DNA of 51,423 bases from an uncultured delta proteobacterium (lineage in GTDB: Bacteria; Desulfobacterota; Desulfovibrionia; Desulfovibrionales; Desulfovibrionaceae), in contig CAIMRY010000032.1 in assembly GCA_903843965.1 (NCBI GenBank), forward strand, positions 1-51,423. The letters run 5' to 3'. The notes beneath the pieces were generated by a model that saw only the letters and a program-made list of their open reading frames with translations, was not told the DNA's origin and did not search any database. Both the position numbers and the translations under genes were made by a program. Shown here one piece after another: positions 1 to 51,423 of this stretch (the stretch's first letter is position 1; every line of letters starts with the position of its first letter).

Positions 1-4
1 GAGA

Positions 5-30
5 GAGCCAGCGAGTTGCCCCGCTGGCTC
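5..30. repeat. Short perfect hairpin at the left edge
   Basis: GAGCCAGCG at 5-13 pairs perfectly with CGCTGGCTC at 22-30 around an 8-base loop. No T-run follows on either strand, so it is a weak terminator candidate for the minus-strand gene ending at 203. The rest of 1-202 shows no convincing gene. Confidence 0.4.
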
Positions 31-202
31 CACGAATACAATCATTTTAGGAATCACAAGTCGTTACAAAGGAAAACGCCCATGAGTCGTATCGGCGAGA
101 GAGTGAACAACGTCTTGCAACTCCACATCTAGGGCAGACGACATTTAAAACTGGTTTTGCTCCACATGAAGACTTCCTGCACGTGGAACCCCGCCATGCG
201 AC

Positions 203-1525
203 TCAAGGAAGTGCTTCCATATTCAGCGCTTCATCGACCCAACAGATCGCGCGACGGAGGTTGCCAGCCAGCGCCCCATCTGCCGAGACGTAATGCTTGT
301 TGACCCAGCTCTTCAAAAGGCCCCGGAGATATTTGGAGTTGGCTTTGACCTCCTCCGCCGACAACCCGCGCATGGCTTGGAGACAGGATTCAAGGTCATC
401 CTTGGAAAGTCCGCTACTCACGCTCTTATTGCGAAGCGCGTCCATGAAGTTCCGCTTCTTTTCGGCGGCTGCCTTGCCCCCGCGCGGTAATGAAAGCCAC
501 TGCGTCTTCCCATCCTTCAGGCGCTCGATAAGCTTCGTCCGTGTGACCGACCTTGAGACCACTCCATCAAGCATCGCAATGGTCTGCGTTGGATTCATCC
601 CGGCCTTCTTCATGAAGTGGTACACGGGCAGAAATGCCGAACTCTCGTAACATACCTGTCTGATGTAGTCGTCGGGTTCGGGCACGGTTTGCTGTTCCAA
701 GGCCCCAAGGAGGATGTCACCGATTCGTATGCCCTTGGTCTTGACGACTTGTTTCCTCGTGAATCCGGAAGCCGCGCCAGACAAAGATTCAACATGACCG
801 ATAAGCTTCAGCGTGGGCTTGCCCTTGACCTCGGAGAACTCACCCTCCTTAATGAAGGAGAGTTGGCTGAGCAAAGACTCGTCAATCAGGAAGGAGCCAC
901 TGGCCCCGGTGACGCAACCAGTGTGTAGGTCGAAGATTCCGACTTCATGGACGCCCACGCGCGCTATGTTCGCAAGATGTTGCATCCAGAGACGTTGTTC
1001 GTTCTCCCGCTTGGCCTCAAGCATCGCCCGCAACTCTGGATACTTCACCCGCTCCGAGCGTCCACGATACCGGTAGTAGATGTCACCTTCTTTCAGTTCC
1101 TTGTCTTTGCCAGCGTCCCTCGTGCAGATGACCGGCTTGTCTTTCGCCTCATGGATGTAGAGAAGTCCGAATTTTTTACCTTGAAGTTCGTAGCGCTGAA
1201 TGTCCCATTCTATCTCCGGCGCGAAATGCTCGTTGAAATGACGAGACAGTCTTTCTGGGTCGAACTCATCAAACATCTGCAGGCTGGCTCCAGACAGGCC
1301 GCATAGACGATGTGGCTTGTCGGCAATGCCAAAGACAATGTATCCGCCCTTGGCATTGGCAAACGATGCGCTCGTTTTGAGATATTTCGCGATTCCGCCC
1401 CAGTTGAAGGCTTCCTTGAACTCAAGGATGCCGCTCTCCCTTGAAACGACTCGCTCTGGATTTGTCGGAGACACCTTGAAGATGTCGTTCAGGTCTTCCT
1501 GTGAGAAAGGAGACTTCGTTCCCAT
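203..1525 (-). CDS. AlbA_2 (Schlafen-type) DNA-binding domain protein, putative regulator
   Basis: About 440 residues. The N-terminal third carries the AlbA_2/Schlafen signature: an ESGILEFKEAFN-like segment near residues 31-42, then SFANAKGGYIVFGI near 54-67, and a YYRYRGRSERV segment near 150-160. This family appears as putative transcriptional regulators or helicase-linked nucleic-acid-binding proteins and is common on mobile elements. The C-terminal half is basic and unrecognised. I chose the ATG at 1525 because AAGGAG lies 6 bases upstream of it; an in-frame ATG at 1633 would add 36 residues but has no ribosome site. It is transcribed away from the serine recombinase. The domain call is fairly sure; what it regulates is unknown. 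Confidence 0.75.
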   Translation of the reverse strand: MGTKSPFSQEDLNDIFKVSPTNPERVVSRESGILEFKEAFNWGGIAKYLKTSASFANAKGGYIVFGIADKPHRLCGLSGASLQMFDEFDPERLSRHFNEHFAPEIEWDIQRYELQGKKFGLLYIHEAKDKPVICTRDAGKDKELKEGDIYYRYRGRSERVKYPELRAMLEAKRENEQRLWMQHLANIARVGVHEVGIFDLHTGCVTGASGSFLIDESLLSQLSFIKEGEFSEVKGKPTLKLIGHVESLSGAASGFTRKQVVKTKGIRIGDILLGALEQQTVPEPDDYIRQVCYESSAFLPVYHFMKKAGMNPTQTIAMLDGVVSRSVTRTKLIERLKDGKTQWLSLPRGGKAAAEKKRNFMDALRNKSVSSGLSKDDLESCLQAMRGLSAEEVKANSKYLRGLLKSWVNKHYVSADGALAGNLRRAICWVDEALNMEALP

Positions 1526-1785
1526 CAAATGCTCCTTCACCGGATGTGATGTGTGAGTATAATTTGCGGCACAAAAAGAATGGGCCATCACATCGTTAAA
1601 ATCAAGTGACTGGTTGCTGCGAGGCGTCGCCATGGGCGAGAGCCATAAACGAAAAGAGGCCGCTCACGCGACCCCTCTTTGATTTGTTTGCAACCACCTG
1701 AAACAACCTTGTACATTTGCTCCATAAAACCGCACCCCATGGGACAAGCATTGAGCAATCTCGTCGCTGCTGTTTCTCGCCGGCC

Positions 1786-1814
1786 TTGACTTCAAGACCG
1801 ATTTCCGGTTAAAA
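1786..1814 (+). promoter_or_regulatory. Candidate sigma70-type promoter for the serine recombinase
   Basis: TTGACT at 1786-1791 is followed after exactly 17 bases by TTAAAA at 1809-1814. It lies about 240 bases upstream of the recombinase start. The -35 is good and the -10 is weak. Confidence 0.3.
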
Positions 1815-1927
1815 AAGTTATGGTGGTTTTTTCCCTTTCAATCGCCTATTTTAATTCGCGTTTGAGTCACATACATAAGTCCGGGGGCTTCAAGCCCCAC
1901 AGCGGGGAACACAGAAGAATTATCTTA

Positions 1928-1978
1928 CCCAAAGCGAAATAAACTTTGCCAGTAATTTCTGGCGATTGTCGCTTTGGG
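1928..1978. repeat. Nested inverted repeat upstream of the serine recombinase (possible att or control site)
   Basis: CCCAAAGCGA (1928-1937) pairs perfectly with TCGCTTTGGG (1969-1978). Inside it GCCAG (1948-1952) pairs with CTGGC (1959-1963). Large serine recombinases often sit beside their attachment site, which is an imperfect dyad; this position fits, but the structure could equally be a leader hairpin controlling the recombinase mRNA. The remaining bases of 1526-2050 hold no gene that I can see. Confidence 0.4.
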
Positions 1979-2050
1979 CGTCGCCAGGCCCCCCTCTGAC
2001 CCCCCTGAAAGTCCTGGCCTCATCAGAAATAACCGGCGCAGGATGCTCTC

Positions 2051-4300
2051 ATGAAAACTACACACCCACCCACTCCCACGGCGCCACAGGCATACATTTA
2101 TATCCGACTGTCATCGCAAAGCCAAGCTTGGGGCGACGGTGAACGTCGGCAGCACGACGCCGCCGTGCGATTCGTCGAAACCCATAGCCTGCCGGTTGCC
2201 GAGACCTTGCAAGACATCGGCGTGTCGGCATTTCGTGGCGACAACGCCTTGACAGGCGAACTCGGCCGCTTCCTGCAGCGATGCGAGAGCGGTGAAGTGC
2301 CGCCGGGCTCAGTGCTTGTCGCGGAATCCCTTGACCGCCTGACCCGCAATCGTGTGAACGAAGCGCTGCTGTTGTTGCTCAACATCACCCAGCGTGGCGT
2401 CAGGATCGGACTCACCGCCCAGAACGTGATTCTCGATCTCGCCTCCTACGCCGCGTTCTTCCCCATCCTCGCCGATATGATGCGGTCAAACAGTGAGTCG
2501 GAGCACAAGTCTTTCCGGTCGCTTGCGAACTGGCAGACGAAGCGCAAGCTTGCGAGGAAAGGAGTCATTGCGACGAGTCAGTGTCCGCGCTGGCTTGAGG
2601 TGAGGGATAGCAAATTTTACGTCATCGAAGAGCGCGCACAGCTCGTGCGACGCATTTTCGACATGTACGTGCAAGGCTACGGGCGCGGGGTCATCGTTCG
2701 GACTTTGCGCAAGGAGGGCATCCCGGCTTGGAACACGCGAAAAGATATCTGGCATGAGAGTTATATCAACAAACTGCTGTGTAATCGCGCTGTTGTCGGC
2801 GACTATATCGCCGAGTTCAAGACTGACGAGGGTTCCAGAGGACAGGAAGTCATCACGGGGTACTATCCCGCCATTGTTGACCAAGCACTCTTCGACCGTG
2901 TTCAGGACATGGCGTTCCTTCGCAAGAAAGGCCAGCGGGGCAGGAAGGGCAAAAAGTACGCAAATCTCTTCCAGAAATTGGCCCGTTGCTCGGTATGTGG
3001 CGGCACGATGGGCTACCACAATGCCACGCAAGACAAGACCCGGAAAAGTGGCCTCCGCCCGTGGGCGCACTACCTGACATGCAACTCAGCGCACGCGGGG
3101 CACGGCTGTTCGAACAGACGATACTTCAACTACCTGTATCTTGAGAACTTCGTACTTTCCGGGACCATCGACGATCTCGACATCGTCGCGGCCGCCGGCA
3201 TCCACGCAGCCGTCATGAAGCAGCACGTGGATCGCGTCGCCTCGCTCGAAGCACAACTGGACCATGCTGACGCTTCGATCCAGTTGCACGTGTCGTTGCT
3301 CACGAAGAATGACCTCGCGGGACTTGAGGAGTTGGGGCAGCAGCTTGCCGAATTGAAACGGCAACGTGACGGTTTGCGAGCTGATTTGGCCTTGGCGCGC
3401 GCCGAAGCGACTGCGGCGCGGCAGGCGGCTGAAGACTCCAGGCAATTCCGTGAGCGCTCGGACGCTGCCGCGCTTTCGCCGGACACTGGCCTGCCGGAAT
3501 ACGTCGACATGTCTGACGAAGCGATTTACGCGCGCCGCGCACGCATCGCCCTGCAGATGCGGAGCGTCATTGAGTCCATCGCGTGCAGCCCGGATCACAC
3601 GGTCAAGATCGTGATGAAGACCGGCACGGCTTACGAACTTATCGAGAAGGATTGGATATGCACCCGCCAAGGGCCGCTGACTCCGTCTGGCAAGCCGGCC
3701 GTCGCAAAATCTTTCGTCGGACGCGCCACATGGCAGCTCGGGCAAACGGGCGAGCCCGCTACGGACGGGCACGAGGGCGCGACGACTGCCTGCTCCGAGC
3801 ACTCCTGCGGCGCCGCCAAGGGCAAGAGGCGCCCTTACGCCGCAAACAAGAGGCTCCAGAGTGCTGCCACCCCGGAGCCTCAGGTTCTTCCCCAAAAACT
3901 GCCGAGTCTACTCGGCCGGTGCCGGGTCCATGAACCTTTCGAAGAATGGGCGCAGGAACATGTGGTCGGCGCTGACGTGCTTGCCGGACCGGGTCACGGC
4001 GTTCTTCCAGATGACAATGTGGACAGTGGGGCCGGGCTTGAGCGACAGCGCTTCGCTTCCCGGGTGCTTGCCGAGGAACCGCAAGACGAGCTCCGGCGTG
4101 AGAGCGACGTGCTGACGCTTCGGGAACGTGGCTTCCATTCGTGCCGCGGACCGCTTTGCTTTTTCGTCAGGAGCAGCGGGCAGCCAGTCTGTCCAGGCGG
4201 CGGCGTTCCGGCGCACGAAGCGTTCGGCGAGGGCGTCGGGGTATGCGGCGGCGAGGATCACGCCAGCGGAGTTCACGAACGAAAGGATGGCGCTGGATGA
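2051..4300 (+). CDS. Large serine recombinase (resolvase/invertase catalytic domain, recombinase domain, zinc ribbon)
   Basis: Site-specific recombinase that would integrate or excise a mobile element through a 5'-phosphoserine link. The resolvase domain spans about residues 14-150, with YIRLSS near 17-22 (catalytic Ser about 21) and ESLDRLTRN near 91-99. A recombinase domain follows at about 165-290, then a zinc ribbon (CSVCGG near 318, paired with cysteines in LTCNSAHAGHGC near 349-360), then a coiled coil at about 385-460. The family usually ends near 500-560 residues. This frame runs to 749, and its last 131 residues lie antisense to a well-formed minus-strand gene (3908-4807), so the tail is probably read-through after loss of the native stop or a frame change around 3650-3900. 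The family call is firm; the C-terminus is doubtful. Confidence 0.85.
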   Translation: MKTTHPPTPTAPQAYIYIRLSSQSQAWGDGERRQHDAAVRFVETHSLPVAETLQDIGVSAFRGDNALTGELGRFLQRCESGEVPPGSVLVAESLDRLTRNRVNEALLLLLNITQRGVRIGLTAQNVILDLASYAAFFPILADMMRSNSESEHKSFRSLANWQTKRKLARKGVIATSQCPRWLEVRDSKFYVIEERAQLVRRIFDMYVQGYGRGVIVRTLRKEGIPAWNTRKDIWHESYINKLLCNRAVVGDYIAEFKTDEGSRGQEVITGYYPAIVDQALFDRVQDMAFLRKKGQRGRKGKKYANLFQKLARCSVCGGTMGYHNATQDKTRKSGLRPWAHYLTCNSAHAGHGCSNRRYFNYLYLENFVLSGTIDDLDIVAAAGIHAAVMKQHVDRVASLEAQLDHADASIQLHVSLLTKNDLAGLEELGQQLAELKRQRDGLRADLALARAEATAARQAAEDSRQFRERSDAAALSPDTGLPEYVDMSDEAIYARRARIALQMRSVIESIACSPDHTVKIVMKTGTAYELIEKDWICTRQGPLTPSGKPAVAKSFVGRATWQLGQTGEPATDGHEGATTACSEHSCGAAKGKRRPYAANKRLQSAATPEPQVLPQKLPSLLGRCRVHEPFEEWAQEHVVGADVLAGPGHGVLPDDNVDSGAGLERQRFASRVLAEEPQDELRRESDVLTLRERGFHSCRGPLCFFVRSSGQPVCPGGGVPAHEAFGEGVGVCGGEDHASGVHERKDGAG

Positions 4301-4807
4301 GTTCCGCCCGAAGTCGCCGTTCTCCCAGAGCAAGCCGATGGGGCGAAACGGCGGCTTGAGCGGGTCCACGGACGGGACGAGCATGCCGTGCGTACTGGAC
4401 AGCCGGGCCACCACATCGCCGCCCGCCGTTGGCCATGCGCTGTAGTTGTCCATGCCGTCCGCGAACCGGAGCGACCTGTAGTCAAACAGCGCTCCGGCGG
4501 CCTCCATGTCGAAGTTCGCGGCGGCGGCCTCATCGAGCGCTCGTATGAGTGCATTGTCGTCGGTCAGCTCGCGGGCGTTGGCGATGCTGCGCGTCTGCAG
4601 CCGCAGGTTGTCGCGCACAGCGGTCCGGAACACGCGCCCCTTGCGGTCGCGGCAGCCAACAAGCCGCACCTGGCCGTCGATCTCGACCACCAGCCACCGG
4701 GTTTGCACCGCACGGCAAGGCGCACCGGTGCGGCGGGACAGGGCGGGAACGACAATGCCATGTGATAGGGTGAGCAGAAATCTTGGGGCCGACGACTGGT
4801 GGATCAT
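3908..4807 (-). CDS. Hypothetical protein of the tyrosine-recombinase operon
   Basis: About 299 residues, no family recognised. I start it at the ATG at 4807, which has AGGAGA a few bases upstream; an ATG at 4870 lacks a ribosome site. The sequence looks like a genuine soluble protein: balanced composition, a basic N-terminus, aromatic-rich stretches such as TRWLVVEIDGQVRLVG near 38-53 and LWENGDFGRN near 160-169, and an acidic-proline end. No signal peptide or membrane helix is evident. It is the last of four co-oriented genes (6808 to 3908) and overlaps the serine recombinase frame tail-to-tail by 393 bases; codon pattern and protein quality favour this strand in the overlap. Function unknown. 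Confidence 0.6.
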   Translation of the reverse strand: MIHQSSAPRFLLTLSHGIVVPALSRRTGAPCRAVQTRWLVVEIDGQVRLVGCRDRKGRVFRTAVRDNLRLQTRSIANARELTDDNALIRALDEAAAANFDMEAAGALFDYRSLRFADGMDNYSAWPTAGGDVVARLSSTHGMLVPSVDPLKPPFRPIGLLWENGDFGRNSSSAILSFVNSAGVILAAAYPDALAERFVRRNAAAWTDWLPAAPDEKAKRSAARMEATFPKRQHVALTPELVLRFLGKHPGSEALSLKPGPTVHIVIWKNAVTRSGKHVSADHMFLRPFFERFMDPAPAE

Positions 4808-4882
4808 GGTGCTTCTCCTGTTACGGTGAAAAGGGATCCATGATCTCTCGAAATATGTTTCCAAAATCAAGCCCGTTGAAGT

Positions 4883-5341
4883 CTATATTCGAGGACTTCG
4901 AGTCCCTTGAATTCCTAGCGATTTCCGAACCCTCGAAAATAATTTTGCTGGTCGTTTCCAGGGCAGGCGAAGGGCAAACCACTCCATCACTCCAAACCAC
5001 GGCAAACGAACAGGAGCTTGCGTTCCCATGCTTACGGCGCAGCCAGAGGCTCGCCAGGCATTGGAACATGCGGAAAGGCCTGTTCGGCCTGGCCAGACGG
5101 TTGGCGGCGGCAAACCGGACTGCATGCCTGGCGTTCTGCGCCAACGCTTGCGCGGAGAATGTCCAATGGGGCGGTGGTGTTTGGCCGGGAGAGGGGCTGT
5201 ACGACCTTCGGGAAAGTGTTTGGGAGGGTGAGCTGCCGAGAGTTCAGCCGTCAGAGCGCGCTGCAGGGTGAAGCTCCTGACGAAGAGCGCCAGCAGGCCG
5301 AACAGCACAAGCAGTAGAAAAAGAATGGCGAGCGTCGGCAT
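4883..5341 (-). CDS. Hypothetical small protein with an N-terminal membrane helix
   Basis: About 152 residues. Residues 3-21 form one clear hydrophobic helix (LAILFLLLVLFGLLALFVR), followed by a basic, proline-rich part that matches no family I know. The start is 18 bases after the stop of the preceding gene on the same strand, which fits operon coupling, but there is no strong ribosome site. The second half is low quality, and a different minus frame (5144 to 4821) reads more naturally near the end, so a frameshift may be present near 5140. Treat as uncertain. Confidence 0.35.
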   Translation of the reverse strand: MPTLAILFLLLVLFGLLALFVRSFTLQRALTAELSAAHPPKHFPEGRTAPLPAKHHRPIGHSPRKRWRRTPGMQSGLPPPTVWPGRTGLSACSNAWRASGCAVSMGTQAPVRLPWFGVMEWFALRLPWKRPAKLFSRVRKSLGIQGTRSPRI

Positions 5342-5359
5342 CAGAACAGACCGAGCGCG

Positions 5360-5845
5360 TTACGGTTGCGGCTGGCCGTTACCGTCACCGGGCTCCAATT
5401 CGCCCCACAGCCTCCGCAGGTATGACGGCGAGACCTGGACGCGCAGCTGCTTCGAGAAGTAACGTGCGATGAGCCGGAATCCCAGGCCTTGGCCGTGGAG
5501 CTCACGCACAAGCGCCCACCGGTGAAGTACCTTGTCGCGCAGGGGCGATGGACGCTCCTCGCGAAGGTTTCGGGCGCGGGACTCGCGCACGCGCTGAAAA
5601 TCCTCGAATTGCTCCGGCCCGGCGGCTCGATAGCCACGCCGGCGGATCGTGTCGAAACCGAAGCGGCGAATCGCGCCGAGCAAGGCGACGTACGGAGTCG
5701 GAGGCGTGGCTGAGGCGCACACGGCAAAAGCCTCTGCCAGGACGCGCTCGCGGTCCGCTTCGGCAAGGCCCGCCAGCCAGCGCAACGCACGGGCGCGCTC
5801 TTTCGCTGTGTTCAAGCCAGAGGGATGTATCGCGAGTTTTGGCAT
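5360..5845 (-). CDS. Hypothetical protein with a helix-turn-helix-like C-terminus, coupled to the tyrosine recombinase
   Basis: About 161 residues, rich in Arg, Ala and Leu, no signal peptide. The C-terminal part, near residues 108-150, reads as an HTH-like pair of helices (an LHGQGLGFRLIARYFSK segment followed by VSPSYLRRLWGELE), so a DNA-binding role beside the recombinase is plausible. The ATG lies 3 bases after the recombinase stop, and a GAGG sequence within the end of the recombinase gene can serve as its ribosome site, so the two are probably translationally coupled. Excision factor or element regulator are possibilities; I recognise no specific family. Confidence 0.6.
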   Translation of the reverse strand: MPKLAIHPSGLNTAKERARALRWLAGLAEADRERVLAEAFAVCASATPPTPYVALLGAIRRFGFDTIRRRGYRAAGPEQFEDFQRVRESRARNLREERPSPLRDKVLHRWALVRELHGQGLGFRLIARYFSKQLRVQVSPSYLRRLWGELEPGDGNGQPQP

Positions 5846-5848
5846 GGC

Positions 5849-6808
5849 CTACCTCAAGTACACGTCAACGCTGTCCATGCGGTTGTGCGCGATTTCTGCC
5901 GCGACCGCTTGTTTCGCCTCCTCGTGCGACAAGCCGGACTCGACGGCTTCGTGCATGCGCGACTGTGCGAAGCTGTGCTTGAGCCCGTGCGTTCCACGGC
6001 CAGGCGCATACTGCCCTGTCGCCCTGGCGGCGGCTTCGACGGCGCGCAGGAACGTGCGGTACGGTGAAGCGAGTTGGCCGTGCTCAACGATGTGCGCTTG
6101 GAGTTCGCGGTACGTCTCCGGCTCTAGGAAGTGTTCTGTTTGCTTCCCGCCTTTCTCCGTGACCGTGATGCGGCCGACGGCATCGCCTGAGACAGGGTCC
6201 GTGCCCATGCCGAGCAGATTTGCGGCCGTGAGCGGGTTGCTGCCGCGCGCTGGAGCGCCGACGCCTTCCGTCCTGCAACCGGTTTCACCCATGAGGCGAG
6301 CCTGTAGGCGCAGAGCAGGCTCATAAATGGCGACGTAGAGGCCGGGAGGGTCAGGATACGCGCGAGTCGTGTAGCCGCCGGAACGTGGCGCCAACTCCGC
6401 GCGCCAGTTCGCCTTCTCCTCTGTCAGAACCGTGCGGATGTCCGCAGCCGAGTCGCCGCCGTGGCGCTCCGCGTAGACGTCCAGCGCGTGCGAAAACTTC
6501 GTGAGCGCCGAGATTTCGCGCTCGATGGTCTGAAATGAACCCCCGGCGCCACGCAGCGCCTGTCCTCTGCTAGCGATGTAGGCGCGGGCGAGACCGGAGA
6601 CGCGGCGCACGTCGCGAAGGTCGGGCAGCCCGGCGCGCTGCAGGAACTCCACGAAACGATGGATGTCCTTTCTGTATACGGCCCAAGTGCCTGTGCCTCG
6701 GATGAAGCGCTTGTCCACGGTGCCCTTCTTCCTTCCAATCGCACGGATGCCGCCGATGAGCGCCTCCGCTTGCCCGTGCAAATTCTTTGGCCATCTATTC
6801 GTTCCCAT
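5849..6808 (-). CDS. Tyrosine recombinase (phage-integrase family, Integrase_1-like)
   Basis: About 319 residues. The N-terminal SAM-like DNA-binding region (about 30-130) is followed by a catalytic domain with Arg179 (in GCRTEG), Lys222 in the beta-hairpin (EKGGKQTEHF), His274, His308 (in IAHNRMD) and the nucleophile Tyr317, three residues from the end. The usual HxxR box reads HGLK, so the second catalytic arginine is Lys277. I start at the ATG at 6808, preceded closely by GGAGGA; upstream in-frame extension to 6955 looks non-coding. It leads a four-gene minus-strand operon of unknown proteins. Role by family: integration or excision of the surrounding element. Whether the Lys variant is active is open. 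Confidence 0.8.
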   Translation of the reverse strand: MGTNRWPKNLHGQAEALIGGIRAIGRKKGTVDKRFIRGTGTWAVYRKDIHRFVEFLQRAGLPDLRDVRRVSGLARAYIASRGQALRGAGGSFQTIEREISALTKFSHALDVYAERHGGDSAADIRTVLTEEKANWRAELAPRSGGYTTRAYPDPPGLYVAIYEPALRLQARLMGETGCRTEGVGAPARGSNPLTAANLLGMGTDPVSGDAVGRITVTEKGGKQTEHFLEPETYRELQAHIVEHGQLASPYRTFLRAVEAAARATGQYAPGRGTHGLKHSFAQSRMHEAVESGLSHEEAKQAVAAEIAHNRMDSVDVYLR

Positions 6809-7260
6809 GTCCTCCGCCCTTCCGTTCCGATCCGTTCCGCCGCCAGGTTCGTTGAGTAGTGTGCTCTTTCTGCGAGCATGCTCGCGCGCCGAGCTTGTCG
6901 GCATGTGCGTCGAGGAAGGTCCTCGGCGCCGACGGTAGCAACTCCGCCGATCCAATTTCTCTGCAGCTCCTTCAGCAGGTGGTTCCGGACTGGACCGTCC
7001 GTGGTTTCGCTCGCGCTATGCGAGCGTTTCTGGGCCTGTGCAGCGACTCAATGGTCGCCACAAACACCGTGGTGGGCACTTCAGTCATCCCGTCGAGCAG
7101 GCGACCGTTCACGAAGCGCAATGCTTCGAAGCCCAAACAAAACAGAGGCACCGAAGAGCATCCCACGCCCTACGAAGCGGCAGCAAGTCCAGCGAAGGGG
7201 GGCACAAGGAAATATCAGAGGCAGGGGGCGGTGGAGAGAAGAAGCGCTTGGATGAAATCC

Positions 7261-7304
7261 TGTCCGGTTTTGTTGACAGCACAGGGCGTCAACAAAACCG
7301 GACA
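7261..7304. repeat. Perfect 17-bp inverted repeat with a 10-base spacer
   Basis: TGTCCGGTTTTGTTGAC (7261-7277) is repeated exactly inverted at 7288-7304, separated by 10 bases. The outer ends are TGT...ACA, as in many transposon ends and recombination sites. No T-run follows, so it is not a typical terminator. Confidence 0.7.
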
Positions 7305-7444
7305 ACAGCGGTGGCTTCGCAGGATAGATCGGAAGGGAAGAGTGCGCGCGTCAGTGTGCGGTCATGGTGCGCAGCCCAGTGCGCACTCAAAGGCGGCGTG
7401 GTGCGCTCCTCCTCGCCGTCGGCGGCACGGTACGACGCGCTGCA

Positions 7445-7486
7445 CTGGCGTCAAGCACGCGCGGACGCGCTTACGCTTGACGCCAG
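7445..7486. repeat. 12-bp-arm inverted repeat
   Basis: CTGGCGTCAAGC (7445-7456) pairs perfectly with GCTTGACGCCAG (7475-7486); the stem extends to 15 bp with one mismatch. The right arm overlaps a second small dyad, CGCCAG (7481-7486) with CTGGCG (7490-7495), so alternative pairings are possible. Confidence 0.5.
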
Positions 7487-7620
7487 CGCCTGGCGCGCCG
7501 TGTGAGGCATGCGTGCGACGGCGAAGGGGAGCGACGTTTTCGCTCTGGCTCGGGGATGATTACGTGAAATCAGGGGAACCTGGAAGCCCCAGGAGATTGA
7601 GGGGAAACATTGCTTGTTAT

Positions 7621-7680
7621 TATGTCAAGACTGCGACATATTCTGACGCGCATACGCGTAAGACTCACGCTCGCGCGTCA
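7621..7680. promoter_or_regulatory. Two dyads upstream of the WYL regulator, candidate operators
   Basis: TATGTC (7621-7626) faces GACATA (7635-7640) over 8 bases, and TGACGCGC (7644-7651) faces GCGCGTCA (7673-7680). Both lie within 90 bases of the regulator start. WYL regulators usually bind dyads at their own promoter, so the first is the better operator candidate. Confidence 0.35.
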
Positions 7681-7709
7681 GCAAAGACGAGAACTGGCAA
7701 GGAACATCA

Positions 7710-8717
7710 ATGCCCAAAACTGCTAATCACGACAGCCTCGCCCGTCTGTTCGAGCTTCTAAAGCTCTTGCCCTCCAAAGCACCAGGTATCACGGCCAAGG
7801 AGCTTTGCAACAGACTGGACAAGAACGGCTTCTCTGTTTCCAAGCGGACCATTGAGCGAGACCTGATCGAACTCTCGCGCCTTTTTGGGCTGGAATGCAA
7901 TGACAAGGGGTCCCCTTACGGTTGGCACTGGATGGCAGGCAGAGGGGTGGATCTGCCCGGATTGACCATGGCCGATGCGCTCTCACTTCACATCGTGGAG
8001 GAGTTACTCCGGCCGCTCTTGCCACACGCATTGATTGAACCGATGGAGAAACGGTTTACCGAGGCTCGAAAGAAGCTAGAGGCGCTTTCCGGCAGCAACC
8101 CAAATGCACGTTGGGCGGAAAAAGTCTGCCATGTACCGCCCACGCTGCCCCTTGTTCCGGCCAGAATCGCACCCGGTGTCCTTGCTACCATCCAGGACGC
8201 CCTACTGCATGACCTTCAAGTTGATGTCGTGTACAAGAAGCATTCGGCTGAGGAACCGGTCCCAATGCGGCTTCACCCACTTGGGCTCGTGCAGCGGGGG
8301 CCGGTGGCTTATCTGGTGGCTAGAGCGCTCGATTATTTGGATGTCTGGATCTACGCTGTCCACCGAATCAAGGAAGCCACGCGCACCAGTGAGCCGGTGG
8401 CGCGCCCTGAAGGGTTCTCGCTTGATGGATACGTGAAGGAAGGGCGACTCCAGTTCGGCAATGGGGACACGTTGCGGCTTGTAGTCCTCGTTTCGTCCGA
8501 GGTTGCCGCATACTTGGCAGAAACGCCTCTGGCGGAGGACCAGCACTTGACCACCAAGGGAGAACGTACGAAGCTGACAGCCACGGTCTTGGATTCTTGG
8601 CAGCTCAGTTGGTGGATTCTTTCGCACGGGCCAGAAATCGAAGTGCTCAAGCCCGTGAGGCTACGCAAGCAGATCGCCGCCTCCCTGCGGGAAGCCGCCT
8701 CACTATACGCTGACTAA
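7710..8717 (+). CDS. WYL-domain transcriptional regulator (HTH plus WYL plus WCX)
   Basis: About 335 residues. An N-terminal winged HTH (about 8-65, with the recognition-helix segment SKRTIERDLIEL near 44-55) is followed by a WYL domain at about 165-245, where the WYL triplet reads AYL within HPLGLVQRGPVAYLVA, and a WCX-type C-terminus to about 330. Proteins of this layout (the BrxR/CapW group among them) act as repressors, often of anti-phage operons, sensing nucleotide or nucleic-acid ligands. AAGGAA lies 5 bases before the ATG. It heads a co-oriented set with an exonuclease (27-base gap) and a PD-(D/E)XK nuclease, which makes it the likely controller of that set. Family firm; target and ligand inferred. 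Confidence 0.85.
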   Translation: MPKTANHDSLARLFELLKLLPSKAPGITAKELCNRLDKNGFSVSKRTIERDLIELSRLFGLECNDKGSPYGWHWMAGRGVDLPGLTMADALSLHIVEELLRPLLPHALIEPMEKRFTEARKKLEALSGSNPNARWAEKVCHVPPTLPLVPARIAPGVLATIQDALLHDLQVDVVYKKHSAEEPVPMRLHPLGLVQRGPVAYLVARALDYLDVWIYAVHRIKEATRTSEPVARPEGFSLDGYVKEGRLQFGNGDTLRLVVLVSSEVAAYLAETPLAEDQHLTTKGERTKLTATVLDSWQLSWWILSHGPEIEVLKPVRLRKQIAASLREAASLYAD

Positions 8718-8744
8718 GCCCAAGGGCATTCAGGGAGGATAAGC

Positions 8745-9284
8745 ATGACATCATTTGCCGCCATCGACTTTGAGACCGCAGATTACAAGCAGGACAGCGC
8801 ATGTTCTGTAGGGATAGTTGTGGTGCGTTCAGGGAGGATTTCCACGCGGTACCATTCCCTGATACGCCCGCCCAGAAAACGCTTCGTCCCCATGTTTGTT
8901 GATCTACACGGCATCAGTTGGGAGATGGTGCAGGAAAAGAAAACCTTTGCCGAGGTATGGCCAGAGTTCGCGCCGATTTTGAATAGCGTTGACTTTGTGG
9001 CAGCACATAATGCCCCCTTCGACATCTCGGTGCTGAACGCCTGCTGCCTTGCGGCGGGAATCACCCCGCCGGGACTTGAGGTCTGCTGCACGCTCAAGAT
9101 CGGAAGGCAGTTGTGGAAGCAGCCCAAGAACGCGCTACCGGACCTTTGCCAGCATCTAGGTATCCCCTTTTCCAGGCACCACGACGCCCTGGCCGATGCC
9201 GAGGCATGCGCGCAAATCGTTAAGCGCGCCTTTAAGGCAGGCTGGACATTCTATCCCGCAGGAAATATTATTACAAGTGTGTGA
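8745..9284 (+). CDS. DEDDh-type 3'-5' exonuclease (DnaQ/epsilon-like)
   Basis: About 179 residues, a stand-alone exonuclease domain. Exo I is AAIDFET (Asp8, Glu10), Exo II is HNAPFD (Asp93, with His88), and Exo III is HDALADAE (His146, Asp151), giving the full DEDDh set of two-metal catalytic residues. By family it trims single-stranded DNA or RNA from the 3' end. It is much shorter than polymerase-fused proofreaders and has no polymerase partner next to it; its neighbours are a WYL regulator and a PD-(D/E)XK nuclease, so a defence or repair role within the mobile region is more likely than replication proofreading. A GGGAGG sequence precedes the ATG. Confidence 0.85.
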   Translation: MTSFAAIDFETADYKQDSACSVGIVVVRSGRISTRYHSLIRPPRKRFVPMFVDLHGISWEMVQEKKTFAEVWPEFAPILNSVDFVAAHNAPFDISVLNACCLAAGITPPGLEVCCTLKIGRQLWKQPKNALPDLCQHLGIPFSRHHDALADAEACAQIVKRAFKAGWTFYPAGNIITSV

Positions 9285-9376
9285 GATATATCAGCTCAGT
9301 GGATCAAGGAACGGTCCTCAAGCGGAGCTTTTACGAGCTGGCAACCCTCAACAGCATCAGCAACCAATGTTTGCCC

Positions 9377-9391
9377 GTTTGAAGTTCAAAC
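9377..9391. promoter_or_regulatory. 15-base palindrome just before the nuclease ribosome site
   Basis: GTTTGAA, one base, TTCAAAC, ending a few bases before the GGAGA ribosome site of the gene at 9407. It could be an operator, or a weak hairpin affecting translation. Confidence 0.35.
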
Positions 9392-9406
9392 TCCCGGAGA
9401 AATAAA

Positions 9407-10333
9407 ATGTCTTTACTTCAAAAATTATATCACTGTAGCAAGAGTGAAATGCAAGAAAAATATGAAGACTATATCACTGAAGCTTACGCTTATATCCTTG
9501 CGACGGCCAAAGAAATCTGCCCTGATGTCTTTGTGGAATATCTAAAAGGCGCATATTCCATTGACAAAAAATTGCGATATATAGACTCTATCGAAATAGA
9601 GACGCAGCGCTTAGGCATATGCCATGAATTTGAAAAACGTGACAAGCCGGATATGGTAATCATGTCTACAGAACTATGTATTATCTGTGAACATAAGGTA
9701 AACTCACCAGAGACAAACGAACAAATTAAAAGGTACAAGGAATGCGCTGACATTATATGGAAAAAAGACGCCTGCGCAGAAGTTAAAGTTGTATTTACCG
9801 GGAAATTCAAGAATCAAAAACTACCTTCTGCGGAGCCAAACGTAAGATTGTCATGGGCCAACATATGCGACAGGCTTGAAGATTACTTTAAAAGCGTCGA
9901 CAAAATGAACGTAATAATACGTGACTTCACTGAATTCATAAAGGAGATAGGCATGAGATACGAAAAAGTTTCCAAGGATGCCGCACATGGCACGGAGAAT
10001 TTTTTTAAGTTATTATACTTTATCTATGCAACAGCAAAAGAACTGTCTGACAATGGAAACTGTGCGCAATCGAACCCTACTGAAAATGATACATACTACT
10101 TTTCAGGATACAAATTCGGTATAAATAAACGTAAATATTTTATTGGTATCGTGGACAATGATGCAGGAAGGGGATCAATTACTTTAAATGAGGTACCTTG
10201 TTCTGACATGCGTGTGAAGTATTTTAATATGAACGATGTTTTTTTATCAAGCGAAGCAGATAGCCAAATGCTCGAATTGAAATCTTGGGCAATAGCAACA
10301 ATTCAACACTGGAATGATATGCGCAACACATAA
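9407..10333 (+). CDS. PD-(D/E)XK superfamily nuclease
   Basis: About 308 residues. The nuclease core shows KPDMVI (Asp82) followed 12 residues later by ICEHK (Glu95, Lys97), i.e. D-x12-E-H-K, with a preceding conserved-type Glu in the EIETQRLG segment near 62. This pattern matches the PD-(D/E)XK family of metal-dependent endonucleases found in restriction and defence genes. The C-terminal half (about 185-300) is a separate domain I do not recognise and could hold target or partner recognition. The gene is strikingly AT-rich compared with everything around it, a sign of separate recent transfer. GGAGA lies 9 bases before the ATG. Nuclease fold fairly sure; substrate unknown. Confidence 0.75.
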   Translation: MSLLQKLYHCSKSEMQEKYEDYITEAYAYILATAKEICPDVFVEYLKGAYSIDKKLRYIDSIEIETQRLGICHEFEKRDKPDMVIMSTELCIICEHKVNSPETNEQIKRYKECADIIWKKDACAEVKVVFTGKFKNQKLPSAEPNVRLSWANICDRLEDYFKSVDKMNVIIRDFTEFIKEIGMRYEKVSKDAAHGTENFFKLLYFIYATAKELSDNGNCAQSNPTENDTYYFSGYKFGINKRKYFIGIVDNDAGRGSITLNEVPCSDMRVKYFNMNDVFLSSEADSQMLELKSWAIATIQHWNDMRNT

Positions 10334-10356
10334 CCGATGCTGCATAGGTCGATCAC

Positions 10357-10578
10357 ATGAACGGCAGTGATAAGCACAATAGCAATTCTTCAACAAAGAA
10401 GCCTGACTTGGATTTTAATCCTTGGGCATTAGACGTGATTGAGCTGGTAGCGAACAATCTCTGCGTGTCCTCTCCAGAACTGAACTCCGCCTATCGCCGC
10501 TGCCTTTCGCTGCTCAAAAGTGAAACGGTCAAGCAACGACGTCAGAGGCTGCGTCTGGTAAGAGGCCAGGACAACTAA
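10357..10578 (+). CDS. Small hypothetical protein downstream of the nuclease
   Basis: About 73 residues, polar N-terminus and a basic C-terminus ending in an Arg-rich helix, no recognised family. It follows the PD-(D/E)XK gene by 23 bases on the same strand, but its ribosome site is weak. It ends 11 bases before the convergent ABC permease gene. A small partner of the nuclease is possible but unsupported. Confidence 0.4.
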   Translation: MNGSDKHNSNSSTKKPDLDFNPWALDVIELVANNLCVSSPELNSAYRRCLSLLKSETVKQRRQRLRLVRGQDN

Positions 10579-10589
10579 GCCCGGATCTC

Positions 10590-11381
10590 TCAATCCACCA
10601 CTTGTCGCGCCAAGTTCCCAATCTCTCGTGCCCGTGCAAGCATACGTGAGAAGTACAGGCCCCCGGCTGCAAGCCAAGGCACGTTCAGCAGGAATGCCAT
10701 CGGAAGGTCCCAAGGGCCAGCATCTTTCCCTGCCAGCGCCGCACGCATACCCTCGAAGACGTGTGTGGACGGTAAGCACATTGATACCCACCAGAGCCAA
10801 CGCGGCAGGACGTCAGCTGGGTAGAACACTGCGGACAAAGGTTCAAGAAGGAAGGGAACGCCCCAAATCAGCGCCTCAGCCCCACGCCCAAAACGGAAGA
10901 TCATTCCCATGGTCAGAAGGCCCACGGCCCAGCCAAACACGAGCAGGCAGCCATAATACGGAATCAAAAGTAGCCCTGCGTCGAACAGGTCGAACCCGTA
11001 GAAAACAAACGCCATGAGCATCAAGAACACCGTGGTCACGGTCGACTTCAAAAGACCCATAACGCAGGTTGCGGCGCCAATCTCTAGTGTGGATATTGGC
11101 GAGATGAACAGGTTTATCACGTTGCCCACCCAGAACTCTTCCGTGATCGAGTAGGAGATCGCCTGCTGCGAGCGGTAGAGCACTTCCCAAAGTATGAGAG
11201 ACCCGAGGAAGAACGCGCCCGCACCAGGTAGAGCCACTCGCTCTATGTATTTAGTAAAAAATCCCCAAACCAGAAGCCCCATCACCGGCCAGAATACGAT
11301 TTCCATGTTGCGCGCCAAGCTTCTCTTGTGCAGGTAGACATGGCGCAGCACGAGGGCGTAAATTCTTTGCCACATGTTCAA
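10590..11381 (-). CDS. ABC-2-type transporter permease
   Basis: About 263 residues with six predicted membrane segments (for example MEIVFWPVMGLLVWGFF near 26-42, a VFLMLMAFVFYGF stretch near 116-128 and AVGLLTMGMIF near 152-162), the layout of NodJ/DrrB-type export permeases. Its ATG overlaps the stop of the ATPase gene by 4 bases (ATGA), so the two are translationally coupled and should form one exporter with homodimeric halves. By family it exports a lipid, polysaccharide or hydrophobic drug. It is the last gene of the operon headed by the DnaE-like protein. Confidence 0.85.
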   Translation of the reverse strand: MNMWQRIYALVLRHVYLHKRSLARNMEIVFWPVMGLLVWGFFTKYIERVALPGAGAFFLGSLILWEVLYRSQQAISYSITEEFWVGNVINLFISPISTLEIGAATCVMGLLKSTVTTVFLMLMAFVFYGFDLFDAGLLLIPYYGCLLVFGWAVGLLTMGMIFRFGRGAEALIWGVPFLLEPLSAVFYPADVLPRWLWWVSMCLPSTHVFEGMRAALAGKDAGPWDLPMAFLLNVPWLAAGGLYFSRMLARAREIGNLARQVVD

Positions 11382-12148
11382 TTCCTCCCATCCCCGTTGC
11401 CCGCCGTTTCCACGTCACCACCTCGAGCGATCCTCACGAACACACCTTCGAGGCTCTTTTCGTTCATTGCGAGTTTGACCTCGTCGGGTGTTCCGCGGGC
11501 CACCTCGTGGCCATGATGCAGGAAGATCACCCGGTCGCAAAGTTCCTCAACCTCATACATGTTGTGTGATGTGTAGAGCATGGCCATGCCACGCTCACGC
11601 CGCAATCCCTGCAGGGTTTGCCGAACAACGTCCGCAATGTCCGGGTCGAGTGACGCAGTGGGTTCGTCCAGGAACAGCACCTCAGGGTCGTTGAGCAGGG
11701 CTTTACAGAGATTAAGCCTAGTCAGTTGGCCGCTGGATAGCATGCCCGTGACCTTGTGCCTGGCTTCTGTGATTTTAAGCCTTTCTAGAACCTCTTCGAT
11801 CTTCTTTTTCCGGTTCTTGACGCCGTAGAGCAAACTGAAGACGTTCAAATTCTCCCACACCGTCAGGTTGGTGGGCATGCTGGTATACGCCGAAGAGAAG
11901 TTCACCCTTGAGAGCACCTCACGGCGTTGCCGGGTGGGGTCCATGCCGAGAATTGAGACTTCGCCAGCGTCGTAAGTCGTCAGGCCCAGCAAGAGTTGGA
12001 TGGTGGTGGTCTTGCCAGCGCCGTTAGGTCCCAACAATCCCAGGATCTCGCCTTGGACGAGATTGAACGTCAGGCCGTACACGGCCTTTATATTGTCGAA
12101 AGTCTTACCAAGCTCTCTTGTTTTGACCACCGTTGTCGGAAATTTCAT
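11378..12148 (-). CDS. ABC transporter ATP-binding protein (DrrA/CcmA-like exporter ATPase)
   Basis: About 256 residues. Walker A GPNGAGKTTT near 39-48, signature LSSGQ near 137 (instead of LSGGQ), Walker B VLFLDEPTASLD near 156-167 and switch His in LYTSHN near 191. The usual Q-loop glutamine is not evident at its place; a VNFSSAYTSMP segment is there, a pattern I associate with a subgroup of ABC-2 exporters. GAGAGGG precedes the ATG. It couples with the permease downstream and follows the DnaE-like gene with a short gap, so the three are probably one transcript. Confidence 0.88.
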   Translation of the reverse strand: MKFPTTVVKTRELGKTFDNIKAVYGLTFNLVQGEILGLLGPNGAGKTTTIQLLLGLTTYDAGEVSILGMDPTRQRREVLSRVNFSSAYTSMPTNLTVWENLNVFSLLYGVKNRKKKIEEVLERLKITEARHKVTGMLSSGQLTRLNLCKALLNDPEVLFLDEPTASLDPDIADVVRQTLQGLRRERGMAMLYTSHNMYEVEELCDRVIFLHHGHEVARGTPDEVKLAMNEKSLEGVFVRIARGGDVETAGNGDGRN

Positions 12149-12231
12149 TTTACCCTCTCCCCGCTCCGGTGCCCTTTAGCTGTACGTTGAGAACGCTTCG
12201 GTCAGACCATAAATGTCTAGCGCGTCTGCCT

Positions 12232-13914
12232 TCATGAGCGACTCCACGACGAGCTTGGAGATACCGCGCACGACTTACCGATGTTGAGACTAGCAATGCG
12301 TCTACCAAAGCTCCACTGTGGGACAAACTCACCTTCTTTCGTCTTGCATAATGGCACGTTGCCATCAAATGGACGGTCAGAGATGAAGAGGCTGTGGTTT
12401 AAAACATGACACTGGATCGGAAGTGTAGCCAGCTTACTCGAAATATTCAGTAATTTGTCCACCAGAAAATGGTATTTGTACATGTTCCGAAGCTCATGAT
12501 TTTCCTCGACTGCAGAATTGATGTCTTGCTTGTCTGGGATGAGTTTGGTGATGCGCTTAATCGCGGTGGTGCTCATGCATAAAGCTCGGCCAACTTTCCG
12601 AACGGCTTCCTTTGTCCCCATATTGTTGAACCATGCCAGCTCATGCGCAACATGGTCGCGACCATACTTTTTGATCAAATAATGTTCTAAATCTATGGGC
12701 CGACCTTCTGAAACATAAATTTTAACATATGAATTTCCGGATGGCTCAAACTCCAACTCGTTGAGAATTGGATCTAAGGTGGTGATTTGCAGCGACCAGT
12801 CCACAAGAGATCCATATGATGTGCAGAATACGGTGATGTTGTTATCTGTTGTCCACCGGATAAGGTCCTGCGTGAACAGGTGGTCACTGCTAGAACCCCG
12901 CTTGTCTATGCTCCCAAGTTCGTGTTCGAGGCGCTCCCAGTATTGGCTCTCGTCAACCTCAGGTGTGAAGTCCGCCAGTCGCTTCTTTAGGCCTTCACGG
13001 GCCAATCGCCTCAGCTCCGCGTTAGGGCTCACACCCTTGGGAAGCGCGTAGGCCGGAAAGTGTCCATAGCTCAAATCCAACTCAATGTTGCAGCTTTCGG
13101 CGATCCGAACTGCGTTCTCGAAAGCTTCTTCGGGGCAGTAGTAATCAGAAAGCGCCATCTGCATTTCTTTTTTGCTCATGAAATAGCGATCCTTGTTGCA
13201 CAAGCGTGGAGTGTCTAAAATTGTGTGCTGATCGCCGATGCACTGTAAGAAGTAATGGGCCTCTGCGTCCTCGCGAGTGAGGTAGTGGCAGTCATTGGTC
13301 GCAACGAGTGGCAGGCCAGCCATAAAGGACACTCCAACTAGAATCTCTTCGCCGATATACTCGTCGGTGATGTCGTCGTAACCTTGCACCTCCAAATAGA
13401 ACCGGTCAGGGAAGATCTTTGCGTACTCGCGAGCCACAGCAACGCCAGAGTCAAATCCCTTGGAGAGTAGCGTATAGTTAACCTCTCCACACAAGCCGCC
13501 GGAGAGCGCGATGAGCCCTTCTCCGTGCAGAGCGAGTAGTTCTTTGTTGACACATGAATGGTGACCGCTGGATCCCTCAAGGTGGCTGGCAGTAACAAGC
13601 CGGATGAGATTGTGGTAGCCTTGGTGGTTCTGGGCTAGCAGCACGAGACGGAAGGCGTTCTTGCCGGAACTGGCCGCCTCGTTGTCTGCATCTAGGCAAG
13701 GGGATATGTAGACCTCGCACCCAATGATGGGCTTGATACCGATCCGCAAGGCTGTCTCATAGAATTCCAGCGCACCGTGAAGATTGCCGTTGTCAGTGAG
13801 GGCCACGGCAGGCATACCGAGTTCTTTTGCTCGGCGACAGAGGTCTACGACCTTAATGGTACTGTCAAAGAAGCTGTATTCGCTGTGGCAGTGCAGGTGC
13901 ACGAAATTTTTCAT
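12232..13914 (-). CDS. Shortened DnaE-like protein: PHP domain and fragments of the DNA polymerase III alpha core, catalytic site lost
   Basis: About 560 residues against about 1,150 for DnaE. Residues 1-310 are a clear DnaE PHP and linker: FVHLHCH (4-10), GCE (65-67) and TNDCHY (206-211) are kept, but the metal-site TDHGN reads TDNGN (41) and SGCL reads SGGL (140). Residues 325-460 align to the polymerase N-terminal region, ending in KKYGRDHVAHELAWF and VGRALC blocks. The segment where DnaE carries its catalytic aspartates (PDFDID) is instead SYVKIYVSEGR near 395-405. After about 535 the palm/fingers core is missing. A shifted frame (to 12176) encodes VVESLMKADALDIYG, like the DnaE helix-hairpin-helix region, so there is a frameshift near 12,265. 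TAAGGAGA precedes the ATG at 13914. It heads an operon with an ABC exporter. Either a decaying polymerase or a repurposed non-catalytic DnaE. Confidence 0.75.
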   Translation of the reverse strand: MKNFVHLHCHSEYSFFDSTIKVVDLCRRAKELGMPAVALTDNGNLHGALEFYETALRIGIKPIIGCEVYISPCLDADNEAASSGKNAFRLVLLAQNHQGYHNLIRLVTASHLEGSSGHHSCVNKELLALHGEGLIALSGGLCGEVNYTLLSKGFDSGVAVAREYAKIFPDRFYLEVQGYDDITDEYIGEEILVGVSFMAGLPLVATNDCHYLTREDAEAHYFLQCIGDQHTILDTPRLCNKDRYFMSKKEMQMALSDYYCPEEAFENAVRIAESCNIELDLSYGHFPAYALPKGVSPNAELRRLAREGLKKRLADFTPEVDESQYWERLEHELGSIDKRGSSSDHLFTQDLIRWTTDNNITVFCTSYGSLVDWSLQITTLDPILNELEFEPSGNSYVKIYVSEGRPIDLEHYLIKKYGRDHVAHELAWFNNMGTKEAVRKVGRALCMSTTAIKRITKLIPDKQDINSAVEENHELRNMYKYHFLVDKLLNISSKLATLPIQCHVLNHSLFISDRPFDGNVPLCKTKEGEFVPQWSFGRRIASLNIGKSCAVSPSSSWSRS

Positions 13915-14010
13915 GAATCTTCTCCTTACAGCGGTAATCTCCTAGCCTCTGGCAATCAAAATACTGAAAGCCAATCGCTGGAAGTACCTGCATGAGAGCA
14001 AGATGGCATG

Positions 14011-14022
14011 CTGTCGCGACAG
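14011..14022. promoter_or_regulatory. 12-base perfect palindrome upstream of the DnaE-like operon
   Basis: CTGTCGCGACAG lies about 100 bases before the DnaE-like start and could be an operator. No clear -35/-10 pair was found near it. Confidence 0.3.
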
Positions 14023-14138
14023 AACATGTCGCGCGCAGATGGGCGGGGATGAGCTGGCCTAGCGTGTATTGATGGCGCGAAAATTTTGTAATTGTTTCCT
14101 GGGATTGGGGAACAGGCGGGGGACAAACCCGGCAATTC

Positions 14139-14171
14139 AAAAAAAAGGGTTACGAAGTTACTCGTAAACCC
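14139..14171 (-). terminator. Intrinsic terminator of the tRNA-Ala fragment
   Basis: On the minus strand an AAAGGGTTTACGA-type stem (14171-14162, pairing with 14155-14147, one bulge) is followed by eight T. It starts about 10 bases after the CCA end of the tRNA fragment, as a native tRNA terminator would. Confidence 0.75.
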
Positions 14172-14180
14172 TTTTCTTTC

Positions 14181-14232
14181 TGGTGGAGCTGAAGGGAATT
14201 GAACCCACCGCCTCTTGAATGCCATTCAAGAG
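14181..14232 (-). pseudogene. 3' half of a tRNA-Ala(GGC) gene, probable attachment-site remnant
   Basis: Read on the minus strand, the anticodon arm is CTTGA-ATGGCAT-TCAAG with anticodon GGC, then a T arm (GTGGG, loop TTCAATT, CCCTT) and the acceptor strand CAGCTCC-A-CCA, which fits tRNA-Ala. The 5' half (acceptor GGGGCTG, D arm) is absent upstream, where unrelated sequence begins, and the T stem has one mismatch. A tRNA 3' half starting at the anticodon arm is what tyrosine integrases typically leave at an att site. It lies at the compositional border between the accessory and core regions. Confidence 0.65.
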
Positions 14233-14318
14233 AGGTCATGTCCGGCCTCTGGCAAATATGGCAGGGATAATTTTATGACACTGGAACTGGGTAGTACATT
14301 TCTCACCTTGACCGGGGT

Positions 14319-14338
14319 CCAGGGGCGGCGCCCCTGAC
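14319..14338. repeat. CAGGGGC hairpin after the permease gene
   Basis: CAGGGGC-GGC-GCCCCTG (14320-14336) lies directly behind the stop of the minus-strand permease. Similar hairpins occur at 18354-18373 and 38282-38299, making a small repeat family that may act in termination. Confidence 0.45.
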
Positions 14339-14349
14339 CGTATTCCGGC

Positions 14350-15567
14350 CTACGACGACAGCACTTCCAGTATCTCGATCCGCGCGGCCTGGCGCGCCGG
14401 GTAGGAGCCAGCGGCCAGCCCCAGCAGCACCGACCCGGCCAGGGTGCCGAGCGTCAGCACCGGCTCGAACACGTACGGAAACCCGGCCAGGGCGCAGACC
14501 AGCTGCACCAGCCCCACGCTGACCAATGCGCCCAGGGCCCCGCCCGCCCCGGCCATGAGCCCGGCCTCCAGCAGGAACTGACGCACGATGTCGCGCCGGC
14601 TGCCGCCCACGGCCCGCCGGATGCCGATCTCCATGCGCCGGGCCTGGACCATGAGCACCATGATCGACAGGATGCCCATGCCGCCCACGGCGAAGGAGAT
14701 GGTCGAGGTGATGGCCCCCAGCGTCTGCACCAGGTCCAGGGCCTCGCGCCGCAGCTGCATGGAGTCCGCTGCGGTGAGCAGGCTGAAGTCGTCCTTCTTG
14801 CCATCCAGGTGGTGGCGCAGGCGCAGAATGTCTGACGCGGCCGCGCGCACCTGGTCCAGGTCCGCGCCCTCGGCCAGGCGCAGGTAGACCCCGCTGATGA
14901 AGGTCTGGTTGGCCGCGCGGCGCAGGTAGGTGGACAGGGGCATGAAGGTCTGCTCGTCCTGGTCCGCGCCGGTCAGGTCGCGGCCCTTGGCCTCCATGAC
15001 GCCGACCACCACGAAGCGCGAGCGGAAGATATACACCTCCTGGCCCACTGCGGCCTCGGGCCTGCCGAAGAGCCGCTCGGCGATCTTGCGGCCCAGCACC
15101 AGCACCTTTTCCTTGTCGTCCACGTCCTGCTGGCGGATGAACCGGCCAAACTCCGGGTGGAAGCTGCGGATGTCCACGTAGGCGGGCCAGGTGCCCATGA
15201 ACTGCGTGGTCACCGTGACGGACCCGAAACGGATGGGGTTGGTGCCGTAGTAGTACGGCGCAAAGCCCAGCACGCCGGGCACGCCCCCGGCCAGGGCCTC
15301 GGCGTCGGGCACGGTGAAGTTGCGCACGAACCCGGAAAACCGCGCCGAGCCGCCGCCCTTGCTGAAGCGCACCTGCCCGGCCATGGCCGCAAAGAGATTC
15401 GGCCCCAGCTTCTCGGCCTCGGCCTCGGCGTTCTTGTACATGGCCTCGGACACGTGCTGCACGCCGTTGAAGGACAGCGCGCCCAGGAACACGCCGAGCA
15501 TGGCCAGCACCGCGCGCAGCTTGTGCGCGGAAAGCGAGGCCAGGGCGATCTTGAGGTCGAGCAGCAT
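14350..15567 (-). CDS. MacB/FtsX-type ABC transporter permease
   Basis: About 405 residues. One N-terminal membrane helix (about 13-35), a large periplasmic MacB_PCD-like domain (about 40-270), then three C-terminal helices of the FtsX domain (about 285-395), with the characteristic RRMEIGIRRAVG segment near 310. Proteins of this kind do not pump through the membrane but transmit ATPase motion to the periplasm for lipoprotein or toxin handling. No ATPase partner is adjacent on either side, so the partner gene must lie elsewhere or the gene is an orphan. I start at the ATG at 15567; a TTG 12 codons upstream gives an unlikely N-terminus. Confidence 0.8.
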   Translation of the reverse strand: MLLDLKIALASLSAHKLRAVLAMLGVFLGALSFNGVQHVSEAMYKNAEAEAEKLGPNLFAAMAGQVRFSKGGGSARFSGFVRNFTVPDAEALAGGVPGVLGFAPYYYGTNPIRFGSVTVTTQFMGTWPAYVDIRSFHPEFGRFIRQQDVDDKEKVLVLGRKIAERLFGRPEAAVGQEVYIFRSRFVVVGVMEAKGRDLTGADQDEQTFMPLSTYLRRAANQTFISGVYLRLAEGADLDQVRAAASDILRLRHHLDGKKDDFSLLTAADSMQLRREALDLVQTLGAITSTISFAVGGMGILSIMVLMVQARRMEIGIRRAVGGSRRDIVRQFLLEAGLMAGAGGALGALVSVGLVQLVCALAGFPYVFEPVLTLGTLAGSVLLGLAAGSYPARQAARIEILEVLSS

Positions 15568-15639
15568 GGGCGGAGTGTAGCGCCGGGGACGGGCAAAGGG
15601 CAAGGGCGGGGGCGGGAGGGGAGGAGAGAGGGGAGGGGC

Positions 15640-15732
15640 CTCCGGCGGTCGGGGGCAGCGGCCCCCGAACCCCCATTGTACGCCGAAGGGGCTGTTTCAG
15701 GAGGAACCTGAAACAGCCCCTTCGGCTTTGGG
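15640..15732 (-). repeat. Composite intergenic repeat, copy 1
   Basis: A hairpin CGGGGGC/GCCCCCG (about 15647-15665) is followed by a perfect 20-bp-arm hairpin: 15682-15701 pairs with 15707-15726 around a 5-base loop. The same arrangement occurs inverted at 38196-38275, including the shared flanks CCAAA and CAATGGGG. The second hairpin differs between copies by one compensated base pair (G-C here, C-G there). This 15568-15955 gap otherwise holds only the fabD terminator. Confidence 0.7.
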
Positions 15733-15868
15733 GAGGCACGAGGGATTCCCTTTGAGGCGGCTTTGGCTCACCCCACAAACGTTTTGGAAGGGGATGGGGG
15801 GTGCGATCTGGGCGAGCGGTGTACCTTACATTGCCAGAATAGTCCGGCGTTGCGGGCTGTTGCCGCAC

Positions 15869-15903
15869 AAAAAAAGCGGGGCCAGGAAAATCTCCCGGCC
15901 CCG
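15869..15903 (-). terminator. Intrinsic terminator of fabD
   Basis: On the minus strand CGGGGCC (15903-15897) pairs with GGCCCCG (15883-15877) across a short loop, followed after one C by seven T. It lies 53 bases past the fabD stop. Confidence 0.8.
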
Positions 15904-15955
15904 TTCTGCGGGTGTGCGCGTTGCGCGTCCGTTGCCGGTCTACAGGCCTACTGGT

Positions 15956-16924
15956 CTACAGATCCAGCACCGCGTCCAGGCTCCCGGCGCTCTGGGCGAT
16001 GGCGTCGTTGACATCACCATTGGCGCCCTCCAGGTTCTGGCCCACGAGCTTGGTCAGCACGCTCTTGGGCCCGAGCTCGATGAAGCGGCGCGCGCCAGCG
16101 GCGTACAGCGACTGCATGGTGGTGGTCCAGAACACCGAGGAGGTCATCTGCGCCGTGAGCAGGGCCTGCAAAATGCCGGGGTCGCGCTCGGGCAGGCCGG
16201 TGACGTTCATGCACACCGGGAACTTTGCTGGCTGCCAGCGCAGGCCCGACAGGATGGTGGCGAAGACGTTGGCTGGCTCGCTCATGAGCGGGCTGTGGAA
16301 CGCGCCGCTGACCGCCAGTGGCACGGCGCGGCCCTTGGCCTCTTTCACCAGGCTGGCGGCCAGGTCCAGGGCGGGCTTTTCGCCGCTGAGCACATACTGG
16401 GCCGGGGAATTGTGGTTGGCGATGCGCAGAAACGCGCCGGTCTGCTTCGCAGCTTTATCGACAATGCCCTCCACGACCTCCAGCGGCAGCTTGACCACGG
16501 CGGCCATGCCGTGGCCGGACGACCCCGAAGGGGGGCCAGCGCTAGCCATGAGCTTGCCGCGCTCGGTGACGGCCTTGACCACGTCCTCCACGCTGAGCAC
16601 GCCTGCGGCGGCCAGGGCCGCGAACTCGCCCAGGCTGTGGCCCGCCGCGCCGATGACCGGCATGGTTTCGGCCCTCTGCCGGGCGGCCAGCCACAGGCTC
16701 ACGTTGACCACGGTGAGCGCGGGCTGCAGGGCCCTGGTGTCGCTCATTTCCGGGGCCGGGGTGGCGCCGTCGTCACCCCAATAGATCTCGCGCAGCTTGA
16801 TGCCGGAATATTTCTCGGCCAGTTTCCAAAGGTCCATGGCGGCGCTTTGCGCCTCGGCCACGTCGCGGCCCATGTTGAGCTCCTGGGAGCCCTGGCCGGG
16901 GAACAGAAAGGCGGTGGGAAGCAT
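15956..16924 (-). CDS. fabD: Malonyl-CoA:ACP transacylase
   Basis: About 322 residues. Transfers malonate from CoA to acyl carrier protein at the start of fatty-acid elongation, in the cytoplasm. PGQGSQ at 9-14, the nucleophile elbow GHSLGE with Ser97, and the catalytic His210 in SGAFHS are all present. Length is close to the usual 310. A strong AAGGAGA lies 6-7 bases before the ATG. Its own terminator follows at 15903-15869. It lies 42 bases after radA on the same strand; no other fab genes are adjacent, so it is not part of a fab cluster here. Confidence 0.93.
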   Translation of the reverse strand: MLPTAFLFPGQGSQELNMGRDVAEAQSAAMDLWKLAEKYSGIKLREIYWGDDGATPAPEMSDTRALQPALTVVNVSLWLAARQRAETMPVIGAAGHSLGEFAALAAAGVLSVEDVVKAVTERGKLMASAGPPSGSSGHGMAAVVKLPLEVVEGIVDKAAKQTGAFLRIANHNSPAQYVLSGEKPALDLAASLVKEAKGRAVPLAVSGAFHSPLMSEPANVFATILSGLRWQPAKFPVCMNVTGLPERDPGILQALLTAQMTSSVFWTTTMQSLYAAGARRFIELGPKSVLTKLVGQNLEGANGDVNDAIAQSAGSLDAVLDL

Positions 16925-16966
16925 ACGTGTCTCCTTAAGGCCTGGTGGTCGATTGTGTTTGGGGAA

Positions 16967-18307
16967 TCAAGACTGGCCCTTGCCGAACAAGGTCCGGCGC
17001 AGGTCGTCCAGGGTCTTCACGGTGCCGGAGTGCAACAGCGGGCCGTAGCCCAGGCGCGCGGACTGCTTGAGCCGCGTGTCGTGGTTGGCCACGGGCCGCA
17101 CGTGGCCGTTTAAGTCCAGCTCGCCCCAGAAGGCCGCGCCCTCGGGCAGGGGGGCGTCGTAGAACGAGGACAGGACCGCAGCGGCCAGGCCCAGGTCCAG
17201 GCCGGGGTCGCGCAGGGCCAGGCCGCCGCCCTGCTTCACGTAGATGTCGCTTTGCCCCAGCGGCAGGCGCAGGCGCTTTTCCAGCACGGCCAAAAGCAGG
17301 TGCAGGCGGTTGTTGTCAAAGCCCAGCGCCGCCCGGCGCGGGATGGACAGAAAGCTTTTGGTGGCCAGGGCCTGGATCTCCACGGCAAACGGCCTGCGGC
17401 CGTCCATGGCCACGCTGACCGCCGCGCCGGAAAGCGACGCGTCGCGCGCGCCGAGAAAGAAGGTCGAGGGGTCGTCCACCACGGCCAGGCCCTTCTCCTC
17501 CATCGTAAAGACCAGCAGCTCGTCCGACGGGCCGAAGCGGTTTTTGAGCACGCGCAACACGCGCGAGTAGTCGCGCCGGTCGCCCTCCAGGTAGAGCACG
17601 GTGTCGACCATGTGTTCGAGCAGCTTGGGCCCGGCGATCTGGCCGTCCTTGGTCACGTGGCCCACCAGCACCAGGGTGGCCTGGCTGCGCTTGACGGCCT
17701 CCACCAACTCGCCGCTGACGGTGCGCACCTGGGAGACGCTGCCGGGGATGCCCTCGGCGCGTGGGCTGGCCAGGGTCTGCACGCTGTCGGCGATGATCAA
17801 GCCGGGCGCGCTCCCCATATCGACCAGGGCGGCCAGCGCCTCGTCGGCGTTGTTGGTGGCCAGGGCCATGAGCCCCGGACCAAGCAGACCCAGGCGCTCG
17901 GCCCGGCCGCGCAGCTGCGGCAAAGATTCCTCGCCTGAAATATAGACGACACGATTGCCAAGACTTGCCTGGAGCGCGGCCAGCTGCAGCAAGAGCGTGC
18001 TCTTGCCCACGCCGGGCTCCCCGCCGAGCAAAAGCGCCGCGCCCGGCACCAAGCCGGAGCCCAGCAGCCCGTCCAGGGCCGGGATGCCCGTGGTCCGCGC
18101 CTTGGCCGTCTCCCCGCGCAGGTCCTCCAGGGCCTCCGGCCCGGCCAGGCCCGTGGTCCGGGAGCGCGTGCCCCGCGCGCTGAAGCCGCCTGCCGGGGCC
18201 TGGGCCTTCACGGTGTTCCACTCGCCGCAGCCCAGGCACTGCCCTGTCCAGCGCGGGCTCTTGGCCCCGCAGGCCGTGCAGACAAATTCCTCGCGTTGTT
18301 TCGCCAT
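16967..18307 (-). CDS. radA: DNA repair and recombination protein RadA
   Basis: About 446 residues. RadA/Sms is a RecA-like hexameric ATPase that helps process recombination intermediates. The N-terminal zinc finger has Cys10, Cys13, Cys24 and Cys27; Walker A is GGEPGVGKST near 95-104; the RadA-specific KNRFG motif is at 255-259; the C-terminal third is the Lon-like domain. The ATG at 18307 gives the standard MAKQ-type N-terminus; upstream in-frame sequence runs antisense to the radical SAM gene and is not coding. It is divergent from that gene, with a 118-base gap containing a CAGGGGC-type hairpin. Confidence 0.95.
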   Translation of the reverse strand: MAKQREEFVCTACGAKSPRWTGQCLGCGEWNTVKAQAPAGGFSARGTRSRTTGLAGPEALEDLRGETAKARTTGIPALDGLLGSGLVPGAALLLGGEPGVGKSTLLLQLAALQASLGNRVVYISGEESLPQLRGRAERLGLLGPGLMALATNNADEALAALVDMGSAPGLIIADSVQTLASPRAEGIPGSVSQVRTVSGELVEAVKRSQATLVLVGHVTKDGQIAGPKLLEHMVDTVLYLEGDRRDYSRVLRVLKNRFGPSDELLVFTMEEKGLAVVDDPSTFFLGARDASLSGAAVSVAMDGRRPFAVEIQALATKSFLSIPRRAALGFDNNRLHLLLAVLEKRLRLPLGQSDIYVKQGGGLALRDPGLDLGLAAAVLSSFYDAPLPEGAAFWGELDLNGHVRPVANHDTRLKQSARLGYGPLLHSGTVKTLDDLRRTLFGKGQS

Positions 18308-18353
18308 GCCTGGGGTTATGCCCGCTTTGGGCCGCGATGACAACGTGGAGCCA

Positions 18354-18373
18354 GGGGCGGCGCCTCTGGCCCA
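18354..18373. repeat. CAGGGGC-type hairpin between radA and the radical SAM gene
   Basis: GCCAGGGGC-GGC-GCCTCTGGC, one mismatch in the stem. It is a member of the small repeat family seen at 14319-14338 and 38282-38299, here in a divergent promoter region. Confidence 0.4.
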
Positions 18374-18425
18374 TTGTTTCTCCTGCGCCTTGACGCCCGG
18401 CCCGGCCAAAGGCAGACTCGCGCCC

Positions 18426-19310
18426 ATGACGCTTCTGGGACACGACTTGCAAGGCCAGGTGATCCGGCCCCCGGCCGAGGCCGAGAGCATCCTGCTCCAG
18501 GTGACGCTGGGCTGCTCGCACAACAAGTGCGCCTTCTGCCCGGCGTACAAGGGCAAGCGCTTCGCCATCAGGCCGCCGCAGGCCATCCGCGCGGCCCTGG
18601 ACCATGCTGCGGAGCACCTGTCCGACCTGCGCCGTCTGTTCTTGTGCGATGGTGACGCCCTGATCCTGCCCCAGGACCGGCTGGAGTCCCTGCTGCGCGA
18701 CATCCGCGAGCGCCTGCCGCAGGTCACGCGCATCAGCTCCTATGCCAACGCCAAGGCGCTTTCGCGCAAGACCGAGGCCGAGCTGGCCCGGCTGCGCTCC
18801 CTGGGCCTGAGCACCCTGTACCTGGGCCTGGAGTCCGGCGACGACCAGGTTTTGTCCGACATGCACAAATGGGGCGACGCGCACGAGCACCTGCGCCAGG
18901 CCGCCAAGGCCAAGGCCGCAGGCCTGAAGCTTTCCGTCACCGTGCTGCTGGGCCTGGGCGGGCGCGACCGCGCCCGGGAGCACGCCCAGGCCACGGGCCG
19001 GGCCCTGTCGCGCATGGACCCGGAGCAGGCCGCAGCCCTGGCGCTGATGATCGTTCCCGGCACCCCGCTGGCCGAACGCCTGGAGCGCGGCGAGTTCCAC
19101 CCCCAGGACGACCAGGGCCTGCTGCAGGAGCTGTACTGGCTGCTGGAGGCCACGGACCTCTCCGGCGGGCTGTTCTTCTCCAACCACGCCAGCAACCCCC
19201 TGCGCCTGCGCCTGCGCCTGCCGCGAGACAAGGCCTCCGGGCTGGCCCTGGTCCAGGCCGCCCTGGACGGCCAGGCCCCCCTGGTGCCCCAGTCCTACCG
19301 CAGGCTGTAA
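18426..19310 (+). CDS. Radical SAM protein
   Basis: About 294 residues. The CxxxCxxC cluster motif is CSHNKCAFC near residues 32-40, followed by a radical SAM barrel with a GDALIL segment near 76 and the LGLESGDDQVL motif near 135-145, which binds SAM. No extra C-terminal cysteine cluster or B12 domain is visible, so this is a compact member resembling the HemN-like Elp3/MiaB-type superfamily without an assignable substrate. I use the ATG at 18426; earlier in-frame sequence overlaps radA antisense. The ribosome site is weak. It stands alone before a 378-base gap and argS. Confidence 0.8.
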   Translation: MTLLGHDLQGQVIRPPAEAESILLQVTLGCSHNKCAFCPAYKGKRFAIRPPQAIRAALDHAAEHLSDLRRLFLCDGDALILPQDRLESLLRDIRERLPQVTRISSYANAKALSRKTEAELARLRSLGLSTLYLGLESGDDQVLSDMHKWGDAHEHLRQAAKAKAAGLKLSVTVLLGLGGRDRAREHAQATGRALSRMDPEQAAALALMIVPGTPLAERLERGEFHPQDDQGLLQELYWLLEATDLSGGLFFSNHASNPLRLRLRLPRDKASGLALVQAALDGQAPLVPQSYRRL

Positions 19311-19688
19311 CGGTCCGGCGGCCACAAGGCCTTCCGGCGCGCCAGGCTCCCCCTGTACCGGAGGGGCTGGGCAAGCTGCCTCCCCTTGACCGGCGAGAAC
19401 CCGCGCACGGGTATTTCGTCGCCGCGCATCCGCTCTAAAGCACCGGCTGGTGCGCATCAGCTGGCGGCCCCGGCCAGCTGCGGCAGCCCTAGCGCAGGGA
19501 TTTCCCCTTGCCGCGCATCGGCACGCCCCGGAATAGTTGACTTCTTCGGGGTGTTTTGTGCTCTGGGCTGGAAACGCCCGCCGCACGCCTCCCACACGCG
19601 CCCACGGCAGGCGGGTTCCCTGCCCTGGCGGGACTTTTGTTGCGGCGCGAAAGATGTTAGAGGGGTGCAGATTTTTCGAGGGGAATCA
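19311..19688. other. Gap upstream of argS
   Basis: This 378-base region carries no convincing gene. It contains a possible -35 (TTGACT near 19538) and, closer to argS, TTTTGTTGC followed by GATGTTAGA; neither pair is good enough to call. Two similar segments, GTATTTCGTCGCCGCGCATC and GATTTCCCCTTGCCGCGCATC-like, suggest a decayed short repeat. Confidence 0.4.
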
Positions 19689-21410
19689 ATGAAAGCTAAG
19701 CAATATCTTGAGGACATCCTGCGCGGCGTGCTCAATGCGCGCTCCCTGCCCTGGCCGGACAAGGCCGTTATCGAACCCCCGCGCGAGCGCAAATTCGGCG
19801 ACTATTCGGCCAACGTGGCCATGCTGCTGGCCGGCGCGGCCAAAATGAAGCCGCGCGACCTGGCCGAACTTTTGGCTGCGGACCTGCGCGGCCAAGGCCC
19901 GGATGGGGCGGGCGTCCAGTTCGCCAAGGTCGAGGTGGCCGGGCCGGGCTTCTTGAACGTGACCTTTGCTCCCGGCTTCTGGCACGGCATCCTGGCCGAC
20001 GTGACGGCCCAGGGCGCGGCCTACGGCGCGTCGGACACCGGGCGCGGGCAAAAGGTCCAGGTGGAATATGTTTCGGCCAACCCCACCGGGCCGCTGCACA
20101 TCGGCCATGGCCGTGGCGCGGCCCTGGGCGACTCCCTGGCGCGCCTGCTGAGAAAGACCGGGCATGCGGTCTCCTGCGAGTATTATATTAATGATGCGGG
20201 CCGCCAGATGCGCATCCTGGGCGACTCGGTCTGGCTGCGGCTGCGCCAGTTGGCCGGGCAGGACGCGCCGGACCTGGACGACTTCTACCGGGGCGACTAC
20301 ATCAAGGACATCGCCGCGCGCGTGCACCTCGAGAATCCCGGCATCCTGGAGCTGCCCGAGGCCCAGGCCATCGACATCTGCTTTGGCGAAGCCGTGGACG
20401 AGATCCTGGCGGGCATCAAAAAGGACCTGGCGGACTTCCGCGTGGGGCACGATGTCTGGTTCTCGGAAAAGAGCCTAGTGGAGGCGGGGAAAATCGACGA
20501 AACCTTCGCCGACCTGAAATCGCGAGGCTTGTCATATGAGGCGGGTGGCGCTCTGTGGTTTTGGAGCACGAACTTCGGCGACGACATGGACCGCGTGCTC
20601 CGCAAGTCCTCGGGCGAGCTGACCTATTTCGCCTCGGACATCGCCTACCACCACGACAAGTTCAAGCGCGGCTTTGACCGCGTCATCGACATCTGGGGCG
20701 CGGACCACCACGGCTACGTGGCGCGCATGCAGGGCGCGGTGGAGGCCCTGGGCAGAAAGGGCGCGCTGCAGGTGATCCTGGTGCAGCTGGTGAGCCTGCT
20801 CAAAGACGGCGAGCAGGTGGCCATGAGCACCCGCGCGGGCAAGTTCGAGACGCTCTCCGACGTGGTGGCCTACGTCGGGGCGGACGCGGCGCGCTTCCTG
20901 TTCCTCTCGCGCAAGAGCGACTCCCAGCTGGAGTTCGACCTGGAGCTGGTGCGCAAAAAGAGCATGGACAACCCCGTGTTCTACGTGCAGTACGCGCATG
21001 CGCGCATCCACTCCATGCTGCGCAAGGCGGCGGGCGCGGGCATTGTGCCTGCGGCCCCGGGCGCGGCGGCCTACGAGCACCTGGCGGGCGCGGACGACCT
21101 GGAGATCTGCCGCATGCTTGAGCGCTTCCCGGACGTGGTGGCCCAGGCGACGGAACTCTTGGCCCCGCATCAGGTGAGCGCGTACCTCTCGGAGCTGGCC
21201 AGCGCCCTGCACCGCTACTACACCAAACACCATGTGCTTTCCGCCGGGCCGCAGGTGGCGGGCGCGCGCCTGCTGCTTTTGTCCTGCGTGGCCGCCACCC
21301 TGGCCGCCGGGCTGGACCTGCTGGGCGTAAGCGCGCCGGAGCGCATGGACCAGGCGCCAGAACAGCCAGCGGACCAGGCTGGAGACACGACATCCGGGGC
21401 AGCCTCCTGA
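19689..21410 (+). CDS. argS: Arginyl-tRNA synthetase
   Basis: About 573 residues, charges tRNA-Arg in the cytoplasm. An N-terminal Add1 domain (about 1-95) is followed by the class I catalytic core with [15 protein letters not shown] (HIGH at 137-140); the KMSKS equivalent is MSTRAGKF near 379, as normal in ArgRS. A DALR anticodon-binding domain fills about 455-560. The ATG at 19689 has GAGGGG 5 bases before it, so the longer upstream frame is not used. A short polar tail rich in Gln and Pro ends the protein. It is followed after 35 bases by the SPOR gene. Confidence 0.95.
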
Positions 21411-21445
21411 AGTCATATCCACAGCATCCTTTAAGGAGCACAGGC

Positions 21446-22126
21446 ATGAACTCCCTCAACAAAAGCAAACCTCCCGGCGCTCCGGTCAAAACCTACACCT
21501 TCATCTGCACCTCTGCCGGGCTGATGACCCTGGTTGGCGCGGCTGCGCTGACACTCTCGCTCTTCTTTGTGCTGGGGGTGCTGGTGGGCCGGGGCCACAG
21601 GCCCGAGTCGGCCATTCCGCCCATCGAGCGCATGATGCCCAAGGAACAGCCCGCTGCCGCCGCCGGACCCTCCACGGAGATTCTGAAGGCCGAGGAGCTT
21701 CAGTACAGCGACCAGCTGGCCAAGAAGGGAACCGAGACGCAGCCCTCCAAGTCCATTGATGCGACGGAGCGCAAGACCCCGGAGCCTGCCAAGACGCCGG
21801 ACAAGGCTGCGGACGCAAAAAAATCGACCGAGGCCAAGACCAAAGCTGAAGCCAAGGCCAAGGCCAAAACCGGCGACGGCCCGCGCTACGACTACGTCTA
21901 CCAGGCAGGCAGCTTCCCCGACGAGAACCAGGCCAAGGCCTTCCTCAAGCGGGTCAAGGCCACCGGGCTCAAGGCCAGCATCGAAACCGACACCGTCAAC
22001 GCCAAGCCCCTGTACCGCGTGGTGGTGTCCTTCCGGGGCAAGCCGCTGGAGACCCGGGAGATCAAGGCCAAGCTGGGCACCGTGGGCGTGCCCAAGCCGC
22101 TCATGCGCAGCAAAACGCCGATCTGA
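21446..22126 (+). CDS. SPOR-domain membrane protein
   Basis: About 226 residues. A short cytoplasmic N-terminus, one membrane helix at about 26-48 (LVGAAALTLSLFFVLGVLVG), a Lys/Ala/Pro-rich linker at about 80-145, and a SPOR domain at about 150-222 beginning YDYVYQAGSFPDENQAKAF. SPOR domains bind denuded septal peptidoglycan, so it probably acts in cell division or envelope remodelling. AAGGAG precedes the ATG by 7 bases; it lies 35 bases after argS, suggesting one transcript, an arrangement in which SPOR genes are often seen. Confidence 0.88.
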   Translation: MNSLNKSKPPGAPVKTYTFICTSAGLMTLVGAAALTLSLFFVLGVLVGRGHRPESAIPPIERMMPKEQPAAAAGPSTEILKAEELQYSDQLAKKGTETQPSKSIDATERKTPEPAKTPDKAADAKKSTEAKTKAEAKAKAKTGDGPRYDYVYQAGSFPDENQAKAFLKRVKATGLKASIETDTVNAKPLYRVVVSFRGKPLETREIKAKLGTVGVPKPLMRSKTPI

Positions 22127-22148
22127 GGCCCGCCTCCGGGCAGCCAAA

Positions 22149-22209
22149 AATCTGTGGCAGACGAATCTGCGGCAGAGACTTGACTGCCCCTGGCCAAGGG
22201 GCGTAATCT
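22149..22209 (+). promoter_or_regulatory. Promoter with upstream direct repeats before the GPAG-repeat protein
   Basis: TTGACT (22180-22185), an 18-base spacer and TAATCT (22204-22209) form a good sigma70-type promoter. The spacer contains CCCCT/AGGGG. Just upstream AATCTGTGGCAGA (22149-22161) and AATCTGCGGCAGA (22164-22176) are direct repeats 15 bases apart, a likely regulator site. Confidence 0.5.
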
Positions 22210-22283
22210 TCGTACCGTAGCATTATCGACCGGTGCGGGCTGCGCGCGCTGCGCGTTTGGCGCTCCGGCCAGGAGGATGACCC

Positions 22284-23531
22284 ATGTACGGCCTCACGGA
22301 CAACATCGTCGCCGGGCCAGCCGGGCACACCACGGCCGGGCCTGCGGGCAGCTTCATGGCCGGGCCTGCAGGCAGCATCACCCCTGCGCCTGCAGGCCAC
22401 GTTACGCCAGGACCTGCGGGCCACGTTACGCCAGGCCCCAGCGGACACGTCACCGTCTACCCAGCCACCGGCTCCATCCCCGCTGTCGGCGCGGGCTACG
22501 TCCCCATCGACACATCTGCGGCACGCATCCCCTATGCTGCTCCTTCCGGGGGCATGCCTCCCGTATCCGGCGGCGGCGGCGGTGCTCCCATCCCCGGAGG
22601 TTCGGCTTCCGCCACGCCCCAGTCCGCTTCTGGCGGCATGGTCGTTGTCGGCGGCGGCGGATTCGGCGGCAGCAGATACATCGGCGGAGGATTCATCGGC
22701 GGAGGAGGAGGCCCTGGCGCGGCGGGCAATCCGGGCGCGGGCCCCAGCCAGGGCAGCGGGGGCATGGTCTACATGACCTACGGCGGGTCCGGCTTTGCCC
22801 CCATGGAGCTGCGCGTGGGCCAGGCCATGAGCCAGGGCGCGCCGGGCGTTGCGCCCACGCCCGCCGCCGAGGGCTTCACCGTGAGCCCCGGCGGACACAC
22901 GCCCTCCATCCGGGCGGGCTCTGTTCCGCCTGTCCCGTCCTTGCGCTTCCACGCCCCGCAAAACAGCCACGTGGCCAACTACCCCATGGACGTGCATGTC
23001 CACACCAGCGACACCGAGCCCTACCAGCCGTACAAGGCCCCCTACGTCTGGGAGCCGCAGCACGTCTCCTTCGGGCAGGCCATCCTGGCCTCGGACACGC
23101 TCAGGTCCTGGGACTACGACACCCCGCACGTGATCTTCCCGGAGGAGCGGCCCTCTTTGGTCTACCAGATCGAGATCGCGGCCCGACCCTCCATGCAGGT
23201 CAACGAGATCAGCAACCAGACCGTGAACCTGGACCTGGCGCAGCCGCGCAGCGTGACCAACGAGGCCTCCTTCCCCGAGACGCGCAACCTGACGCTGGAC
23301 AACTCCATCACCCGCAACGTGACCCAGAACTTCCCGGAAAACCGTGAGAACACGGTCAACCTGGATTTTTCCCAAAACGGCAGCACCGACAATTCCGTGA
23401 CCAACCAGCGCATCGCCCAGAACATCATCGAGGCCCCGGCGCGCATCCTGAACATGGTCTTCACCGACGCCCCCCAGGCCTCGCCGACCACGGCCCTGGT
23501 CGGCGGCGGCATCATGGCCCGCGTGGCCTGA
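22284..23531 (+). CDS. GPAG octapeptide-repeat protein of unknown function
   Basis: About 415 residues, no family recognised. Residues 9-57 are six tandem octapeptides of the type AGPAGHTT/PGPAGHVT. Next come two glycine-rich stretches (about 91-155) that look like flexible linkers, and then a folded-looking C-terminal half (about 210-390) rich in Asn, Thr and Ser with alternating beta-like segments (NQTVNLDL, RNLTLDNS, NTVNLDFS) and no cysteines. No signal peptide is seen, so export would need another route. GGAGGATG precedes the ATG, and a good promoter lies at 22180-22209. The repeats, linkers and beta-rich end suggest a surface or adhesive filament protein, but this is an inference from appearance only. 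Confidence 0.7.
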   Translation: MYGLTDNIVAGPAGHTTAGPAGSFMAGPAGSITPAPAGHVTPGPAGHVTPGPSGHVTVYPATGSIPAVGAGYVPIDTSAARIPYAAPSGGMPPVSGGGGGAPIPGGSASATPQSASGGMVVVGGGGFGGSRYIGGGFIGGGGGPGAAGNPGAGPSQGSGGMVYMTYGGSGFAPMELRVGQAMSQGAPGVAPTPAAEGFTVSPGGHTPSIRAGSVPPVPSLRFHAPQNSHVANYPMDVHVHTSDTEPYQPYKAPYVWEPQHVSFGQAILASDTLRSWDYDTPHVIFPEERPSLVYQIEIAARPSMQVNEISNQTVNLDLAQPRSVTNEASFPETRNLTLDNSITRNVTQNFPENRENTVNLDFSQNGSTDNSVTNQRIAQNIIEAPARILNMVFTDAPQASPTTALVGGGIMARVA

Positions 23532-23612
23532 GCGCGCAGGCCCGTCCGACCTCGACACCGGCGCGGGCTTCTGGCAGATTGCGGAACCGAGACCTTCACT
23601 CAGGAGTTCCGC

Positions 23613-24827
23613 ATGGCCAGACCCCTCGCCTTTGCCTCCACCTCCGCCCGCGCCTCCCGCGCCCTTGCCCGCAGCCTCGCCGCTCCTGCCCTTGCCGTCG
23701 CTCTGTTGCTGGCGGTGGGCCTGTTGCTTGTGGCGCCGCCCGCAGCCCTGGCCCAGCTCAAGTGGGGCATCAAGCCCGAGATGAAAACGCCCTCCCCGGC
23801 CGACAACACGCCGGACAAGGTCGCCGCCGACCGCGCCAGCGCCGAGGCGGGCAAGGCCGAGGGCCAGTACGCCCTGGGCGCGCGCTATCTGGAGGGCAAG
23901 GGCGTGCCGCGCGACTACGCCGAAGCCAGGAACTGGCTTGACCGCGCGGCGCAGCAGAACCACGCCGGGGCGCAGCACTGGCTGGCCGTCATGAACCGCA
24001 AGGGGCTGGGCGCGCCGGTGAACATGGCCGAGGCCTCGCGCCTGCTCCTGCTCTCGGCCAACCAGGGCAACCCCCTGGCCCAATTCGACCTGGCCGAGGT
24101 CTGGGTTTTGGGTCAGGCCGGGGCCGTGGACAAGGAGGAGGCCTTGCGCTGGTACCGCGCCAGCGGCTCCCAGGGCGACCGCGAGGCCCTGTACCGGGCG
24201 GGCATGCTGCTCCTGAACGATCCCGCTGTGCGCAAGAGCGACTCCGAGGCCTATGACCTGCTCCTGCTTGCGGCCCGGCACGGCCACGCCAAGGCCATGT
24301 TCAACGTCTCCACGCTGCTGTCCCAAGGCCGCGGCGTGAAGCGCGACCCCGTGGCCGCGGCCAAGCAGTGCCGCCTGGCCGCCGGGCTAGGCGTGGTGGA
24401 GGCCCAGTTCTCCATGGGACTGTACCTCCTGCGCGGGGAGGGCGTGTTGCAGGACCGCAACGAGGGCCTGCGCTGGCTGCGCCAGGCCGCCCTGGCCGGA
24501 AACGCCCAGGCCAAGGTCCAGCTGGCCGTGGCCCAGGCCGAGGTCAACGGCGACAAGAACCTGGCCCAGACCACCGTTCTGCTCAAACAGGCCGCACAGG
24601 CGGGCGACGCCAAGGCCCGGCTGGACCTGGGCACGCTGTATGTTTCCGGCGCTGGCGGCCTGCCCAAGGACCCGGTGCAGGCCTATGTTTGGCTGGAGCT
24701 GGCCGCCCGGGACGGCGAGGCAATGGCCGCCCTGCACCGCGACGCCCTGGTCAAGACCATGAGCAAGGCCGAACTGGCGCGGGCCAAGGAACAGGTTCTC
24801 GCCCGCAGCCCCCAGCCCGTGCAATGA
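23613..24827 (+). CDS. Sel1-repeat protein, secreted
   Basis: About 404 residues. A long signal peptide (hydrophobic core about 25-43, cleavage after AALAQ near 47) is followed by about eight Sel1-like repeats of 36 residues from about 82 to 380, each with the AQxxLGxxYxxGxGVxxDxxxAxxWxxxAAxxG pattern (for example near 85-120). Sel1 repeats form alpha-alpha solenoids that hold protein partners, often in envelope stress or secretion. The N-terminus before the signal core is Arg/Ser-rich and unusually long. CAGGAG precedes the ATG by 6 bases. It is followed closely by the methyltransferase gene. Confidence 0.85.
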   Translation: MARPLAFASTSARASRALARSLAAPALAVALLLAVGLLLVAPPAALAQLKWGIKPEMKTPSPADNTPDKVAADRASAEAGKAEGQYALGARYLEGKGVPRDYAEARNWLDRAAQQNHAGAQHWLAVMNRKGLGAPVNMAEASRLLLLSANQGNPLAQFDLAEVWVLGQAGAVDKEEALRWYRASGSQGDREALYRAGMLLLNDPAVRKSDSEAYDLLLLAARHGHAKAMFNVSTLLSQGRGVKRDPVAAAKQCRLAAGLGVVEAQFSMGLYLLRGEGVLQDRNEGLRWLRQAALAGNAQAKVQLAVAQAEVNGDKNLAQTTVLLKQAAQAGDAKARLDLGTLYVSGAGGLPKDPVQAYVWLELAARDGEAMAALHRDALVKTMSKAELARAKEQVLARSPQPVQ

Positions 24828-24873
24828 CGGGCCAGAGCCGCCGGAGAGCGCCAGGCGCGCCTGCGGCCCGGGC

Positions 24874-25833
24874 GTGAGCAGCCGCATGCCGGAGCCCCTT
24901 CCGCCCTACCCGGCCCTGGACGGTGCTTCCGTCCAGGAGGACCAACCCCTGGCCGACCTGGCCCCGGATGCTCTGGCACCGGAAACTCTGAGCATGGAAA
25001 CCCAGGCCCGGCGCGGGCTGTTCCCGCGCGGACTGAGCCAGCCTGCCGGGGGCTTCCGCTTCGGGGCCGACACGCTGCTGCTCGCGGCCTTTGCGGCCCG
25101 GTCGCTGCCCCTTGCCGGAGCGAAAGGCCCGCAGCCGCTCACCGGGCTGGACCTGGGCACGGGCTGCGGCGCGGCGGCCTTTGGCCTGCTCCTGCTGCGG
25201 CCAGACCTCGACCTCAGCCTCACCGGCATCGACAGCGGGCCGGAGATGGTCGCCGCAGCCGCAGAAAACGCCCGCGCCCTGGACCTCGCCGGGCGCTTCC
25301 AGGCCGAACTGGCCGATGTTCAGGACTACTGCCGCAACGGTCGCCGCGCGGGAGCGGGGCCGGGCTTTGACCTGGCCCTGGCCAATCCGCCCTTTCGCCC
25401 CTGCGGCACGGGCCGCACCTGCGCCGGGGCAGCCCGGAACCGCGCGCGCTTCGAGGGGCCGGGCGGGTTCCAGGCCTTTGCCGCCTGCGCCGCCCGGAAC
25501 GTGCGCCCGCGCGGCAGGCTGTTTCTGGTGCACCTGGCGGAACGCCTGCCGGAGCTTTTGCGCGTGCTGGAGGATGCGGGCCTGGCCCCGCGCCGGGCGC
25601 TGCCGGTGCAGGGAACGGTGGGCCAGACCCCCAGGCTGGTGCTGCTGGAATGCCTGAACCATGGTTTGAGCGGGGACCTGAGCGGGGGTCAGCGCGGGGA
25701 CCGGCGCGGGGGCCGGGCGGGCTTTGCGCTGCTGGCCCCGCTTCATCTCTATGCGCAGGATGGAGCCCTGACGCCCGAGGCGGCGCGCTTCTGCCCGCCG
25801 CTCGCCACAAATCCGCGCCGGGCCGGGGCTTAA
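24874..25833 (+). CDS. N6-adenine-specific methyltransferase, TrmN6 (YfiC)-like
   Basis: About 319 residues. A Rossmann methyltransferase: GGFRFGADTLLLAAF near 60-74 is the opening seen in tRNA1(Val) A37 methyltransferases, GLDLGTGCGAAAFGL near 91-105 binds SAM, and ALANPPF near 168-174 is the NPPF motif of N6-adenine enzymes. An Arg/Gly-rich insertion near 275 and a basic tail are unlike the short E. coli enzyme, and the N-terminal 45 residues are extra. The GTG at 24874 is the first start; an ATG at 24886 is equally possible, and no clear ribosome site decides. Substrate is probably tRNA, by analogy. Confidence 0.75.
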   Translation: MSSRMPEPLPPYPALDGASVQEDQPLADLAPDALAPETLSMETQARRGLFPRGLSQPAGGFRFGADTLLLAAFAARSLPLAGAKGPQPLTGLDLGTGCGAAAFGLLLLRPDLDLSLTGIDSGPEMVAAAAENARALDLAGRFQAELADVQDYCRNGRRAGAGPGFDLALANPPFRPCGTGRTCAGAARNRARFEGPGGFQAFAACAARNVRPRGRLFLVHLAERLPELLRVLEDAGLAPRRALPVQGTVGQTPRLVLLECLNHGLSGDLSGGQRGDRRGGRAGFALLAPLHLYAQDGALTPEAARFCPPLATNPRRAGA

Positions 25834-25953
25834 GGCAGGGTCAGCTCTTGCAAAGGTCAACGATGCGGAGTAAGGAACATCCGTTGCCCGTCCCTGGCGG
25901 CATGCAAGAGGGGCGTGAGGCACCAGACGCCAAAAACAAACGAGGATTCCACG

Positions 25954-26547
25954 ATGAAGAAGTTCTGCACCTTCCTGCTGCTTGTGGCCGTGGCCAGCCT
26001 GCTCGCCGCCTGCAACAACACCCCCAAGATCGCCGTGGTCGACGGGGCCAAGGTCTTCCGCGAGTCCAAGCCCGGCCAGGATGCCATGGCCTACCTGCGC
26101 ACCAAGAGCAATGACCTTCAGGCCGAGGCCAAGGCTGCCCAGGAAAAGGTTCAGGCCAAGCAGAGCCAGGAGAACGCCGCCGCCTTCCAGGAGGCCGTCA
26201 CCAAGTACCAGACCACCATGGGCGCGGAGCAGCAGCGCGTTGTGGGCCTCTTGCAGGAAAACTTCAACAAGCTGCTGGAAAAGTACCGCAAGGACAACAA
26301 GGTCGACGTGGTCATCGCCAAGGACGTTGTTTTGTCGTCTGACGAATCCACCGACATCACCAACAAGATCATTGAAGAATTCAACAAGACGACCATCGAC
26401 CTGAATGCCAAGCCCGCCGCCGCCAAGGTCGACGCCGCTGCTGCCAAGCCCGAGGCCAAGCCCGAAGCCAAGCCCGCCGCCAAGGCCGACGCCAAGGCCG
26501 ACGCCAAGCCCGAGGCCAAGCCCGCTGCCGAGCCCAAGAAGCCCTAG
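25954..26547 (+). CDS. OmpH (Skp)-family lipoprotein
   Basis: About 197 residues. A lipoprotein signal with lipobox LAAC (Cys about 19) is followed by an OmpH/Skp core at about 25-150: KIAVVDGAKVFRESKPGQ, a long coiled-coil arm, then VDVVIAKDVVLSSDESTDIT. Skp-type proteins are periplasmic chaperones for outer-membrane proteins; a lipidated form would stay membrane-attached. The end is a low-complexity tail of KPEAKP/KADAKA units (about 160-197), probably a wall-spanning or flexible linker. The ATG at 25954 has GAGG 8 bases before it. A clear terminator follows. Confidence 0.85.
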   Translation: MKKFCTFLLLVAVASLLAACNNTPKIAVVDGAKVFRESKPGQDAMAYLRTKSNDLQAEAKAAQEKVQAKQSQENAAAFQEAVTKYQTTMGAEQQRVVGLLQENFNKLLEKYRKDNKVDVVIAKDVVLSSDESTDITNKIIEEFNKTTIDLNAKPAAAKVDAAAAKPEAKPEAKPAAKADAKADAKPEAKPAAEPKKP

Positions 26548-26571
26548 GCTTTTCTTAGACGAACGCGCAAG

Positions 26572-26605
26572 GCCCGCTCCGGAACAGCTCCGGGGCGGGC
26601 TTTTT
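26572..26605 (+). terminator. Intrinsic terminator after the OmpH-like gene
   Basis: GCCCGCTCCGG (26572-26582) pairs with CCGGGGCGGGC (26590-26600, one G-T pair), followed by five T. Confidence 0.85.
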
Positions 26606-26639
26606 CATTGGGCCTGCGGGGGGGGCGTATGCGGGCGGC

Positions 26640-27134
26640 TTAGATGTTCAGCAGGGCGGCCTTGATGCGGCGCTTGCCAAAGGCCAGGGCCTGGCTGTTG
26701 CTGTGGATGAAGATGTCCACGGCGCGGCTGTGCCGGGCGGCCATGAGGTCGTTGATCTCATAGATCCCGATGCCCTCCAGCCGGACCTTGCGGCCAAAGA
26801 CCCAACCCCGGTCAAAGAGGTCGCGCGACACGGCGATGGTGCCGGGGCGCACGTGGCGCATGCTGGCGGTGATGTCCGGGTCGCTGTCGGTCTGGGCCGG
26901 GTCGGCGTTGTAGGCCGTCACCGTGACCACTACGTTGGGCTTGCCCTGCTCCTCCATGCGGCGCAGGTACTCCGGATCAGACACGACCAGTTGCGCCACC
27001 TCGGCGCGGTATTCGTTCTGGGACACGCGTTTGAGCTCGCTCAACTGCCCGTGCTGCGAGGCCAAGGCCGCCAGGGAGAAGAACAGGGCCGCCGCCAGGG
27101 CCGGCAGGATGGCGACAGGTATGGGCCGGGTCAT
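26640..27134 (-). CDS. 3D (Asp-Asp-Asp) domain protein, exported
   Basis: About 164 residues. A signal peptide (about 5-25, ending ALAS) precedes a C-terminal 3D domain at about 80-160, where the three aspartates appear in DPDITAS, NDLMA and VDIFI. The domain is a double-psi beta-barrel shared with MltA and spore-lysis proteins and is linked to peptidoglycan cleavage. The ATG at 27134 has AAGGAGG 6 bases before it. It is convergent with the OmpH-like gene and downstream of the histidine kinase on the same strand (117-base gap). Confidence 0.8.
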   Translation of the reverse strand: MTRPIPVAILPALAAALFFSLAALASQHGQLSELKRVSQNEYRAEVAQLVVSDPEYLRRMEEQGKPNVVVTVTAYNADPAQTDSDPDITASMRHVRPGTIAVSRDLFDRGWVFGRKVRLEGIGIYEINDLMAARHSRAVDIFIHSNSQALAFGKRRIKAALLNI

Positions 27135-27251
27135 GGTGGTCCTCCTTACAGGGAATTGATCTGGCCCCAAGCCCGGCGGACCGGGCGCGGGTTCCCGCCT
27201 CAACCAAGCAAGGACTGCGCCAAGGTTCGCCAAACAAGGATTGGCAAGGCT

Positions 27252-30053
27252 TCAGGAGGGAGTGCGGGTGATGCAGTCGGCCAGTACGGTCAGAGTCATG
27301 ACGGTGCCGCCGCCGGGCCGGGCCTGGGCCGTTATGTCGCCGCCAAGACGCCGGGCCTGCCTGCGGGCGATGGCCAGCCCCAGGCCCGCGCCGCCATGCG
27401 TGCGGGTGATGCTCGCGTCGGCCTGGGCAAAGGCCTCGAACAGGGCGCCGCCCGTGTCCTGCGGCAGGCCGATGCCCGTGTCCTCCACGCGGAAGGCCAC
27501 GCAGGGCTGGCCGTCCAGACCTTGGCCCGGCCCGGCGCTGAGGCGCACCTCTCCGCTGGCGGTGAACTTCACGGCATTGTCCAGCAACAGCTCCAGGCAC
27601 TGGCGCAAGGCCGCCGGGTCGGAGCGCACGAATTCCGGCAGACCGGGCTCGACCAGGGAGGCGTAGTCCAGCCCCTTGGCCCGGGCCTTTGGGCCCACCA
27701 CTGCGTCCAGGGCCTGGAGCAGCACCGAAGGCGGAAAGCTTAAGCACTCCGGCGCTTCGGCCAGGGCGGAGTCCAGCCGGGCGAACTCCAGGACGTTGGT
27801 CAAAAGCAGCAGCAGCCGCTCGGCCGACTCCCGCGCGATGCTGGCGGATTCACGCTGCTCCGGGTCCAGGGAGCTGGCCTGGAGCACCTGGAGCATGCCC
27901 AGCACGCCGTTCAGGGGCGTGCGCACCTCGTGGGTCATGTTGGACAAAAACTCGCCCTTGGCCCGGCTGGAGGCCTCGGCCGCCTCCTTGGCCGCCTGCA
28001 GGGCCTGGCGCGAGCGGATCTGCTCGGTGCCCAGGGCGAAGAGGTCGGCCAGGGCCTCCACAGCGGCCAGGTCCTCGTCGTTGTAGTCGCGGTCCGGGTT
28101 GGCCAGGGCCACCAGACCCACGATGCGGCCCTTGACCATGACCGGAACGGAGAGGAACTGGTGCAGAGGCAGATGCCCCGGGGGCAGGCCCCTGGCCAGC
28201 CTGTTCGCGGCAAGGTCGTCGTCGTAGAAGCCCTTGAGAATGTTCAGGCTATGGCCCCACAGGCCGGGATAGGTGCCGTCCGGGTTGACCCGGAACACCT
28301 GCGGGGTGGCGTCCAGCGCGCACTGCCCGTCCGGCGCCAGGGCCGTCATGGAATGCGGGATGAGGTTGCCGGTACGCTGGTCAACCACCGAGACAAAGCC
28401 GTGGCTGCTGCCAGTGACTTCCTGGGCGCGGTGCAGCAGGGCCGAGGCGATGGCCTCCATGTCCGGCTCCACGGCGATGAGCGCTCGGGCCACCTGGGCC
28501 AGGCTGTGGTTCAGCAGAACCTCCGCCTTGAGCCGTTCCTCGGCCTGCCTGCGTGTGGTGATGTCGCGGGCGATGCCCACGGCGTACTCCACGCCCTCGT
28601 GCTCGATGAGCGAAGCCTTGTTCTCCACCGGGAACAGGGAGCCGTCCTTGCGGCGGTAGATCGCCTCATACGTGATGCCGCCGCCCTGGCGCAATGTGCG
28701 GCCCATTTCCGCCCAGTTTTCGTCATCGCGCTGCTGGTTCACCACGCGCGCGTCCATGCCCAGCAGCTCCGCGCGGCTGTACCCCAGGCTGCGGCACACG
28801 GCCTCGTTGACGTAGCGCAACGTCTTGTCGGACAGGCGCGCCCAGAGGATCATGTCCTCGGCCCTGTCCACGCTGAGCTGGGCCTGGCGCAGGCTGGCCT
28901 CCAGCTCCCGGCGCTCGGAGATGTCGCGCACCACGCTCAGGGCATAGTCCGCGCCCTCGTGGCGGATGCCGGAGACATTGAGCTCCACGGGCAGCAGGCT
29001 GCCGTCCTTGCGCCGGATCTCACCCCGCCAGACGCAGCGTTCGTGGGTGTTCAGCCGCTGCACGGTCTCGGCCCAGTTCTCCTTTGTGCGCGCCGGGTTG
29101 AGGTCAAAGACGCTCATGCCCAGCAGCTCCCCGCGGCTGTAGCCCAGCAGCCGCGAGGCTGCGGCGTTGACATAGGCGTACGTGCCGTCCTCCACGCGGG
29201 ACCAGAAGATCATGTCCTGGGCGTTGTCCACCGAGGCCTGGGCCTGGCGCAGCCCGGCCTCCAGGGCCTTGCGCTCGGTCTGGTCCACGGCCACGCCCAG
29301 AAAGCCCACCAGCTCGCCCGCGGGCGAATACACCCCGGTCACGGTGAGGTGCACAGGCACGTGGCGGCCGTCCTTGCGCACATAGGTCCAGTCCCGGGCG
29401 TCGTAGGCCCCGGGCCCGCCCGCAAGGGCAAGGCCGACAAAGGCCTCGAACCCCTGCACCGTACGGTTCAGACGTTCGGACAGCGCGCGTTCGTGGGCCG
29501 CCACCTCGGAGGCCAGGTGCAGGTCCGCCGGGGTGAACCGTCCGATGACCTCCCCGGCCGTGTAGCCCAGCATGTGCTCGGCCCCGCTGTTGAAGACCTG
29601 GATGACCCCGCCCGGGTCGGTGGCGATGATGGAGATGCGGCTGGCCGCGCAGAGCACGCTCTCCAGCCAGGCCACAGACAGCTCCGAGCGCCTGCGGGCG
29701 CGTTCATCGGACTCGGAGCCGGACTCGGTGTCGTACTCGCGCTCGGGCCCGGAGCCGACCTCCAGCGCGCGTAGCCGCGTCTTGGCCCGGCGCAGGGCCA
29801 GAGTCTGGGCCAGCATCACGCCCGCCAGGGCCAGCACCAGGGCCAGCACCACGAGACGAGACGCGCCCTGGGGCAGGCCCCCCGGAAGATCCGCGTTGCG
29901 CAGCGCGAACACGAACAGGGCCGCAGCCGAAATGGCCAACAGCACGGCAACGGACGGCCACGGGTGGCCGGGCGTGGAAACAGACGTCATGGCGGGCGCG
30001 GACTCGGGCGTCGGGCAGGGACGGTTGTGCTGTGGCTGCTGCGGCTCTGGCAC
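27252..30053 (-). CDS. Membrane sensor histidine kinase with three PAS domains and a GAF domain
   Basis: About 933 residues. Two membrane helices at about 34-50 and 66-87 enclose almost no periplasmic loop, so sensing is likely cytoplasmic or in the membrane. Three PAS domains with PAC tails follow at about 135-265, 280-390 and 405-515, the last two similar to each other (internal duplication), then a GAF domain at about 530-685. HisKA has the phospho-acceptor His708 in NMTHEVRTPLNG; HATPase_c has ELLLDNAVKF, VEDTGIGLP and GGAGLGLAI. No receiver domain or response-regulator gene is adjacent, so it is an orphan kinase. The GTG at 30053 has GGAG 6 bases upstream; an ATG at 29990 is the alternative. 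Confidence 0.9.
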   Translation of the reverse strand: MPEPQQPQHNRPCPTPESAPAMTSVSTPGHPWPSVAVLLAISAAALFVFALRNADLPGGLPQGASRLVVLALVLALAGVMLAQTLALRRAKTRLRALEVGSGPEREYDTESGSESDERARRRSELSVAWLESVLCAASRISIIATDPGGVIQVFNSGAEHMLGYTAGEVIGRFTPADLHLASEVAAHERALSERLNRTVQGFEAFVGLALAGGPGAYDARDWTYVRKDGRHVPVHLTVTGVYSPAGELVGFLGVAVDQTERKALEAGLRQAQASVDNAQDMIFWSRVEDGTYAYVNAAASRLLGYSRGELLGMSVFDLNPARTKENWAETVQRLNTHERCVWRGEIRRKDGSLLPVELNVSGIRHEGADYALSVVRDISERRELEASLRQAQLSVDRAEDMILWARLSDKTLRYVNEAVCRSLGYSRAELLGMDARVVNQQRDDENWAEMGRTLRQGGGITYEAIYRRKDGSLFPVENKASLIEHEGVEYAVGIARDITTRRQAEERLKAEVLLNHSLAQVARALIAVEPDMEAIASALLHRAQEVTGSSHGFVSVVDQRTGNLIPHSMTALAPDGQCALDATPQVFRVNPDGTYPGLWGHSLNILKGFYDDDLAANRLARGLPPGHLPLHQFLSVPVMVKGRIVGLVALANPDRDYNDEDLAAVEALADLFALGTEQIRSRQALQAAKEAAEASSRAKGEFLSNMTHEVRTPLNGVLGMLQVLQASSLDPEQRESASIARESAERLLLLLTNVLEFARLDSALAEAPECLSFPPSVLLQALDAVVGPKARAKGLDYASLVEPGLPEFVRSDPAALRQCLELLLDNAVKFTASGEVRLSAGPGQGLDGQPCVAFRVEDTGIGLPQDTGGALFEAFAQADASITRTHGGAGLGLAIARRQARRLGGDITAQARPGGGTVMTLTVLADCITRTPS

Positions 30054-30195
30054 GCGGAACTCCAGGGTATGACGATGCTCTCCAATCTACTCTGTAGCGC
30101 AGACGAGCACCGCAGGCAATGCCTGGACAGGAATCCGCCCGCTTCTTGCGGACGGGCTGCGTTGGGCGTAGGAAAGCTGAGGCTGGGGCCTTTAC

Positions 30196-30212
30196 ATACC
30201 CTGCCCAGGTAT
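30196..30212 (+). promoter_or_regulatory. CsoR-like dyad upstream of copA
   Basis: ATACC-CTGCCCA-GGTAT is a 5-bp-arm dyad with a GC-rich centre, 28 bases before copA and next to a TATTAT -10-like sequence (30210-30215). Copper-sensing CsoR repressors bind GC-centred ATACC/GGTAT dyads; no csoR gene is in the window. Confidence 0.35.
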
Positions 30213-30240
30213 TATCTCCTGTTCTTCACAGGGAGGCGTC

Positions 30241-32811
30241 ATGGCCCAAGAAATCACCGCACGGGCGCGGATCACCGGCATGCACTGCGCGGCCTGCTCC
30301 GCCCGCATCGAACGCATTCTGCGCGCCACGGACGGCGTGTCCAAGGCCGACGTGAGCCTGGCTGCGGAAAGCCTGGCCGTGACCTTCGACCCGGACCAAA
30401 CCAGCCCGGAGGCCATGAGCGCGCTCATCGCCGACGCAGGCTTCGGGGCCGTCTTCGAGACGACCGTGGGCAGTGGCGAGGCCACCCTTTTTCTGGCCAT
30501 CACCGGCATGACCTGCGCCTCCTGCTCCGCCCGCATCGAACGCGTGCTGCGCGCCGCCGACGGCGTCCTCCGCGCGGACGTGAACCTGGCCTCCGAGACC
30601 GCGCAGATCGTCTACGACCCCGTCCGGACCAAGTCCCAGGCCCTGCGCCAGCTCATTGCCGACGCAGGCTTCGGCTCGCAGATCGTTTCGCGCTCCGCCG
30701 CGCTGTTCGAGGAGCGCCGCCGCGACGCTGCCCTGCGCCTGGACGCCCAGAAGCGTGAGCTCATCCCGGCCTTCGGCTTCGCCCTGCCGGTGCTGTACCT
30801 GTCCATGGGCCACATGCTGGGCCTGCCCCTGCCCCTGTTCCTGCATCCGGAGCACAGCCCGGCCGCCTTTGCGTGCGCCCAGCTGCTCCTCACCCTGCCG
30901 GTGCTGCTGGCCGGGCGGGGGTTCTACCTGCGCGGCATCCCGGCGCTGCTGCGCCGCGCGCCGAACATGGACTCCCTGGTGGCCCTGGGCACGGGCGCGG
31001 CCTTTGCCCACAGCCTGTGGAACACGGTGCTCATTCTGCTCGGCCATGATCCCGTCAACGCTGTCCTGCGCGCCATGGACCTCTATTATGAGTCCGCCGC
31101 AGTGCTGCTGGCCATGATCTCGCTCGGCAAGTACCTGGAGGCGCGCTCCCGGCTCAAAACCTCGGACGCGGTGCGCGCCCTGGTCAGCCTGGCGCCGGAA
31201 ACAGCCACCGTGCTGCGCCCCGCTTCTCCCGGACAAGACCAGCTCGGGCCGGAGGAGGTGCGCGTGCCCGCAGCCGAGGTGGCCCCGGGCGACGTGGTGC
31301 TGGTGCGCCCCGGCGAGCGCCTGCCCGTGGACGGGCTGGTGCAGGAGGGCCTGAGCGCCGTGGACGAGAGCCTGCTCACGGGCGAGAGCCTGCCCGTGGC
31401 CAAGGCCCCGGGCGACCGCGTGGCCGCAGGCACGCTCAACGGCTCCGGCGCGCTGACCATCCGCGCCGAAAAGACCGGGGAGGACACGCTGCTGGCGCGC
31501 ATCGTGGATCTGGTGCAGCAGGCCCAAGGGTCCAAGGCGCCCATAGCCAACCTGGCCGACCGCATCAGCGCGGTGTTCGTGCCCGTGGTCATGGCCGCAG
31601 CCGTGCTCTCGGCCCTGGCCTGGCTCGTGGCCGGGCAGGACTGGGGCTTTGCGCTCAAGATCTTCACGGCGGTGATGGTCATCGCCTGCCCCTGCGCCAT
31701 GGGCCTGGCCACGCCCATGTCGATCATGGTGGCCACCGGGCGCGGCGCGCAGCTGGGCGTGCTGGTCAAAAGCGGCGAGGCCTTGCAGGCCGCCGGGGCG
31801 GTCCAGGCCGTGGTCTTCGACAAGACCGGCACCCTGACCTTTGGCAAACCGGAGCTCGTGGAGTTCATCCTCGCGCCGGGCATCGGCGTGTCCGAGAGCG
31901 AGCTTTTGGCCCTGGCCGCCGGGGCCGAGAGCCGCTCCGAGCACCCCCTGGCCCAGGCCGTCCTGGCCGAAGCGAGCGCGCGCGGCCTGTTCGTGCCCGT
32001 GCCGGAGTCCTTCAACTCACTGCCCGGACGCGGCATCGAGGCCGTGGTCTCTGGCCTGCGGGTGCGCCTGGGCAACGCCGTCTTTGCGGGCGCGGCCTTC
32101 AGCGCCATTGCCAACAGCAATGGGGCCATTGCCAGCGGCAGCGCCCCCCTGGCCGAGGCCGTGGCCCGCCTCTCGGCCCTGGGCATGACCCCGCTGTGCC
32201 TGGAGCTGGACGGGCGGCCCGCCGCCGTGCTCGGCGTGGCCGACCAGCTGCGGCCCGAGGCCCCGGCCGTGCTGCGCCAGCTGCGCGAGCTGGGCATCCG
32301 CACGGTGATGCTCACCGGCGACAACGAGCGCACCGCAGCAGCCGTAGCGGCCAGCGCAAGCGCGGCCGGAGGCGCGCTGGACGAGGTCCTGGCCGGAATC
32401 ATGCCCGCGGGCAAGGCTGCGGAAATCGCCCGGCTCAAGGAGCGCGGCTTCAAGGTGGCCATGGTCGGCGACGGCGTCAACGACGCCCCGGCCCTGGCCT
32501 TGGCCGACGTGGGCCTGGCCATGGGCTCGGGCATCGACGCGGCGGTGGAGTCCGGCGACATCGTGCTCATGCGCGAGGGGCTCTCCGGGGTGCTCACGGC
32601 CCTGGCCCTGTCCCGCGCGGCCATGCGCAACATCCGCCAGAACCTGTTCTGGGCCTTCGCCTTCAACACCATCGGCATCCCGGTGGCGGCGGGGCTCTTG
32701 TTCGCCTTTGGCGGGCCCACGCTCAACCCCATGCTGGCGGGCACGGCCATGGGCCTCAGTTCCGTCACCGTGGTGGCCAACGCCCTGCGCCTGCGTTTTT
32801 TCACTCCCTAG
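30241..32811 (+). CDS. copA: Copper-exporting P1B-type ATPase
   Basis: About 856 residues. Two N-terminal metal-binding domains carry GMHCAAC (Cys16, Cys19) and GMTCASC (Cys92, Cys95). Eight membrane helices follow the P1B pattern, with the intramembrane site CPC at 483-485 ([12 protein letters not shown]), the phosphorylated Asp527 in DKTGTLT, the SEHPLA ATP-site motif near 576 and the [10 protein letters not shown] hinge near 743. This is the copper(I) efflux type. GGGAGG precedes the ATG. It is followed after 50 bases by copZ, and a CsoR-like dyad sits in its promoter, so copper-inducible expression is likely. Confidence 0.95.
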
Positions 32812-32812
32812 T

Positions 32813-32848
32813 CAACCAACAGACTAACCAGCAGACCAACCAGCAACA
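32813..32848. repeat. Three 12-base repeats between copA and copZ
   Basis: CAACCAACAGAC, TAACCAGCAGAC and CAACCAGCAACA lie in tandem just after the copA stop and before the copZ ribosome site. They look like a short intergenic linker of no evident function. Confidence 0.4.
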
Positions 32849-32861
32849 CAAGGAGTCCCCC

Positions 32862-33062
32862 ATGCCGAGCATCACCGTGAAGGGCATGAGCTGCAACCAC
32901 TGCGTCCAGTCCGTGACCAAGGCCCTGGAGGCCCTGCCCGGCGTCTCCGGGGTCAAGGTGGACCTGCTCTCGGGCAAGGCCAGCTATGAGGAGGCCGCGC
33001 CCGTGGACCTGGCCGTGGTCAAGAAGGCCATAGAGAAGATCGGCTTCGAGGTCGTCGGCTAG
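32862..33062 (+). CDS. copZ: Copper chaperone CopZ (single HMA domain)
   Basis: About 66 residues, one heavy-metal-associated domain: MPSITVKGMSCNHCVQSVTK with Cys11 and Cys14 as the copper ligands, a beta-alpha-beta-beta-alpha-beta fold to the end. It would carry copper(I) to CopA, whose own two HMA domains have the same motif. AAGGAG lies before the ATG. The spacing from copA is 50 bases, consistent with one operon. Confidence 0.92.
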   Translation: MPSITVKGMSCNHCVQSVTKALEALPGVSGVKVDLLSGKASYEEAAPVDLAVVKKAIEKIGFEVVG

Positions 33063-33262
33063 GCCCTCAACCAAGCCGAGGACCAGGGAGTCGTCCAGAG
33101 CGTCGACCAGAGCGACGGCCAGGGCGTCGGCAAACCTGTGGGCAGGCTCCCCGGCCCGGCCAGCGACAAGGCCCGCAAGCCCTGCGCCCCAAGGCATTTC
33201 CGGGTCTTGCCCCCTGGCGGCGAAGGGCGTACTTCCCCCTTCCGACCGCCAGGAGGGCGCCC

Positions 33263-34489
33263 ATGGACCACTCGCCACATTTTGAACAGACCCTGCGGGA
33301 CACGCCGTTTCCGCGCTTCGTCTGCGCCCAGACAGCAGACTTTTTGGCCTACAACATGCTTACCGTGGCCGTGGGCTGGCAGGTCTACGAGCTGACGAAC
33401 AGCCCCTTGAGCCTGGGCCTGGTGGGCCTGGTCCAGTTCCTGCCGCAATTTTTGCTGACCCTGGTGGTGGGCCACGTGGCCGACCAGCACGAGCGCGGAC
33501 GCGTGGTCATGGTCTGCCAGGGCGTGATGCTCGCCGTGGCCGGGCTGCTGGCCGCCGGGAGCTTCAGCCACAGCCTCACCGAGCCCCTGGTGCTGGCCTG
33601 CGCCTGCGCCCTGGGCGCGGCCAGGGCCTTCATCCACCCCACCATGTCCGCGCTTTTGCCCTCACTGGTGGAGCCGCGCCTGCTGCCGCGCGGCCTGGCG
33701 CTCAGCGCCTCCGGGCGGCAGATGGGCGTGATCATCGGCCCGGCCCTGGGCGGCGCGCTGTACGCCCTCGGCGCGGGCGTGGTCTACGCCACCTGCGCCC
33801 TGGCCTTCGCCCTGACCATTGCAGCCCTTTCCGGCCTGCGGGCCCCGGCGCGCACCACGGCCAGGGAGCCCGCCACCCTGCGCTCGGTCTTGGGCGGCAT
33901 CGTCTACATCCGCAGCCGCCCGGAGATCCTCGGGGCCATCTCGCTGGACCTCTTTTCCGTGCTCCTGGGCGGGGCCACGGCCCTGCTGCCGATCTTCGCC
34001 CGCGACATCCTGAACACCGGGCCCTGGGGCCTGGGCCTGTTGCGGGCCGCCCCGGCAGCGGGCGCGCTCGCCATGTCGCTGGTTTTGGCGCGCTTTCCCA
34101 TGCACCGGGGCGTGGGCCGGATCATGTTCGCGGCCGTGGCGGTGTTCGGCCTGTCCACGGTGGCCTTCGGGCTCTCGCGCTCGTTTTCGCTGTCCCTGGC
34201 GGCCCTGGCCGTGCTCGGCGCTTCGGACATGGTCAGCGTGGTGGTGCGGCAATCCCTGGTGCAGCTGGAGACCCCGGACGCCATGCGCGGGCGGGTCAGC
34301 GCCGTGAACTCGGTGTTCATCGGCACCTCCAACCAGCTGGGCGAGTTCGAGTCCGGGGTCACCGCAGCCTGGTTCGGGACCGTGCCCGCCGTGGTGCTGG
34401 GCGGGGTGTGCACCCTGGTGGTGGTGGGCCTGTGGATGCGCCTGTTCCCGGAGCTTTTGCGGCGCGAGCGGCTGGTGACCGGGGGCTGA
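33263..34489 (+). CDS. Major facilitator superfamily exporter (MFS_3/EntS-like)
   Basis: About 408 residues with twelve membrane helices and no large soluble domain. The pattern VGWQVYELTNSPLSLGLVGLVQFLP near 36-60 and the loop GHVADQHERGRVVM near 68-81 fit the MFS_3 group, which exports siderophores and drugs (EntS, macrolide pumps). The long central loop sits near residue 190-215. AGGAGG precedes the ATG. It follows copZ by 200 bases but has its own ribosome site and no obvious promoter, so a link to copper handling is possible but unproved. Confidence 0.85.
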   Translation: MDHSPHFEQTLRDTPFPRFVCAQTADFLAYNMLTVAVGWQVYELTNSPLSLGLVGLVQFLPQFLLTLVVGHVADQHERGRVVMVCQGVMLAVAGLLAAGSFSHSLTEPLVLACACALGAARAFIHPTMSALLPSLVEPRLLPRGLALSASGRQMGVIIGPALGGALYALGAGVVYATCALAFALTIAALSGLRAPARTTAREPATLRSVLGGIVYIRSRPEILGAISLDLFSVLLGGATALLPIFARDILNTGPWGLGLLRAAPAAGALAMSLVLARFPMHRGVGRIMFAAVAVFGLSTVAFGLSRSFSLSLAALAVLGASDMVSVVVRQSLVQLETPDAMRGRVSAVNSVFIGTSNQLGEFESGVTAAWFGTVPAVVLGGVCTLVVVGLWMRLFPELLRRERLVTGG

Positions 34490-34504
34490 GGGGCCGAGGG
34501 ACGC

Positions 34505-35569
34505 CTAGCCCAGATGGTCGCGCACCAGGCGGAAGAGCTCCTGCACCTCCACCGGGGTGGCTTCGGCCACGCTGGAGCCGGACCGGTTGCGCATGCGCCG
34601 GATGAGCCCCACGCGGTTGCCGCGCGGCGTGGTGGTGCGCTCGAACACAAGCTCGCGCGTCAGCGCCGGGCCCAGGGCAAGTTCGCAGGCCCAGCCCTCG
34701 GGTCCGTTCTCGTACCAGACCGCTGGCGCGCCATCCTGGGGCGTCAGCACCTCCAGCAGCCGCGCCACGGACTGCCCGCCCGGCAGGCCCAGAAACTCCC
34801 CCCGGTCCGACAGGATGACCGCTGGGAGGTCCAGAAAGTCCGCCTCGGGCTCCGCAGGCGCAGCGAACAAGGGCTCGGGCCTGGGCTCGCGGCCCAGGGC
34901 ATAGGACGCCTGCTCCCCGGCCTGGCTGTGCACCGTGACGATCCTGCGCGCCGTGAGCACGGTCGGACCTGCATGCGCGGGAGACAACCCTGGCGTCGAC
35001 TCTGGCTCCGCGCGCAACGGCGGGCTCGGCGCGGGCGATGGCTGCGCAGCTGGGGGCGGCGGAGCCGGGGGCGGCGGGACATGATTGGGCTGGCGCGCGG
35101 CGCGCAGCTCTTGCAGCAGCTCGGCCACCAGGGCCTTGGACGCGGACTCCAGGGTGGCCAGGTTGCGCACCTCGGCCTCCAACTGCTCCAGGCGCATCCT
35201 GCTATGCTCCTGGGCCAATTCCTGGGACTGGGCCAGGGCCTCCAGCCGGGCGTCCAACCGGGTGTCCGAACCGGGTTCCGGCGTCCCGGAAGCCCCCTGC
35301 TTCGCCGCTGTCGATAAGCGTCGATTCTGCGGATATTCTTTAAATTCGAGGTGTAAGCGTTGTGTTGCCTGGATGATCGTCAACCCATCAGCGAAGAGGT
35401 CGCGGATGCAGCGGCAGACCTGCAAGGACTCCTGGTGCAGGCGCACAGGCTTACCCTCCCGGGCCACAGGCAGAAAGCCGGGGAACTTGCTCCGGTAACT
35501 TTTGACCGTGGTTTCCGAGACGCCAAGAAGCCCGGCCAGATCCCGGTAGGTATACGTCTGCGCGGCCAT
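34505..35569 (-). CDS. MerR-like HTH protein with coiled coil and proline-rich linker
   Basis: About 354 residues. An N-terminal MerR-type winged helix at about 3-70 (YTYRDLAGLLGVSETTVKSYRSKF) is followed by a coiled coil at about 95-150, a proline/alanine-rich linker at about 155-190, and a C-terminal domain at about 220-354 of unknown type with IILSDRGEFLGLPGG-like segments. The layout suggests a dimeric DNA-binding regulator or a nucleoid-type protein rather than a classical MerR metal sensor: no metal-binding cysteines follow the coiled coil. Start at 35569 has AGGAGG just upstream. It is convergent with the MFS gene (15-base gap). Confidence 0.75.
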   Translation of the reverse strand: MAAQTYTYRDLAGLLGVSETTVKSYRSKFPGFLPVAREGKPVRLHQESLQVCRCIRDLFADGLTIIQATQRLHLEFKEYPQNRRLSTAAKQGASGTPEPGSDTRLDARLEALAQSQELAQEHSRMRLEQLEAEVRNLATLESASKALVAELLQELRAARQPNHVPPPPAPPPPAAQPSPAPSPPLRAEPESTPGLSPAHAGPTVLTARRIVTVHSQAGEQASYALGREPRPEPLFAAPAEPEADFLDLPAVILSDRGEFLGLPGGQSVARLLEVLTPQDGAPAVWYENGPEGWACELALGPALTRELVFERTTTPRGNRVGLIRRMRNRSGSSVAEATPVEVQELFRLVRDHLG

Positions 35570-35942
35570 CCATCCTCCTGAAAGCACCCTGGCGGCCCGG
35601 CCCCGGCTGTTTCGCCGCTTGCCGATACTCGATCAAAACCACTGGCTGCAAATGATTTCCGGCTTATCGATAGCGCGGACGCCGACCCCGGTCAAGGGGC
35701 CTGGCGCGCCTGCCCCGGCCAGGCGCGGGGTGAACGCCCCGGCGGCGATGTGCATGCATTTTCCCTTGGCTCGGGCTGGACATTTGGGCTATAGGAGCCA
35801 AAAGCTGACGCCCGGCCCCATTTTCCAGCACCCCCCGCCGCACTCGGCGGGCAAGGGACCGGTCGCAGCACCAGGCCGCACCGCGCCGCCTTTCTCCGGG
35901 AAAGTGCAGGCTGCGCGCGGCCCCCAAGGAGCCGAAGCACTC
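35570..35942. other. Divergent gap between the MerR-like gene and the NlpC/P60 gene
   Basis: This 373-base gap holds no gene that I accept. A possible promoter for the plus strand is TTGGCT (35766-35771), 17 bases, CTATAG (35789-35794). A CTTATCGATAG segment near 35661 is close to a palindrome. Confidence 0.35.
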
Positions 35943-36764
35943 GTGACCTTTGCGCCCAACAGGCCCGGCAGTCCGCTGCCCCATGCCGACAGACCCTCCC
36001 ACGCGGTCAAATCCGCCCTGCACCTTGCCGCAGCCCTGGCCCTGCTTGCCGGGCTGCTCTTGGCGCTCACCCTGGCCGCCTGCGTTCCCGCCACCATCAG
36101 CACCCTGCACACGCCGGTGCAGAGCTATCCGGTGGACGCGCCCGACCCGGTCATCGCCCAGAACAGCGGCCTTTTGGCCGAGCAGCACCTGCCCGAGTCC
36201 GAGCAGGCCCCGGTGGCCACGCCGCCCGTGCCCAGGATTGAGCCCGGCCCCCCGGCCGCCCGCACCCAGCCCTTCCGCTTCAAGGTCCTGACCGAGGCCC
36301 CGCCCAAGGCCACGGACATCCCCGAGTTCCCCTCCCTGGACGACCTGGAGGTCGAGGCCCGGCTGGAGCGCCTGTCCAAGCTGCCGCCGTCGCTGGGCCT
36401 GGACATCGTGCGCACCGGCCTGACCCAGAAGGGCCGCCGCTACCGCTGGGGCGGAGCCATCCCGCGCACCGGCTTCGACTGCTCCGGCTTCACCCAGTGG
36501 ACCTTCCAGCAGCACGACATCACCATTCCGCGCACGGCCAGGGAACAGTTCCAGGTGGGCGAGAACATCCGTCGCGGCGAGCTGCGCGCGGGCGACCTCG
36601 TGTTCTACAAGATCAACCGGCGCGGACGCTGGCACGTGGGCATCTACATGGACGACGGGATCTTCGTGCACAGCCCCAGGCGCGGCCGCAGCATCTCCGA
36701 GGCCAACATGGACGCCGCATACTGGGCCAAGCGCTACAAGGGCGCGCGCCGCTATGTGCGCTGA
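35943..36764 (+). CDS. NlpC/P60-family lipoprotein, peptidoglycan endopeptidase
   Basis: About 273 residues. A lipoprotein signal (hydrophobic core about 26-43, lipobox LAAC near 42-45), a Pro-rich linker to about 120, and an NlpC/P60 domain with Cys180 in TGFDCSGF and His231 in GRWHVGIY as catalytic residues. It cleaves stem peptides in the wall by family analogy. The GTG at 35943 has AAGGAG 11 bases before it and gives a clean signal peptide; the longer upstream frame does not. Its end overlaps hemW by 11 bases, so translation is coupled although the functions are unrelated. A second NlpC/P60 lipoprotein lies at 50755. Confidence 0.85.
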   Translation: MTFAPNRPGSPLPHADRPSHAVKSALHLAAALALLAGLLLALTLAACVPATISTLHTPVQSYPVDAPDPVIAQNSGLLAEQHLPESEQAPVATPPVPRIEPGPPAARTQPFRFKVLTEAPPKATDIPEFPSLDDLEVEARLERLSKLPPSLGLDIVRTGLTQKGRRYRWGGAIPRTGFDCSGFTQWTFQQHDITIPRTAREQFQVGENIRRGELRAGDLVFYKINRRGRWHVGIYMDDGIFVHSPRRGRSISEANMDAAYWAKRYKGARRYVR

Positions 36765-37914
36765 GCCGCGCCAGCCCCAGCCCTCCGCCTCCCTCTACAT
36801 CCACGTGCCCTTCTGCCGCTCCAAATGCGGCTACTGCGCCTTCTACTCCGAGCCCCTGCGCCAGCACGCTCTCGACGCGTACCTGCCCCTGCTGCTGGAC
36901 GAGATCGCCCTCTGGGCCGAGCGCCTGGGCCGCCTGCGCGTGCCCACCCTGTTCTTTGGCGGCGGCACCCCGAGCCTGCTGCCGCCGGACCACCTGGCGC
37001 GCATCATGGAGACCCTGCGCGCGCGCTTCGACCTCGCGCCCGACGCCGAAATCAGCATGGAGGCCAACCCGGAGTCCGCCGGGCCGGAGTTCCTGGACGC
37101 CGCGCGCAGCCTGGGCGTGAACCGCCTGAGCCTGGGCGTGCAAAGCTTCCGCGACGAAGAGCTGGCCCTGCTGGGCCGCCCGCACAGCGCCCGGCAGGCT
37201 GCGGAGGCCTATGCCCGCGCCCGCGCCGCCGGGTTCGCCAATGTCGGCCTGGACCTCATCTGGGGCCTGCCCGGACAGCGCGAAAGCCAATGGCTGGAAA
37301 GCCTGCGCCGGGCCGTGCTGCTCGTGCCGGAGCACCTGTCCTGCTACGGGCTGACCCTGGAGCCCGGCACGCCCCTGGCCGAGGGCCCGGAAGAGCGGCG
37401 CACCCTGCCCCCGGAGCGCGAGCTGGCGCACATGTACCTGCACACCGGCGAACTGCTGGAAGACGCCGGGTACCTGCAGTACGAGATCTCCAACTACGCC
37501 CGCCTGGGCCAGGCCTGCCGCCACAACCAGGCCTGCTGGGAGGGGCGCGACTACCTGGGCCTGGGCCCGGCAGCCGCCTCCACCCTGGGCCCCTATCGCT
37601 GGACCAACCCCGAGGACCTGGACGCCTGGGCCGAGCTGGTGCGCACCCGGCGCATCGGCCAGCACCAGCGCGAGACCCTGAGCCCCGAGACCCGCGCCCA
37701 AGAGCGGCTCATGCTGGCCCTGCGCACCACCAAGGGCCTGGACCTGGCCGAGTACCGCACGCTTTCCGGCCAGAACCTGCTGACCCGCCACGCGGGCATC
37801 ATCCAGGCCCTGCGCCAGAAGGAGCTGGTGCGACTGCAACAGGGCCGCCTGCGCCTCACCCGCACCGGCATGCTCGTCTCCAGCAGCATCATCCGCGCCC
37901 TGGGCTTCGAGTAG
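36754..37914 (+). CDS. hemW: HemW-type radical SAM protein, heme chaperone-like
   Basis: About 386 residues. CRSKCGYCAF puts the cluster cysteines at 21, 25 and 28; the residue after Cys28-Ala is Phe30, not Cys, which separates HemW from the true coproporphyrinogen oxidase HemN. FFGGGTPS near 67-74, the SLGVQSF motif near 127-133 and a C-terminal HemN_C winged domain at about 300-380 complete the layout. HemW handles heme delivery to respiratory proteins. It overlaps the NlpC/P60 gene. Old annotations call this coproporphyrinogen III oxidase. Confidence 0.9.
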   Translation: MCAEPRQPQPSASLYIHVPFCRSKCGYCAFYSEPLRQHALDAYLPLLLDEIALWAERLGRLRVPTLFFGGGTPSLLPPDHLARIMETLRARFDLAPDAEISMEANPESAGPEFLDAARSLGVNRLSLGVQSFRDEELALLGRPHSARQAAEAYARARAAGFANVGLDLIWGLPGQRESQWLESLRRAVLLVPEHLSCYGLTLEPGTPLAEGPEERRTLPPERELAHMYLHTGELLEDAGYLQYEISNYARLGQACRHNQACWEGRDYLGLGPAAASTLGPYRWTNPEDLDAWAELVRTRRIGQHQRETLSPETRAQERLMLALRTTKGLDLAEYRTLSGQNLLTRHAGIIQALRQKELVRLQQGRLRLTRTGMLVSSSIIRALGFE

Positions 37915-38195
37915 CACCGGCGGCCAAAGCCGGGAGACGCCTCCGGCGGCCCGGAGACGGGAGATGCCTCCGGCGGCCAAGGGGCCTGAGGCCCCCTGGA
38001 CCCCCCATCGGGCTGGGCCGAGGCGGCAGGGACAAAGGCCCGGCTGGGCTGGGCGTTGGCAATGCGCGCGGATTTCCGAGGGGAGAACCCTCGTAAATCC
38101 GCGCGCGGTTGGCCCCCTTCGGGGGATTTAAGGGTGTTTCGCAAAGGTCACATGCCGGGCAACAGCCCAAGGACACGCATCCCTGTGCCACCAAA

Positions 38196-38275
38196 GCCGA
38201 ACGGGCTGTTTCAGGTCTTTCCTGAAACAGCCCGTTCGGCGCAATGGGGATTCCAAAGGGCCTCAGGCCCTTTGG
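38196..38275 (+). repeat. Composite intergenic repeat, copy 2
   Basis: A perfect 20-bp-arm hairpin (38196-38215 with 38221-38240, 5-base loop) is followed by a CAATGGGG segment and a second perfect hairpin with 11-bp arms (38253-38263 with 38265-38275). The order and flanks match copy 1 (15640-15732) on the other strand. Confidence 0.7.
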
Positions 38276-38281
38276 CGCGGT

Positions 38282-38299
38282 CCAGGGGCAGCGCCCTGG
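38282..38299. repeat. CAGGGGC-type hairpin behind the kinase-like gene
   Basis: CCAGGG-GCAGCG-CCCTGG, just behind the stop of the minus-strand gene, as at 14319-14338. Confidence 0.4.
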
Positions 38300-38303
38300 C
38301 CGC

Positions 38304-41111
38304 CTAGGTATTGGGCAGGCGCAGGGACATGGTGGCGGTGTCCGCGTTCGTGTGCACGGTCAGGCTGCCGCCAAAGGCCCCGGCGATGAGTCTGGCCGCG
38401 TAGCGGGCGCGGGCCAGGCCGTCGCCGGGGTCCAGGCCCAGGGGCTTGTCGAAGAACCGGGCCAGCTCGTCCGGGCTCAGGCCGCCGGGCCGGGTGATGT
38501 CCAGGCACAGGAGCCCCGCGCCCTCGTCCACGCGCAGGGCGGCCTGCACGGAGGACTGCCGGGGCGTGGCCTCCAGGGCGTCGCGCAGGAGGTTGAGCAC
38601 CAGGGCGTGGGCCGGGATGGGGTCGCCGGGGCCGGGCAACACCGCGCCCAGGGGCAGGGGCGAATGCTCCAGCAAAAGCTCCAGGTCGACGTGGCGGCTC
38701 TCGGCCAGCTGGCTCACGTCCTTGACCGCGCGGCGGGCCACCACGGCCAGGTCCAGGGTGCGGCCCGGCGGCATGCGGTACAGGCCGCGCTCCATGCGGA
38801 AGATGTCCACGGCCATGTTCACGGTGTTCACGATGCGGTAGCCGGAATCGCGGATCACGGCGAGCTTCGTGCTCTGCTCCGGGGTGACGGCGGGGTCGTC
38901 CAGCAGCTCCTGGGGCAGGTGGATGAAGGCCGTGAGGGACTGGCCCAGCTCGTAGCGGGTGATGGCCTCGATCTCGCGCACGAGGTTCTCCATGTCGTGC
39001 TCCAGGCTCACGTCGCGGAAATTGAACAGCCGCCCGTTCGGGCTCGCTCCCTCCGCCTCTGGCGTGGAGTCGACCAAAGCTCCGGGCACAGCTCCGGGCA
39101 CAGGCCCAGCAACAGGGTCAATTGTGGGGTGCGAACGGAAGACCAGGGTCTGGCCGGTGGTGCAGGCCAGGTTCAGGCCCTCCTCGGTGGCCTGGGGGTC
39201 GGCCAAAAGCTCGCGCACGCGCGCCAGCCAGGCCTCCGGCCGTTGCAGACGTTTGGCCAGCAGCGGCAGCAGGGTCTCCAGGCTGCTTTCCCGGTCGCTC
39301 TCCTCCAGGCCGAACAGCTCCGGGAAGCGCCGGTTCCAGGCCGCCACGCCGCCGCCCGCGTTCACGGCGGCCACGGCGTCCTCAGTCAAGGCCAGGTGGG
39401 TGGACAAAAGGCTGGTGCAGGCGTCACGCGCGGTGGCTGCGGCCTGGCCCAGCCGGGAGGCCTGCTCCAGGGAGTTCCCGGTCTCGACGAGGCGTCCGGC
39501 CAGCCTGTCGCGCTCGGCCTGCATGGTCTGGGCGCGGCTTTGGTTCGCATCCCGGGCCTTTTCCGCAGTGGAAAGCTTCTGCCGCAGCTCGGCCAGCTCG
39601 GCGTTCAGGCGCACGCGTTCGGTCTGGGCGGTGGTGCTCTGCTGGGCCAGGTCGCCGCCCAGGCGCTTGCGCTCGGCCGCCAGCTCCTGGGCCAGGCGTT
39701 CGCGCTCGGCATCGGCCGCCTGGGCCCGGACGATGATCTCGTTCTTGGTGGCGCCCAGCTTGACCAGCAGCTCCTGGGTCTCGGCCACGGCGCGGGACTG
39801 CTCGCGCATGCGCTCGTCCTTGAAGGCGTGCAGGCTCTCCTGCTCGGCCAGGCGCGCGGTCAGCACGTGGAGGTTCTGCCCGGTGGCGTTCAGCTCCGCC
39901 TCCAGGGCCTGGATGCGCTCCTGGGACTGGACCAGCTTGGCCTGGAGATCGAGCTCCTCGGCGCGGCGGGCCTGGGTCAGCCGCGAGCCGGTCTCGGTCA
40001 GGCGGGTGCGCATGGCCTCGGCCTCGGAGGCCAGTGAGGCCTGGGCCTCCTTGGACTTGCGCAGCTCCTCCTGGGCGGTCTCCACCTCGTGGCGCGCGCG
40101 GTTCGCGTCGGCCTGAGCCTGGGCCTGGGCCTCCTCCACCTCGCGCCGGGCCAGGATGATCTGGCTCTCGGCCTTGGCCACGGCCTGCTCGGCCTGCTCG
40201 CGGATGCGCAAGACCTCCTCGCGCGCGGCGTCGGCCTCCTCGCGGGCGGCGTTGATCTCCTGCAGGGCCAGCTCGCGCGCGTCCTCCACCTCCCGCTCGG
40301 CGGCCAGGGAGGACTGGGCCTCGGTCAGCCGGGCCTCCAGGTCCTTCAACCGCGCCTGGGCCTGGGCCTGGGCGGCGGCGAAGCGGGCCTTGAGCGCGGC
40401 CACCTCGCCCTCCCCGGCCCCGGCGGTGCGCTCCTTGAGCGCGGCCAGCTCGGTCTTGAGCGCCTCCTGGGCGGCGCGCTGCGTCTTGCCCCAGGCCTGG
40501 GCCTGGGCCAGCTCCGCAGCCAGGGTGGTGGTGCGCTCCCTTGACTGGCGCAGGGCGGCCCCGGCCTGGCGCGCGGCGTCCATGGCGCGCCGGAGCTCAT
40601 CCTCGCGCTGGGCCACCAGGGCGGTCAGGCGTTCGGTCTGGCCCGCGCCGACCGGGGCGGGCTGGGCTGCGGAGCCCTGGGCCAAGGCCAGCAGGTGGCC
40701 GATGAACATGCGCTCGAAAAACCGCTCCACGTCCTCGTGGGCGCGGGAGCGGGAGTCCTTGTCCACCCACGATTCCCGCACCAGGTCGTCGTAGGCCCTG
40801 CGCATCAGCCGCAGCACCCGCAGGGAGGCGGGCAGGTCCAGCCCGGCCTGCCGGTGCTGCCCGGCCAGCTCCCGGCCCAGCAGCGCGGCCGGATCGGTGG
40901 TGTGGTCGGCGTTCACCGCTGGACGGCCCTCGGCCTCCATCACCTGGGCCAGCACGCGGGAGCTGCCGAGCACGGCGCTCTCGATGGCCTGCTCGGGCAG
41001 GGGCTGGCCCGCATGCTCGGCCAGCCGCCGCAGGCGCACGGCCAGCCAGGGGGCGTTGGCCAGGGCCAGGCCGGCCAGGGTCATGACGTCAGAGGGGGTG
41101 CGGTCGCTCAT
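38304..41111 (-). CDS. Kinase-like protein with long coiled coil, lacking the phospho-acceptor histidine
   Basis: About 935 residues, soluble. A helical N-terminal domain (about 1-145) resembles the RsbRD/sensor N-terminal type, followed by a very long Ala/Glu/Gln-rich coiled coil (about 160-540), a PAS-like region near 545-650 and a histidine-kinase-like end. In the dimerisation helix the H-box reads ITRYELGQSLT with Tyr720 where His is expected, and the N-box of the ATPase domain reads LLRDALEATP without the usual Asn; a GFGGSLTVHT-like G-box remains. It is therefore probably a pseudokinase or scaffold. GAGGAG precedes the ATG. The HDOD gene lies 30 bases upstream on the same strand, so the two likely work together. 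Confidence 0.75.
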   Translation of the reverse strand: MSDRTPSDVMTLAGLALANAPWLAVRLRRLAEHAGQPLPEQAIESAVLGSSRVLAQVMEAEGRPAVNADHTTDPAALLGRELAGQHRQAGLDLPASLRVLRLMRRAYDDLVRESWVDKDSRSRAHEDVERFFERMFIGHLLALAQGSAAQPAPVGAGQTERLTALVAQREDELRRAMDAARQAGAALRQSRERTTTLAAELAQAQAWGKTQRAAQEALKTELAALKERTAGAGEGEVAALKARFAAAQAQAQARLKDLEARLTEAQSSLAAEREVEDARELALQEINAAREEADAAREEVLRIREQAEQAVAKAESQIILARREVEEAQAQAQADANRARHEVETAQEELRKSKEAQASLASEAEAMRTRLTETGSRLTQARRAEELDLQAKLVQSQERIQALEAELNATGQNLHVLTARLAEQESLHAFKDERMREQSRAVAETQELLVKLGATKNEIIVRAQAADAERERLAQELAAERKRLGGDLAQQSTTAQTERVRLNAELAELRQKLSTAEKARDANQSRAQTMQAERDRLAGRLVETGNSLEQASRLGQAAATARDACTSLLSTHLALTEDAVAAVNAGGGVAAWNRRFPELFGLEESDRESSLETLLPLLAKRLQRPEAWLARVRELLADPQATEEGLNLACTTGQTLVFRSHPTIDPVAGPVPGAVPGALVDSTPEAEGASPNGRLFNFRDVSLEHDMENLVREIEAITRYELGQSLTAFIHLPQELLDDPAVTPEQSTKLAVIRDSGYRIVNTVNMAVDIFRMERGLYRMPPGRTLDLAVVARRAVKDVSQLAESRHVDLELLLEHSPLPLGAVLPGPGDPIPAHALVLNLLRDALEATPRQSSVQAALRVDEGAGLLCLDITRPGGLSPDELARFFDKPLGLDPGDGLARARYAARLIAGAFGGSLTVHTNADTATMSLRLPNT

Positions 41112-41141
41112 GAAGCTCCTCGGAACCGGGCGCGGTATGGG

Positions 41142-42422
41142 CTAGTGTCGGGAATTCTCGCTCTTGCCCCGGTCATTTACGGGCAGGGCGGAGAGCAGCT
41201 TGTCGGCCCACTGGAAGGAGGCGTTGTAGGCGTCGGCCACGGAGCCCGTGGGCAGGGCAAGCTCCAGGGCATACTGCGCCATGACGTCCCAGCGGGTGTC
41301 CTCGATGGCCTGGGCGATGCCCAGCCAGGGGGCGTAGGGGCCGGGCTGGCCGCACAGGCCGCGGCACATCTCCTCGTCCAGGGCCAATTTCTCCAGCACT
41401 GTCTCCATGGGCATGTCGAGCATGGCCGGGAGCAGGGAGAACAGCCCGAGCAGGAACAGGCTCTCGGCCTGCTCCCGGCGGTTCGAGGCCACGGCCAGAA
41501 GCTCGAAGAACTTGGCCCGCTGGGCCGAAAGGTGCAAAAGCTCCCGGGCCTTGGTCGAGGGCGTCATGTCGCCCATGACCATGACCCGCAGCCAGGCGCA
41601 GAGGTTGGTCCAGCCGGCCAGGAGCACGGCCTGACGCACGGAGGTGACCCTTTTCAACAGGCCGAAGTGCGCGGAGTTGAGCATGCTGAGCACGCGGTAC
41701 GACACCGAGGCGTCGGACTCGATGGCCGCCACCAGCTGGTCCGTAGGCGGCTCTTGCTGGGAGAGCAGGTTCAGCAGGTTCAGGCGGGTTGTTTCCGCTG
41801 CGGAGACCTTGCGCTGAACCAGGGTCTGCGGCTCGCGGAAGAAGTGCCCGGCAAAGAGGGTGAACCCCAGGGACCTGGCCAGACGCTCCGACTCGTGGCT
41901 CTCCACGCGCTTGGCCAGGAGGGTCAGGCCCTTTTTCACCAGGGAGCCGGTCGTGGCGGTCAGGCTCTTGAGCCCGCCCGTAGGCTCGCGCAGGTCCAGG
42001 ATGACGATGTCCACCAGGTCGAACAGGGGGCTGTCCGTCGGCAGGGGCTCGGTCAGGTCCAGGGCCAGCAAAAAACCGTCGGCGCGCAGGGTGCGCAGGG
42101 CGTCGAGGTAGGCGGCGTTGGTCAGGTCGTCGTGGGCGATGACCGGCAACACGCAACCCGGACCCAGGGCCTTGGGCACGGTGGTCAGCGCCACCGGGCC
42201 GGGCAGGTGGATCAGGGCCTTGTGCTTGCGCTCGCAGGTTTCCATGCAGGCCGGCAGGCACTGGATGACCGAGATGGTGGCCTGCACCGGGTCCGAGAAT
42301 TCGGAATAGGTGTGGTCCATGCAGCGCCGGTAATAGTGGAAATAGCCCCAGGTGTTCAGGGAGGAGTCGAGCACGGGCTGGCGGGCCACGAAGAGCATTT
42401 CATAAAGGGGCTGGAGGTTCAT
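41142..42422 (-). CDS. HDOD-domain protein with degenerate EAL-like N-terminus (YuxH type)
   Basis: About 426 residues. The opening FVARQPVLDSSLNTWGYFHYYR (about 11-32) is the YuxH-type EAL-like start, but the Glu-Ala-Leu catalytic signature is lost, so no c-di-GMP hydrolysis is expected. An HDOD domain at about 215-400 (TDQLVAAIESDASVSYRVL near 226-244) lacks the HD metal residues, as normal for HDOD. These proteins are scaffolds in signalling, often with kinases and c-di-GMP proteins. It is 30 bases before the kinase-like gene and divergent from the diguanylate cyclase, which together look like one signalling group. Confidence 0.85.
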   Translation of the reverse strand: MNLQPLYEMLFVARQPVLDSSLNTWGYFHYYRRCMDHTYSEFSDPVQATISVIQCLPACMETCERKHKALIHLPGPVALTTVPKALGPGCVLPVIAHDDLTNAAYLDALRTLRADGFLLALDLTEPLPTDSPLFDLVDIVILDLREPTGGLKSLTATTGSLVKKGLTLLAKRVESHESERLARSLGFTLFAGHFFREPQTLVQRKVSAAETTRLNLLNLLSQQEPPTDQLVAAIESDASVSYRVLSMLNSAHFGLLKRVTSVRQAVLLAGWTNLCAWLRVMVMGDMTPSTKARELLHLSAQRAKFFELLAVASNRREQAESLFLLGLFSLLPAMLDMPMETVLEKLALDEEMCRGLCGQPGPYAPWLGIAQAIEDTRWDVMAQYALELALPTGSVADAYNASFQWADKLLSALPVNDRGKSENSRH

Positions 42423-42491
42423 CTTTATGGGGATCCCCGGCTATGCTGTTTCGCTATATGGGTCCGCAGACATGGACATCAGCGGAAACAA

Positions 42492-43472
42492 ATGCTAGCC
42501 ACTCCCATCATGAATGTAAAGGCACTGTTGGAGGATGGGGCAGGTGGAGAGTACCTCTCGCACCTGTTCAGCATAGAGCGCTACGCCTGGATGGCGCTCT
42601 CCTACGACATGGCGCTGGCGGTGGACATGGATGGCGCCATCCTGGAAGCCAACGCCGCCTGGGCGCGGGCCTCCGGCCATTGGCCGGAGAACCTGCGCGG
42701 CCAGTATCTGCTTGAATTCATGGACTTTGATGACCGTGAGCGCGTGCTGTCCAAATTCCAGTCGCTCATCACCAGCGACGCCGCCACCACCACCTTCGAC
42801 TTCCGCTTCCGCTGCGCCGACGGAGAGTTCAAGCGCTTCAACTGGAACATGCTCTATTCGCCGGACAACGAAATTTTTTATTGCATCGTCAAGGACCTAA
42901 GCGACGTGCACGACCTGCGGCACGCGGCCTACCACGACACCCTGACCGGCCTGCCCAACCGCCTTTTCCTGACCGACGCCCTGCCGAGACTCATCGAAGC
43001 CGCCGCTGAAAACCACCACATCCTGGCCCTGATGTTCCTCGACCTGGACGGGTTCAAGAAGGTCAACGACACCCTGGGCCACCAGGCCGGCGACGTCTTG
43101 CTGCAAACCGTGGCCGAGCGCCTGCGCCAGTGCATCTCGCGCCCGGAGAACTGCGTGCGCCTTGGCGGCGACGAGTTCGTGCTTCTGGAGACCTGGCCCT
43201 GCGACTGCCACGGGACCGAGCGCCTGGCCGAGCGCGTCATCTCCGCCGTGAACCAGTCCGTCAGCATCGACGGCAACGAGGTCCACGTGGGCGTGTCCAT
43301 CGGCGTGGCCCTGGCCCCCACCGACGCCGAATCGCCCGCCGCCCTCATGGAGCTGGCCGACCAGGCCATGTACCGCGCCAAGCGCGGCGGCAAAAACCGC
43401 TTCGTCTTCGCTGCGGAGACTGCCCAGACCTGCTCCAACGCGGATCCCCAGCCCTCCCTGGCCGAGACGTAG
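42492..43472 (+). CDS. PAS-GGDEF diguanylate cyclase
   Basis: About 326 residues, soluble. A PAS domain at about 38-140 (AVDMDGAILEANAAWARASG) is followed by a GGDEF domain at about 145-310 starting DTLTGLPNRLF, with the active-site GGDEF at 225-229. The residues five upstream read RPEN, so the RxxD inhibitory site is not intact and product inhibition may be missing. It would make cyclic di-GMP. It is divergent from the HDOD gene (69-base gap). An ATG 18 bases downstream (42510) is the alternative start; neither has a strong ribosome site. Confidence 0.85.
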   Translation: MLATPIMNVKALLEDGAGGEYLSHLFSIERYAWMALSYDMALAVDMDGAILEANAAWARASGHWPENLRGQYLLEFMDFDDRERVLSKFQSLITSDAATTTFDFRFRCADGEFKRFNWNMLYSPDNEIFYCIVKDLSDVHDLRHAAYHDTLTGLPNRLFLTDALPRLIEAAAENHHILALMFLDLDGFKKVNDTLGHQAGDVLLQTVAERLRQCISRPENCVRLGGDEFVLLETWPCDCHGTERLAERVISAVNQSVSIDGNEVHVGVSIGVALAPTDAESPAALMELADQAMYRAKRGGKNRFVFAAETAQTCSNADPQPSLAET

Positions 43473-43535
43473 ACAACCCGCACCCGCGACCTGCGGCGCA
43501 TGCCGCCGCAACCTATGGCCCCGGCGGAGAACCCC

Positions 43536-45266
43536 ATGCGCCCCCTTGCCCAGAACCCGGCCGTTCAAACCCTGGCAGTGCTGGCCACGGCCCTTGTGAC
43601 CCTGGCCCTGGCCCTGACCCTCAACTTCGCCTTCTGGTGGGTCCAGGGCCGCCCCCAGGACATCCCCGACGCCGTCAGCGCCGACAACCACCCGCGCATC
43701 AAGAGCGCCTCCTTCAGCCCATACCGCACGGGCCAAAGCCCCTTTGGCCAGCCCTTCACCCGGGCCCAGCTGGAGGAGGACATCGCCCTGGCCGCCAAGC
43801 ACTTCCAGCGCATCCGCATCTACGCCAACGGGGCCCAGTTCGCCCCGGTGCCGGAGCTGGCGCAGAAATACGGCCTCAAGGTCATCCTGGGGGCCTGGAT
43901 CGGCGCGGACCTGAAGGACAATGAGCTTGAAATCGCCGGGGCCATCAAGGCCGCCAACGACTATCCGGACACCGTGGAGCGCGTGGTGGTGGGCAACGAG
44001 GTGCTGCTGCGCCAGGAGATCACCCCGGAGCTGCTTTTGGGCTACATCCAGCGCGTCAAGGCCGCGGTGAAGCAGCCCGTGACCTACGCCGACGTCTGGG
44101 CCTACTGGCTGGAGCACCCCAAGATCGCCGCCGCAGTGGACTCCATCACCATCCACATCCTGCCCTACTGGGAAAACACGCCCACGCCGCTGGAAGGCGT
44201 GATCCCGCACATGATCCAGGCCCACGCCAGGATCGCCGCCGCCTATCCGGGCAAGCCCATCCTCATCGGCGAGATCGGCTGGCCCAGCGCCGGACGCGTG
44301 CGCAAAGACGCCGTGCCGGGCCGCGTGGCCCAGGCCCGCTTCGTGCGCGAGATCATCAACACCGCGCATGAGCGCGGCATCGACTACAACATCTTCGAAC
44401 TCTTCGACGAGCCCTGGAAGGCCCAGCAGGAGGGCACCGTGGGCGGCAACTGGGGTCTGGTGGACGGCAGCAGGCACATGAAGTTCCCGCTCACCGGCCC
44501 GGTCTCCGAAAAGCCGTACTGGTTCACCGCGTTTCTATTGTCCTCCGGCGCGGCGGGGCTGCTGTGCGCCCTGGCGCTTCTCCTGCGGCCCCCGCTGGGC
44601 CCCGTGCGCAGCAGGGCTGGCCGCACCGCTCGCAGCACTGGGCTGATCGCCCTGGCCGCCCAGGGCCTGTGCACGCTTCTGGCCGTCAGCTTCGAGCAGT
44701 CCCTGCGTCTGGCCTTCGGCGTGGAGGGCGTGCTGTCCGGCGCACTGATGACCGGCGGCGGCGCTGTTTTGTGCCTGCTGGTGTTCAGCGAGCTGGCCGA
44801 CGTGGCCAACGGCCGCAGCCCTGGCCCGGCCCCGCTGGCCCCGGTGGTGGCCCGGCTGGAGTCCCTGCGCTCGCTGCGGCTGCGGCCCCTTGGCCCGGAC
44901 CAGTCGTGGCGCTGCCTGGCCGTGGGCTGGCTGGACCTCGTTTTCGGCCTGGCCGCCCTGGCCCTCACCGTGGGCCTGATCATCGACCCGCGCTACCGCG
45001 ACTTCCGTGTGGCCCAGTTCCTGCCCGTGGCCCTGTGCATGCTTGTGCGGCTGCGGGCCGCCAGCGGACCGCCGCGCCCGGTGGGCACCCCGCGCGAGGA
45101 ATGGCTGCTGGTGGGCGTGTTTCTGCTTGGAGCGGTGTGGATTCCCGTGCAGGAGGGGCTGGTGAACCAGGCGGCCTGGGCCTGGAGCGCCCTGCTGGTC
45201 CTCCTGGCCCTGCCCTGGGGCCTGTCCATTGTCCAGCTGAGGCGCGCTGTGCGCCGCGCCAGCTAG
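43536..45266 (+). CDS. Glycoside hydrolase family 17 enzyme with C-terminal membrane domain
   Basis: About 576 residues. A signal-anchor helix (about 12-35) is followed by a GH17 barrel at about 50-330 with the acid Glu155 in VVVGNEV and the nucleophile Glu246 in IGEIGWPS, and then about seven membrane helices (335-570). GH17 cleaves or transfers beta-1,3-glucan; bacterial versions fused to or next to membrane glucan synthases remodel cyclic or linear glucans. No glucan synthase gene is adjacent. GGAGA precedes the ATG at 43536 by 5-8 bases; an in-frame ATG at 43500 is less likely. It lies 63 bases after the diguanylate cyclase, so c-di-GMP control of a polysaccharide is conceivable. Confidence 0.82.
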   Translation: MRPLAQNPAVQTLAVLATALVTLALALTLNFAFWWVQGRPQDIPDAVSADNHPRIKSASFSPYRTGQSPFGQPFTRAQLEEDIALAAKHFQRIRIYANGAQFAPVPELAQKYGLKVILGAWIGADLKDNELEIAGAIKAANDYPDTVERVVVGNEVLLRQEITPELLLGYIQRVKAAVKQPVTYADVWAYWLEHPKIAAAVDSITIHILPYWENTPTPLEGVIPHMIQAHARIAAAYPGKPILIGEIGWPSAGRVRKDAVPGRVAQARFVREIINTAHERGIDYNIFELFDEPWKAQQEGTVGGNWGLVDGSRHMKFPLTGPVSEKPYWFTAFLLSSGAAGLLCALALLLRPPLGPVRSRAGRTARSTGLIALAAQGLCTLLAVSFEQSLRLAFGVEGVLSGALMTGGGAVLCLLVFSELADVANGRSPGPAPLAPVVARLESLRSLRLRPLGPDQSWRCLAVGWLDLVFGLAALALTVGLIIDPRYRDFRVAQFLPVALCMLVRLRAASGPPRPVGTPREEWLLVGVFLLGAVWIPVQEGLVNQAAWAWSALLVLLALPWGLSIVQLRRAVRRAS

Positions 45267-45436
45267 GGTCTGTTTCCAAAAGGCAGCGGCTGATTCCTGG
45301 CGAGCGGTGCGCAGACGGGTTGTCATCCGGCAAAACACCCGCCCTGGCCGCTTTCCCGGCCCAGCCAACGGCCTCCTGGCCTGCCCATCCGTCTTTTCGA
45401 CCGCCTGTCCGCCTGTTCGACCGCCGGCCTGTCCGC

Positions 45437-46930
45437 CTACCTATCTGACCAGAGCAGGCGGCGGCCCTTGCGGGTCAACAGCCCCAGGGGCAGGCCCCGG
45501 AAATACAGCCCCACCAGCCGTCCCGTGCCGGGCAGCTCCAGGCTGCGGCCAGACAAGAGGTCCAGGATGGGCGCTGGCTCGTCCACGTCCAGGCGGTCTG
45601 CCGGGGCCAGCTCCTCCACCGGGGGCAGGAGCAGCCTGGCGCGCGGGTCCGGGCGGAAGCGCCCGGCCGAGGCCGCGCCCAGGGGCAGACCCTGCCAGCG
45701 CAGCCCAGGGCAGCGGCCCAGCAGGGCCAGGGCCTGGCGGTGCAGAAAATAGACCTTGCCGCCGAAGTCCCGAACCTCACCCAGGGGCAGGTTGCCCGGC
45801 GCAAGGGGCCCGGCCGCAGCGATGTCCCGAGCCGAGAGGACGCTCCCGCCCAGCTCCACCGAGCGCTCGTCCCGGTCGTCATCCACCTGCCCGTTCCCCT
45901 GCCCGTTCCCGGCATCGCCGCTGGCCGCACCGGCCTGCTTGACGAAGCGCGCCAGAAAGAAGCCCTGGCCGCCGCCGTCCGCCGTGCCGCTAGTTCCGCC
46001 TTTCGCGCCCGCCGCCGCGTCGTCTGCGTCGGGGTCGGCCCCCATCTCAGCGTCCCTGTCGGCTTTCGCCCCGCCCACGCGCAGCACGCCGGACAGGCCG
46101 GGCAGGGCCGGTTCGCGCCGGGTGAAGCCAGCGGGCGCGGGCAGGGGCGAAAGGGTGAGGGGCAGGGTGTCCAGCGCCCAGGCGGCCTGCTCCTCGTTTT
46201 CGCGCACGTGGGTGGTGCAGGTGGAGTACATCAGCGTGCCGCCGGGCCTGAGCAGCGCCGCCGCCTGCGCCAGCAGCAGCCGTTGCAGGCGCACCAGGGT
46301 CTCGGCCTTTTCCGGGGTCCACAGGGTCATGACCAGGGGGTTCTTGTCCGCCGTGCCCCAGCCGCTGCACGGCGGGTCGAGCAAAACGCAATCCAGGCTC
46401 CCGGGCTTCAGCGGCAGGTGCTGGGACTCGGCCCCTACAGTGGCGGTGTTGGCCGCGTTCATGCGCCGCAGGTTCTGGCGCAGGGTGGCCAGGCGCTCGC
46501 GCGAGGCCTCCGCCGCCAGCACAAAGCCCTCCCGGCCCACGGCCAGGGCCAGGATGCCGGTCTTGCCGCCGGGGCTGGCGCACATGTCCAGGCAGACATG
46601 GCCCGGCTGCGCGCCCAACAGCGCCGGGGGCAGCATGGACGAACGGTCCTGGATGTAGAGGAGCCCAAAGCTGGCGGCCAGGGATGAACCCAGGGGAAAG
46701 GGCTCGCGGGTGAGCCTGCGGGCGCTGTCCAGAAAGGGCTCGGGCTCGAAGGCGAAGCCCTGGGCCGCCAGCAGCGCCTCCACCAGGGGGGCCTGGCTGG
46801 GTCCGGTGGTGATGCGGAAGGTGCGGGCCGGCGCCGCCCTTTCGGGCCGGGCCGTTTTGCTCGGCGTGTGCGGCTTCTTCGGCGTGTGCGGCTTGGTCGT
46901 CTTGGTCGACTTGGTCATGGGCTCGGGCAT
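45437..46930 (-). CDS. RsmF/NSUN-type RNA (cytosine-5) methyltransferase
   Basis: About 497 residues. After a basic Lys/Thr/Pro-rich tail (1-30), the NSUN fold shows CLDMCASPGGKTGILA (SAM site) near 110-125, the motif IV DPPCSGWG and motif VI STCTTH cysteines that form the catalytic pair, and a C-terminal PUA-like RNA-binding region near 400-497. This is the RsmF (YebU) layout, which methylates 16S rRNA. An insertion at about 290-360, rich in Gly, Ala and Asp, separates the last core strands and looks like a flexible low-complexity linker. The start could be 46930 or 46918. It is convergent with the GH17 gene. Confidence 0.82.
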   Translation of the reverse strand: MPEPMTKSTKTTKPHTPKKPHTPSKTARPERAAPARTFRITTGPSQAPLVEALLAAQGFAFEPEPFLDSARRLTREPFPLGSSLAASFGLLYIQDRSSMLPPALLGAQPGHVCLDMCASPGGKTGILALAVGREGFVLAAEASRERLATLRQNLRRMNAANTATVGAESQHLPLKPGSLDCVLLDPPCSGWGTADKNPLVMTLWTPEKAETLVRLQRLLLAQAAALLRPGGTLMYSTCTTHVRENEEQAAWALDTLPLTLSPLPAPAGFTRREPALPGLSGVLRVGGAKADRDAEMGADPDADDAAAGAKGGTSGTADGGGQGFFLARFVKQAGAASGDAGNGQGNGQVDDDRDERSVELGGSVLSARDIAAAGPLAPGNLPLGEVRDFGGKVYFLHRQALALLGRCPGLRWQGLPLGAASAGRFRPDPRARLLLPPVEELAPADRLDVDEPAPILDLLSGRSLELPGTGRLVGLYFRGLPLGLLTRKGRRLLWSDR

Positions 46931-47133
46931 AGCCTGCGGCAGGGGGGGTTGGCAATGTCCGGGGGGGCTGCCTGCCCGGCCCGGTTGGCGGGCCCGGTGC
47001 GCCTGGGCCCAGGCCGGAAGACGCGCCAAGGTTTCTTTTGCATGCCGCAGCCGTTGGTGCTAGGAGCGTTAAGCAGAAATCGGCACCCACGCCGGAAGAG
47101 CCAACGTTTTTCCCTCGCAGAGGAGGAGCCCCA

Positions 47134-48810
47134 ATGTCGTTCAAGCGTTTATCAGCCCTGCTGCTGCTTGCGGCCCTGATCAGCCTGCCCGCGCTTGCGC
47201 TGGCCCAGGGCGCGCATACCTTTGCCGTGCTGCCCTTCAAGATCAACGGCGCCAAATACCAGTACATGAGCAAAGGCGCCCAGACCATGCTGGCCTCGCG
47301 CCTGTCCTGGCCCGGCTATTTCGAGTCCGTGCCCGCAGCCAACATCGAGCGCGCCGGAACCCGCTTCCCCACAGGCCCGGCCGACGCCCAGACCATCCTG
47401 GGCCTGGTGGACTCGGAACTCGTCATGGCCGGCAGCATCGACTTCACGGACAACCAGGCGGCCCTGACCCTGAATGTTTGGGACACCAAGGGCGGCAAAT
47501 GGACCAAGACGGCCCAGGTGCCTGTGGAGGGCCTGGTGCCCGCGCTGGAGCGCCTGAGCGTGGATGTGCGCACCGAGGTCTTCAAGCGTCCGGGCGATGA
47601 CGCCAAGACTGCGGAGCGCAAGGAACAGCGCAAGGAACAGCAGTCCAGGATCGCGATTCCGAAAAACGCCGACTTCGTGGCCGGAGACTCGGGCGAAGCC
47701 CCTGTGGGCCCGGCTGGCGGCCCGGTGATGAACCCGCAGTTCCGCTACGAGGGCGGGGCCGAGACCCCTGGCCGCTGGCAGAGCCAGAGCCTGCGCTACT
47801 CCTCGGTGGGCATGGTCGTGGCCGACTTCCAGGGCGACAAGAAGAACCGCGTGGTCATCGCCAGCGCCCACTCGCTGCACGCGTACGAATTCTTCCAGAA
47901 CACCCTGAAGCCCCTGGGCGAAATCGACCTCGGCATGCGCATCAAGATCCTGCGCTTAAGCGTCATCGACATCGACCACGACGGACGCGCCGAACTCATC
48001 GTCTCCGCCATCAACGACCCCGAGGGCAACGCCGAGCCCCGCTCCTTCGTCTTCAGGGTCATCAACGGGAAGTTCGAGCAGTTCTGCGACCCGCAGCGCC
48101 TGTACCTGACCGTGGTGCGCACCCCGCCCACCTACCAGGCCGTGGTTGTGGGCCAGCGCAAGGGCTACCACGGCCCCTTTGACGAGGCTGGCGTGAGCGA
48201 GATGACCTTCTCCAACGGCGAATTCCAGCCCGTTACCCGCCTGCGTCTGCCCAGCATCGCCAACGCCTTCAACTTCACCTACCTGCCTGAGGGCAACAGC
48301 TTCAAGCTCGTGGTGCTGAATGAATACAGCTACATGAAGGTGTACACCCCGGACCTTGAACTCCAGTACAGCCAGGAGGACGGCTACAACAGCTCCGCCG
48401 TGTTTGTCATCATCGACGAGCGCCTGCCGGGCATGGACATGGGCAACCGCGACACCGGCATCGAGTCGTACTACTACCTGCCCATGCGCATGCTGCCAGT
48501 CTCCTTTGACTCCAAGGGCAAGTATGAGCTTCTGGCGAACAAGGACATCTCTGTCGCCTCGCAGATCTTCAAGAAGTTCCGGCGCTTCTCCCAGGGCGAG
48601 TTGCATTCCGTCTTCTGGGACGGCGTGGGCATGAGCATGGCCTGGAAGACCCGGCGCATCAAGGGCACCGTGGTCGACCTGGGCCTGGACGACCTGAAGA
48701 ACGAGGGCAAGAAACAGCTCATCGTCTGCGTAAACACCTATTCCGGCGCCGTGGGCATGAGCAACGAAAAGACCGTTGTCGTGACCTACGATCTGGACTC
48801 AAACAAGTAG
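47134..48810 (+). CDS. Exported VCBS/FG-GAP-like repeat protein
   Basis: About 558 residues. A signal peptide (about 5-24, ending ALALAQ) precedes an N-terminal domain (about 26-130, opening HTFAVLPFKINGAKYQYMSKG), like the TolB/FlgO-type start, then a beta-propeller-like region at about 220-540 with VCBS/FG-GAP-type segments such as VIDIDHDGRAELIVSAIND near 272-290. Such proteins are periplasmic or outer-membrane-linked, role unknown. GAGGAG precedes the ATG at 47134; the earlier frame to 47038 is not signal-like. A perfect palindromic hairpin follows. Confidence 0.75.
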   Translation: MSFKRLSALLLLAALISLPALALAQGAHTFAVLPFKINGAKYQYMSKGAQTMLASRLSWPGYFESVPAANIERAGTRFPTGPADAQTILGLVDSELVMAGSIDFTDNQAALTLNVWDTKGGKWTKTAQVPVEGLVPALERLSVDVRTEVFKRPGDDAKTAERKEQRKEQQSRIAIPKNADFVAGDSGEAPVGPAGGPVMNPQFRYEGGAETPGRWQSQSLRYSSVGMVVADFQGDKKNRVVIASAHSLHAYEFFQNTLKPLGEIDLGMRIKILRLSVIDIDHDGRAELIVSAINDPEGNAEPRSFVFRVINGKFEQFCDPQRLYLTVVRTPPTYQAVVVGQRKGYHGPFDEAGVSEMTFSNGEFQPVTRLRLPSIANAFNFTYLPEGNSFKLVVLNEYSYMKVYTPDLELQYSQEDGYNSSAVFVIIDERLPGMDMGNRDTGIESYYYLPMRMLPVSFDSKGKYELLANKDISVASQIFKKFRRFSQGELHSVFWDGVGMSMAWKTRRIKGTVVDLGLDDLKNEGKKQLIVCVNTYSGAVGMSNEKTVVVTYDLDSNK

Positions 48811-48817
48811 CCGCTCT

Positions 48818-48849
48818 GGCGGGGGAGCGGGCGCGCCCGCTCCCCCGCC
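48818..48849 (+). terminator. 16-bp-arm perfect hairpin after the VCBS-like gene
   Basis: GGCGGGGGAGCGGGCG (48818-48833) pairs perfectly with 48834-48849, without a loop, followed by GGTTTCCC. It is GC-rich and placed like a terminator, but the T-run is weak. Confidence 0.6.
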
Positions 48850-48877
48850 GGTTTCCCCGCCGCGACCAGGCATCCCC

Positions 48878-49996
48878 ATGTCCGACTCCCCCGACCACGA
48901 CAACCACGCCGCCACCGCCCACGCCGCCCCCCCTGGCGACCACGCCGCCAGTCCCGCCGTCAGCCCGCGCCGCCAGCCCCTTGTGGTCAGCGCCGAGGAG
49001 GCGGGCCAGAAGCTGTTGCAATTCCTCACCCGCCGCATGCAGGGCGCGGTGCCCGGCTCGGCCCTGCTGCGGGCCATCCGCACGGGCCAGGTGCGCGTGG
49101 ACGGCGGCCGCAAGCAGCCCTTCTTCCGTCTGGCCGCCGGGCAGGAGGTGCGCGTGCCGCCCTTCCAGATCAGCCCCGGCCAGACCCGGCACAGCCAGGC
49201 CAATTCAGGCCAGACCAGCCCAGGCCAAAGCAGCTTGGGCCAAGGCAACCCAGGACAGCGCACAAAGCCCGCGCAGAGCATCCTGCCCCTGACCATCCTC
49301 TTCGAGGATGCGGTCCTGGTGGCCGTGGCCAAGCCCGCCGGGCTGTGCGCCCACGCAGGCACCCGCCACCCGGACTCCGTGGCCGACAGGCTCAAGGCGC
49401 TCTATACCGGGGCCCCGTTTCTGCCCGTGCTGGCCCACCGCCTGGACAAAGACACCTCGGGCATCCTGCTGGCGGCCAAGAGCTACCAGGAGCTGCGGCG
49501 GCTGGGCGAGCTCTTCGCCAGCGGCGGGGTGGCCAAGACCTACCTGGCCTGGGTGGACGGGTCCTGGCCGGGCCGCAGCGCAATACTGCTGGAGGACAGC
49601 CTGGAGCGCCTGGACCTGGCCGCCGGGGAGGTGGCCGGGCGCAAGAAGATCGTGCGGGCAGGCAGCGAGGCCGCCCGGCAGGCCCCGGCCCAGGGCCAGG
49701 CCAAGCTGGCCCGCTGCGAGGTGACGCCGCTGGTGCGCAAGCGCGCGGCCACGCTCATGCTGGTGCGCCTGCTCACGGGCCGCACCCACCAGATCCGCGT
49801 GCAGCTCTCCCTGCGCGGGCACCCGGTCATCAGCGACGCGGTCTACGGCCACAAGGTGCGCGGCGTGCCCATGCTGCTCCACGCCCTGTGCCTGCGCCTG
49901 CCGGAACGTGCCTTGTTCCTGCCGCCGCCCTGGGTCGGCCCTTTTGCCCTGCCCGCAACGCTGCTGGAACGCCTGCGCCAGGACCTCGACGCCTGA
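48878..49996 (+). CDS. RluA-family RNA pseudouridine synthase
   Basis: About 372 residues. An S4 RNA-binding domain at about 30-85, a low-complexity linker at about 95-130 built of SPGQ/NPGQ-like units, then the RluA catalytic domain with AHRLDKDTSGILL, catalytic Asp190 in HRLDKDTSG, and GRTHQIRVQ near 300. It isomerises uridines in 23S rRNA or tRNA; RluC/RluD type is likely but the exact target is not clear. The Gln/Gly/Ser-rich linker is an unusual insertion between the two domains. No obvious ribosome site lies before the ATG. Confidence 0.88.
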   Translation: MSDSPDHDNHAATAHAAPPGDHAASPAVSPRRQPLVVSAEEAGQKLLQFLTRRMQGAVPGSALLRAIRTGQVRVDGGRKQPFFRLAAGQEVRVPPFQISPGQTRHSQANSGQTSPGQSSLGQGNPGQRTKPAQSILPLTILFEDAVLVAVAKPAGLCAHAGTRHPDSVADRLKALYTGAPFLPVLAHRLDKDTSGILLAAKSYQELRRLGELFASGGVAKTYLAWVDGSWPGRSAILLEDSLERLDLAAGEVAGRKKIVRAGSEAARQAPAQGQAKLARCEVTPLVRKRAATLMLVRLLTGRTHQIRVQLSLRGHPVISDAVYGHKVRGVPMLLHALCLRLPERALFLPPPWVGPFALPATLLERLRQDLDA

Positions 49997-50176
49997 AGCA
50001 CAGAGTCTGAAGCGCATCGCCTGAACGGCGACAGCTGACCGGCGACAAACGACCACGCCTGCCATCCAACACCTGAACCCGCAGGCCTGGCCCCTTGTCG
50101 GGCTGGTCCTAATTTTGCTATCCCACGGTTCAGGAACCTTTTCCGGCAGATTCTGCCGCACACCAAGGAGAAGCCC

Positions 50177-50728
50177 ATGCGCCGCCTGATCCTGTGCCTG
50201 TTCTGCATGTTCGCCCTGGGCAGCCTCACCGGCTGCGGCACCATCTACAAGGCCGCAGTGGACGAACGCGACGTGGGCAGCTTCGTCGACGACGGCCGCA
50301 TCGAATCCTCGGTGCGCGCGCGCATCATCAACGACTCCGTGGTCAAGCTGCGCGACATGAGCGTGAACTCCTACCTGGGCACCGTGTATCTGGTGGGCGA
50401 GTTCGACAGCGACCAGGAGAAGATGCGCGCCGTGCGCCTGGCGCGCGAGGTGGACGGCGTGCGCCGCGTCACGGTCATCCCCTTCCAGAAGCGCGCCAAC
50501 CCCACCTGCGGCGCCAGCGACGACCTGGCCCTGTATGCCAGGATCAAGGAGCGGCTGGTGGAGGACACGGACGTCTGGTCCACGCAGGTGGATGTGAAGG
50601 TGGTGCAGTGCAACGTCGTGATCCTGGGCCTGGTGAAGAGCCAGCGCGACGCGGACCGCATCGTGGCCCACGCCAATGCCGTGGACGGCGTGTACACGGT
50701 GCAGAACTTCATCCGCATCATAAAGTAG
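50177..50728 (+). CDS. BON-domain lipoprotein
   Basis: About 183 residues. A lipoprotein signal ends in LTGC (Cys about 20). Two BON domains follow: about 40-108 (SVRARIINDSVVKLRDMSVNSY) and about 118-183 (ARIKERLVEDTDVWSTQVDVKVV). BON domains bind phospholipid or LPS surfaces; OsmY and DolP-type proteins use them to maintain outer-membrane integrity. AAGGAG precedes the ATG by 7 bases. It is followed after 26 bases by an NlpC/P60 lipoprotein, suggesting a shared envelope role. Confidence 0.88.
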   Translation: MRRLILCLFCMFALGSLTGCGTIYKAAVDERDVGSFVDDGRIESSVRARIINDSVVKLRDMSVNSYLGTVYLVGEFDSDQEKMRAVRLAREVDGVRRVTVIPFQKRANPTCGASDDLALYARIKERLVEDTDVWSTQVDVKVVQCNVVILGLVKSQRDADRIVAHANAVDGVYTVQNFIRIIK

Positions 50729-50754
50729 CGCCCAGGCCCGCCGATACGATAGTC

Positions 50755-51264
50755 ATGAACAGCGCGCACCGCCATACGCCGACCCTGGCCCTGCTGGCCC
50801 TGCTGCTTTTTGCGGCGACGCTGGGCGGGTGCGCCCCGGCGCACATCGGGCCGGAGCCGCTGCCGGGCTACAGCCAGGGCGGACGCAGCCCGGTGGTGGC
50901 GGCCGCGCGTTCGCTCAACGGCGCGCCCTACAAGTGGGGCGGGGACTCGCCCCAGACCGGCTTCGACTGCTCCGGGCTGACCTGGTGGGCCTACCGCCAG
51001 GTGGGCGTGGACCTGCCGCGCGTGTCCACCGACCAATACGAGGCCGGGCAGCCGGTGAGCCGCCGCGACATCCGCCCCGGCGACCTGGTGTTCTTCCGCC
51101 TGCCCGGCAAGCCCTCGTTCATGCATGTGGGCATCGCCACGGAGCGCGGCACCTTCATCCACAGCCCCAGCTCCGGCGGGCGCGTGCGCGAGGAGGCCCT
51201 GGACGCCCCCTACTGGCGCGAGCACTTCATCGGCGCCCGGCGCATCTTGAAGACCAGCGGCTAG
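50755..51264 (+). CDS. NlpC/P60-family lipoprotein, peptidoglycan endopeptidase
   Basis: About 169 residues. A lipoprotein signal with lipobox LGGC (Cys about 26) and an NlpC/P60 domain with Cys72 (GFDCSG) and His124 (MHVGIA) as catalytic pair. It is shorter than the paralog at 35943 but shares the KWGG-DSPQTGFDCSG layout. The stop codon TAG at 51262-51264 is part of the CTAG target of the IS481-type element that starts at 51266, so the protein is complete but its downstream region is replaced by the insertion. It probably forms one transcript with the BON gene (26-base gap). Confidence 0.85.
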   Translation: MNSAHRHTPTLALLALLLFAATLGGCAPAHIGPEPLPGYSQGGRSPVVAAARSLNGAPYKWGGDSPQTGFDCSGLTWWAYRQVGVDLPRVSTDQYEAGQPVSRRDIRPGDLVFFRLPGKPSFMHVGIATERGTFIHSPSSGGRVREEALDAPYWREHFIGARRILKTSG

Positions 51265-51265
51265 G

Positions 51266-51423
51266 TGTGAAGTTATAGGAGGATGTTCACTCGGCCCGAA
51301 TCGGTCAAATTGGGTTTGCGAGAACTCATTTGCCGAGGGAGGACCGAGTGAACATCCATAGAAATGCCAGATTGACCTTGACTCGTCGAGAGGAATTGGT
51401 GGGGCGGGTTGCGGCTGGGGACA
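51266..51423 (+). mobile_element. IS481-family insertion sequence, left end (truncated by the window)
   Basis: The end starts TGTGAAG, as in IS481, directly after GCTAGG (51260-51265), which matches the NCTAGN target that IS481 duplicates as 6 bases. The right end and second target copy lie outside the window. A perfect 14-bp inverted repeat (51281-51294 and 51344-51357) surrounds the leader and covers the transposase start. Confidence 0.85.
51348..51423 (+). CDS. IS481-family transposase, N-terminus only
   Basis: The GTG at 51348 opens a frame reading VNIHRNARLTLTRREELVG, the typical start of IS481 transposases (helix-turn-helix before a DDE integrase core). Only 25 residues are in the window. 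The start codon and part of the ribosome-binding region lie in the right arm of the 14-bp inverted repeat, so translation from transcripts entering from upstream could be blocked. Confidence 0.8.
   Translation, partial: MNIHRNARLTLTRREELVGRVAAGD

Follow-up and report, generated by a model that had tools for sequence, protein, structure and literature searches.

Results

The locus holds a truncated DnaE derivative

The window (the whole 51,423-nucleotide stretch of DNA that we analyzed) contains, at 12232..13914 on the minus strand, a dnaE-derived open reading frame (ORF) of 560 aa that consists of a PHP domain, a linker and the first half of the polymerase domain, followed by ~24 unrelated residues. 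Pfam detected the PHP domain at aa 6-177 (13384..13899, minus strand; E 2.7e-50) and a DNA_pol3_alpha segment at aa 300-537 (12304..13017, minus strand; E 2.8e-29, profile positions 2-246 of 260). Aligned to the own DnaE of the genome (1159 aa), the ORF was identical in 280 of 549 columns (51%). In this alignment a 6-residue deletion falls at the catalytic motif, which is destroyed (PDIDVDF aligned to --VKIYV); the GPGRGSAAGS loop is altered, with 3 residues gone. Compared to a functional DnaE1, the ORF keeps the PHP fold but has neither the catalytic aspartates of PDxDxD nor complete palm, fingers, HhH, clamp-binding and OB regions. The initial annotation had described a polymerase-dead DnaE derivative, a prediction that agrees with these features; it had also reported the segment with the catalytic aspartates as missing, but the segment with the first two of them is present in degenerate form, and the block that is absent corresponds to DnaE ~544-860 (~317 codons).

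The final ~24 residues show no recognizable DnaE sequence (232 of 500 shuffles scored equally well). A remnant lies out of frame (-1) at 12176..12271 on the minus strand, where 26 of 31 codons preceding a TAA stop match DnaE 861-886 with a score of 59, whereas the best of 500 shuffles scored 42. Thus, a deletion combined with a frameshift truncated the ORF, a disabling change relative to its relatives, with a sequencing error possible at the shift itself. The lost tail still shares 14 of 26 residues with the genome's own DnaE, which suggests that the inactivation was recent; the truncation is apparently a late event.

In a predicted structure of the ORF, the pLDDT of the PHP domain was mostly 87-96, with dips near 75-84 and 114-117; the best PDB matches were DnaE chains, although the model was built with 24 DnaE rows and hence leans toward DnaE. 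The ORF retains the Lys-Pro that contacts epsilon (GIKPIIG), as does ordinary DnaE, and a promoter scan returned 1 site compared to 3.1 expected. At 14183..14230 on the minus strand lies the 3' part of a tRNA-Ala(GGC), which matches two intact tRNA-Ala loci on another contig (C29) together with its downstream flank (14139-14182) and reads as an integration scar; ARAGORN found no complete tRNA in the window. A WYL/WCX regulator (7710..8717, plus strand) lies on the same side as the ORF.

A relative in another genus is fused to a DnaB domain

We identified one relative, a 1113-aa protein (L112, on contig C9 of genome G061) from a genus other than that of the window, with PHP, polymerase, finger and DnaB_C parts. 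Its sequence predicts that it, too, is polymerase-dead, with PDIYLDI at the catalytic motif and TLELQGV in place of KFDFLGL. It retains the fingers, fused to DnaB_C, and is free of the window copy's deletion. The gene sits in an 11.5-kb stretch of low GC (51%), with a tRNA-Arg and an integrase. The WYL gene beside it is 24% identical over 177 aa to the WYL/WCX regulator of the window. The DnaB part of the fusion resembles the DnaB of its own host.

Phylogenetic analysis grouped the window gene with the G061 protein (98-100% UFBoot), near the DnaE of the window genus, and placement of the G061 protein beside the DnaE of its own genome was rejected (AU P = 3e-5; 20 sequences in all AU tests). 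Placed singly, in trees of 15 sequences, each of the two fell in the same window-genus subclade (L033/L010/L009), with low support. Placements in which the two are not sisters were partly rejected, with AU P values of.056 and.0017 on the full set,.10 and.011 on the PHP part, and.10 and.042 on the polymerase part. For the window gene as sister of its own DnaE, P was.20,.065 and.009, and for the pair outside the window-genus clade,.33 on the full set of 20 sequences. The grouping is to be read with the limit that long-branch attraction, checked by the single placements and the AU tests, is only partly excluded. The main trees were built without L025, L026, L030, L064 and L065 (truncation, failed extraction or distance) and without L114, the 5' end of which is cut. 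We also asked whether identical derived residues could prove kinship and dropped this argument, since such residues were not more numerous than in ten control DnaEs: replacements identical to G061 occurred at 8 of 47 changed sites compared to 10 of 97 in the controls, and at 8 of 36 sites changed in both compared to 10 of 39.

Two members are thus known. We found no further member in 288 genomes of the family by protein search, in 348 genomes of the class by a motif search for exact matches, or, by the same kind of search, in 395 genomes of the phylum (17 of which are also in the class set). The initial annotation had asked whether the deletion recurs among homologs; no homolog with the window copy's deletion appeared in these family, class and phylum searches. 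Viral contigs gave 0 matches to the motif and, in protein searches, 3 loci at 33% over 152 residues and one at 24%, with no closer relative. Genome contigs held no relative of the polymerase part and 42 loci similar to the PHP part (31-43% identity), which, being more distant than the genome's own DnaE, we took to be ordinary DnaE. Among the matches listed for the fusion junction of the G061 protein, both halves were covered only in G061 itself within the 348 genomes, and the phage and plasmid matches were mostly DnaB-like helicases where annotated. The ORF matched 0 families of the PADLOC defense models, and the G061 protein matched through its ATPase part only (mad8, E 3e-6). Our search of the open-access literature for decoy, inactive or DnaB-fused DnaE proteins returned nothing on topic.

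The PHP half is the conserved half, with a changed metal site

The initial annotation held that the PHP domain is kept, which is correct for the fold, but 3 of the 9 metal ligands are changed. The ORF has HHDNERGDH (N, R and G at positions 4, 6 and 7; the last two ligands of the set lie just past the Pfam domain, near aa 208-210), compared to the HHDHEHCDH expected, and it departs from the motif of active PHP exonucleases, HHDHEH[C/H]DH; the ligand list is that of Table 1 of PMC3666897 and of the accessible text of PMC12926913. All 29 aligned functional DnaEs keep the full nonet. Thus, the PHP nuclease activity of the window copy has very probably been lost. The G061 protein, with HHNHEHCNH, has lost different positions, so the PHP site itself is not a conserved feature. 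We considered that the ORF might encode a PHP phosphoesterase or exonuclease that shed its polymerase, as PolX-like proteins did: the PHP half is the conserved half, and survival of PHP beyond polymerase activity is described for PolX in the accessible text of PMC12926913. By the rule given in that same text, however, any ligand deviation marks a site as "inactive", and the losses in the G061 protein fall at other positions; this explanation is very improbable.

Conservation along the ORF runs opposite to that in a working DnaE. Identity between the ORF and the genome's own DnaE, in successive 60-aa windows, was 72/61/69/52/49/50/37/47/35%, while that between the own DnaE and family DnaEs was 69/58/63/66/56/66/80/74/72%. 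The polymerase part of real DnaE is thus better conserved than PHP, an order that is reversed in both the window gene and the G061 protein. The protein branch length of the window gene was 0.65 in PHP and 3.57 in the polymerase part; adding the relative changed these values to 0.60 and 2.52. In codon branch models of 20 or 21 sequences, omega = 1 was rejected for the window gene in all four segments (2dlnL of 70-99 for PHP, 23-31 for the other three), although synonymous sites are saturated and, in two of the four, the estimate of time diverged (to as much as 4e7), so that omega itself is not estimable there. With the relative included, omega on the window branch was 0.155 for PHP and 0.21 for the polymerase part (2dlnL of 16 and 19); omega = 1 could not be rejected for the polymerase part of the G061 branch (2dlnL 2.4) and for the stem shared by the two (2dlnL 0.8-1.5). 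Most change fell on third positions, as judged from the GC1/2/3 of the window gene (.55/.36/.60 vs.65/.40/.94).

We weighed these results against the view that a second dnaE arrived or was duplicated and has been decaying, functionless, ever since. Lost active sites, an internal deletion, a frameshift, a junk ORF end and the failure to find a relative with the same deletion all fit such a pseudogene. On the other hand, neutral decay should affect both halves equally or PHP more, the opposite of what both members display, and omega = 1 was rejected. Furthermore, when neutral substitutions alone were simulated from the own DnaE, the frame of the polymerase part was still open at 45% identity in ~0.3% of 1500 runs, and that of the PHP part at 66% identity in 8% of runs. 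The window branch therefore does not look neutral, contrary to the relaxed selection that had been raised as a check, but with saturated sites this is compatible with a recent loss, and omega = 1 may have been rejected on account of an earlier period in the gene's history. The initial annotation's alternative of a decaying fragment is probably right for the latest event, the deletion and frameshift, but plain neutral decay fits poorly. Because there are signs of selection and a relative that is predicted to be polymerase-dead, we consider the window gene more than a plain fragment, and decay from the outset to be possible but on balance unlikely.

Another candidate origin is a polymerase that once replicated the island or a plasmid ancestor and was later inactivated, of which the ORF would be a remnant. 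DnaE copies do occur on plasmids and phages, with 3% of the C-family polymerases plasmid-borne in the set described in the accessible text of PMC3919608, and the joining to DnaB_C in G061 fits a role in replication. But the plasmid and phage copies were at most 36% identical among the matches listed, compared to 51% for the own DnaE (such forms lie outside our trees), and the polymerase part is relaxed relative to PHP, the reverse of an active polymerase. We regard this origin as improbable.

The exporter genes are found without dnaE

Downstream of the ORF, on the same strand, lie genes for an ABC transporter ATPase (11378..12148, minus strand; 256 aa) and an ABC-2 permease (10590..11381, minus strand). 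This arrangement had been noted correctly, but the 4-base overlap between the two is TTGA, not ATGA, and exists only if the permease begins at the TTG at 11381 (263 aa); the ATG at 11375 (261 aa) is the better spaced start, 8 nt after GGAGG and 2 nt past the ATPase stop. The initial annotation had proposed a decoy or self-resistance DnaE working with this exporter against a DnaE-binding compound, to which the common strand and short spacing lend themselves. However, the pair occurred without dnaE in the fetched stretches of five other family genomes, four with permease identities of 55-62% and a fifth with 30-33% in a stretch of just 3.9 kb (permease matches came from 20 genomes; the comparison excluded 14 with weak matches, E 7e-6 to 1e-3). 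Moreover, G061 carries its pair and its DnaE relative on different contigs. We also found no antibiotic cluster, and hence no DnaE-inhibitor cluster around the ORF, among the 31 window proteins scanned with Pfam, which had a mobile-element, transport, regulatory or housekeeping look or no match; to the right of 13.95 kb the scan covered 20 of 21 picked ORFs, 7 without a match at E <= 1e-8, and the sole acyltransferase in the window (15959-16924) is a stand-alone domain. Since the deletion was seen in none of the homologs found and the pair occurs elsewhere without dnaE, the export or self-resistance pairing is not supported and we give it almost no credence; the pair is best explained as a passenger downstream of the ORF. 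Apart from the exporter, a decoy or binding role for the ORF product may still be entertained as a hypothesis.

Discussion

We favor, with somewhat more confidence than doubt, the reading that mobile islands captured a dnaE, that its product became non-catalytic, and that the window copy is possibly a recent pseudogene; about half of that confidence goes to a protein that is still, or was recently, functional as a binding protein. The replicative dnaE of the window genus, or of a very close lineage, would have been taken up by low-GC mobile islands, where polymerase activity would have been lost and, in the window copy, very probably the PHP nuclease as well. Purifying selection appears to have acted on the PHP half during the erosion of the polymerase half, which argues for a long life as a non-catalytic, DnaE-shaped protein. 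The window copy would later have lost DnaE residues ~544-860 and gone out of frame; what remains, 560 aa in length, may be a shortened module for binding or the product of a newly formed pseudogene.

The relative on an island-like stretch carries a DnaB helicase domain, and this fusion suggests a protein that mimics the replisome and might bind a partner of DnaE, or of DnaE and DnaB. The partner might be a phage factor, a protein of the host or one of the replication proteins of the island itself. We considered the broader proposal that mobile islands of this family carry non-catalytic copies of host replisome proteins (a DnaE front half; in one case, a DnaE-DnaB_C fusion). These would mimic the replisome, for instance to lure phage proteins that capture DnaE or DnaB, or to poison foreign replication by their dosage; this is a speculation that we hold to be doubtful. 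Few bacterial proteins are as conserved as DnaE. A DnaE derivative that shed both enzymatic activities, was selected for its PHP shape, spread across genera by way of islands and became fused to the helicase domain of DnaB would be a replisome part put to a new use. Such a protein would offer a direct way to find other binders of the PHP domain, and to learn whether mobile DNA deploys copies of host replication proteins against phages.

The nargenicin cluster reportedly contains a dnaE paralog for self-resistance, an extra dnaE in the genome as here, but our ORF has no antibiotic cluster nearby and is presumably unable to polymerize. The exporter pair shares the ABC_tran and ABC2_membrane domains with DrrA/DrrB-like ABC-2 exporters, although its ATPase scored 211.6 against the drrA model, under the cut-off of 312.45. 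PolX-like proteins and ImuB are likewise polymerase homologs without polymerase activity; they belong to families X and Y, respectively, and PolX proteins keep the PHP site, which the ORF does not, while ImuB acts in complex with ImuA and DnaE2, according to the accessible text of PMC12926913. With DnaE1, the DNA polymerase III alpha subunit, the ORF has in common the PHP domain and N-terminal polymerase half, in fold and sequence, but not the catalytic aspartates, the remainder of palm and fingers, the clamp-binding and OB regions or the full PHP nonet. The alpha subunit of E. coli polymerizes DNA, unlike the putatively inactive ORF, and binds the epsilon exonuclease; its metal-free type of PHP domain likewise keeps the fold with ligands replaced, and the non-His residue at position 4 and the Gly at position 7 of the ORF resemble F44 and G134 of E. 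coli as given in Table 1 of PMC3666897.

Lesions in the DnaE-like gene

The ORF at 12232-13914(-) encodes a 560-aa product that matches the Pfam families PHP (E 2.7e-50) and DNA_pol3_alpha (E 2.8e-29) and is 51% identical to the full-length DnaE on contig C5 of the same genome (3.56 Mb, 46 contigs, with contig C32 in full as the window). It sits at 9-14 kb, where G+C is 39-56%, compared to 62-76% right of 14.5 kb. The initial annotation described a polymerase-dead mini-DnaE lacking the segment with the catalytic aspartates; the mini-DnaE observation stands, but details needed correction, as the catalytic segment is altered (PDIDVDF to --VKIYV, with a 6-residue deletion). Alignment to the genome's own DnaE also revealed that three residues are deleted from the GPGRGSAAGS loop and that DnaE 544-860, which includes the third catalytic aspartate, is missing.

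The window copy is truncated. Residues 537-560 have no DnaE match (232 of 500 shuffles score equally well), and a peptide in the -1 frame, at 12176-12271, shares 14 of 26 residues with DnaE 861-886, a match that scores 59 (maximum of 500 shuffles, 42). Since this out-of-frame tail is kept at least as well as the in-frame remainder of the polymerase part (35-50% identity per alignment window), the frameshift looks recent, and the window copy may be freshly dead. We found the PHP ligand set HHDHEHCDH in all 29 functional DnaEs aligned and HHDNERGDH in the ORF (positions numbered after Table 1 of PMC3666897, activity rule from PMC12926913). The AlphaFold model of the product (25 rows) is DnaE-like, with a mean pLDDT of 82.9 and values below 50 at residues 546-560.

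A DnaB-fused relative in another genus

Among the matches listed for 288 family genomes, which reach down to about 1.6e-32, only the window's genome and G061, of another genus, are hit twice at E<=1e-30; apart from the ORF itself, every listed match lies in an open frame of at least 1008 aa. The second G061 copy (contig C9, L112:7871-11212(-); 1113 aa) is likewise polymerase-dead and has PHP, DNA_pol3_alpha, finger and C-terminal DnaB_C (E 3e-92) domains, the catalytic motif PDIYLDI, TLELQGV in place of KFDFLGL, and the PHP set HHNHEHCNH. The gene sits in a stretch of 51% G+C, beside genes for a WYL regulator, a phage-type integrase and tRNA-Arg. Self aside, the best match to its DnaB part among those listed from 348 genomes is G061's own DnaB, at 65% identity. 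We also noted altered positions in the fusion's DnaB_C (VDY to VDN, SQLNR to SQLNY, RESG to REFG, EQDAD to EQNAD) that are retained in two chromosomal DnaBs; Walker A GKT is retained in the fusion. Over PHP, the fusion has 75% identity to the DnaE of the window's genome, compared to 62% to G061's own DnaE. Identity to the former falls to 53-64% across the polymerase part, as against 74-88% for two ordinary family DnaEs.

In each of three data sets, UFBoot support for clustering the ORF with the G061 relative is 98-100%. AU tests rejected grouping the G061 relative with the DnaE of G061 (full set, p 3e-5; PHP, 5e-5; pol, 5e-4), while other placements were rejected only in part; when placed alone under LG+C10, both go to one and the same subclade of the window genus, with low support. 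Sites changed in both are enriched (36/215 vs 17.9 expected; polymerase part alone, 28/114 vs 18.4), and identical replacements common to the two are not above controls. Within the genomes searched, the motif EYSFxxSTI has a dnaE context in these two genes alone (context checked at 8 loci of one search and 7 further loci of another). Elsewhere in the taxonomic order, G048:C126, G055:C146, G049:C204, G057:C40 and C52 carry other short DnaE-like frames (786-860 aa), 28-32% identical to the ORF's polymerase part.

In the ORF, sites invariant in 30 DnaEs are retained at 43/55 in PHP, 12/15 in 216-300, 25/57 in 301-420 and 13/26 in 421-536, an order of conservation opposite to that in real DnaE of similar divergence. 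Against one reference, the polymerase/PHP mismatch ratio is 1.61 for the ORF and 1.70 for the G061 relative, compared to 0.59-0.83 for real DnaE relatives with >15% PHP mismatch; the ratios of very close relatives, at 2-7% mismatch, range between 1.2 and 4.8 and are uninformative. A codon model rejected omega=1 in 4/4 segments on the ORF branch; given saturation at synonymous sites and a runaway time estimate in two segments, this result concerns the branch as a whole, not the present state. The ORF's evolution does not look merely neutral.

Genomic context and the ABC-2 exporter

Together with the sequence downstream of it, a 3' tRNA-Ala fragment (14183-14230) shows 85-86% matches to two intact tRNA-Ala(GGC) loci of contig C29; such a partial copy is the usual mark of integration beside a tRNA. 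The intact genes (L063:1092-1167 and 17422-17497, 16.3 kb apart) have a third partial match nearby, and this pair is possibly another integration tract. Left of the ORF lie a 308-aa protein (9407-10333), located where the window's G+C is lowest, with weak PADLOC candidate PDC-S26 matches and no Pfam match, and a lower-GC DEDDh exonuclease (8745-9284), a Schlafen/AlbA_2 protein, a large serine recombinase and a WYL regulator. The exonuclease has a second copy on the genome's own contig C33 (76% identity) and another in G004 (61%) that adjoins a homolog of the window's MacB-like permease (14350-15603). The ORF at 5849-6955 has no Pfam match, and its C-terminal end looks integrase-like by eye. 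The right side carries ordinary chromosomal Pfam families, e.g. MacB/FtsX, arginyl-tRNA synthetase, rRNA methyltransferase and pseudouridine synthase.

Pairing of the dnaE-like gene with the downstream exporter (ATPase, 11378-12148(-); permease, 10590-11381(-)) had been proposed, and this part is not supported. The permease has matches at E<=0.001 in 20 of 199 family genomes, its own included, with strong matches in five others (55-62% in four, 30-33% in one). In the five stretches fetched (3.9, 12.0, 14.0, 16.5 and 17.0 kb), an ATPase lies beside the permease in 5/5 and a dnaE near it in 0/5; therefore the ABC pair is a unit of its own, apart from the ORF.

A mimic or decoy function for the DnaE-derived protein would be the boldest reading, which we leave open. 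The best account makes the ORF product a non-catalytic protein of mobile islands, derived from a captured DnaE; its DnaB-fused relative sits in another genus.
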